Assembly: GCA_003139995.1 (NCBI GenBank)
Contig: PLIC01000221.1
Coordinates: 1-36,646, forward strand
Direction: 5' to 3'
Length of the DNA: 36,646 bases
Origin: Candidatus Acidiflorens stordalenmirensis
GTDB taxonomy: Bacteria; Acidobacteriota; Terriglobia; Terriglobales; Acidobacteriaceae
Part shown: in pieces, positions 1 through 36,646 of the stretch
Position numbering within the stretch: the first letter of the stretch is position 1
Layout of the letters: every line of letters begins with the position of its first letter
Program-made: the position numbers and the translations under genes
Notes under the pieces: generated by a model
What the model saw: only the letters and a program-made list of their open reading frames with translations
What the model was told of the DNA's origin: nothing
The model's database searches: none

Positions 1-2
1 CA

Positions 3-443
3 CTAAAATGCCGGAAGAGCCACCTTCTCAATGGAGTTGCGATCAGAGTCGAGAGCCAATTGGGGTTTCACTTCTCACTGGAGGGGAAAGGCAGCGAAAT
101 TAAGGGACGCGTGGACTGCATGTCATCGATTCCCGATCGGCCGGAGTTTCGGACTAGCATCGTGAACGACAAGGGTGTGTTGGCGCTCGCGCCTCGCAAG
201 GTGTCCGGTGCTGAGCCGCAGTTGCCGCCGGAATTGGCGGGCAAGCCGGGGTCAGTCTATCTGACCATTACCATCGGTACGGACGGCAAAGTTCAGGATG
301 TCAAGGTTGTCGGTGGCGATGAACCGTTCATAAGTCCTGTCGTTGCTGCCGTGAAGCAGTACGTTTATGAGCCCCAGTTGGTTGACGGGAAGCCGTCGGT
401 CGCGACAACTGAAGTCAGTTTTCACTTTGGGCCTCGACATTGA
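3..443 (+). CDS. TonB C-terminal domain protein, 3' part (5' end outside window)
   Basis: The frame is open to the left edge, so the gene starts upstream of the window; a TTG at 60 is only an internal possible start. The protein ends with a TonB C-terminal-like domain: an EPQLPPELAGKPGSVYLTI segment, then a GTDGKVQDVKVVGGDE strand pair, and a FHFGPRH end. The residues read before position 60 (LLNGVAIRVESQLGFHF) look like the last strands of another TonB-C-type domain, so the full protein may carry two in tandem. Family knowledge: such domains contact TonB-dependent receptors, and Acidobacteriota carry many stand-alone secreted versions of unknown role. No membrane segment is visible in the part seen. 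Stop TGA at 441-443. Confidence 0.75.
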   Translation, partial: LKCRKSHLLNGVAIRVESQLGFHFSLEGKGSEIKGRVDCMSSIPDRPEFRTSIVNDKGVLALAPRKVSGAEPQLPPELAGKPGSVYLTITIGTDGKVQDVKVVGGDEPFISPVVAAVKQYVYEPQLVDGKPSVATTEVSFHFGPRH

Positions 444-467
444 ATTAGTCCGGCTCCGCAAGTGCTG

Positions 468-803
468 TCATTCCGTCTGCCCGACGAGAAGGAACTTTCT
501 GGTCTTCTTGTCGGAGAACAAGAGCTCATAGACTTGGTAGGAATCGTAGGTGGTCTTGTGCTCATCTTGTACGAGCTTCGCCTTGTAGTCGCCGAGCGCC
601 AATAACCGGCTAATGCGAAGCTCAGACCCCAGTTCATATTTTTTCCCGTCGATGAGGACATTCAGTACTTGAAAGCCGCGCTCTATGTCTATGCGCGATG
701 AACTGACGTGGACGTTGATGGTGTACTCGGCCGGATTCGGATCTCCCCCAGCCCAGGCCAACGCTGAGATGAGCAGCAGGATAGTAAGTGTGATCTTCTT
801 CAC
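468..803 (-). CDS. small secreted protein of unknown function
   Basis: A protein of about 111 residues. I chose the GTG at 803-801 because GAGGGA lies just upstream and translation from there gives a clean signal peptide (basic VKK start, hydrophobic ITLTILLLISALAWA, cleavage near AWAG). The ATG at 839 would add twelve residues before the signal with no ribosome site. The mature part is a short beta-rich domain with YTINVHVSSSRI, LNVLIDGKKYELGSE and LGDYKAKL, ending in FLLVGQTE. I recognise the style as a recurrent small secreted acidobacterial family, but no function is known to me. It converges on the TonB-domain gene to the left. Confidence 0.65.
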   Translation of the reverse strand: MKKITLTILLLISALAWAGGDPNPAEYTINVHVSSSRIDIERGFQVLNVLIDGKKYELGSELRISRLLALGDYKAKLVQDEHKTTYDSYQVYELLFSDKKTRKFLLVGQTE

Positions 804-902
804 GATTCCCTCATTTCTGTCTGCGGAGACACCTTGCACTATATTCCTGGTTCCGGCGCAGCTCCTAACTTAATCAAAGCTATCCCTAGCTAAGGCGTGC
901 AC

Positions 903-988
903 CGATAGGAACTTCCGCTTCCCCGCCGGGTGCCCCAGGTCGCGCGCTTTTCGAGACCTGGGAGCGGGCACTTATAAGTGTCCTATCC
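903..988. repeat. compound palindromic repeat
   Basis: Nested inverted repeats in a non-coding gap. The outer arms are GATAGGA (904-910) and TCCTATC (981-987). The inner arms are CCCAGGTC (934-941) and GACCTGGG (955-962). CACTTATAAGTG, a perfect 12-base palindrome, lies between the inner and outer right arms. The arrangement resembles a REP/MITE-like mobile palindrome; it has no T-run typical of a terminator. Confidence 0.5.
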
Positions 989-1026
989 GATTCTCTCTGT
1001 GTCTCCGTGGTGAGGTTCCGGCCTCT

Positions 1027-1065
1027 GCGGAGCTTCGCTCCGCTGGACGGGCGAGGACTCCCGTC
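1027..1065. repeat. two small GC-rich hairpins
   Basis: GCGGAGC-TTC-GCTCCGC (1027-1043) is followed directly by a second inverted repeat, GACGGG...CCCGTC (1046-1065). Both lie between the secreted-protein gene and the 3' end of the porin gene. They look like members of the dispersed palindromes seen throughout this window. Confidence 0.4.
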
Positions 1066-1090
1066 TCTCCACGAGTCAGGAAGACGCTCC

Positions 1091-2395
1091 TCAGAATAAG
1101 TAGATCAAGTTCACCGCGCGTGTGAACTGCCGGTCCGAGGTGGGATTCCTGCCTACGAAGAACACATTCTTATTCGACAGGTCCCAACGCACCTCGCCCC
1201 GCACCACAAATTTTCCGTCCGCCTTTTTGAAATGAGAGTTCAGCCGCGAGAATTTGGCGCTCATATCGTATTCGGGAGTGAATGTGAATCCCTGCAAAGT
1301 TTGATCGGTACCGGTGCGGGTGCCACCGTCGTCGTTGAAAACCTCTCCGCGGAATGCGAGCGAGAACTTGGACGTAAGGCTGTACTTCGCGAATCCGGCT
1401 AGTCCTCTCCAATACGCGTCGCGACCGATGGCAACGCCATTCTGCTCGTGGCCATAGATTCCATCGCCGCCCAGGGTGAGCTTCGAAAGCGGTTTCCATG
1501 TCCCGATCAATTCGTAAACGCCGCGCTGGTCGTGAGTATCGTTTCGGCGTTCCGGGCCGTAAATGAAGTTGAATGTCACAGTAGAGGTCTTGCTAGGAGT
1601 AAGCGCCAACTGTCCCGCGGCCGTGTAGCCATTGTTAAGGCGCTTAAAGTCGTCCCACCCATTGCAGATTGAAACCATGGCCGTGACCTTGTTGGTGAAG
1701 GCATAGGTCGCCTTGAGGCCGGTATGGGTAAAGGGTGTTCCGTAACCGAATATGAACCCGCGGCTGAATTCGTCGTTATAACCGTCGTACCCGCCGATCA
1801 CCTCATATCCCATGTGGGTAACGTACTTCCCCGCATCGAGACGCAAACCCTTCCCGACGGGAAGGATGTAACTGACAAAGAGTTGCGGAATATCCACATT
1901 GTGCGCGACTCCGGTGCTCATGTTGCGGAAGAGACCCCAAGCGGCGGTAACCTTCGGGACCCCAGAGCCTGCGATCAGGTCGAGGCGGAAGCCAAATTGT
2001 TTCGGTGCGCTGATCGCGCGCTGGACGACCAGTTCAGCGACATCCAATTGGGGTTCGTCATCATTGAAGTCGAAAACCCGAAACTGGTTTATGCGAGAGC
2101 TGGGATCGTTGTCGTTGTAAGTGTAGGAGAAGGACATGAAGCCGTCGGTTGTGATGCCCCGCCACCATGGTTTTGCATCTGGTTTTGTATCGGCGGTGAC
2201 GGCAACCGGAGCCGAAGCCGGAGCAGGCGCGGGCTCACCAGTTTGAGAGTGGGCCAGCAGGGATGATCCTACGATCATCCCTGCCACAATCATCCCGGCC
2301 ACGATCCATTTAGCGAGGGACTGCCGGACAATTCGCTGGACAAACCGCCCAATTTTCCGCCAACCTGTTTCAACCCGGCTAGCGTGGACCTGCAT
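1091..2395 (-). CDS. outer-membrane beta-barrel porin (bbp2/OmpL-like)
   Basis: About 434 residues. I chose the ATG at 2395 because AAGGA lies upstream and it begins one base after the amt stop (TAA-C-ATG). The longer reading from 2455 would run into amt. The N-terminus has a long basic leader, then a hydrophobic stretch (WIVAGMIVAGMIVGSSLLAHS), then a Pro/Ala linker. The barrel shows alternating aromatic strands (GFMSFSYTYNDND, FGFRLDLIAGSG, FVSYILPVGKGLRLDAGKY) and a C-terminal strand ending in NLIYLF, as outer-membrane proteins do. Family knowledge: putative beta-barrel porin-2 proteins are passive or selective pores. Coupling to amt suggests this one lets ammonium or another nitrogen compound cross the outer membrane (inference). 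Confidence 0.8.
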   Translation of the reverse strand: MQVHASRVETGWRKIGRFVQRIVRQSLAKWIVAGMIVAGMIVGSSLLAHSQTGEPAPAPASAPVAVTADTKPDAKPWWRGITTDGFMSFSYTYNDNDPSSRINQFRVFDFNDDEPQLDVAELVVQRAISAPKQFGFRLDLIAGSGVPKVTAAWGLFRNMSTGVAHNVDIPQLFVSYILPVGKGLRLDAGKYVTHMGYEVIGGYDGYNDEFSRGFIFGYGTPFTHTGLKATYAFTNKVTAMVSICNGWDDFKRLNNGYTAAGQLALTPSKTSTVTFNFIYGPERRNDTHDQRGVYELIGTWKPLSKLTLGGDGIYGHEQNGVAIGRDAYWRGLAGFAKYSLTSKFSLAFRGEVFNDDGGTRTGTDQTLQGFTFTPEYDMSAKFSRLNSHFKKADGKFVVRGEVRWDLSNKNVFFVGRNPTSDRQFTRAVNLIYLF

Positions 2396-2396
2396 G

Positions 2397-3632
2397 TTAG
2401 AGATCCTTGCGGCCGGTAATCTCCTCGTAGGCATGTTCGCCGTGGATGGATTCATCGAGGCCCATTTCCTCGCTCATCTCGCTGACTTTCACCGTCGTGA
2501 AGGCGTCGATGATTCGTAACATCGCATAGGTAAACACGAAGGCCCATACCGACGAGAAAGTCACCGCCGTGACTTGTTTCAGGAGGAACGTTGGATCGCC
2601 GTAGAGCAGTCCGTCCGCGCCGTTGGGATTAAATCCCTTGTTGGCGAATATTCCCAGCATGACGATGCCGAGGAAGCCGCCTACACCGTGGACTCCCCAA
2701 ACATCCAGCGCGTCGTCCCACTGCATTTTGTTCTTCATCTCAACGGCGTAGTAGCAAACCACTCCAGAAACTAAGCCGATGATGACGGCGGTGGTGGGAG
2801 AAACATACCCGGCCGCGGGAGTGACGGTCGCCAGTCCGGCAACGGCTCCAGTCAGCAGGCCCAGGAACTTGGGCTTTTTCTCGTTGAACCATGCCACAAA
2901 CAACCAGGCGACGGCCGCGAACGAGGCTGCCAAATCGGTATTGAGAAATGCTGTCGCAGTCACCGAATCGACTCGCATTTCACTGCCAGCGTTAAAGCCG
3001 TACCATCCGAACCACAGCAGGCCGGTTCCCAGAGCAACCAGCGGGATGCTGTGGGGGCCGCGGTCCGCAGTGTGGCGCTTCCCCACGTACAGCACGGAAG
3101 CCAAAGCGGCGACGCCCGCGATGTTGTGCACCACAATGCCGCCCGCAAAATCCAGCACGCCCCATTTCTGCAGAAAGCCTCCACCCCAAACCATGTGGAC
3201 GAAGGGGAAATAGACGAAGGTCAGCCAAGCGGTCAGGAACAGCATGTATGCCTTGAAGGTGACTCGATTGGTGAACGCGCCCGAGATGAGCGCGGGAGTG
3301 ATGATGGCGAACATCATCTGATACGCAATGAACACAAATGCCGGGATGGTGTCGTTCGGCGATGGGGTACTGAGACCGACCCCGCGCAGACATGCGTAGT
3401 GGAAATTGCCGATGACCCCGTGCCAGTCGCCGCTGAAACACAGCGAATAGCCGTATAAGTACCAGATCACTGTCGTCCAGCCCATCGAGACAAAACTCTG
3501 AATCATGATGGCGAGCACGTTCTTGCGCCCGACCAGACCGCCATAAAAAAATGCGAGGCCGGGTGTCATCAGCATGACCAGGCTGGTGCATAGAATCATG
3601 AAACCTGTGTTACCAGTATCGAGATGCAGCAT
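2397..3632 (-). CDS. amt: ammonium channel Amt
   Basis: 411 residues with about eleven membrane helices, starting FMILCTSLVMLMTPGLAFFYGGLV. This is the Amt/MEP/Rh signature N-terminus, without a cleavable signal. The twin pore histidines are visible in GGIVVHNIAGVAAL and DVWGVHGVGG. FVFIAYQMMFAIITPALI carries the Phe-gate helix. Role: conducts ammonium into the cell across the inner membrane. GGAG precedes the ATG by eight bases. The porin gene follows with one intervening base, so the two form an operon. No PII (glnK/glnB) gene, the usual partner, lies next to it in this window, and I found no clean sigma-54 promoter upstream. Confidence 0.95.
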   Translation of the reverse strand: MLHLDTGNTGFMILCTSLVMLMTPGLAFFYGGLVGRKNVLAIMIQSFVSMGWTTVIWYLYGYSLCFSGDWHGVIGNFHYACLRGVGLSTPSPNDTIPAFVFIAYQMMFAIITPALISGAFTNRVTFKAYMLFLTAWLTFVYFPFVHMVWGGGFLQKWGVLDFAGGIVVHNIAGVAALASVLYVGKRHTADRGPHSIPLVALGTGLLWFGWYGFNAGSEMRVDSVTATAFLNTDLAASFAAVAWLFVAWFNEKKPKFLGLLTGAVAGLATVTPAAGYVSPTTAVIIGLVSGVVCYYAVEMKNKMQWDDALDVWGVHGVGGFLGIVMLGIFANKGFNPNGADGLLYGDPTFLLKQVTAVTFSSVWAFVFTYAMLRIIDAFTTVKVSEMSEEMGLDESIHGEHAYEEITGRKDL

Positions 3633-4521
3633 TGAAGTTTCTCCAGGCGAAAAAGTTAGAAGGCATAAGCAACTGCGGTCCTAATCGGGAAACCACATCC
3701 TTCCACAACTTCACAGGCCGATGAGGCGCGTATGGACAGACCTGGCCGCAATTCTTTGATGGCCACTGGAAAATGTGAAGACAAGGAACTCGCGTGTGCT
3801 GCCGAGCTGGAAGTGAAGAAAACGCCAGCGATCTCCGGCGGCACCATCGGCACTGCCGACTCAGACTGAAGGAGGACCTCCAGCTCCTCCTTACCCGTAA
3901 GAGGGTGCTCTTTGGCGAGCGCAAGCGCCGTGAGGTGTGTCACGGTTGGTTGTGACGCGAACCTCTACGGCGTGCCAGGCGGGAAACGCCAGGATTGTCC
4001 TCAACCACAAACAACGCGAGCCGATGTGGAGCGGACACTCTTGTCCGCTGCTTTGTTCGAGCGGCATCGCAACAGGCTTTGTACGCCAATTATGAAATAG
4101 GCCAGACTTGACCTCGCACGCCTTGCTGCCGGATCTGTCCAGGCGCCTTGGATCTGCCATGCCATGTTCATAACTGCCGGGTGGGTCGTAACCGGTGCCG
4201 ACGATGCGCTCCGGATCGCCGTAACTTGCAGGTCGGGACTTCTGAGGCATGGGCAACGCCTCAGTGGGAAGCTGCCGCGGAGATGCCGACCCGAAGAGGT
4301 GATGTCTTGCCTTTCCGTTTTTGAAGATCACTTAGAGTCCCGTAGGAAAAGGTGAAAATAGACTGCAAGTACGGGCGCCAATCCCGATCCTGATAAAGAG
4401 CGTTTCTTGAGGATTTTCCAGGCTTCGAGACGGCTCTTCTGTTGGATAATGACAACAGGGTTGTCCAGAACCCAGGTGTATTCGGCCGACCCAGAGAAAG
4501 CTGTCGCGAGAGCAATCGAGC
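3633..4521. other. gap with no convincing gene
   Basis: About 890 bases between the divergent amt and efflux operons. Several short frames are open on both strands (for example minus 3943-3656 and 4546-4328), but none has a recognisable domain or a persuasive start. The gap must hold both operons' promoters; I could not pick either with confidence. It contains a palindrome of the dispersed GCGGACA family at 4031. Confidence 0.5.
4031..4048. repeat. dispersed palindrome, GCGGACA family
   Basis: GCGGACACTCTTGTCCGC, an 18-base hairpin with arms GCGGACA/TGTCCGC. The same core recurs at 26304-26325, in altered form at 26379-26400, at the 3' end of yidD (17584) and inside mnmE (15123). Confidence 0.7.
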
Positions 4522-5688
4522 ATGCGTTCATCTCCTGCCGAAGCAACTACTGAATCTGCCCCTCCGCGAGAACAAGAGGAGAGGGCGCCAGAAGGTTCCG
4601 TGGGTGGCGGCCCTTGGTTCAAGGGGCCGCTGCGCGGCATGATCGTAGTGGCCGTGGTTGCGCTGGCCGTGGGCGCGCTTTTGCTTGGGGGTATAAAGAG
4701 GAAACCCTGGTCGAATGGGAGTGGCTCGCAATCTTCGAATTCCCGCGCCGCTACTGGTCGCGCCCTGCGTCTCAAGGGCACAACCGCAGCCGTGCAAACG
4801 CGTGCCATCCTCGCGCCGCTTCTGGCAGGCGAGCAAGTCGGCACACTCACTATCACCAAGCTGGCGCAGGGCGGAAGCCGCGTAAAACGCGGAGATCTGC
4901 TAGTGGAGTTCGACCGCCAAGCCCAGGCGCGCGATTTCATCGACAAGCAAGCGGAACACAGCAAGCTGGCCGACCAGGTACTAGAAGAGCAAGCAAAAGA
5001 GAATGCAGCTCGCGCCAAAGATGAAACTGAGATCAAGCAGGCGGAAGACAATCTGAGCAAAACCGAACTAGAAATGCAGAAGGTCGAGATCGTCTCGCGC
5101 ATCGATGCCGAAAAAGCCCAAGAGGACCTTGACGAGGCGACGGCCACCCTGCAACAACTTCGCGAGACCTTCGGCCTAAAACGCAAGGCGGCTCAAGCGG
5201 CGATTCGCATTCTGGAAATTCAGCGGGACCGCACCCGCGAAACCATGCTGCACGCGCGCGCGAATTCTGAACTCATGCAGATCCACTCCCCCATTGACGG
5301 CGTCGTCGTTCTGAACACGATCTGGAAGCAAGGAAAGATGGGAGAGGTGCAGGAAGGCGACCAAGTCCGGCCCGGCGTTCCTTTCATGCAGGTCGTCGAT
5401 CCCTCCAGGATGGAAGTGCGGGCGCCGGTCAATCAGGAGGATTTCCTTAGTTTGCAAGTGGGCCAGACGGCAAGGGTGCACCTCGATGCCTACCCGGAGC
5501 TAGTGTTTCCGGCGAGGCTGGAAGAGATGGCTCCCATTGGCAGGGACGGTGACTTCTCTTCCAAGCTTCGCATCTTCGCCGTAGTTTTCTCGATTTCGGG
5601 CAGCGACACCAGGCTGATGCCCGACCTTTCTGCCGCGGTTGACGTGGATCTCGCAGGCCAGAGCACCACTGCCGGCGGTTTCCAATGA
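4522..5688 (+). CDS. HlyD/MacA-like periplasmic adaptor 1
   Basis: 388 residues. A cytoplasmic N-tail is followed by one membrane helix (MIVVAVVALAVGALLLGG, about residues 40-57). Next comes a first half of a lipoyl-like domain ending VKRGDLLVEFD, then a long charged coiled-coil hairpin (about residues 145-245, rich in Glu/Lys/Ala). The second lipoyl half (MQIHSPIDGVVVL) and beta-barrel domains (MEVRAPVNQEDFLSLQVGQ) close it. Role: links an inner-membrane transporter to a TolC-type channel. It is the first gene of a tight five-gene operon; its stop overlaps the next start (ATGA). The C-terminal membrane-proximal domain appears short compared with adaptors 2 and 3. Confidence 0.85.
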   Translation: MRSSPAEATTESAPPREQEERAPEGSVGGGPWFKGPLRGMIVVAVVALAVGALLLGGIKRKPWSNGSGSQSSNSRAATGRALRLKGTTAAVQTRAILAPLLAGEQVGTLTITKLAQGGSRVKRGDLLVEFDRQAQARDFIDKQAEHSKLADQVLEEQAKENAARAKDETEIKQAEDNLSKTELEMQKVEIVSRIDAEKAQEDLDEATATLQQLRETFGLKRKAAQAAIRILEIQRDRTRETMLHARANSELMQIHSPIDGVVVLNTIWKQGKMGEVQEGDQVRPGVPFMQVVDPSRMEVRAPVNQEDFLSLQVGQTARVHLDAYPELVFPARLEEMAPIGRDGDFSSKLRIFAVVFSISGSDTRLMPDLSAAVDVDLAGQSTTAGGFQ

Positions 5689-6950
5689 TCGCGTTTCCGT
5701 TTCCAACGACCGCCAGGATGAAGCAGATCTGGACTCGGCGCAAGGCAATGGTGGTTGCCGTCGTTCTGTTGGTGGGCGGCGGAGTGCTCGGTGCTGTCCG
5801 ATACTCCAACCGGGCGCCCACGATGCCCACGTTTGAGGTGAAGCGTGGTGAGTTCATCGACTCGGTTCAGTTCCGAGGTGAAGTAAAGGCGATGAAGTCG
5901 GCGACGATTTCCGCTCCCGCCGAGGCGGGCGATCTCCAGATCGTCAAGATCGTCGCCGACGGCACCCCAGTGAAGCAGGGCGATGTGGTTGTCGAGTTTG
6001 ACAAGACAAAAACCGAGCAGGATCTGGCGCAAGACCGGTCAACTTTGAAATCCGCGCAGGCAGAAATCGACCAGGCCCAGGCCCAGGCGCGTCTGACGGA
6101 AGAAGAGGATCTAACCGCAGTAATGAAAGCTCGATTCGACGTCGAAACGGCAAAGTTGGATGCCAGCAAACAGGAGATTGTCTCGAAAATCGAGGGCGCT
6201 GAGGCGAACTTGAAAGTGGCCGACGCCGAACAAAAGCTTCACGAAGTGGAAGAGAAACTGAAGGCCGATCGCGCTGTGAATCAAGCAACGGTCGAGAGCA
6301 AAACCCAGGCCAGCAAGAAAGCAGCCTATGACGTGCAGCGGGCGGAGCACGCTCTGTCCAGAATGACTTTGCAGGCGCCGTCGGCAGGAACGATCAGTTT
6401 GGTGTCGATGTGGCATCCCGGAGGCGAGTCTCCGTTTAAACCGGGGGATCGAGCTTGGCCGGGCGCACCGATGGCGGAGTTGCCAGACATCTCCTCGCTG
6501 CGAGTCTCAGCGCGAGCGGATGAAACTGAACGCGGCCGTCTGGCATTGAAGCAAACGGTTAGCGCGCAACTGGATGCAATCCCCGACCGGCAATTCACCG
6601 GCCAAATCGAGCAGATCAGCACGATTGCCACAATCGACTTTTCAGCCGGCTGGCCAATCCCTAGGAATTTCAATCTGGAGATCGCGCTTGATCAGACGGA
6701 TGCGCGGTTGAAGCCCGGCATGACAGCCCAGCTGACCGTAGTAGTGGACCGGGTTCCGGATGCCCTCACCATTCCCGTGCAGGCTTCGTTTCAGAAATCG
6801 GGGCAGACCGTGGCATACGTATGGGAGGGTTCGAAATTCCAGGAGCGTGTGATTGCGATCGGGCGCAGAAACCGCGACCGCATCCTGGTGGCGAACGGCT
6901 TACGCCCAGGCGACCGCGTGGCGCTGAAAGATCCGTCGGTGAAGGAGTGA
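5685..6950 (+). CDS. HlyD/MacA-like periplasmic adaptor 2
   Basis: 421 residues. It starts at ATG 5685 inside the stop of adaptor 1 (ATGA), implying translational coupling; an ATG at 5718 is a weaker alternative. The membrane helix (MVVAVVLLVGGGVLGAV) is followed by a lipoyl half ending VKQGDVVVEFD, then a coiled coil (about residues 100-215). MTLQAPSAGTISLV is the second lipoyl half, and beta-barrel and membrane-proximal domains with LKPGMTAQLTVVVDRVPDALTIP follow. This is the standard layout of efflux adaptor subunits. It probably forms homo- or mixed hexamers with adaptors 1 and 3 (inference). Confidence 0.88.
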   Translation: MIAFPFPTTARMKQIWTRRKAMVVAVVLLVGGGVLGAVRYSNRAPTMPTFEVKRGEFIDSVQFRGEVKAMKSATISAPAEAGDLQIVKIVADGTPVKQGDVVVEFDKTKTEQDLAQDRSTLKSAQAEIDQAQAQARLTEEEDLTAVMKARFDVETAKLDASKQEIVSKIEGAEANLKVADAEQKLHEVEEKLKADRAVNQATVESKTQASKKAAYDVQRAEHALSRMTLQAPSAGTISLVSMWHPGGESPFKPGDRAWPGAPMAELPDISSLRVSARADETERGRLALKQTVSAQLDAIPDRQFTGQIEQISTIATIDFSAGWPIPRNFNLEIALDQTDARLKPGMTAQLTVVVDRVPDALTIPVQASFQKSGQTVAYVWEGSKFQERVIAIGRRNRDRILVANGLRPGDRVALKDPSVKE

Positions 6951-6954
6951 TTTC

Positions 6955-8271
6955 GTGTCAATGAAACGCCGCCGTGTCATCGCGTGGGGAGTATTCGTGG
7001 TTATTCTCCTGGGCTGCATCGGCGTGGTGGCGGCTGCGCGGCGCGCCAAGCTTTCTGCAACCGATGGCGAGATTCCCGTTGGTCAAGTGAAACGTGGAGA
7101 TCTGGATCTGAAGGTTGTGGTTACTGGCGAATTGCGCGCCAACCACACGATCACGCTCACTGCGCCTCCGGTGGGCGGCGGCGCCCTGCAAATCACTCGA
7201 CTCTCACATACCGGTGCGGTAGTCAAGAAGGGCGACATCGTCATCGAGTTCGATCCCAGCGAACAGCTCTACAAGCTGGAGCAGAACCGTTCGGAGTTGC
7301 TGCAGGCAGATCAGGAAATCGCCAAGGCCAGGGCCGATGCTGCGGTCCTGGCGGCGCAGGATAAGGTAGCGCTGCTCAAAGCTCGCTTCGACGTGAGGCG
7401 GGCGGAGCTGGATGTCCAGAAAAATGAACTGGTGAGCGCGATCGATGGCAAGAAAAACCAGCTCGCCCTCGAACAGGCGCAGCGAGTCTTGGCGGAGTTG
7501 GAACAGGACATCCAGTCGCACACCGCATCCGGCCAAGCCACGATTTACCTTGCCCAGGAGAAACGGAACAAAGCCAAGCTGGCGATGGATCAGGCGCAGC
7601 AGAACATCGACAAGATGCATGTTACCGCAACCATGGATGGGCTAGTCTCCATCGAAAAGAACCGTGAGGCGAGCGGCGGATTCTTTTTTGAGGGCATGAC
7701 TCTGCCTGACTACCGCGCAGGGGACCAGGTCCAGCCAGGCAGTGGCATTGCGGAGGTAATCGACTCCAGAGAGATGGAAGTCATCTCCAAAATCGACGAA
7801 CACGACCGCAGTAATGTCAAAACCGGACAATCGGCAGAGATCGAGTTCGATGCCCTGCCCGGCCATGTTTTCCGCGGAACCGTTAAGAACGTAGGCGGAA
7901 TGTCGATGCGGCAATTCTGGGAAGAGCAACTAGGAGGCAAATTCGACGTCTCGATTCAACTTTCGAAAGCCGACTCGCGGCTGCGCCCCGGTCTCACGGC
8001 TCAAGTCGTGATTCTAGGGGACGAAAAAAAGAACGTGCTTTACGTTCCCCGGCAAGCGCTGTTCCTGAAAGATGGCAAGCGCGTTGTCTACGTGAAGAAA
8101 GGCAACGGATTCGAACAACACGAAGTCAAGGTTCAAAGTGAAGGCGAGAGCCGCGCTGCCATCGAAGGACTGAATGCTGGGACCGAAGTCGCTCTGGTTG
8201 ATCCGACCGCGCCGCGAAAGGCAGGCAATTCGGGCGCCGCTTCACCCAGCATCGGCGGAGGGACGCCCTAA
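6955..8271 (+). CDS. HlyD/MacA-like periplasmic adaptor 3
   Basis: 438 residues. I chose GTG 6955 because AAGGAG ends about seven bases upstream; ATG 6961 is possible. The membrane helix is VIAWGVFVVILLGCIGVVAAA. The lipoyl half shows VKKGDIVIEFDPSEQ. The coiled coil runs over about residues 105-220, and MHVTATMDGLVSIE is the second lipoyl half. Beta-barrel and membrane-proximal domains show LRPGLTAQVVILGDEKKNVLYVP. A Gly/Ser/Pro-rich tail ends the protein. Its TAA overlaps the ATG of the permease gene (TAATG), so adaptor and permease are translationally coupled, suggesting that this is the permease's closest partner. Confidence 0.88.
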   Translation: MSMKRRRVIAWGVFVVILLGCIGVVAAARRAKLSATDGEIPVGQVKRGDLDLKVVVTGELRANHTITLTAPPVGGGALQITRLSHTGAVVKKGDIVIEFDPSEQLYKLEQNRSELLQADQEIAKARADAAVLAAQDKVALLKARFDVRRAELDVQKNELVSAIDGKKNQLALEQAQRVLAELEQDIQSHTASGQATIYLAQEKRNKAKLAMDQAQQNIDKMHVTATMDGLVSIEKNREASGGFFFEGMTLPDYRAGDQVQPGSGIAEVIDSREMEVISKIDEHDRSNVKTGQSAEIEFDALPGHVFRGTVKNVGGMSMRQFWEEQLGGKFDVSIQLSKADSRLRPGLTAQVVILGDEKKNVLYVPRQALFLKDGKRVVYVKKGNGFEQHEVKVQSEGESRAAIEGLNAGTEVALVDPTAPRKAGNSGAASPSIGGGTP

Positions 8272-9563
8272 TGTCCACCGTTGCATCGCCCAGTCCTAAA
8301 AGGGTGCTCCGCGGCTACCAGCAGTGGGTTCCGGATGTGCGTCTGGGGCTGCAGAACCTCCTTCTCCATCGGCTCCGCTCGCTGCTGACCATGTTGGGCA
8401 TGATTTTCGGCGTGGCCGCGGTAGTTTCCATGCTTTCCATCGGCGCCGGAGCGCGGCAGAAGGTGATGGCTCTGATCGAGCAGATGGGGGTCCGCAATCT
8501 TATCGTAGAAGCGAAGGAAACCACCGAGTGGCAAGCTCACCAGAAGATTCGCAAGATCTCCCCCGGACTTACCTTCCAGGACTATCGGGTGATTCGCGAT
8601 GAAGTGGGCGACATCGTTGCTTCGACTCCCCGCAAACGGATGACGCCTTCGAAGACCATTCCGAAATCTCAGGAGGATGTGCCGGCCGTTTACGGCGTCA
8701 ACCCGAGTTACACAAACATCGCAGGCCTTCATCTGCTGGAAGGCAGGTTTTTCGATCAGGACGAAGAGAGCCGGGGCGCGCCGGTCTGCGTGTTGGGAGC
8801 GGCCGCCAGGTCGAGTCTGTTCGGAGCTTCCAATCCGATCGACCAGTACATCAAGGTGAACGAACAGTGGTTTCGCGTGATCGGAGTGGTCAGCCCTCAG
8901 CTCAGCTCGCAGACGGAAGTAGCGGGAGTTCCGACGCAGGATCTCAACAACATCGTCTATGTTCCTCTGAATGCGGCGATCCTTCGCCTGGAAGACAGCT
9001 ATAGCGACGTCCGCGACGAAATTGATGGAATTTATCTCCGCTTGCGGGAGAACGCAGACATGCCCGCGGTAGCGCAGGTGGTCAGGGCAATTCTGGATTC
9101 GTCCCACCACTCGGCCGGCGATTTCAGCGTGATTGTGCCCGCCGAACTGCTTGCCGAACAAAAACGCACGGAACGCCTCTTCAATGTCGTCATGGTTGCG
9201 ATTGCTTCCATCTCTCTGCTGGTGGGTGGCATCGGGATCATGAACATCATGCTGGCCAGCATTCTCGAACGGACACGGGAGATCGGCCTGCGCCGCGCAG
9301 TGGGGGCTCGACAGTCCGACATAGTTCGCCAGTTCGTGATTGAAGCCATGATGATTTCGTTCGTAGGCGGAAGCCTCGGCATCGTGTTCGGCTTTGTGAT
9401 GTCACGCCTGATCGCATGGCTTGCCGGATGGTCGACCATCGTGACCGCGAGTTCCATCCTTCTGGCGTTTGTTGTTTCTATCAGCGTGGGTCTGGTGTTT
9501 GGGATTTATCCGGCGGCGAAGGCCGCGCGCCTCGATCCGGTCGAAGCCATTCGTTACGAGTGA
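8271..9563 (+). CDS. MacB/FtsX-type ABC transporter permease, without ATPase domain
   Basis: 430 residues. N-terminal membrane helix 1 (SLLTMLGMIFGVAAVVSML) is followed by a periplasmic MacB-PCD core (about residues 65-270). The FtsX domain has three helices and carries the signature GGIGIMNIMLASILERTREIG, ending AAKAARLDPVEAIRYE. Role: the transmembrane half of a type VII (MacB-like) mechanotransmission ABC transporter. Unlike MacB itself it has no fused nucleotide-binding domain, and no separate ATPase gene lies in the operon. The ATPase must therefore be encoded elsewhere. It is coupled to adaptor 3 upstream; the TolC-like gene follows after 87 bases. Confidence 0.9.
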   Translation: MSTVASPSPKRVLRGYQQWVPDVRLGLQNLLLHRLRSLLTMLGMIFGVAAVVSMLSIGAGARQKVMALIEQMGVRNLIVEAKETTEWQAHQKIRKISPGLTFQDYRVIRDEVGDIVASTPRKRMTPSKTIPKSQEDVPAVYGVNPSYTNIAGLHLLEGRFFDQDEESRGAPVCVLGAAARSSLFGASNPIDQYIKVNEQWFRVIGVVSPQLSSQTEVAGVPTQDLNNIVYVPLNAAILRLEDSYSDVRDEIDGIYLRLRENADMPAVAQVVRAILDSSHHSAGDFSVIVPAELLAEQKRTERLFNVVMVAIASISLLVGGIGIMNIMLASILERTREIGLRRAVGARQSDIVRQFVIEAMMISFVGGSLGIVFGFVMSRLIAWLAGWSTIVTASSILLAFVVSISVGLVFGIYPAAKAARLDPVEAIRYE

Positions 9564-9650
9564 GTCAGCGGACTCATGCGCCAACGACCAACGATCGACG
9601 AGCGGCGATTTGTGGCGTGAACGTCTGCCGGCAGTTCTGGAGGATGAAGA

Positions 9651-11300
9651 ATGAAGCTCCGTCTCGTTCTGTGCCCTATTCTGCTGTGCCTGGCCGCAAG
9701 CATCCTGCCGGCGCAAACCGTTCACCAACGGGAAACATTCCGCGGTCTGACCGGCCCCCAAACCGTCTCTGACACGTTGCCGGGCCCAAAGTATATGCAG
9801 GGGCACGTTGTCGATGGAAAACTGCGCCTGACACTGCAGGATGCGGTTGTCCTGACGCTGGCCAACAACAGCAATGTCAGGCTCCAGGAATTGAACATCG
9901 AAACTGCCAAGTATGCGCTGCTGGGCGCGCATTCGCCCTTCGATCCTCTCGCGCAGGCCAGTTTCAACACACAGCGGTCGATTTCGCAGGCGTATACGCA
10001 GCTTGCTGGGGCCCCGACGCTGGGAACTCCGCTGAGCACCTTGAACCAGGTCACGCAGCTCAATTACAGCCAGACGTTCGAGACTGGAACTAACTTCCAA
10101 GTCAATTTCAACGCTACCAAGCTCTCGTCAAACAGCACTTACAACTTCTTCAATCCGTCCATCTCTTCCTTCCTTAGCTTCCAGTTCACCCAGCCCATCT
10201 TGCGCAACCGCTGGTTGTTCGCAAATCGCGCGCCTCTTGTCATCGCGCGCCGCAACCTGCGAGGGTCCCGCGCCATGTTTGAAGTCCAGGTTAGTAACAC
10301 CATTCAGCTGGTCGTCAACCAGTATTGGAATGTGGTGCAGGCGCGCGGCAACCTGGAAGTGGCGCGAACGTCACTGGATGCCGCCGAGGCTACCTACAAG
10401 CATGACAAGCGTTCCCTGGAACTGGGCGCGCTGCCGCCGCTGGACATATATCGCTCTGAGTCCCAAGTGGCCAGCCGGCGGGTACAGGCGATCCAGAGCG
10501 AGTACGCTCTGAAGCAGACCGAGGATGCTTTTCGTCAAACTGTGGGCGCTGACCTTGATCCTTACTTCCGAGCACTCGATCTCGATCTGACGGAACCACC
10601 AGAACCCGCAGTAGAGTTACAGAACATCGATGCGGCCGCGGCCCTGCAGCGAGCTTTGGAAAAACGCCAGGAACTTGAAGCGGCACGTCAGTCGCTGGCC
10701 AATGATGACACCAGCATCCGGCTGGCTCACAATAATCTGTTGCCCGATCTAAGCTTGGGCGGAAACTACTCCGGCAGCGGACTGGGAGGCAATGAATACA
10801 ATCTCGGCCCTCCGCCGCAGCTGATTTCTACAGGAGGACTCGGCGACTCACTGAACCAGATGTTCGGCTTTGGATATCCGTCGTACGGGTTCTCCTTGAC
10901 TTTGAACCTCCCTATCAAGAACCGGAGCGCTGAAGCCGCTCTTGGCAATGCTCTGGTCTCGCGTCGTCACGACCTGTACACCGAAAGGCAAATTCGCGAG
11001 CAGATCACGTACGACGTCAGCAACGCGGTCCATCAACTCGAGCAGGCGAAGATCGGCATGGCGGCCAGCAAGGAAGCCGTTGATCTGGCGCGCAAGACCG
11101 TGGCCGCGGAACAACGCAAGTATGAACTGGGAACGGGGCAGATTTTCCTGGTTCTCGAAGCGCAAACCGAGCTAGCGGCGGCGGAGCAGGGTCGTTTGCA
11201 AGCCGAAATCGGTTATCAACTGGCGGTGGCAGCCCTCGATTACGCCACCGGTAGTTTGTTAGAACCTTATGGCGTGCAAATCGCGGAACTCACGCGGTAA
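9651..11300 (+). CDS. TolC-family outer-membrane efflux protein
   Basis: 549 residues with a signal peptide (MKLRLVLCPILLCLAASILPAQ). GGAGGATGAAGA precedes the ATG. Two OEP repeats are visible. The first begins LTLQDAVVLTLANNSNVRLQELN; the second includes YPSYGFSLTLNLPIKNRSAEAALGNA and the coiled-coil segment rich in Ala/Glu near LEAQTELAAAEQGRLQAEIGYQLA. Role: trimeric outer-membrane exit duct for the tripartite pump whose adaptors and permease precede it. It is the last gene of the operon; a gene-free convergent gap follows. Confidence 0.92.
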   Translation: MKLRLVLCPILLCLAASILPAQTVHQRETFRGLTGPQTVSDTLPGPKYMQGHVVDGKLRLTLQDAVVLTLANNSNVRLQELNIETAKYALLGAHSPFDPLAQASFNTQRSISQAYTQLAGAPTLGTPLSTLNQVTQLNYSQTFETGTNFQVNFNATKLSSNSTYNFFNPSISSFLSFQFTQPILRNRWLFANRAPLVIARRNLRGSRAMFEVQVSNTIQLVVNQYWNVVQARGNLEVARTSLDAAEATYKHDKRSLELGALPPLDIYRSESQVASRRVQAIQSEYALKQTEDAFRQTVGADLDPYFRALDLDLTEPPEPAVELQNIDAAAALQRALEKRQELEAARQSLANDDTSIRLAHNNLLPDLSLGGNYSGSGLGGNEYNLGPPPQLISTGGLGDSLNQMFGFGYPSYGFSLTLNLPIKNRSAEAALGNALVSRRHDLYTERQIREQITYDVSNAVHQLEQAKIGMAASKEAVDLARKTVAAEQRKYELGTGQIFLVLEAQTELAAAEQGRLQAEIGYQLAVAALDYATGSLLEPYGVQIAELTR

Positions 11301-11700
11301 TTGTCACCGTGAAACCTCAGGGAAGGCCCGGGATTTTTCCAAACTCTGGAGGGACGGGCGGGACGGTTTGCGCGACATCCAGCCGTTGGCGATGCGGCTG
11401 CAGCCTTTCGGATTATGTGCAAATCTCAGTTCTTGTGACGAAAGTACTGATTCGCAAGCGGTTCCGTCAATTACCGTCCAAACGAGAGTTAACCAACTTA
11501 GAAACATAGATTTAGGAAGGTGCCGACGGTGCCGAAATATCCCCACCGACTGGCCGGTGCCGCTGGATTCCGGGGTCCGTGCTTCTCATCCACAAAGTTT
11601 TCCACAGGGTAAAGGTGTTTCAGGATTGGACTTTTGCCGGTCTTCATCGCATGGGGGCGGACAACCGAGAGCAGCTGTCCGTAGGCGCGATCAATCCCGC
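11301..11700. other. convergent intergenic gap
   Basis: 400 bases between the 3' ends of the TolC-like gene and dnaB. I see no gene and no strong hairpin followed by a T-run. Its only marked content is a pair of DnaA-box-like nonamers near 11587-11606. Confidence 0.6.
11587..11606 (+). promoter_or_regulatory. pair of DnaA-box-like sites
   Basis: TCATCCACA (11587-11595) and TTTTCCACA (11598-11606) each differ from the consensus TTATCCACA at one position. They lie on the same strand, two bases apart, in the gap downstream of dnaB. They could titrate DnaA or mark a regulatory site; chance occurrence is possible. Confidence 0.4.
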
Positions 11701-13089
11701 CTACTCGCCGGGTTCGCTGTTGCCTTCGAGCATGTTGGCGAAGCGCGTGGAATTGTGCAAAAACGCGAGATTGAACTTGCCGATGGGGCCGTTACGTTGC
11801 TTGGCGATGATGATTTCGGCGCGGCCCTTGAGGTCGGGGTCGTCCTGCTTGTAGATCTCTTCGCGGAAGATAAACATGACGACGTCGGCGTCCTGCTCAA
11901 TCGACCCCGATTCGCGCAGATCGGAGAGCTGCGGCCGGTGGTCGCCGCCCCGGCTTTCGGGAGCCCGGCTAAGCTGCGACAACGCGAGCACGGGGACCTG
12001 GAGTTCTTTCGCGATGGCTTTCAGCCCGCGCGAGATGGAGGAAACTTCCTGCGTCCGATTTTCGTAGCGCTTGCTGCCGCCGGACATGAGTTGCAGGTAG
12101 TCGACGACCAGCAAGTCAAGGCGTCCCTGTGACTGTTTGAGGCGGCGGGCTTTGGCGCGCATTTCGCTCAGCGAGATGCCAGGCGTGTCGTCGATGAAAA
12201 TTGGGGCGTTGGAGAGTTCCTCCATGGCGCGGACGATTTTTTTCATGTCGTCGCCCCAGAGCGAGCCGGTGCGCATCTTGTGCGCGTCAACGATGGCGCG
12301 AGAGCAGAGCAGGCGTTGCAGCAGGGCTTCACTCGACATTTCGAGCGAGAAAATGCCCACCACCTTGCCGTCGTCGATGGCGGCATTTTCGGCGATATTC
12401 GTAGCCAGTGAGGTTTTGCCCATGGAGGGGCGGGAGGCGAGGATGACGAGGTCGGATTTCTGGAAGCCGCTGGTCTTCTCGTCGAGATCGGTGTAGTGGG
12501 TGGCAAGGCCGGTGATGCGCTGCCCGCGTTGCAGCAGCGCGTCGACCGAGCCGAACGAGTTGCGGACAATCTCCTTGATTCCCTGGAACCCTTTGCCAAT
12601 GCGCTTCTCGGAGAGCTGGAAAATGGCGGCTTCGGCTTCGTTCAGGATTTCGTCGGCGGGATCGGCCTGCTCGCTGGCTTTGGCGATGGCGGTATTGGAG
12701 ACGTTGATCAGCCCGCGCAGGATGGCCTTGTCGCGGACGATTCTGACGTAATGCTCGATGGATGGCCGGTCGGGTACGCCGTCAAGCAGGCCGGAGATGT
12801 AGCCGACATCGCCGACCGCTTGCAGATCCTTCTTCTGCTCCAGTTCTTCGACCAGTGTGATGATGTCAATCGGCCGCGAAGATTCGGCCAGATCCATCAT
12901 GCGCGAATAGATGCGCCGGTGCGAGTCGATGGAAAAGTCTTCCGGCTTCAGGTGCTCGGCGGCATCGTTGAAGGCATGATTGTCAAGCAAAACGGCGCCC
13001 AGAATGGAGCGCTCGGCTTCAATGTTCGCCGGCAAGCGGCCGATGGTGGTTTCCAGAGTGGCCACGATGTTTAAGTGAGTGCTTTGCAT
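11701..13089 (-). CDS. dnaB: replicative DNA helicase DnaB
   Basis: 462 residues. The N-terminal helical domain begins LPANIEAERSILGAVLLD. A linker leads to the RecA-type ATPase domain with Walker A (SRPSMGKTS), Walker B (LLVVDYLQLMSG) and the conserved LSQLSRAPE and DLRESGSIEQDAD stretches. Role: hexameric 5'-3' helicase that unwinds DNA at the fork. The length is normal, and no intein is present although DnaB is a common intein host. GGGGAAAC precedes the ATG. It is transcribed away from the dnaA region 7 kb to the right. Confidence 0.97.
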   Translation of the reverse strand: MQSTHLNIVATLETTIGRLPANIEAERSILGAVLLDNHAFNDAAEHLKPEDFSIDSHRRIYSRMMDLAESSRPIDIITLVEELEQKKDLQAVGDVGYISGLLDGVPDRPSIEHYVRIVRDKAILRGLINVSNTAIAKASEQADPADEILNEAEAAIFQLSEKRIGKGFQGIKEIVRNSFGSVDALLQRGQRITGLATHYTDLDEKTSGFQKSDLVILASRPSMGKTSLATNIAENAAIDDGKVVGIFSLEMSSEALLQRLLCSRAIVDAHKMRTGSLWGDDMKKIVRAMEELSNAPIFIDDTPGISLSEMRAKARRLKQSQGRLDLLVVDYLQLMSGGSKRYENRTQEVSSISRGLKAIAKELQVPVLALSQLSRAPESRGGDHRPQLSDLRESGSIEQDADVVMFIFREEIYKQDDPDLKGRAEIIIAKQRNGPIGKFNLAFLHNSTRFANMLEGNSEPGE

Positions 13090-13540
13090 CGTAAACTGTT
13101 TCCCCCTGTGGACGTATGAGGAGCACCACAGGAAAACCGGGTCGAAATGAATTATTTTCGGCCGGCATACTTCCCATGTAGAGACGGGGCTTGCCCCGCC
13201 TCCGTGACCGCAGCAAAGCCAAGCCTCTACAAGAATTCAGCCGACGCCTGCAACGCAGTATGTCACAGGGCGAATAAAAAGCAAATAGCTTCCGCGGGGA
13301 CCATCTAGGCCTCAATGCATGGGTCTTTCGCTTGCATCAAGATGACAACCCGAATTTATGCCGCGAACTCGTGGGACACGACGCTAGGAGCTTGTTGAAA
13401 AGAACATTCCGTTGGCGTTTCACCGAACGCAGGCGACGAAGAATCCAGCATTCAGAAGTTAGCCCTGATTGGGCGTATCCCAATGAAAAGCTTTTGGCAC
13501 CACCGTGATCTCATCTGGGTGACGTGCGTGTCCGATATTC
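13090..13540. other. gap with repeat and no gene
   Basis: About 450 bases upstream of dnaB. It holds the dnaB promoter region (not resolved) and a palindromic repeat at 13178-13230. No open frame with coding character was found on either strand. Confidence 0.5.
13178..13230. repeat. palindromic repeat with GTAGAG/CTCTAC ends
   Basis: Outer arms GTAGAG (13178) and CTCTAC (13225) enclose a GGGGC-TT-GCCCC hairpin. The GTAG...CTAC ends and GC-rich arms match the style of the repeats around the RAYT gene at 33737-34491. Confidence 0.5.
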
Positions 13541-13570
13541 TCCTTGCGGAGAGCGCCGAGAATTCTGGCC

Positions 13571-13810
13571 CCTTTTTTGGCGATGCTTGACAGCAAGGGT
13601 GCGGCCATCCCCAACGCACAAGTGGAGAGGCTGGCGTAGGCCGAGCAATTAAGCAGTCAAGTGCTGTTCACGCCGAACGCTACGGCGGCGTTCGATAACC
13701 CGCCAATCACGGACATCGGGAATCCGTCGTTCGGGCAGATTACCAACACGGTGCGGACGCCCAAGCTGGTACCGTTCTCACTGCGTTACGCTTCTTGGGG
13801 ATGCGGGTGA
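13571..13810 (+). pseudogene. relic of an Oar-like TonB-dependent receptor (C-terminal end)
   Basis: In one frame (ending TGA 13808-13810) the sequence after an internal TAG (13637-13639) reads NPSFGQITNTVRTPKLVPF then SLRYAS. This resembles the last strands of carboxypeptidase-regulatory-domain TonB-dependent receptors, which typically end with a QITxTV...LRY strand. Before the stop, the same frame reads LDSKGAAIPNAQVERLA, like the N-terminal regulatory domain of the same family. The gene thus seems reduced to its two ends with the interior lost. The C-terminal part is the better supported; the N-terminal match is short. Confidence 0.5.
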
Positions 13811-13818
13811 GGGTTCTT

Positions 13819-14184
13819 ATGCTGGCAAGCGCAAGATACGGTCGAATGCGGTGGGGCCTGGGACGGCGGTCTCGTTGCGCGGCATCCTGCGTCCTGCTGT
13901 TGAGCTTGACTTTTGGTGGAATTGTTTTGGGGCAAGAGCCTTCCCGGAAAGTGATTGTGCGGAAGGAACCGGGCTATCCCGAGTTGGCCAGGCGGATGCA
14001 CCTGAGCGGCATGGTGAAGCTGGAAGTGGTGATCACTCCCGCGGGAGCGGTTAAGTCAGCGAGGCTGTTGGGCGGCAACCCGGTGTTCGAGCAGAGCGCC
14101 ATAGCGGCGGCGAAGCAGTGGAGATTTGAAGCAGCGGAAAAGGAAACGAAAGAGCTGATTCTGGTAAAGTTCATGGTGCCGTAG
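13819..14184 (+). CDS. secreted TonB C-terminal domain protein
   Basis: About 121 residues. I chose ATG 13819 because GTGAGGG lies about six bases upstream. TTG 13795 and ATG 13846 are alternatives. A basic n-region and hydrophobic stretch (ASCVLLLSLTFGGIVLG) form a signal peptide or anchor. The rest is one TonB-C domain: KEPGYPELARRMHLSGMVKL, then VITPAGAVKSARLLGGNPVF and AAKQWRFEAA. It has no proline-rich linker, so it is not a classical energy-coupling TonB. It starts immediately after the receptor relic, which may once have been its neighbour or partner. Confidence 0.75.
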   Translation: MLASARYGRMRWGLGRRSRCAASCVLLLSLTFGGIVLGQEPSRKVIVRKEPGYPELARRMHLSGMVKLEVVITPAGAVKSARLLGGNPVFEQSAIAAAKQWRFEAAEKETKELILVKFMVP

Positions 14185-14253
14185 AACCATCGCAGCGCGC
14201 CAGACTATGCCAAGCGCGCGTGTCTTTTCTCATAATTTCGTTGATCGCCCGGT

Positions 14254-14691
14254 TCATACCCTCCAATAGTCGGGCCGCCACTGCTGGACTGCTTTCTTGA
14301 TGTCCAGGGCGGACAGCTTCTCGTTCAGGGCTCGCGCGGCGAGCGCAGGGAGTTCCGCGTCGGAAGCGAAGCGCAGCGCGACTAATTGCGATTCCGTAAA
14401 TTCCGCGATACGCGGACGAAGGGCGGCGTCGAGTAAGGACGCGAGCCGCAATCTTTCTTCCAGCCGGATTACGCGGTCCTGCACCTTGAGGGCATAAAGC
14501 CGGATCTTGAACACAGCGAACAACGCCGCGATGATGAAGACAACCAACCACGCCGAATGCAACCCTGGCCTTCTGACCAGATGGACGATGGCGACGATCA
14601 CCGTGATGGCGAATACGGGCAGGATGAAAAAGTGGAAGAGCGGATCTAGACGCTTGTGATTGGAAAAATTCTGGGCGGCTCCGTCAGCCAT
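14254..14691 (-). CDS. DUF6526 family membrane protein
   Basis: 145 residues. Two adjacent membrane helices (FHFFILPVFAITVIVAIVHL and AWLVVFIIAALFAVFKIRLY) are followed by a soluble helical tail with LKVQDRVIRLEERLRL and a C-terminal KKAVQQWRPDYWRV. This layout matches the uncharacterised DUF6526 family seen in Acidobacteriota and Bacteroidota. The function is unknown. It lies downstream of mnmE on the same strand. Confidence 0.75.
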   Translation of the reverse strand: MADGAAQNFSNHKRLDPLFHFFILPVFAITVIVAIVHLVRRPGLHSAWLVVFIIAALFAVFKIRLYALKVQDRVIRLEERLRLASLLDAALRPRIAEFTESQLVALRFASDAELPALAARALNEKLSALDIKKAVQQWRPDYWRV

Positions 14692-14758
14692 GCGAAACTC
14701 CTTTGGAAACTCGCACTATCATCGCACGAATGGAGCGCGTGAAGGGTAAAGTTCGGAT

Positions 14759-16204
14759 TCATTTTCCGATACAGAAGGTGCCGAAAATCAGGTTGAGGAT
14801 GTCGTCGGTGGTGGTGGCGCCGGTGATTTCGTCGAGAGGACGCAGGGCGCCGTAGAGATCGAGCAGCAGCATTTCGTGGGGGACTCGGGCGGCGACGGCG
14901 GTAGTTGCGGCGTCGAGCGCGGTTAGCGCGTCGTTGACTAGTTTCTGATGGCGAACGCCGGTGAGGAAACCGGATTCTAGCTGCGTGGTGGAGTCTCCGG
15001 CGACGTGATGCAGGATGGCGGCGCGCAGGGCGGGGATGCCTTCGCCGGTCAGGGCGGAGGTCGGGATGTGCTGCGGAGAACGTGGCTCTGCCGGAGAAAC
15101 CCTGCCAGGCTCTGCCCGGCTTGGGCGGACAAGAGTCTGCCCTGAGCTTGTCGAAGGGGCGTCCGCCCCTACGCGGGCATTGCTGGTTCGGAGGAGGTCG
15201 GATTTGTTTTCTACTACGATCACGGGGCGGCCTTGTACCTGGCGCAGTAATTCCTGGTCTTCTTGGGATAGGGGCTGGGGTTTGTCGATTACTACTAGCA
15301 CTAAGTCGGCGTCGGCGAGGGCCTCCATTGACTTCTTGATGCCGATGCTTTCGGCTTCGTCCAGGGCGCGGCGGATGCCGGCCGTGTCCACGAGTTCCAC
15401 AGGAATTCCACCAATGGCGACGGTTTCGCTGACCAGGTCGCGAGTCGTGCCGGGCTGGGCGGTCACGATGGCGCGCTCGCGTTCAACCAACCGATTAAAC
15501 AGGCTTGACTTGCCGACGTTGGGACGGCCTACGATGGCGAGCGTCAGTCCCTGGTGAACGATTTTGCCGTAAGCAAAAGTGGCGGCGAGTTGCGTGAGCG
15601 GGGCTTTGACTTGAGCGATGCGATCGAGGATGGTGGCGTCGGGGGCGATAGAGACGTCGTCCTCGGCGAAGTCGATGCCGGCTTCAAGCAGTGCGATCAG
15701 GTCGACCAATTCCCGCTTGATGGGCTTGAGGCGATTGGAAAGCGCGCCGTCGAGCTGTTGCGCGGCGACCTTGGCCTGAAAAAGGGTTTGCGCGTCGATC
15801 AGGTCGCGGACGGCTTCGGCTTGGGTTAGGTCGAGGCGTCCGTTAAGAAAGGCGCGCATGGTGAATTCTCCGGGCTCGGCGAGACGGGCGCCGCGGGCGA
15901 GAGAGAGTTCGACGATGTGGCGCAGCACGACGGGCGATCCGTGCGCCGAGATTTCGACGATGTCGTCCGTGGTGTACGAGTGGGGCTTGGCGAAGTAGGT
16001 GACGACGACCTCGTCGATGCGTGCTTGAGTTGTGGCGGGTTCGATCAAATCGCAGGGGATGGCTCGACCGGCTTTCAGCGGTTGCTTGAGACGCAGCATG
16101 GGCGCGGCAATGGCGCGCGCTTCCGGACCGGCCAGGCGGACTACGCCGATGCCGCCGCGTCCGGGCGGGGTGGCGATGGCGACGATGGTGTCATCCAAAT
16201 TCAC
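14759..16204 (-). CDS. mnmE: tRNA modification GTPase MnmE, with repeat-encoded insert
   Basis: 481 residues. The N-terminal formyl-THF-binding domain begins [20 protein letters not shown]. The G domain has G1 GRPNVGKS (226-233), G2 TTRD, G3 DTAG and G4 NKSD (333-336). The C-terminal signature is FCIGK. Role: with MnmG makes the 5-substituent of wobble uridine in some tRNAs. Between G4 and the G5 SAL motif (383-385) lie about 40 extra residues (about 340-379, including PSTSSGQT and PAEPRSP) encoded by dispersed palindromes. This loop normally is short. All catalytic motifs are intact, so the protein is probably functional. Confidence 0.95.
15068..15187. repeat. palindromic repeat cluster inside mnmE
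   Basis: In-frame block in mnmE containing GGGCGGACAAGAGTCTGCCC (15123-15142, imperfect hairpin of the GCGGACA family). It also contains CCTGAGCTTGTCGAAGG (15141-15157) and GGGGCGTCCGCCCCTACGC (15156-15174). The middle element is the widespread CCTGAGC...GAAGG palindrome, also present at 25143. The block keeps the mnmE frame open. Confidence 0.7.
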
Positions 16205-16213
16205 ACGAACATT

Positions 16214-16582
16214 CTAGCCGTGTGACGCTGCGCTCACGCTAGACGTTTGTCTATCACTGCTTGTCCACTTTCGATAAACAAAGAAGTGGTAGAGGGCTAG
16301 AGCGAGGGGGACGAAGCAGAAAATGAACGGAAACCAGAGCGCACGTCTCAGCCACGACGAGTGGTCGAAGTTGAACCAAAAATAAAGCATCGCCACCCAT
16401 AACAATGCCGAACCGATGACCTCAGGGATCAGGACCAACCGCAAGAGGGCCGCAGTAGCTGGCGGTAAAGTATGTGATCCGGCGACGGCTTGAGCGGAGC
16501 GTGTTCCAACCAGGGTCCCACTCAACGTGAGAGCCAGCACGGAGCAAACGAGATAAACACGGCGCGCGGCGCGGGAATCCAT
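16214..16582 (-). CDS. small membrane protein of unknown function
   Basis: About 122 residues from ATG 16582. ATG 16612 and GTG 16630 upstream are also possible, and no start has a clear ribosome site. There are three predicted membrane helices (VYLVCSVLALTLSGTLVG; LVLIPEVIGSALLWVAMLYFWF; ALWFPFIFCFVPLALALYHFFVY) and a hydrophilic C-terminus. I do not recognise a family. It is divergent from rpmH, and its stop is nine bases before the mnmE start, so the two may be co-transcribed. Confidence 0.6.
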   Translation of the reverse strand: MDSRAARRVYLVCSVLALTLSGTLVGTRSAQAVAGSHTLPPATAALLRLVLIPEVIGSALLWVAMLYFWFNFDHSSWLRRALWFPFIFCFVPLALALYHFFVYRKWTSSDRQTSSVSAASHG

Positions 16583-16643
16583 CCACGTCCGCGAGATGGG
16601 CAAGATCAACATCGGGCGACAGCTTACCACGCCCTACGCCCGT

Positions 16644-16673
16644 TTGCTGCATCTGGCGCCCGTCATTTATACT
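16644..16673 (+). promoter_or_regulatory. candidate promoter for rpmH
   Basis: TTGCTG (16644-16649), 18 bases, then TATACT (16668-16673). It lies about 50 bases before the rpmH ATG, a sensible place for the promoter of rpmH-rnpA-yidD-yidC. Confidence 0.35.
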
Positions 16674-16721
16674 TGCACTTCGCCTCAAGGAAGCTGATTC
16701 AATCAGGAGCAAGGATTTTCG

Positions 16722-16877
16722 ATGCCGAAACGCACATTTCAACCCAACCGGCGCAAGCGCTCGAAGAAGCACGGGTTCCGGACTCGCATGAAGACCAAGA
16801 GCGGGGCCGCAGTGCTCTCGCGCCGCCGGGCCAAAGGGCGCAAGCGCGTCTCGGTGAAACCGGGTTTCCGCGAGTAG
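16722..16877 (+). CDS. rpmH: 50S ribosomal protein L34
   Basis: 51 residues, very basic, starting [20 protein letters not shown] and continuing with the conserved TRMKTKSG and [12 protein letters not shown] segments. This is a full-length L34 in its canonical place ahead of rnpA. AGGAGCAAGG lies upstream of the ATG. It is a structural protein of the large ribosomal subunit and the first gene of the origin-proximal operon. Confidence 0.97.
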
Positions 16878-16941
16878 TCTTCCCCTCAACGGGCAGCAAA
16901 GGCCGTCATTATTATTGACTATTGTGCAGGATTGTGAGCTG

Positions 16942-17358
16942 GTGAACGCCGACGCTCCGAAGCGGAGTGTAGAGCAGCCCGCGGCGAAGGCGGGGGCAGG
17001 CTTCCCGCGCTCGGCGCGGTTGCTGAAGCACTCCGACTTCGATCGCGTGTATAAGCAAGGACGGCGCCACTTTTCCTCGCACATGACCGTGTTCTATCTG
17101 CGGCAGGCGGAGGGCGGCGCGCGCGTCGGGTTCACGGTGGGCCGCGTGCTGGGCGGCGCGGTGGAGCGCAACCGGATCAAGCGCCGCTTACGCGAAGCGG
17201 TGCGGCAGCGCCGCGCGGTGCTGCAGGGCGCCGGCGCGTGCGGCATTGATGTGGTGATCAATCCGAAGAAGTCGGTGCTGACGCTGGAATTCTCGGCGGT
17301 GCTCGAAGAAGTGGGCCGGGCGTTCGATGCGATCGCGAAAAAGCTGATGGAGAAATAA
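16942..17358 (+). CDS. rnpA: ribonuclease P protein component
   Basis: The conserved part starts at FPRSARLLKHSDFDRVYKQG and contains the RNA-binding signature ERNRIKRRLREAVR, preceded by GFTVGRVLGGAV. Role: protein subunit that helps the RNase P RNA remove tRNA 5' leaders. The start is uncertain: GTG 16942 is chosen because AGGA lies about ten bases upstream, but GTG 16924 and TTG 16915 are in frame. Its stop is followed four bases later by the yidD start. Confidence 0.93.
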   Translation: MNADAPKRSVEQPAAKAGAGFPRSARLLKHSDFDRVYKQGRRHFSSHMTVFYLRQAEGGARVGFTVGRVLGGAVERNRIKRRLREAVRQRRAVLQGAGACGIDVVINPKKSVLTLEFSAVLEEVGRAFDAIAKKLMEK

Positions 17359-17362
17359 AGCA

Positions 17363-17629
17363 ATGAAGTCTCTCGCGCTTGGGCTGCTGCGGCTTTATAA
17401 ACGGTGGATTTCGCCGGCGTTTCCGCCCTCGTGCCGCTACGTGCCGACGTGTTCGGAATACGCAATGGAAGCGGTCGAGCGGTATGGCGCGTTGCGCGGC
17501 GGAATGATGGCGGCATGGCGAGTGTTGCGATGCCATCCCTTGGCGAAGGGTGGGTATGACCCGGTGGAGAAAGATCAAAAGTTCGGACAAGAGTGTCCGC
17601 GCCACACTGGACTGATTGCGAGCGACTGA
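17363..17629 (+). CDS. yidD: membrane protein insertion efficiency factor YidD, with repeat-derived tail
   Basis: 88 residues. The family core is complete: an N-terminal amphipathic helix (LALGLLRLYKRWISPAF), the PSCRYVPTCSEYA motif with its cysteines, and VLRCHPLAKGGYDPV. Role: small membrane-associated protein that assists YidC-dependent insertion. The last sixteen or so residues (KFGQECPRHTGLIASD) are not family sequence. They are encoded by a copy of the dispersed GCGGACA palindrome, which supplies a new C-terminus just before the yidC start. Confidence 0.93.
   Translation: MKSLALGLLRLYKRWISPAFPPSCRYVPTCSEYAMEAVERYGALRGGMMAAWRVLRCHPLAKGGYDPVEKDQKFGQECPRHTGLIASD
17584..17607. repeat. dispersed palindrome at the yidD 3' end
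   Basis: CGGACAAGAGTGTCCG hairpin followed by CGCCACAC. The same hairpin-plus-CGCCACAC end is found at 26379-26405. It forms the coding sequence for the YidD tail. Confidence 0.65.
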
Positions 17630-17630
17630 T

Positions 17631-19478
17631 TTGGCCGAATTTCATAATCCTCAACAAGAACCCGGGATGGAGCGCAAGCTGTTGGTGGTGTTTGCGCTGA
17701 CGTTCCTGATCATCATCCTTTTCCAGCCGCTTCTGAAAAAGTACGGCCCGCAGCCTCCGGCGAAACCGGAGAGTTCGCAAGCGGCTCCGGTGCAAAATCA
17801 GGCGCAACTTCCTTCGCAGACCCCAACACAACTTCCCGCGCAAATCTCAAAGGCGACTGGCGCTGCGCGTGGGAAGGCGCCGCCGGCATCGGCTCCGCTG
17901 CAGGCGGCGAGCGAGTCGGAGACGGTGATCGAAAATGACGTCTACCGCATCGTGTTCACAAATCGCGGCGGACGGGTCAAGTCGTGGGTACTGAAGAAGG
18001 AAACCGACGACAAAGGCGGTCAGCTCGAACTGGTGAATAGCGCGGCGGCGGAGAAGTACGGGTATCCGCTGACGTTGTGGACGTACGACGAGGCGCTGCG
18101 GAATGAGGTGAACTCCGCGCTGTATGTGGAACCCACCCTTCCGCAAAGTGCGCGGAAGGATGGGGCGCCCCCTGCCGCTAGCAATACGCTCACTGTTCCC
18201 GCGGAAATCATTTTCAAATACTCCGATGGCGACGTCTCGGTTGAGAAGAGTTACAAGTTCGATCGCGACAGCTATGTGGTTGGAGTGCGAACTTCGGTCG
18301 AAGTGAAGGGGGCGCAGGTCACCGCGTTTCCGATGTGGCCGGCTGGATTCGGAGACCAAATCACCGCTCCGCAATATGCGGCAAGCCAGATGGCTTACCA
18401 GTACGACGGCAAAGTTGAACGGTTGACGACGAGTAGCTGGACAATCTTGCCCGCCATCAAGGTCGTTGGCGGCGCCACTGTCTCGGGACCGTTCCACTGG
18501 GCGGGAGTTTCCGACCAATATTTCGCGGCGGCTTTCTTGCCGGCTGATCCGCAGAACGCGGCCATGGTGACGCTGCGCAACGCCATTGAAATTCCGCACA
18601 ACGCGTCCGATCCGAATAACAAGCAGATGGACAAGGTGGACGTGCTGGGCGCGGCGGTTGGCAGCCTGAAGGGCTCGACTGACGCCCGGCTGTATGTGGG
18701 CCCGAAATCGCTGGCGGATTTGGAATCGGTGAGCGTGCCGGGGATCACGGGCGCAGAGCCGGATCTGCGCAAGATCATCGACTTTGGCTGGCTCGGAATC
18801 ATCGCGCGTCCGCTGTTCTTGTGGCTGAAGTGGATGTACATCCACATCGTCGCGAACTGGGGCTGGGCGATCCTGCTGCAGACGCTGGTCATCAACCTGG
18901 CGCTGCTGCCGCTGCGGCTTTCGCAGATGAAGTCGATGCTGAAGATGCAGCGCGTCGCGCCGCAGATCAAGCAGATCCAGGAAAAATATAAAAAGTACAG
19001 TCTTCGCGATCCGGAAAAAGCCAAGATGAACCAGGAGATTTCGGCGCTATATAAGAAGGAAGGCGTGAATCCGGCGGGGGGATGTCTGCCGATGCTGATC
19101 CAGATGCCGTTTCTGTTTGCGTACTACCGCATGCTCAACGTAGCGATGGACCTGCGTCATGCGCCGTGGCTGTGGATTCGCGATCTTTCAGCGCCCGATC
19201 CGTGGCACATTCTGCCGATTGCGATCATCGTCACGATGGTGGCGTTGCAGCGGATGACGCCGCAGGCGGGCATGGATCCGGCACAGCAGAAAATGATGAA
19301 CATCATGATGCCGGGCATGTTCGGCCTCATGACCTGGAACCTGCCGGCGGGGTTGGGCTTGTACTGGTGCGCGGGGCAGTTGATTATGATCGTGCAGCAG
19401 GCGGTGATGAATCGCACGTCGCTCGGCCGCGAAATGCGCGAGATGATGGCGAAGCGGGCGCGGAAGAAAGAGAAATAG
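17631..19478 (+). CDS. yidC: membrane protein insertase YidC
   Basis: About 615 residues from TTG 17631; an upstream TTG at 17616 overlaps yidD and is less likely. The first helix is LLVVFALTFLIIILFQPLL. A Pro/Gln/Ala linker leads to a large periplasmic P1 domain starting VIENDVYRIVFTNRGGRVKSW. The conserved insertase core has helices from WGWAILLQTLVINLALLPL onward and the cytoplasmic hairpin QIKQIQEKYKKY. A basic tail (KRARKKEK) ends it. Role: inserts membrane proteins alone or with Sec. Residues about 168-180 (PTLPQSARKDGAP) are encoded by a palindromic repeat. Confidence 0.97.
   Translation: MAEFHNPQQEPGMERKLLVVFALTFLIIILFQPLLKKYGPQPPAKPESSQAAPVQNQAQLPSQTPTQLPAQISKATGAARGKAPPASAPLQAASESETVIENDVYRIVFTNRGGRVKSWVLKKETDDKGGQLELVNSAAAEKYGYPLTLWTYDEALRNEVNSALYVEPTLPQSARKDGAPPAASNTLTVPAEIIFKYSDGDVSVEKSYKFDRDSYVVGVRTSVEVKGAQVTAFPMWPAGFGDQITAPQYAASQMAYQYDGKVERLTTSSWTILPAIKVVGGATVSGPFHWAGVSDQYFAAAFLPADPQNAAMVTLRNAIEIPHNASDPNNKQMDKVDVLGAAVGSLKGSTDARLYVGPKSLADLESVSVPGITGAEPDLRKIIDFGWLGIIARPLFLWLKWMYIHIVANWGWAILLQTLVINLALLPLRLSQMKSMLKMQRVAPQIKQIQEKYKKYSLRDPEKAKMNQEISALYKKEGVNPAGGCLPMLIQMPFLFAYYRMLNVAMDLRHAPWLWIRDLSAPDPWHILPIAIIVTMVALQRMTPQAGMDPAQQKMMNIMMPGMFGLMTWNLPAGLGLYWCAGQLIMIVQQAVMNRTSLGREMREMMAKRARKKEK
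18132..18171. repeat. palindromic repeat inside yidC
   Basis: Hairpin arms CCTTCCGC/GCGGAAGG around AAAGTGC, flanked by CCCAC and TGGGGCGCCCC. A diverged copy lies at 28093-28128 with both arms shortened together, keeping the stem. The element is in frame in the periplasmic domain. Confidence 0.7.
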
Positions 19479-19504
19479 CTTTCAGCTATCAGCTTTCGGC
19501 CGTC
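19477..19504. repeat. short tandem heptamers after yidC
   Basis: AGCTTTC, AGCTATC and AGCTTTC in a row, then a diverged GGCCGTC, beginning in the last bases of the yidC stop codon. This is a small non-coding repeat in the yidC-jag gap. Confidence 0.5.
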
Positions 19505-19555
19505 AGTTAAGTCTTGTCTGGCGGGGGCTGAGACCTGACACCTGAGACTTTAACT

Positions 19556-20098
19556 ATGCCGATCACAGACAAGGTTGCTGCTGCTAAACAGATTGGGGAA
19601 TTTCTGCAGGCTGTCATTTCTAATGGCGGCTTCAAGTTGAAGTATCGGATCACGGTGGATCCGCCGATGGCGCAGAATCGCGAGTGGGAACATCCGGAGA
19701 TTCTGGTCGAGTTTGCGGGGCCGGATTCGGCGCTGTTGCTCGAGCGGGGTGGCGAGTTGCTGCGTTCGTTTGAGCTGCTGGCGTCGGAGATCCTTCACCT
19801 GCACGGCAACGAGCATGAGAGGATCTGGTTCGACTGCAAGAATTTCCGGGCGCTGCGGATCGACGAGTTGCAACTGGCGGCGCGAGTGGCGGCGGAGCAG
19901 GTGCGCCGGACGAGCGAGCCCTACCGTTTCGGGCCGATGTCGTCGCGCGAGCGGCGGATCGTGCATCTGGCGCTGCGCGAGGAAAAAGATTTGCACACCG
20001 AGAGTGACGGCGAGGGCGGAAGACGCTCGGTGGTGGTGTATCCGGGGAGTTCCAAGACGACGGCGCCGGCGAAACGGGAACGGCGGACCATTTCGTAG
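19556..20098 (+). CDS. R3H-domain RNA-binding protein (Jag/KhpB-like)
   Basis: 180 residues. A KH-like central part (about residues 40-95, with HPEILVEFAGPDSALLLERG) is followed by an R3H domain. That domain carries EPYRFGPMSSRERRIVHLAL and the conserved REEKDLHTESDGEGGRRSVVV. The usual Jag N-domain is not evident, so this is a short form. Role by family and position: RNA-binding partner of KhpA acting in cell-envelope and division control. It is the normal gene between yidC and dnaA/mnmE in many bacteria. Confidence 0.85.
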   Translation: MPITDKVAAAKQIGEFLQAVISNGGFKLKYRITVDPPMAQNREWEHPEILVEFAGPDSALLLERGGELLRSFELLASEILHLHGNEHERIWFDCKNFRALRIDELQLAARVAAEQVRRTSEPYRFGPMSSRERRIVHLALREEKDLHTESDGEGGRRSVVVYPGSSKTTAPAKRERRTIS

Positions 20099-20415
20099 CT
20101 GGCGAGCTGCGTTCGGCTGGACAGCCGAGGGCGGTTGTCCCTCTATTGCACACTTTGCGCGGCAGTTATTTTCTCGACACTTGACAGCGCAATAAAATTG
20201 CGATTCGACAAAGCGCTCGCGCGGAAAGATTTTTGTCGCAACGCACCGACGCGGCGATTTTTTTGTGCTAGTATGCCGTTCGAATCGTAAAAGGTTTCTC
20301 GAACACCCGCACTGCAAAACACAAGCTGCTCTGCAGGAAACGAAGAACTCATAATTTCAAGATTTGATTTTTTCCCGGCCGTTTTACGCCGGCGTTTTCG
20401 ATATTCTGGCAAATC
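20099..20415 (+). promoter_or_regulatory. dnaA upstream region
   Basis: 317 bases without a gene. Visible elements are an extended -10-like TGCTAGTAT near 20266-20274, a TTGACA at 20181 without a good -10, and a small hairpin CCGGC-CGTTTTAC-GCCGG shortly before dnaA. I found no close match to the DnaA box here, so autoregulation by DnaA is not apparent. No clear ribosome site precedes the dnaA ATG. Confidence 0.35.
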
Positions 20416-21807
20416 ATGTCTCTCACCGGTTCCACCATCATCCCGAATCCTTGGGTGCGCATCCTCGACGCCCTGGAAAAGAAAGTCAATAGGCACTCCT
20501 ACGACACTTGGTTGAAGCCGACCCGCTACAGCCACGCCAGCAATGGAGTTCTGTTTGTGCGCATTCCCACCGCCGAGTTCCGTCTCGTCGGCGACAAATA
20601 CGCGGATCTAATTCAGGAAGCGGTCGACAACCTCGGGCTTGGATACGAGGATGTGAAATTCGTTACTGCCGAGGACGATCCTTCGAACACGCCGATCCGC
20701 CATAACGGTGGGCTGTCGGCCCCGAGCCCGGGTTCGCAGGCGGCGCCGGGGTTGCATCCGGCCCAGGGGCGGTTCGACTGGGACAGTGCCGCGCAACTGA
20801 ACCCGCGCTATACCTTTGACGCGTTCGTGATCGGCAGCGGAAACCAGTTCGCGCACGCGGCCTGTCAGGCGGTGGCGGAGCGGCCTTCCAAGGCCTATAA
20901 CCCGCTGTTCTTGTACGGTGGCGTTGGGATGGGCAAGACTCACCTGATGCAGGCAATCGGGCACGAGATCAAGCGCCGGACGCCGCAAGCGGCAATCTGC
21001 TACGTGTCAAGCGAGAAGTTCACCAACGACATGATCAACTCGTTGCGCTACGACAAGATGATCAGCTTCCGGGATAAATTCCGGACGATGGATGTGTTGC
21101 TGGTGGATGACATTCAGTTCCTGGCGCAGAAAGAGCGCACACAGGAAGAGTTCTTCCACACGTTTAATGCGCTGCACGAATCGATGAAGCAGATCGTGAT
21201 CGCCAGCGACCGTCCGCCGAAGGAGTTAGCGGAGTTCGAGGATCGCTTGCGCAGCCGGTTCGAGTGGGGTCTGATTGCCGATATTCAGCCGCCGGATCTG
21301 GAGACGAAAGTCGCTATCCTGCAAAAGAAGGCGGAGCAAGAACGGGTCACGTTGCCTACGGACGTCGCGTTGTTTATCGCCTCGAATATCCGGTCAAATG
21401 TGCGTGAGTTGGAAGGCGCTCTGATTCGTCTGGTAGCGCATTCTTCGCTGATCGGGGCGGACATTACGCTTCCATATACACAGCAAGTATTGAAGAATTT
21501 CATCGATTCGCAGGCCCGTAAGGTAACAATTGAATCTATTCAGAAGGCGGTTGCTGAGCAATTTGGCCTGCGCCTGGTGGAAATCAAAGCGAAGAACAAT
21601 TCGCGCTCTATTGTCTATCCGCGGCAGATTGCAATGTACCTGGCCAAGCATCTCACGGAAGCTTCCCTGCCTGAAATTGGACGCCAGTTTGGCGGCAAGC
21701 ATCACACTACAGTCTTGCATTCAGTGGACAAAATTGAAGAGGTCCGTAAGAACGATAAGGATTTAAACAGGTTGCTTAATAAACTGACTGAGCAATTGGG
21801 CGCGTAA
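20416..21807 (+). CDS. dnaA: chromosomal replication initiator DnaA
   Basis: 463 residues. Domain I (NPWVRILDALEKKVNRHSYDTWLKP) is followed by a Pro/Gly-rich domain II linker (about residues 95-120). The AAA+ domain III has Walker A GGVGMGKTH, Walker B LLVDDIQFL and the sensor region LRSRFEWGL. Domain IV ends with the DNA-binding signature ASLPEIGRQFGGKHHTTVLHS. Role: binds DnaA boxes and opens oriC. It is followed by the candidate origin and dnaN. Confidence 0.98.
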   Translation: MSLTGSTIIPNPWVRILDALEKKVNRHSYDTWLKPTRYSHASNGVLFVRIPTAEFRLVGDKYADLIQEAVDNLGLGYEDVKFVTAEDDPSNTPIRHNGGLSAPSPGSQAAPGLHPAQGRFDWDSAAQLNPRYTFDAFVIGSGNQFAHAACQAVAERPSKAYNPLFLYGGVGMGKTHLMQAIGHEIKRRTPQAAICYVSSEKFTNDMINSLRYDKMISFRDKFRTMDVLLVDDIQFLAQKERTQEEFFHTFNALHESMKQIVIASDRPPKELAEFEDRLRSRFEWGLIADIQPPDLETKVAILQKKAEQERVTLPTDVALFIASNIRSNVRELEGALIRLVAHSSLIGADITLPYTQQVLKNFIDSQARKVTIESIQKAVAEQFGLRLVEIKAKNNSRSIVYPRQIAMYLAKHLTEASLPEIGRQFGGKHHTTVLHSVDKIEEVRKNDKDLNRLLNKLTEQLGA

Positions 21808-22103
21808 ATGGTGGTTTTTACCAATTTTTCCACTCATCAGGCTATTTTTCCCGTCCTCCAACTGTGGAGTGCTTGTGGAACCTGTGTGAGATCAAGTAGA
21901 AACTCGGGAATGGTCCCCGTGTTACGATGGCCGCTGCTAAACCGGGGAGTGATTCTTCACATGAAGGGTCGATTTGGAAGCAGTTGAACCGTAGGGATTT
22001 GAACCAATTTTCCACTTTTCCGACGTACCTACGGTTACTACTGGTTTTCCTGCTTTTGTATTTGATATAAGAAGAGAACAGAAGTAGAGTCGGGAGACCA
22101 AAT
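21808..22103. other. candidate replication origin (oriC) between dnaA and dnaN
   Basis: 296 gene-free bases. ACCAATTTTTCCACT (box TTTTCCACT, 21826-21834) and ACCAATTTTCCACT (box TTTTCCACT, 22008-22016) are near-direct repeats with DnaA-box character. Opposite-strand TGTGGAGTG (21863) and TGTGGAACC (21874) are weaker sites. An AT-rich stretch (about 22052-22072, TTTGTATTTGATATAAG) could be the unwinding element or the dnaN promoter. The position next to dnaA, dnaN and the rpmH operon is the classical oriC location. The match to consensus is modest. Confidence 0.55.
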
Positions 22104-23255
22104 ATGCCGGTGGAAGTTGCCTCTGCTGTAGCCACAACGACCATGGAAATTACGGTCAGCAAATTTGAGCTTCTTCGTGAACTGACAGCTACTCAGGGTG
22201 TAGTGGAGCGTAAGACTACAATTCCCATTCTCTCCAACTATCTCTTTGAGGCTGCAGGGGACAAATTGTCGCTAACCGCGACAGATCTTGACCTTAGCCT
22301 GCGCACATCCTGCAATGCTAAGGTGAGGAAGGAAGGTGCATGTACAGTTCCAGCGCGCAAACTTTACGACTACGTAAAGCTCCTGCCCGATGCCGATATC
22401 GCCATCAAACTGCTTGAGAATCACTGGGTCAGCATTCGCTGTGGCCGGTCTAACACAAAGATGGTAGGCATGGCGAAGTCGAATTTTCCGAGCCTACCAG
22501 TGTTTCCCTCCGTGGGTGTGATCAGAATTCCTACGGGTGTACTACGGTCAATGATTGCCAAGACAGGCTTTGCTATTGCCAATGAGGAGTCGCGCTATAC
22601 GCTGAATGGGGCGCTGATGGTGTTGAAGCCGGAATCGATCACCATGGTCGCAACCGACGGCCACCGCTTGGCGCATATAGAGCGCTCAGGAGAAAAGTTT
22701 GAAGGCGTCTCAGGTGAGATGAAAACGCTGATTCCAAAGAAGGCGATGGACGAGTTGAAATCGCTGCTCGATTCCGATGTCGAGGCCATCGACTTTGCCA
22801 AGGACGAGTCTACGCTGTTCTTCCGCGTGGGTCAGCGTCTGCTGACGTCGCGCCAGCTTACGGGGCAGTTTCCCAACTACGAGGCTGTGCTTCCGAAAGA
22901 CATCTCGAAGTCAATCGCGCTTCATGGCGAAGAACTGGGAGCCGCGATCGCGCGCGTAGCGCAGTTCGCTGACGAGCGATCGCGCGCCGTACGGCTGCGT
23001 CTGGAGAAAGGCGAGTTGAAGATTTCCGCATCGTCAACCGAGACCGGCGAGTCGGAGGATTCCATCGAAGTTGCCTATGACGGTGAGGTAATGCAGATCG
23101 GATTCAACGCTCAATACCTGATCGACTTCATCAGAGCGACCGGTTCGTGCGATGTGAAGCTGGAGCTGAAAGATGCGCAGTCCGCCGGCCAGCTTCGTCC
23201 CGCCGAGGGCGAAGATTACAAATACCGGTACATCGTGATGCCGATGAGGATCTGA
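22104..23255 (+). CDS. dnaN: DNA polymerase III beta subunit (sliding clamp)
   Basis: 383 residues. GGGAGA six to seven bases upstream supports ATG 22104, giving about thirteen residues before the classical MEITVSKFELLREL start at 22143. Three clamp domains are present: VVERKTTIPILSNYLFE in the first, TDGHRLAHIE in the second and VMPMRI at the C-terminal end, a typical clamp terminus. Role: ring that tethers polymerase to DNA. Confidence 0.97.
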   Translation: MPVEVASAVATTTMEITVSKFELLRELTATQGVVERKTTIPILSNYLFEAAGDKLSLTATDLDLSLRTSCNAKVRKEGACTVPARKLYDYVKLLPDADIAIKLLENHWVSIRCGRSNTKMVGMAKSNFPSLPVFPSVGVIRIPTGVLRSMIAKTGFAIANEESRYTLNGALMVLKPESITMVATDGHRLAHIERSGEKFEGVSGEMKTLIPKKAMDELKSLLDSDVEAIDFAKDESTLFFRVGQRLLTSRQLTGQFPNYEAVLPKDISKSIALHGEELGAAIARVAQFADERSRAVRLRLEKGELKISASSTETGESEDSIEVAYDGEVMQIGFNAQYLIDFIRATGSCDVKLELKDAQSAGQLRPAEGEDYKYRYIVMPMRI

Positions 23256-23281
23256 GGCCACTGAGCATTTCCAGTGTGGCC
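23256..23281 (+). terminator. hairpin between dnaN and mscL
   Basis: GGCCAC (23256-23261) pairs with GTGGCC (23276-23281), with CTG/CAG extending the stem across a bulge, followed by ATTTAT. It begins one base after the dnaN stop. It could act as a weak terminator or a processing site. Confidence 0.3.
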
Positions 23282-23300
23282 ATTTATGGAGGGAAGCGCA

Positions 23301-23717
23301 ATGCTATCCGGCTTTAAACAATTTATCTTGCGCGGCAATGTGGTGGACATGGCAGTGGGCGTGGTGATTGGTGCGGCCTTTGGCGGCGTGGTCACGGCGC
23401 TGACCACAGATCTGTTAACGCCGCTCATCGCGGCGATCGTGGGCAAACCGGATTTCTCTGCCATCCATTTCACGATTCACGGGGCGTTGTTTCCCTTGGG
23501 CCACTTCATCAACGCCGGGGTGTCGTTTCTGCTGATTGCTGGAGCTATTTATTTCTTTGTGGTGGCGCCGGTGAATGCGCTGGTGGCGCGGATGCACAAA
23601 GATCCGGCGCCGGCGGATCCAACCACCAAAAAGTGCCCGGAATGCCTGAGCGAAATTCCGATCGGCGCGCGGCGGTGCAGCCATTGCGCGCAGCCGGTGA
23701 TGGGTAAGGCGGCGTAG
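23301..23717 (+). CDS. mscL: large-conductance mechanosensitive channel with C-terminal zinc ribbon
   Basis: 138 residues from ATG 23301, preceded by GGAGGGAAGCGCA. The MscL part has FKQFILRGNVVDMAVGVVIG (gate helix), a periplasmic loop and the second helix VSFLLIAGAIYFFVVAPVN. In place of the usual charged cytoplasmic helix the tail carries KKCPECLSEIPIGARRCSHC, a four-cysteine zinc ribbon (C112, C115, C126, C129). Role: emergency release valve under hypo-osmotic shock. The ribbon's role is unknown; it may organise the cytoplasmic end of the pentamer. Confidence 0.92.
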   Translation: MLSGFKQFILRGNVVDMAVGVVIGAAFGGVVTALTTDLLTPLIAAIVGKPDFSAIHFTIHGALFPLGHFINAGVSFLLIAGAIYFFVVAPVNALVARMHKDPAPADPTTKKCPECLSEIPIGARRCSHCAQPVMGKAA

Positions 23718-23757
23718 TCCGCGCTTCAGACCATCGTTGTTTGCGACGAGCAAGCGC

Positions 23758-23787
23758 TTGGCGAAATCCGCCGGATTCCTGTAAAAT
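23758..23787 (+). promoter_or_regulatory. candidate promoter for rpmB
   Basis: TTGGCG (23758-23763), 18 bases, then TAAAAT (23782-23787), 37 bases before the rpmB ATG. GGAAGGA upstream of the ATG is the ribosome site. Confidence 0.45.
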
Positions 23788-23824
23788 TAAGTTTTTGACA
23801 ACAGGCCTGGAAGGATTCAGAGTT

Positions 23825-24013
23825 ATGGCGCGAGTTTGTGATATCTGCGGCAAGGGGCCGCAGTTCGGAAACACCATCAGCCACGCCCACAATGTGAGCA
23901 AACGGCGCTGGAACGTCAATCTGCGCCCGGTTCACGCCAAGGTGGGAGCCGCTACTAAACACATCCGCGTCTGCACTTCCTGTCTGCGCAGCGGCAAAGT
24001 GGTAAAAGCGTAG
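23825..24013 (+). CDS. rpmB: 50S ribosomal protein L28, zinc-binding type
   Basis: 62 residues from ATG 23825 (ARVCDICGKGPQFGNTISHA). An upstream in-frame start at 23741 lacks homology. Conserved HAHNVSKRRWNVNL and HIRVCTSCLRSGKV identify L28. The CxxC pairs (C5/C8 and C49/C52) make it the zinc-binding paralogue type. It is monocistronic, with its own promoter candidate and a strong terminator. Confidence 0.96.
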   Translation: MARVCDICGKGPQFGNTISHAHNVSKRRWNVNLRPVHAKVGAATKHIRVCTSCLRSGKVVKA

Positions 24014-24021
24014 CTTTCTAG

Positions 24022-24058
24022 AGGCCCGCGGATTCTACGGAGTCCTGCGGGCCTTTGT
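24022..24058 (+). terminator. Rho-independent terminator of rpmB
   Basis: Stem AGGCCCGC (24022-24029) with GCGGGCCT (24047-24054), an interior GGATTC/GAGTCC-like region, and a TTTGTGT tail. It starts nine bases after the rpmB stop. Confidence 0.75.
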
Positions 24059-24135
24059 GTGTCCTGCCAGCTTTCTGGACAGAGCCTGCCCTGTTTGCCG
24101 AACCCCCGTCCCTAGACGGGCTCCTTCACCACCAG

Positions 24136-24582
24136 CTACTTCACGTCTACCAGTTGCACGTCAAAGATAAGGGTTGAGTTGGGCGGGATAACCCCCGGAT
24201 AACCCTTTGCTCCGTAGGCCAGGTCCGGCGGAATGCGCAGTTGGCGCTTGCCGCCTACCTTCATGCCGGCTACACCTTCGTCCCATCCCTTGATGACCTC
24301 GCTGGCGCCCAGCGTGAAGTCAAACGGACGGCCGGTCCCAACCGAACTGTCGAACTTCTTTCCGCTGGTGAGCCAGCCCGTGTATTCGACTTTGACGTGC
24401 TGTCCACTTTGCGCGACCGCGCCGGTCCCAACTTTGATGTCCCAGTATTCGAGACCGCTGGCGGTTTTAGTGGAATCGCCGGTAACCTTAGTGGGCCCGC
24501 TGGCCTTGTGCACTGGAGCCGTCTGGGCAATGACCAGGCTGGCTAGTGCGAGTAGGGTGATGAGAAGAATGACGATTTTCAT
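24136..24582 (-). CDS. FKBP-type peptidyl-prolyl cis-trans isomerase, secreted
   Basis: 148 residues with a signal peptide (MKIVILLITLLALASLVIAQ). The FKBP domain fills the rest: VKVEYTGWLTSGKKFDSS, then PFDFTLGASEVIKGWDEGV, MKVGGKRQLRIPPDLAYG and PNSTLIFDVQLVDVK. The binding-pocket residues (Y, F, D, W, Y) are all in place. Role: folding helper in the periplasm. It converges with the rpmB terminator. Confidence 0.93.
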   Translation of the reverse strand: MKIVILLITLLALASLVIAQTAPVHKASGPTKVTGDSTKTASGLEYWDIKVGTGAVAQSGQHVKVEYTGWLTSGKKFDSSVGTGRPFDFTLGASEVIKGWDEGVAGMKVGGKRQLRIPPDLAYGAKGYPGVIPPNSTLIFDVQLVDVK

Positions 24583-24644
24583 AATGCCTCTTTTCTTTTG
24601 TCTTCAAAGTCTTCAACAATTCTGTCTCTTCGCGTCAATTTTGT

Positions 24645-25022
24645 TCAAGCCAGCGCAATCACGTCGATTTCAACCAACACATCTTTCGGAAGCCGCGCCA
24701 CTTCGACAGTGGAGCGCGCCGGCGGCGCCTGCTTGAAGTAACGGCCGTAGACTTCGTTCATCGCGGCGAAATCCTCCATGTCCTTGAGGAAGACGGTGCA
24801 GCGCAGAACTTTCTCCAGGCTGCTGCCCGAGGCCTGCAAAACGGCGGCAAGGTTCTTGAGCACGCGCTCGGTCTGCGCGCTCACATCGCCGGCGACGACC
24901 TGCGAGGTGGCGGGATCGATGGGGATCTGTCCCGAAGTAAAAATTAAGCCCTCAGTTCGAATGGCCTGCGAGTACGGGCCGATGGCTTTCGGCGCCTGCC
25001 AGGTGGCGATCACTTCGCGCAT
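24645..25022 (-). CDS. ridA: RidA family enamine/imine deaminase
   Basis: 125 residues from ATG 25022, which has GGAGGAATC directly upstream; the longer frame from 25106 is not needed. Family motifs: KAIGPYSQAI, FTSGQIPIDPATS, the arginine in VLRCTVFLKDM, and PARSTVEVARLPKDVLVEI, which includes the catalytic-site Arg (R in PARS) and Glu. Role: hydrolyses reactive 2-aminoacrylate-type enamines made by PLP enzymes. Confidence 0.92.
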   Translation of the reverse strand: MREVIATWQAPKAIGPYSQAIRTEGLIFTSGQIPIDPATSQVVAGDVSAQTERVLKNLAAVLQASGSSLEKVLRCTVFLKDMEDFAAMNEVYGRYFKQAPPARSTVEVARLPKDVLVEIDVIALA

Positions 25023-25120
25023 GATTCCTCCAGTGCGGCGAGACTGCGTTTTTGTAGAGATGATTGGCGAAGAGTGATTAACGCAGATTGCGACGGTGGA
25101 AGTCAAACAGCTCGTGTGGG

Positions 25121-25162
25121 GACAGGCGCCCTCGCGAGCCTGCCCTGAGCGAAGTCGAAGGG
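25121..25162. repeat. palindromic repeats between ridA and ruvB
   Basis: CCCTGAGCGAAGTCGAAGGG (25143-25162) is a copy of the CCTGAGC...GAAGG element also inside mnmE. It is preceded by CAGGCGCCCTCGCGAGCCTGCC, which resembles the outer repeat next to the RAYT gene. Confidence 0.6.
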
Positions 25163-25216
25163 TCCAAGCCGAGCGCAGCTCAGCAGCTGCCCGCGCCCAA
25201 CGCCAGTCGTGCCTCG

Positions 25217-26260
25217 CTAGAACAGCGAGCTTTGCCGCCGGTTCGGAGTGATTCCGAAATGTTCGTACGCCAACTGCGTCGCCACCCGCCCACGCGGAGT
25301 GCGGTTCAGAAAGCCGATTTGGATCAGAAAGGGCTCGTAGATTTCTTCGATGGCGTCGGGTTCTTCGGCGAGCGCCGCGCCCAGCGTATTCAAGCCCACC
25401 GGCCCGCCCTGGTACTTCTCGATAATGGTGAGCAGCAGTTTGCGGTCGACTTCATCGAAGCCGTGCCGGTCAACTTCCAACATGCTGAGCGCCGACTGGG
25501 CGGTGGGCAGATCGATGGAACCGTTGGCGCGCACCTGCGCGTAGTCGCGCACGCGGCGCAGCAGCCGGTTGGCGATACGGGGCGTTCCACGAGAACGGCT
25601 CGCGATTTCAGTGGCTCCGGGACGATCGATGCTCGCGCCAAGAATCTCCGCCGAACGTTCGACAATGACGCGAAGATCGTCGTGCGTGTAGAACTCGAGC
25701 CGCAGCAGCAATCCGAATCGCGAGCGCAGGGGCGCGGAGAGCAGTCCCGCGCGCGTGGTGGCACCGATAAAGGTGAAGGGCTTCACATCCATCGTGTGAG
25801 TACGCGCGGACGGGCCCTGGCCGATCATGATGTCGAGTTTGTAGTCTTCGAGCGCGGAGTAGAGGATCTCTTCGAGCGCGGCCTGCAGACGGTGCACTTC
25901 GTCAATAAAAAGCACCTGCCGGTCACGGAGATTGGTGAGAATTGCAGTCAGGTCACCCTTGATCTGCAGCGTCGGGCCGGACGTTTGCTGGAAGGCCGCT
26001 CCTAGCTCGTTGGCGATGATGTTGGCCAGTGTCGTCTTGCCGAGGCCTGGGGGTCCGTAGAGCAGGACGTGGTCGAGCGCTTCGCCTCGGGACTTGGCAG
26101 CCTGGATGGCGATGTCGAGATTCTCTTTGACTTTGTTCTGGCCGATGAATTCTTGCAGGCGCTGCGGGCGAAGCTTAAGCTCAAACGAAGAATCGTCCTC
26201 GACCGGGGCGGCGGAGACGAGGCGGTCTTTCAGAGCGGGATTGTCTTTGGCGGCGGACAC
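25217..26260 (-). CDS. ruvB: Holliday junction branch migration helicase RuvB
   Basis: 347 residues from GTG 26260 ([15 protein letters not shown]). The longer frame to 26407 only translates a palindromic repeat and is rejected, though the GTG has no strong ribosome site. Motifs: [12 protein letters not shown], Walker [11 protein letters not shown], Walker [27 protein letters not shown] with sensor/arginine-finger residues, and the winged-helix end [10 protein letters not shown]. Role: hexameric motor of the RuvABC resolvasome. ruvA and ruvC are not adjacent. Confidence 0.95.
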
Positions 26261-26303
26261 TGAAGGCGATGGTAGCAGTTCTGAGTTCTTGGTTCTAGAT
26301 GTG

Positions 26304-26403
26304 GGGCGGACACTCTTGTCCGCCCATTTGGGATGCTCCGCGGTGGTTGGCTCAGGCGGTGCTCTCAGCGTTGACCTTGCGCGGACAGAAGTGTCCGCGC
26401 CAC
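26304..26403. repeat. pair of GCGGACA palindromes upstream of ruvB
   Basis: GGGCGGACACTCTTGTCCGCCC (26304-26325, perfect-armed hairpin) and GCGCGGACAGAAGTGTCCGCGC (26379-26400) followed by CACAC. Together they fill most of the gap between ruvB and the next gene and create a spurious N-terminal extension of the ruvB frame. Confidence 0.75.
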
Positions 26404-26412
26404 ACAATCAAT

Positions 26413-27348
26413 CTATTGCCCAATCACTCCCAGGTGCACGCCCTTCAGCTTGCCCGCGTCGAACCATGCCACCTTCTGCCCGAACCAGGTTTTATTGCCG
26501 GAGAGCTTGTACTTCTTGGTTGCCGCTGCGAAATCGCGCGTGGCGAGCAGGTAAGCGACCGGGGTCTCGCCGAACTTGGCGAGCCGATCCGAGAGCCAGC
26601 CTCCGCCGGAAGGAGCCGCCAGAATCACGGGCTCGCCGGGGAAGTACGCGAGCTTGCCGAAATCCTTCTGCGTCTCGGTGAGAGGGTCGGCCCAGCCGTA
26701 CGCCTTGCGGAACAAGGCAATCGAGGCATCGAGATTGTTGACGCCCAGTACCACGTTCTCGACCCCTTCAACCGGCGCTCCTTGTACGCTGGCCGAAATT
26801 TGGACGCGCCAGGCGCGCGGCGTCTGGTCTTCGATGATGAACGGCAGCGTGGAGCCCGGGGTTCCGGAGCCCACGTCGGCGGTCATCCACTCGATCGACA
26901 TGCCGTCGGGGCGCTTGCGGCTGCCATGCTCAGGAGTCTTAACGGGGATTCCGGCCTTCTTCAGCCGATCCGCTTCCTCCAACAAAGCGTTCGTTCCCAC
27001 TGCCCATGCGCAGGTGACCGCATCCTCACCCATAAACTTCGCCCAGCCGGAGCCCTCGGTCACGCCCGGTTTTACTGGCGCAATCAGTTCAATGTATGTC
27101 GCTTCATCGAAGCCAATGATGGCCATCTGGGTGATGCCGTTGCCGTGGGGACCGCCGAGGTCTGGAGTCATGCCCACATCCGTGAAGGCTTGGCGCAGCA
27201 CGTCGAGATTCGATCCGCAGATCGACACGTGGTCGAGTTCCAGCGCCACGCTCTTGTTTTCCTGGGTCATGGCAGGTCGGGAGATCAGCAAAATAACAAA
27301 CGCCGCGAAGGACAAGCCGCAGCAGATGGGGGAAATCCGCTTGGACAT
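26413..27348 (-). CDS. secreted glyoxalase-like (VOC) domain protein
   Basis: 311 residues from ATG 27348, chosen because AAGGAGGCACGC precedes it. Signal peptide: ISPICCGLSFAAFVILLISRPAMT. A first VOC-like module begins LELDHVSICGSNLDVLRQAF and shows FDEATYIELIAPV; a second begins GVENVVLGVNNLDASIALF. This two-module pattern matches Glyoxalase_3-type proteins. The metal ligands are only partly recognisable, so the reaction is unknown. Probably periplasmic. Confidence 0.8.
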   Translation of the reverse strand: MSKRISPICCGLSFAAFVILLISRPAMTQENKSVALELDHVSICGSNLDVLRQAFTDVGMTPDLGGPHGNGITQMAIIGFDEATYIELIAPVKPGVTEGSGWAKFMGEDAVTCAWAVGTNALLEEADRLKKAGIPVKTPEHGSRKRPDGMSIEWMTADVGSGTPGSTLPFIIEDQTPRAWRVQISASVQGAPVEGVENVVLGVNNLDASIALFRKAYGWADPLTETQKDFGKLAYFPGEPVILAAPSGGGWLSDRLAKFGETPVAYLLATRDFAAATKKYKLSGNKTWFGQKVAWFDAGKLKGVHLGVIGQ

Positions 27349-27522
27349 GCGTGCCTCCTTAAGAACGAAGAAAGAAGAAAGACGAATAGTACGCCAGAAT
27401 GCGCGATCGGGAAACGATTTCCTTGCGAGCAAGAGCTGGCTTGGCGAACGTTAAGGAAAAGGTCGTAAGCGAATATCTCACGGTAGTATTTTTCTGTGTC
27501 ATGCCGGTTTGCCTTCCGTGCG

Positions 27523-27828
27523 TTAATAATGCGGGCGATGCGCCCAATACTCCGGTCGCCTGCTACCGTGGGCGACGGCCCAGATCGTCACTACGGATTC
27601 GTGTTCCGAATAGATGATGGCGAACGGGAATCGCCAGAGCAGGAACCGCCTGGTGTTGTTCTTTCCTAACGGCCAGCGATCCGGGGCTTCGCGGATAGTG
27701 TCGGCGGCGCGATGCAGTTCTTCGATGAAGTCCAGGGCCACCTTGGGACTGCGCTGCCGATACCATGCGACCGCGCTTTTCAGATCCTCGGCCGCACCCT
27801 GGTGGTATTCGACTCGCTTAGCGCTCAT
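27523..27828 (-). CDS. RelE/ParE-type toxin of a type II toxin-antitoxin pair
   Basis: 101 residues. Family pattern: VEYHQGAAEDLKSAVAWY, then a helix pair with FIEELHRAADTIREAPDRWP, and the C-terminal strands RRFLLWRFPFAIIYSEHESVVTIWAVAHGSRRPEYW. The RFPFAIIY and AVAHGSRRPEYW strands are typical of ParE/RelE toxins. Its start lies within the end of the antitoxin gene (11-base overlap), so the two are translationally coupled. The target (gyrase or mRNA) cannot be told from the sequence. Confidence 0.88.
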   Translation of the reverse strand: MSAKRVEYHQGAAEDLKSAVAWYRQRSPKVALDFIEELHRAADTIREAPDRWPLGKNNTRRFLLWRFPFAIIYSEHESVVTIWAVAHGSRRPEYWAHRPHY

Positions 27829-28057
27829 TCACCATGGCCGTGAGTTCGCGATGCAATTCTTCCCAAGGGACGGTCACTGCCTTGCCCGCCTTCAGGTCTG
27901 CGATTCGACGTGCCACTTCCGCATCCCATGCGTCTTGGACAGAGATCGATTCGTTTGGACTGTCCAGCGTATCGAGCAGCGTGTTGGCTAACGCGGCGCG
28001 CTCGTCGGCGGGGAGCGCAAGCGCCCGTTTGAGTAGATCGGAAGTCTCCTGAATCAT
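27818..28057 (-). CDS. addiction-module antitoxin (PF09720/TIGR02574 type)
   Basis: 79 residues. The N-terminal DLLKRALALPADERAALANTLLDTLD is the signature of the putative addiction-module component family, and the C-terminal part (VPWEELHRELTA) is the usual toxin-binding end. It precedes and overlaps the toxin gene, the normal order. A TAAAAT -10-like element ends six bases before the ATG and no ribosome site is seen, so a leaderless mRNA is likely. Confidence 0.88.
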   Translation of the reverse strand: MIQETSDLLKRALALPADERAALANTLLDTLDSPNESISVQDAWDAEVARRIADLKAGKAVTVPWEELHRELTAMVNER

Positions 28058-28063
28058 GGCTAC

Positions 28064-28069
28064 ATTTTA
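28064..28069 (-). promoter_or_regulatory. -10 element of the antitoxin gene
   Basis: TAAAAT on the minus strand, six bases before the antitoxin ATG. The spacing puts the transcription start at or next to the ATG. The -35 region is poor. Confidence 0.4.
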
Positions 28070-28092
28070 CCCCAGGTGTGAACTTTTCCACT

Positions 28093-28128
28093 CCCACCTT
28101 CGCAAAGTGCACGAAGGATGGAGCACCC
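28093..28128. repeat. palindromic repeat, second copy of the yidC-type element
   Basis: CCCACCTTCGCAAAGTGCACGAAGG... matches the yidC-internal repeat at 18132-18171. Each stem arm has lost one matching base, so the hairpin (CCTTCG/CGAAGG) is preserved. It sits between two divergent genes. Confidence 0.65.
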
Positions 28129-28145
28129 GGCCCCCTGCACTTAGC

Positions 28146-28151
28146 TATAAT
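28146..28151 (+). promoter_or_regulatory. consensus -10 element just before a start codon
   Basis: A perfect TATAAT, seven bases before the ATG at 28159, with no ribosome site between. It suggests a leaderless transcript. No good -35 is visible. Confidence 0.5.
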
Positions 28152-28158
28152 CAACGGC

Positions 28159-28410
28159 ATGGTCGAAAACGCGCTTCGTGAGCCCGGAGATGCAGACTTT
28201 ATTGAACGACATCCAGAAGGGGAATACGAGATTGAGTTGCTGTTTTATCAATTGCCAAACGGGCATTTCAAACTCGGCGGCCACATCGTAAATGCACATC
28301 AGAGCAAGATTGGGTTCGGCATCCTTGGGGATTTTCCTACGCGAGAGGCAGCAAGGGCGGGTGGACTCAGAGCTGGGCGAGAGAGAATTCAAAGAGGCTT
28401 CGAGATTTAG
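28159..28410 (+). CDS. small protein of unknown function
   Basis: 83 residues from ATG 28159, placed seven bases after a TATAAT; the longer frame from 28078 begins inside the palindromic repeat and is rejected. The protein is acidic, then basic: ENALREPGDADFIERHPEGE, strands YEIELLFYQLPNGHFKLGG and IVNAHQSKIGFGILGDF, then an Arg-rich tail. I do not recognise a domain. It is divergent from the toxin-antitoxin pair and followed 24 bases later by a secreted-protein gene. Confidence 0.6.
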   Translation: MVENALREPGDADFIERHPEGEYEIELLFYQLPNGHFKLGGHIVNAHQSKIGFGILGDFPTREAARAGGLRAGRERIQRGFEI

Positions 28411-28434
28411 ATCGCTGGACTTAGAGAGGCATCT

Positions 28435-28890
28435 ATGCGCTACTTCGCTGCCGTGCTGTTTTTCTCCGCTTGTTGCTTCGGGCAACAGCGAGATGATGTC
28501 TTACGGGGAGCTGCTTGGCAGAGCTACTCGGAACAGTTCAAAGGCGGCTATATTACAGGTTATATCTCCGCCATGGGCTATGCCTCCGTCACGACCTGCA
28601 TGTCCATCAAGGACGCTGAGGCTCATAAGGCGTGTTTCTCCCATGCGCAAGACTATGACTTCGATTCGATCACCGTTGGTCAACTCCTGAATGGCATGAA
28701 CACGTTCTACAAGGATTTTCGGAACTTTCAAGTGCCGCTGACGATGGCAATGAGTCTCGTCAGAGATGAGATTCGGGGTCGCTCCGAGCAAGACATTCAG
28801 AAGGAGTTAGATTCTTGGCGGCAGTGTGTCGCCGGGGATTTTAACAAATGTTTTCCAGCCGCTAAACCCGACGCGACAAGTAAGCCGTGA
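28435..28890 (+). CDS. secreted protein, possibly Rap1a/Tai-like
   Basis: 151 residues with a short signal peptide (MRYFAAVLFFSACCFGQQ). The mature part is helical with four cysteines. SEQFKGGYITGYISAMGYAS, then DSITVGQLLNGMNTFYKDF and LTMAMSLVRDEIRG follow the pattern of Rap1a/Tai4-type small periplasmic proteins (YxxGY helix, TVGQL, long last helix). Some members of that family are immunity proteins against type VI effectors. No effector or type VI gene is nearby, so any such role here is speculative. Confidence 0.6.
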   Translation: MRYFAAVLFFSACCFGQQRDDVLRGAAWQSYSEQFKGGYITGYISAMGYASVTTCMSIKDAEAHKACFSHAQDYDFDSITVGQLLNGMNTFYKDFRNFQVPLTMAMSLVRDEIRGRSEQDIQKELDSWRQCVAGDFNKCFPAAKPDATSKP

Positions 28891-28933
28891 CACGCTGCCA
28901 GCCGTCGATGGTCGAACGCGCATAGACCTTTTC

Positions 28934-29437
28934 TCACTTAGGGGCGACCTCGCTGGTGCATTCCCACACACGGGCTCCTTCTGCGCGCGCTGCCTTAGCG
29001 AGATCGCGATCAGCAGTTATGAGTATCGACTGAGATTCCCCAACTAATACTCTAAACTGTCCTTGCATTATCGTCACAATCTGAAAACAATCGACGAAAT
29101 CGATTTTATATTGTGCAACCAGACGCTCGACCTCACTGGTTACGAGAGGCAACAAAATTGGAACCTCGTCGATCCGGAAGGTGTTCCCAATGACGCGGAT
29201 GAAGTTTCTTACATAGACGAGGTACTGTTCTTCAGAAATACCCTTGCGCTGAAATTTGCGCTTGAACGCTCCAAAAGCCTCCGCAACACAGAATGAAGTT
29301 GTGTAAACTGGGCGTGCGTGTTCATGGTAATAACGCCTAAGAGTATCCCTCCCCGGCTCTTCATCCTGGTCATCTGCGACAAGCTTCACCAAGGCAGACG
29401 CGTCAAAGTAGTGAACTTTGACCGCATAGTAATCCAT
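28934..29437 (-). CDS. PIN-domain protein (VapC-like ribonuclease)
   Basis: 167 residues. Acidic PIN residues are in place: D12 in HYFDASALVKLV, E53 in FCVAEAFGAF, D113/D116 in YKIDFVDCFQI, and D143 in ILITADRDLAKAA. AGAGGAAATCGT is the ribosome site. The gene begins fifteen bases after the stop of the EF-G-like gene on the same strand. No antitoxin frame is seen on either side, so it is an orphan by position. VapC toxins typically cut tRNA or rRNA; this one's target is unknown. Confidence 0.85.
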   Translation of the reverse strand: MDYYAVKVHYFDASALVKLVADDQDEEPGRDTLRRYYHEHARPVYTTSFCVAEAFGAFKRKFQRKGISEEQYLVYVRNFIRVIGNTFRIDEVPILLPLVTSEVERLVAQYKIDFVDCFQIVTIMQGQFRVLVGESQSILITADRDLAKAARAEGARVWECTSEVAPK

Positions 29438-29452
29438 ACGATTTCCTCTTGC

Positions 29453-31570
29453 TTATTCCTCTTCTTCTTTCACCTCGCCGCGCTCCGCCTTGGCCTTTTC
29501 GATAATCTTGTCCTGCAGTTGTTGCGGCACCGTGTCGTAGTGGTGCATTTCCATGGAGAAGCTGCCGCGGCCCTGCGTCATGGAAGTGAGATCGGCGCCG
29601 TAGGTAAGCATTTCGGCCATGGGCACCTCGGCCTTCACGATCGTGTTGCCAGCCTTGTTATCCATGCCCTGGATGCGTCCGCGGCGGCTGTTGAGGTCGC
29701 CCATGATGGTGCCGGCGAACTCGTCGGGCACGGTGATCTCGACCGTCATGATCGGTTCGAGCAGCGTCGGCTTGGCAACTTCCATGGCCTTGCGGAAGGC
29801 GATGCGGCCCGCCATCTGGAACGAGAGGTCGTTCGAATCCACGTCGTGGTAAGAGCCGTCGTATAGGATCACGCGGAAGTTCACCACGGGATAGCCCGCA
29901 AGAAAGCCCCGGGCCGCCGCGTCCTTGATTCCCTTTTCGACGGCGGGAATGAAGTTGCGCGGAATCGAACCGCCAAAGATGTCGTTGACGAACTCGAATT
30001 CGGCTCCGCGTGGCAGCGGCTCCATCTTGATCTTGCAATCGCCGTACTGGCCGTGGCCGCCGGTCTGCTTCTTGTGGCGTCCCTGCACATCAGCTTTGCC
30101 GCGAATGGTTTCGCGATACGGCACCTTGGGCGCCTTGAGCACGACTTCGGCGTGGTACCGCTTCTTCATCTTCGAGACCACGACTTCGATGTGCTGCTGC
30201 CCCGTGCCCGCGATCAGGAATTCCTTGGTCTGTGGGTCGCGGAAAAAGCGCAGCATGGCGTCTTCTTCCATAAGCTTGTGCAGCCCGACGCCGAGCTTGT
30301 CTTCATCCGCGCGGCTCTTCGGCTCGATGGCGAAGGTGATGGCCGGCTCGGGCAGTTGCACCACCGGATAGCGGATCGGCGATGCCTTATCGCCCAGCGT
30401 GTCGCCCGTAAGAGTTTCTCTCAGCTTCGCGACCGAGCCGATATCGCCGGCATGTAGTTCCGAAATCGGAACCGCCTGCTTGCCCTGGATCAGCGAAATG
30501 TGCGCAAACTTCTCCAGCGTATTGCGATTGTAGTTCTGCAGCGCGGCGTCGTTCTTCAGCACGCCGGAAAAAACCTTGAAATAGGAAATGCGCCCGGCGA
30601 ACGCGTCCGACATGGTCTTGAAAACATAGACGGAAACCGGCTCGCTGTCGGTGCCTTTGCGCGTGGCCGGCTCGCTGCCGCCCTCGGAGGGCTGGCCGGC
30701 GATGGCGTGATGCTCGCTGGCCGCGGGCGTGTAGTCCACGATGAAATCCATCAACTCGTCGACCCCGATGTTGCCCAGGCCGGAGGTGAACAGCACGGGA
30801 AAAAGTTTGTCTTCGCGAATCGCTTCATGCAGCGCCGGAACCAGATGCTCCTCGGGGATCGTCCCCGTTTCAAAGAACTCTTCCATCAACTCGTCTTTGC
30901 CTTCGGCGACGAGCTCCACCAATCTTTCGTGCGCCTCCTTCGCCACGCCGGCCATGTCGGCGGGAATCGGGCCTTCCTTGCCCTTGCCGTTTCCGCCCAT
31001 CTCGTAGGTGTACGCCTTCATGCGGACCAGATCGATAACGCCGCTGAGACTCTTCTCACTGCCGATCGGCAGTTGCAGCGGCGTGACCGCGCGGCCGAAG
31101 GCGCTGGTCAGCGATTCGAGCGCGCGGTTGGCGTCGGCGCGCTCGCGATCCATGCGGTTGACCACGATCATGCGCGGCAGTTTGATCTCGTCGCAGTACC
31201 CCCAGACACGCTGGGTCACGACCTCGACCCCGGCAACGCCGTCCACCACGACCAGCGCCGCGTCCACCACCGGCAGCACCATCTTGGCTTCGTGGACGAA
31301 CATGTTGAAGCCGGGAGTGTCCAGCAGATTGATCTTCACCTTCGAATCCGTCTTGCCCCACTCGACAAAAGCGAGGCCGGTCGAGATCGACATCTGGCGG
31401 GCGATTTCTTCTTCGTCGTAGTCGGTCGGGGCGGAGCCGTCGTCGACGCGTCCCAGGCGCGGCGCGGCTCCGGCCGTGTAGAGCATGGCGGACACCAGGG
31501 TGGTTTTGCCGGCATGACCGTGTCCGATCAGGGCAAGGTTGCGGAGATTGGCTGCTTCGTACACTTTCAC
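29453..31570 (-). CDS. elongation factor G-like GTPase (EF-G2/FusA2 type)
   Basis: 705 residues with EF-G domains I-V. Walker A is GHGHAGKT (16-23), where canonical EF-G has GHIDAGKT. Switch I reads RQMSISTG instead of ERGITI. Switch II is DTPGF (84-88) with Phe in place of the catalytic His, and G4 is NRMD. Later domains are complete (GGHGQYGDCKI, GYPVVNFRVILYDGSYHDVDS, GRGSFSMEMHHYDTVP). These changes mark the EF-G2-type paralogue rather than the housekeeping translocase. The tail is acidic (EEEE). A PIN-domain gene follows closely. Confidence 0.9.
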   Translation of the reverse strand: MKVYEAANLRNLALIGHGHAGKTTLVSAMLYTAGAAPRLGRVDDGSAPTDYDEEEIARQMSISTGLAFVEWGKTDSKVKINLLDTPGFNMFVHEAKMVLPVVDAALVVVDGVAGVEVVTQRVWGYCDEIKLPRMIVVNRMDRERADANRALESLTSAFGRAVTPLQLPIGSEKSLSGVIDLVRMKAYTYEMGGNGKGKEGPIPADMAGVAKEAHERLVELVAEGKDELMEEFFETGTIPEEHLVPALHEAIREDKLFPVLFTSGLGNIGVDELMDFIVDYTPAASEHHAIAGQPSEGGSEPATRKGTDSEPVSVYVFKTMSDAFAGRISYFKVFSGVLKNDAALQNYNRNTLEKFAHISLIQGKQAVPISELHAGDIGSVAKLRETLTGDTLGDKASPIRYPVVQLPEPAITFAIEPKSRADEDKLGVGLHKLMEEDAMLRFFRDPQTKEFLIAGTGQQHIEVVVSKMKKRYHAEVVLKAPKVPYRETIRGKADVQGRHKKQTGGHGQYGDCKIKMEPLPRGAEFEFVNDIFGGSIPRNFIPAVEKGIKDAAARGFLAGYPVVNFRVILYDGSYHDVDSNDLSFQMAGRIAFRKAMEVAKPTLLEPIMTVEITVPDEFAGTIMGDLNSRRGRIQGMDNKAGNTIVKAEVPMAEMLTYGADLTSMTQGRGSFSMEMHHYDTVPQQLQDKIIEKAKAERGEVKEEEE

Positions 31571-31708
31571 GGGTTCTCTCCTTCCGCAGGCTTACGGGAA
31601 GGGTGATACGGCCCGGAATGAGGATGAGTACAGGCTACAGGCCAGCCCAACATCACCTGCGAAACTTCTGATGCTAACACAGGGGGTGGGGCTCAAGGAA
31701 CAGCTCAT

Positions 31709-31728
31709 GTAGGGGCGGCCGTCCCTAC
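31709..31728. repeat. palindromic repeat between thrS and the EF-G gene
   Basis: GTAGGGGCGGCCGTCCCTAC, an inverted repeat with GTAGGG/CCCTAC ends like the RAYT-flanking repeats. It sits fifteen bases beyond the thrS stop and has no T-run. Confidence 0.55.
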
Positions 31729-31742
31729 ATCGGCATTGCCGA

Positions 31743-33689
31743 CTACAAAGTTGCGCTCTTCTCCACAATCAGCTTCTTGATCTTCTCCACAAACTCCGCC
31801 GTCGCCATGTCTTCGGTCTTCTCTTTCCCGCGGGTGCGGACGTTGACCTTATCGGCCTCAACTTCTTTGTCTCCCACCACCAGCAGGAACGGGACTTTCT
31901 GCATAGCGTGTTCACGGATTTTCGCGTTCATCTTTTCGTTGCGGCTGTCCACTTCCACGCGCACGCCTGCCGCCCGCAATTGCGACGCGACTTTTTCCGC
32001 GTACTCCGTATGGCGCTCGGCGATCGGGATCATCGCCACCTGAACCGGCGAGAGCCACACCGGGAACGCTCCGGCGTAGTGCTCGATCAGCACGCCGAAG
32101 AAGCGCTCGACCGATCCGTAGAGCGCGCGGTGGACCATCAGTGGCTGCTTGCGGGTGCCGTCTTCGGCTACGTATTCGAGCTGGAAGCGCTGCGGCAGGT
32201 TGAAGTCGAACTGCACGGTCGAGAGCTGCCACAGGCGTCCGATGGCGTCGACCAGCTTGATGTCGATCTTCGGACCGTAGAACGCGGCTTCACCAGGCAT
32301 TGTTTTGTATTCGATGTTCAGCCTCTTCAGCGCGTTTTCCAGCGAGTGGGTCCCGAGGTTCCACTGCTCTTCGCTGCCCAGGAAGCTCTTCTTGTCCTTC
32401 GGATCCCAGGTGGAAAGATCAGTCTGGAACTGGTCGAAGCCGAAGGCCTTCAGCACGGCGAGCGCGAACTCCAGGCAGCCGACGATTTCGTTTTCAATCT
32501 GCTCGGGAGTGCAGAAGATGTGCGCGTCGTCCTGCGTAAAGCCGCGCACGCGCAGCAGGCCGTGCATCACGCCCGAGCGCTCGTAGCGATAGACGGTGCC
32601 GAGTTCGCCGAGCCGCACCGGCAGATCGCGATACGACTTCAGCGAATCTTTGTAGATCAGGATGTGGCCCGGGCAATTCATCGGCTTGAGGCGATATTCG
32701 GCGTCGTCGAGCTCCATGGCGTCGAACATGTTCTGCGAGTAGTAGCCCTCGTGGCCCGAGGTGTGGAACAACTGGCGGCGCGACACGTGCGGCGTGCAGA
32801 CCAGCGAGTAGCCGCGCCGCAGGTATTCTTCGCGCATCCAGTCTTCCATCTCCTTGCGGATGATCCCGCCCTTCGGATGCCAGAAGATCAGCCCAGGCCC
32901 GGCGAGTTCCTGGATCGAAAACAAGTCGAGCTGTTTGCCCAGCACGCGATGGTCGCGCTTCTTCGCTTCTTCGATGCCGGTGAGGTAGGCGTCGAGATCC
33001 TTCTTCGAGAAAAACGACGTGCCGTAAATGCGTTGCAGTTGCTGGTTCTTTTCGTCGCCCAGCCAGTAGGCGCCGGCGATGTTGAGCAGCTTGAACGCCT
33101 TGATCTTTCCAGTCGAAGGCAGGTGCGGGCCGCGGCAGAAATCCTGAAACTTGCCGGTCTTGTAGATCGAAATTTTTTCATCGGGCTTCGTGAATTGCTC
33201 GATGAAATGGCACTTCATAAAGTCGCCTTCGCCCTTGAACTTTTCGAGCCCTTCCTTGCGCGGCAGAAATTCGCGCGCATAGGGCAGGTTTTCGCGGACA
33301 AGCTCCTGCATTTTCTTTTCGATCTTTTCGAGATCCTCGGGAGTGAACGCGGTCGGGCGATAAAAGTCGTAGAAGAATCCGTTCTCAGTCGCGGGCCCGT
33401 GGCCAAGCTTGGTCTCGGGAAAGAGTTCAAGCACGGCAGCGGCGAGCAGGTGCGCGGACGAATGCCGATAAACTTCAAGCGCCTCCGCATCCTTCTCAGT
33501 GATGATGTGCAGGTCGGCGTCTTTCTCAAGCGGCTGGGTCAGGTCGATCAGATCGCCGTTAGTCTTGGCGGCAAGAGCGGCGTCGGCCAGACGCGGGTTG
33601 ATGGACTTGGCAACGTCGAGCGCAGTCGCGCCTTTAGCGACTTCTTTGGTGCTGCCGTCGGGGAGCTTGAGATGAATGCTGTCGGACAT
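31743..33689 (-). CDS. thrS: threonyl-tRNA synthetase
   Basis: 648 residues from ATG 33689 (SDSIHLKLPDGSTKEVAKG), which has AAGG upstream; the frame to 33758 runs into a repeat. Domains: TGS (about 1-65), editing N2 domain with HSSAHLLAAAV and the YRHSSAH motif, class II catalytic core with the zinc ligands in MNCPGH, GVMHGLLRVRGFTQDDAH and MVHRALYGS, and the C-terminal anticodon-binding domain (VQVAMIPIAERHTEYAEKV). Role: charges tRNA-Thr and edits Ser-tRNA-Thr. Confidence 0.97.
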   Translation of the reverse strand: MSDSIHLKLPDGSTKEVAKGATALDVAKSINPRLADAALAAKTNGDLIDLTQPLEKDADLHIITEKDAEALEVYRHSSAHLLAAAVLELFPETKLGHGPATENGFFYDFYRPTAFTPEDLEKIEKKMQELVRENLPYAREFLPRKEGLEKFKGEGDFMKCHFIEQFTKPDEKISIYKTGKFQDFCRGPHLPSTGKIKAFKLLNIAGAYWLGDEKNQQLQRIYGTSFFSKKDLDAYLTGIEEAKKRDHRVLGKQLDLFSIQELAGPGLIFWHPKGGIIRKEMEDWMREEYLRRGYSLVCTPHVSRRQLFHTSGHEGYYSQNMFDAMELDDAEYRLKPMNCPGHILIYKDSLKSYRDLPVRLGELGTVYRYERSGVMHGLLRVRGFTQDDAHIFCTPEQIENEIVGCLEFALAVLKAFGFDQFQTDLSTWDPKDKKSFLGSEEQWNLGTHSLENALKRLNIEYKTMPGEAAFYGPKIDIKLVDAIGRLWQLSTVQFDFNLPQRFQLEYVAEDGTRKQPLMVHRALYGSVERFFGVLIEHYAGAFPVWLSPVQVAMIPIAERHTEYAEKVASQLRAAGVRVEVDSRNEKMNAKIREHAMQKVPFLLVVGDKEVEADKVNVRTRGKEKTEDMATAEFVEKIKKLIVEKSATL

Positions 33690-33736
33690 GGATAAGCCTT
33701 GTATTCCGCTGAATCTCTTAAGTTTATCATTTGCCC

Positions 33737-33820
33737 GCGTAGGGGCAGGTGCCCTCACCTGCCCTGCGGGGCGAAGCCCCGCAGCTCTCGCCTGCCCAGA
33801 CGAGGGCGTCTGGGCCTACG
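33737..33820. repeat. left repeat block of the RAYT unit
   Basis: Outer palindrome (GGGGCAGGTG...CACCTGCCC), a GGGGC-GAA-GCCCC hairpin, then the inner palindrome (GCCCAGACGAGGGCGTCTGGGC). The CTA within GGGCCTACG at 33816-33818 is the RAYT stop codon read on the minus strand. Confidence 0.8.
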
Positions 33821-34304
33821 TGGTTCGTGTTGGTGCGTACGGATTCGCGAATGGCTGATACCAGAGCCAGCGATAGTCGCGCCAATCGCTCACCAGTCCG
33901 CGGCGAACGGGATTTTCCAGAACATAGGCGATCTTCTGATCGAGGCTCTCCGCGGATCGCAAAACATGATCAAAGGATTCTTCCTGCCAGATTGTGCCGT
34001 GGCGATCAAGTCGCTGGTTGATCGCATGCGCTGAAGCGCCTTTAATTCCCTTCATGATCTCAGCCATGGAAACGACCAGTCGCCGTTGCTCATTGATCAG
34101 TGGTGTGAAAATAATGTGCACGTGGTCGGGCATGACCACCGCGACATGCAAGTCGTACCTCGTTCCGTGATCGTGACGGCAGCAACCCAGCACGATATCG
34201 CGGGCCCAGTCCGGTAGGATCCAACGATTCTTCGTAACAAAAGTGACGAAGTGCGGCTTAGCATCTCTCTGCAGATGCGGCAGATTGCGCCGGTAGAACG
34301 TCAT
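33816..34304 (-). CDS. REP-associated tyrosine transposase (RAYT, IS200/IS605-like)
   Basis: 162 residues from ATG 34304; a TTG at 34319 would add five residues. The HUH pair is H61-V-H63 in VVMPDHVHIIF, and the likely nucleophile is Y127 in DQKIAYVLENPVRRGLV, the classic RAYT context. HFVTFVTKNRW and TIWQEESFDHVLRS are family segments. Role: single-strand DNA nicking and joining at REP-type hairpins, thought to spread them. All catalytic residues are intact. The gene is boxed by matching inverted repeats. Confidence 0.9.
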   Translation of the reverse strand: MTFYRRNLPHLQRDAKPHFVTFVTKNRWILPDWARDIVLGCCRHDHGTRYDLHVAVVMPDHVHIIFTPLINEQRRLVVSMAEIMKGIKGASAHAINQRLDRHGTIWQEESFDHVLRSAESLDQKIAYVLENPVRRGLVSDWRDYRWLWYQPFANPYAPTRTT

Positions 34305-34322
34305 CCGAATCCACCACAAACC

Positions 34323-34491
34323 GCGTAGGCCCAGACGCCCTCGTCTGGGCAGGCGAGCGAAGCTCGCCTGCCCGCGTAGGCCCAGACGCCCTCGTCTGGG
34401 CAGGCGAGCGAAGCTCGCCAGAATCTTGGCGCCGGCAATAAGGCTACGGGGCTTCGCCCTGCAGGGCAGGTGAGGGCACCTGCCCCTACGC
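34323..34491. repeat. right repeat block of the RAYT unit
   Basis: Two 46-base direct copies (34323-34368 and 34374-34419), each holding the inner palindrome plus a GGCGAGC-GAA-GCTCGCC hairpin. A short spacer follows, then the GGGGCTTCGCCC hairpin and the outer palindrome ending CCCCTACGC at 34491. The block begins about nineteen bases upstream of the RAYT start and ends nine bases before the peptidase stop. Confidence 0.8.
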
Positions 34492-34499
34492 GAGTCGCT

Positions 34500-36293
34500 C
34501 TACCAGCCTACCTTCTTCCCCTTGTTCTGCTCATCCAGCCACTTCTGCAGCGGCGCGAAGTATTCCAGGATCGCGCTGGCATCGACCTGCCGTCCGCCGG
34601 TTAGGACCTCTAGAGCGTCTGGCCAGGGTTTGCTCTGGCCCATGGCGAGCATCTTGTTGAACTTCGCTCCCGCTTCCTTCGACCCGTAGAACGTGCAGCG
34701 GTTGAGCGGCCCCGTGTAGCCCGATTCGCGGCAGAGGGCGCGGTAGAACTGGAACTCCAGGATCTCCGCCAGGAAATAACGCGTGTAGGGTACGTTCGCC
34801 GCGACGTGATACTTCGCTCCTGGATCGAAATCGGCTTCACTGCGCGCCATCGGAGGCGCGATGCCCTGATACTTCAACCGCAGCTCCCACCATGCCTTGT
34901 TGTAGTCCGCAGGCGCGATCTCGCCGGAGAACACCTTCCATCGCCACTGGTCGATCATCAATCCAAAGGGAAGGAACGCGACGCGTTCGAGCGCCTGCTT
35001 CAGCAACTCCGGAATATCGTTGCTCGCCTGCGGCACGCTCTCCAGCAGTCCAACCTTGTGCAGGTATGCGGGCGTGATCGCCAGCGCGATAGAGTCGCCA
35101 ATTGCCTCGTGGAAGCCGTCATTGGCGCCGTTCTTAAACATGAACGGCTGGTCCTTGTAGGCGCGCTGGTACATGTTGTGCCCAAGTTCGTGGTGAATGG
35201 TGACGAAATCGACGCCGCGCACCTGGATGCACATCTTTACGCGCAAATCGTCCATGTTGTCGATGTCCCACGCGCTGGCGTGGCAGACCACGTCGCGGTC
35301 GGCGGGCTTGGTCAACAGCGACCGCTCCCAGAAAGTCGGCGGCAGCGGCGCGAAGCCCATCGACGTGTAGAAGCCTTCGCCATATTTCACCATGCCCTTC
35401 GCATCGAGATTTTTCTTCTTCAGCAGTTCCGTAACATTGACGCCGACGCCGCCTTTGTCCTCCGTCACTCCGAGCAGGTCGTAAATGTTCTCCCACTCCT
35501 GCGCCCACGGATTGCCCAGCAAATGCGCGGGGATCGGACCGTCGGGCGGAACGACGTTCGGGCCGTATTTTTCCGCCAGCTTCCAGCGCACGAACGTGTG
35601 CAGCGAAAGATAGAGCGGGCGCACCTGGTTCCACAAACGCTCCAGGTCGGCGGAAAATTCTTCCGGCGTCATGTCGTAGCCGGCGCGCCACAATACGCCT
35701 GTATCTTTGAATCCAATTTCTCGGGCGCCTTGATTGGAAAGATCGACAAATCTCGCATAGCGCTTCCGCATCGGCGGCGCTATCGCGTGCCATCCCGCCC
35801 ACACTTCTTTCAGCTCTTCCGGATCGTGGCTGCTCGACATCAGCTTCTCGATCGCCGTGATGTCCAGGCACTCGCCGTTCTTGCGGCAATACTTGCCCTT
35901 GCCGTAATCGCCATCGAGCGATACGCCGATCTCGGTCATTTCGCGGCGCAGCGCGGCATCTTTCGGCGCGGGCGCGGTGAGCGAAAGCTTCAGCAGCATG
36001 AATTTTCGCGCCAGCTCCGGCGAAAGCTTGAGGCCGTCAAAACGCTTGGCCTGTTCCACCAACTCGGTTGTGACGGCGGTGTCCTCATCAATTGCATCGG
36101 CCTCCATGGCCTCGGTGTCGTCGGTGATGAAATTCTCCTGTACCCATGAAGCACGGTTCACCTTGACGCTTAAATCGGCGAGCCTGCCCTCGGCCTTATC
36201 CATAAACTGCTGGGCTTCGGCAGCGGAGGGAGCTGTGTTCTGAGCGTAGACGTTCATAGCGAGAAATAAGAAAACGAGACCAAGGGACTTCAT
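34500..36293 (-). CDS. M2 family peptidyl-dipeptidase (angiotensin-converting-enzyme homologue)
   Basis: 597 residues with a signal peptide (MKSLGLVFLFLAMNVYAQ). AGGAGGTGTC precedes the ATG. The zinc motif is HELGH (368-372) with the third ligand E396 in GFHEAIGDSIAL. YKDQPFMFKNGAN before it and KYHVAANVPYTRYFLAEILEFQ after it hold the substrate-binding Lys/His/Tyr residues known from ACE. The whole catalytic domain is present in a single copy. Role: removes C-terminal dipeptides from peptides, probably in the periplasm. The physiological substrate is unknown. Confidence 0.95.
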   Translation of the reverse strand: MKSLGLVFLFLAMNVYAQNTAPSAAEAQQFMDKAEGRLADLSVKVNRASWVQENFITDDTEAMEADAIDEDTAVTTELVEQAKRFDGLKLSPELARKFMLLKLSLTAPAPKDAALRREMTEIGVSLDGDYGKGKYCRKNGECLDITAIEKLMSSSHDPEELKEVWAGWHAIAPPMRKRYARFVDLSNQGAREIGFKDTGVLWRAGYDMTPEEFSADLERLWNQVRPLYLSLHTFVRWKLAEKYGPNVVPPDGPIPAHLLGNPWAQEWENIYDLLGVTEDKGGVGVNVTELLKKKNLDAKGMVKYGEGFYTSMGFAPLPPTFWERSLLTKPADRDVVCHASAWDIDNMDDLRVKMCIQVRGVDFVTIHHELGHNMYQRAYKDQPFMFKNGANDGFHEAIGDSIALAITPAYLHKVGLLESVPQASNDIPELLKQALERVAFLPFGLMIDQWRWKVFSGEIAPADYNKAWWELRLKYQGIAPPMARSEADFDPGAKYHVAANVPYTRYFLAEILEFQFYRALCRESGYTGPLNRCTFYGSKEAGAKFNKMLAMGQSKPWPDALEVLTGGRQVDASAILEYFAPLQKWLDEQNKGKKVGW

Positions 36294-36361
36294 GACACCT
36301 CCTGTCGGAACCAGAGATTATGACGGATGACGGAGGATATTGTCTTGTACCCGGCTCGTTT

Positions 36362-36403
36362 GGGGACGGCGCTTTGCCCCGTCCCAGCCGGGCGAAGCCC
36401 GGC
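36362..36403. repeat. two adjacent GC-rich hairpins
   Basis: GGGACGG/CCGTCCC (36363-36385) and GCCGGGC-GAA-GCCCGGC (36387-36403), in the gap upstream of the M2 peptidase. They are of the same style as the other dispersed palindromes. Confidence 0.6.
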
Positions 36404-36478
36404 CGCTGCCTGTGGTCACAGCAAGTCCGGATTCGCTATAGTGGCCGGATTTTCCCGGAAAGCCGAGGGCGGCTGTTG

Positions 36479-36646
36479 CTACGTGCTTCTGGGCGCGGAA
36501 TGCAGCGCTTCGATCGCCGCCTTCACCTTCGCCGAAACCTCATCCGTGTCGCGCACGCTCAGCCCTGCCGTCGGAATGATTTCACCAACCCGCATCTCCA
36601 GCGGCTGGCACTTGATGTGGTAGGTGTTCATCGGCAGCAGGTCGAA
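36479..36646 (-). CDS. 1-acyl-glycerol-3-phosphate acyltransferase-like protein, C-terminal end
   Basis: The minus strand reads in from the right edge for 55 residues to TAG at 36481-36479. FDLLPMNTYHIKCQPLEMRV, then GEIIPTAGLSVRDTDEV and VKAAIEALH, resemble the C-terminal part of PlsC-family acyltransferases (phospholipid synthesis). The catalytic HX4D motif lies outside the window, so the call rests on the tail only. Confidence 0.6.
   Translation of the reverse strand, partial: FDLLPMNTYHIKCQPLEMRVGEIIPTAGLSVRDTDEVSAKVKAAIEALHSAPRST

Follow-up and report, generated by a model that had tools for sequence, protein, structure and literature searches.

The window, that is, the whole 36,646-nt stretch of DNA analysed here (contig PLIC01000221.1 of Candidatus Acidiflorens stordalenmirensis), contains a small transposase gene lying between those for an M2 family peptidase (34500–36293, minus strand; PF01401, 750 bits) and threonyl-tRNA synthetase (thrS; 31743–33689, minus strand; tRNA-synt_2b and other domains). 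The gene, at 33816–34304 on the minus strand with its ATG at 34304, encodes a 162-aa protein of the RAYT (TnpA-REP) family. It scores 88.1 bits against the NCBIfam equivalog NF047646 (REP_Tyr_transpos; cut-off 80) and 30.3 bits against Pfam Y1_Tnp (PF01797; cut-off 23), and the sole solved relative found for it was TnpArep (PDB 4er8; E = 8.6e-4). Its HVH motif and the tyrosine within KIAYVLENPV line up with 4er8 and with related RAYTs, and from this alignment the HUH and Tyr residues are probably catalytic here. In the same genome Pfam identifies 9 Y1 transposase genes, and the window RAYT has 11 matches. A second RAYT of this genome (L024, G000:C171) is bounded by GGACAGCC-type REPs and has Cys (KVECLLENPV) at the position of the aligned Tyr in other RAYTs.

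The gene is enclosed by two concentric pairs of inverted repeats, as the earlier note had described. The outer pair (33736–33785 and 34443–34492) extends over 50 nt and is 96% complementary, with a perfect part of 32 nt rather than the 31 given in that note. The inner pair is perfect over 34 nt, between 33787–33820 and 34324–34357 and again between 33787–33820 and 34375–34408; the duplication of the right inner copy, also recognised previously, is a direct repeat of 48 nt, 100% identical and 51 nt apart. On the thrS side, an outer REP (33736–33785, plus strand), consisting of a GTAG foot, a 9-bp hairpin with a CCCT loop and then a hairpin with a GAA loop, is followed by an inner REP inverted to it (33787–33823, minus strand), the two together forming a REP doublet (33736–33823). 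On the M2-peptidase side, two direct copies of the inner REP (34321–34368 and 34372–34419, both plus strand) are followed by an inverted outer REP (34443–34492, minus strand), which closes the second doublet. The inner REPs on both sides were delimited by repeat comparison and folding, and directed repeat hits fell at 33739 (outer, plus), 33794 (inner, minus), 34325 and 34376 (inner, plus) and 34464 (outer, minus). The order is therefore outer(+)/inner(−), RAYT, inner(+) twice and outer(−), and it is because the two doublets are mirror images that they look like two nested boxes. The outer type, GGGGCAGGTG, occurs once per doublet and the inner type, GGCCCAGACG, once or twice. The REPs are built from GTAGG and a 9-bp hairpin with the loop CCCT, followed by a second hairpin whose loop is GAA or, often in dispersed copies, GCA; the stems vary from type to type while pairing is kept. 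The stop codon of the RAYT gene, TAG at 33816–33818, sits within the GTAG foot of the inner REP.

Folded as single-stranded DNA, as the earlier note had proposed, the arms gave strong hairpins: −37.7 kcal/mol for 33735–33826 (shuffle mean −20.3, z −6.8), −20.6 kcal/mol for 34318–34372 (z −5.4) and −44.8 kcal/mol for 34372–34495 (z −6.0). For each of the three blocks none of 200 shuffles folded as well, which excludes chance. In the predicted fold of the left doublet, the GTAG and CTAC feet are paired and enclose the hairpins. For both 33735–33826 and 34372–34495 the prediction is of an inverted REP pair folding into a single structure, as in a REPIN (work reportedly by Bertels and Rainey). No Rfam family reached its gathering threshold anywhere in the window. 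The ‘related palindromes’ to which the earlier note had pointed at 31709 and 13178 do exist. The first, at 31707–31730 between thrS and a gene named by eye as EF-G-like, is a 24-bp GTAG/CTAC palindrome with 12-nt arms (92%). It may be a worn REP doublet. It lies in the interval where a relative, G003, has its RAYT. The second, at 13177–13231, is an imperfect inverted repeat with TGTAGAG/CTCTACA ends and 16-nt arms (81%).

The host genome is a 5.49-Mb draft in 313 contigs. Exact matches to the outer hairpin number 10, of which 8 lie outside the locus, whereas the 3 exact matches to the inner hairpin are all at the RAYT locus; the reversed-pattern control gave 0 for each. The idea that the arm sequences would recur elsewhere in the genome thus holds for the outer type and not for the inner. 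The outer type therefore supplies the dispersed cognate REPs expected of a RAYT, and the inner type, its strict-pattern copies being confined to the locus, is a putative RAYT substrate. A broader hairpin pattern matched 79 copies in this genome (reversed control, 0), 35 of them of one GTGG type. Across genomes it was matched in 26 of 61, this one included (reversed control, 0 in all), with 21 of 24 in the genus, 5 of 13 among others in the family and 0 of 24 in other families. Among the matches listed in a scan of named genomes were many Acidobacteriaceae and Candidatus Sulfotelmatobacter contigs, and also Prevotella, Ruminococcus, Clostridia, Verrucomicrobiia and others. Contigs of Prevotella, Ruminococcus, Clostridia and Cerasicoccus (L163, L168, L171, L187, L228 and others) carry the same GTAGGG...GCCCTC...CC hairpin, by eye without the same second hairpin.

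Placement could be counted for the 77 of the 79 copies with enough flank, and was compared with random positions taken from the same loci, repeats not excluded. Coding on the same strand at both sides was found for 6 of 77 copies (random 0.369), and neither side was coding for 40 of 77 (random 0.181). Sixteen of 77 followed a same-strand gene and had noncoding DNA beyond (random 0.108), as against 3 of 77 in the mirror arrangement (random 0.116); when every copy with a same-strand gene upstream was counted, whatever lay beyond, the total of 22 of 77 did not exceed random (0.309). The placement of these 77 copies is REP-like. The disparity between 16 and 3 is also what might be seen if the palindromes were mere transcription terminators at gene ends, unlinked to the RAYT, but we regard this as very improbable, in view of the conserved GTRG foot, the two-hairpin unit with compensated stems, the specificity of arms to each RAYT locus and the copies translated through inside enzymes. 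In 4 of the 19 copies with a reading frame entering from the left, the foot TAG is the stop codon of the upstream gene (L008, L086, L059 and L099), L008 being the window RAYT. Head-to-head doublets of less than 150 nt among the 79 strict-pattern copies amounted to 4 distinct ones, 2 of them outside the locus, so that by this pattern the genome gives no clear sign of REPs dispersing as doublets. Eight MITE-like copies on eight contigs (L298–L305) share an identical 110-nt stretch, have TA ends and imperfect inverted repeats, and enclose the GTGG hairpin core. In 21 left-end matches, inspected with flanks of as much as 1500 nt, no parent transposon for the TA-ended copies came to light.

The earlier note had held that RAYTs are usually single genes near REPs. 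This is contradicted by PMC2817692, PMC6006769 and PMC8266576, according to which flanking inverted REPs are the rule: inverted REPs are said to flank RAYT genes without exception, the E. coli gene having REP clusters on both sides (PMC2817692; Nunvar 2010), and the E. coli REPtron is given as two REP types in three inverted pairs (PMC6006769). Inverted GT(A/G)G-headed REPs likewise occupy the flanks here. We assembled 38 RAYT loci (30 of 101 genus matches and 8 further loci of the host genome) and, after 3 had been dropped for short flanks, scored the two arms of the remaining 35 against each other. The median score of a locus's own pair was 59, compared with 18 for 1190 mismatched arm pairs, a control whose tail is raised by the related REP families within it. 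The arms matched each other above the 95% control level at 31 of 35 loci and above the 99% level at 14 of 35, with 4 loci (L139, L143, L144 and L154) below the 95% level. The nearest RAYTs, in G011 (69% identical) and G003 (64%), have their own REP pairs on both sides, with other stems, and by eye repeat the doublet-RAYT-doublet layout. Boxing by inverted repeats is therefore not special, being the ordinary layout for the RAYT family, and the locus is real and ordinary in kind. On the RAYT identity of the gene, the nested palindromes and the link between gene and arms, the earlier reading was right.

Given the RAYT family match, the folding arms, the dispersed outer copies and the locus-matched arms, the locus is almost certainly a REPtron, with a doublet of inverted REPs on each side of the RAYT. 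As in the REPtrons described in PMC2817692, PMC6006769 and PMC8266576 (Corneloup 2021), inverted REPs flank the gene; it differs from those descriptions in that a second hairpin (GAA/GCA loop) stands behind the first in each REP, and in that the inner type is locus-confined under the strict pattern. It shares with the REPIN as described in PMC3116915 two inverted REPs that fold together with their spacer beside a RAYT, whereas dispersed doublets are few in this genome under the strict pattern. The TIRYT/TIRtron elements of Koribacter and other Acidobacteria (PMC3733652) are likewise acidobacterial Y1 transposases with inverted repeats; the acidobacterial repeats are called unrelated to GTAG REPs there, whereas the arms here are GTAG-headed hairpins with genome-wide copies. 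To the RAYT family the locus adds a well-resolved REPtron with locus-specific arms.

By analogy with the family, the likely mechanism is that the REPs of such a REPtron would fold into hairpins whenever they are exposed as single-stranded DNA, as can happen on the lagging strand. The HUH/Tyr enzyme would then recognise a hairpin with a GTAG foot, nick beside it and rejoin the strands, such that REPs might be spread or rewritten in trans while the source copies remained next to the gene. The mechanism by which RAYTs spread REPs is described as still open (PMC8266576).

The earlier note had inferred from the symmetry of the arms that gene and repeats moved or evolved as one unit. Evolution together is supported by the arm matches at 31 of 35 loci and by the layout in G011 and G003; movement is not, as judged from the single copy of the unit and from what occupies the equivalent site in relatives. 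The full 755-base unit has no second copy in the genome or the genus, the best paralogue of its RAYT being 61% identical, and there are no near-identical full-length copies of the kind that marks an IS, the best homologue in 24 genus genomes being 69% identical. A thrS match was present in 22 genus genomes, the host included, and 23 thrS loci were compared. The M2 peptidase gene and thrS are close together in the host and four relatives (gaps of 125–184 nt in the relatives), and among the 23 loci only that of the host has a RAYT between them. In these four relatives the site, where the earlier note had proposed to look for an empty counterpart, is without the gene, but REPs are present in three of them. 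G017 has an intact GTAG hairpin by hairpin search; in G018, G015 and G019, for which that search was negative, worn REPs (G018, G015) and a degraded hairpin (G019) were seen by eye. In G004 and G006, REPs adjoin thrS (by eye) and an M2 match is absent upstream. G003 has a different RAYT on the opposite side of thrS, toward the EF-G-like gene; at this site G011 shows, by eye, the left doublet but no RAYT. None of 17 relatives' loci that reach the 3′ end of thrS has a RAYT in this interval.

A comparable picture was obtained around hslU. Within the flank examined, a RAYT with REPs was found downstream of hslU in the host genome, 1 of 21 loci, and no RAYT was matched there in the other 20. In six relatives (G006, G009, G012, G013, G015 and G021) the same lipoprotein-like gene follows hslU (by eye); no GTRG hairpin was found in the next 320 nt in the five of these that were searched, nor by eye in G009. 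In G003, G004 and G016 a RAYT lies about 2 kb off on the 5′ side of hslU (52, 54 and 46% identical to the window RAYT, respectively). RAYTs are therefore seen 5′ of hslU in some genomes (G003:C65, G004:C96, G016:C27) and 3′ in the host (C274), and a two-sided pattern is seen round thrS too (host and G003). A neighbour search with TyrS returned mostly distant matches and does not enter the comparison. RAYT loci thus come and go in the genus, some round the same genes, and REPs can persist without it. Gain of gene and arms together is possible, because a RAYT with REPs follows hslU in the host while relatives with the same next gene are without both; gain by flanking-gene exchange, by RAYT action and by transfer are indistinguishable here.

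We think it improbable that the gene and its nested arms transpose as a block, like an IS with composite ends. The species-by-species variation of RAYT sites (M2–thrS, hslU and thrS–EF-G-like) and the near-perfect arms are what such a unit might produce, but it would not readily account for a closest same-genome RAYT only 61% identical, with no second copy, or for REPs without a RAYT at the M2–thrS site of G017 (intact), G018 and G015 (worn, by eye) and in the G011 doublet at G003's RAYT site (by eye). Arm identity could also be kept by gene conversion or RAYT-guided copying, the gene not moving. Arms that are alike within a RAYT locus and unlike between loci, and a right inner copy that is a 100% identical tandem duplication, make this a candidate, although one we rate below an even chance; one genome per species does not allow it to be distinguished from arms that recently arose from one source. 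Species-specific RAYT sites, together with REP sites with and without the gene, render gain and loss testable within one genus.

In our view the REPs found in frame matter more than the locus. Some REPs are translated within ordinary proteins, and these are of a known kind: intragenic GTAG REPs, UvrD included, have already been reported (PMC3733652; Di Nocera 2013), likewise in frame in repair genes and with the GTAG foot giving stop codons, in an article whose main text does not contain the words covariation or compensatory. Seven in-frame REPs, chosen for long open frames, were aligned to solved structures. Six had significant homology on both sides, the REP peptide falling in an unaligned or poorly aligned part (an RlmI-like protein, PcrA/UvrD, MnmG, NadD, MutS2 and a COG1565 protein); in the seventh, a 3-methyladenine glycosylase, the side after the REP scored only 8 bits. 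The MnmG linker (L274–L293; host copy G000:C288:3954) holds at least three REP families, in both orientations across species, by eye and with 3 of 20 rows left out of the parsing (G011, G012 and G013); no REP was seen there by eye in G008, G015 and G002.

The pcrA/uvrD linker was parsed in all but 1 of 19 genus sequences and 7 of 28 from other genera, and perfectly paired stems of 7 bp or more were present in 14 of the 18 parsed in the genus and 3 of the 21 parsed elsewhere; stem length alone is a weak measure, since in several genomes stems of 9 or 10 bp also turned up in control pieces of pcrA. Of 47 linkers, 14 had a peptide motif and 12 were used, G008 and G010 being dropped with the hairpin in another register. 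The motif fixes frame and orientation and the rows were picked by a DNA pattern resembling the arms, both of which favour intact in-register hairpins. In these 12 selected linkers, which span five genera and share one hairpin, 96.9% of pair cells were paired, compared with 91.7% in shuffles. Double changes from A-T to G-C affected two pairs, each of them in 4 sequences (8 cells versus 3.0), and these paired changes alter amino acids. The covariation score was 0.227 versus 0.118, with 0 of 500 shuffles as high and slid controls at or below 0.165. The number of pairs with a double change (2 versus 1.8; 396 of 500 shuffles as high) and that of further pair types (2 versus 3.8; 500 of 500) gave the hairpin no support. 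For synonymous recodings, the codon-weighted probability of keeping as many pairs was 0.0002 to 0.0055 per sequence.

A reading that we put forward tentatively, at slightly less than an even chance, is that REPs like those flanking the RAYTs of the genus have been captured in frame in linkers of conserved enzymes, and that at least one of them, in pcrA/uvrD, has been inherited over five genera of the family, its hairpin preserved through paired substitutions, each altering two amino acids. The hairpin in the gene or mRNA, and not only the peptide, would then be selected, or else continually rewritten by RAYT activity. Maintenance of the pcrA hairpin is a lead and not proof, because resemblance guided the choice of rows, the sequences are related to one another, and fresh REPs may have been inserted repeatedly at this one linker site. 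Should the genera indeed be maintaining the hairpin, this would be a case of a mobile palindrome turned into a conserved feature, at the nucleic-acid level, of a gene for DNA repair. The palindromic elements of Rickettsia, as cited in PMC3733652, are likewise in frame in ordinary proteins; those of the CGTC kind are described without a dedicated transposase, whereas several of the intragenic repeats here look, by eye, like the arms of RAYTs in the genus. A rule that a linker REP should correspond to one of the RAYT arms in its own genome, tried by eye only, failed for G015 and was rejected. The pcrA/uvrD linker REP itself is represented by L395–L413 and L420–L447 (host copy G000:C274:5318); the REP there is of the GGACGGGCG type in the host and in five others, and in G018 its orientation is opposite.
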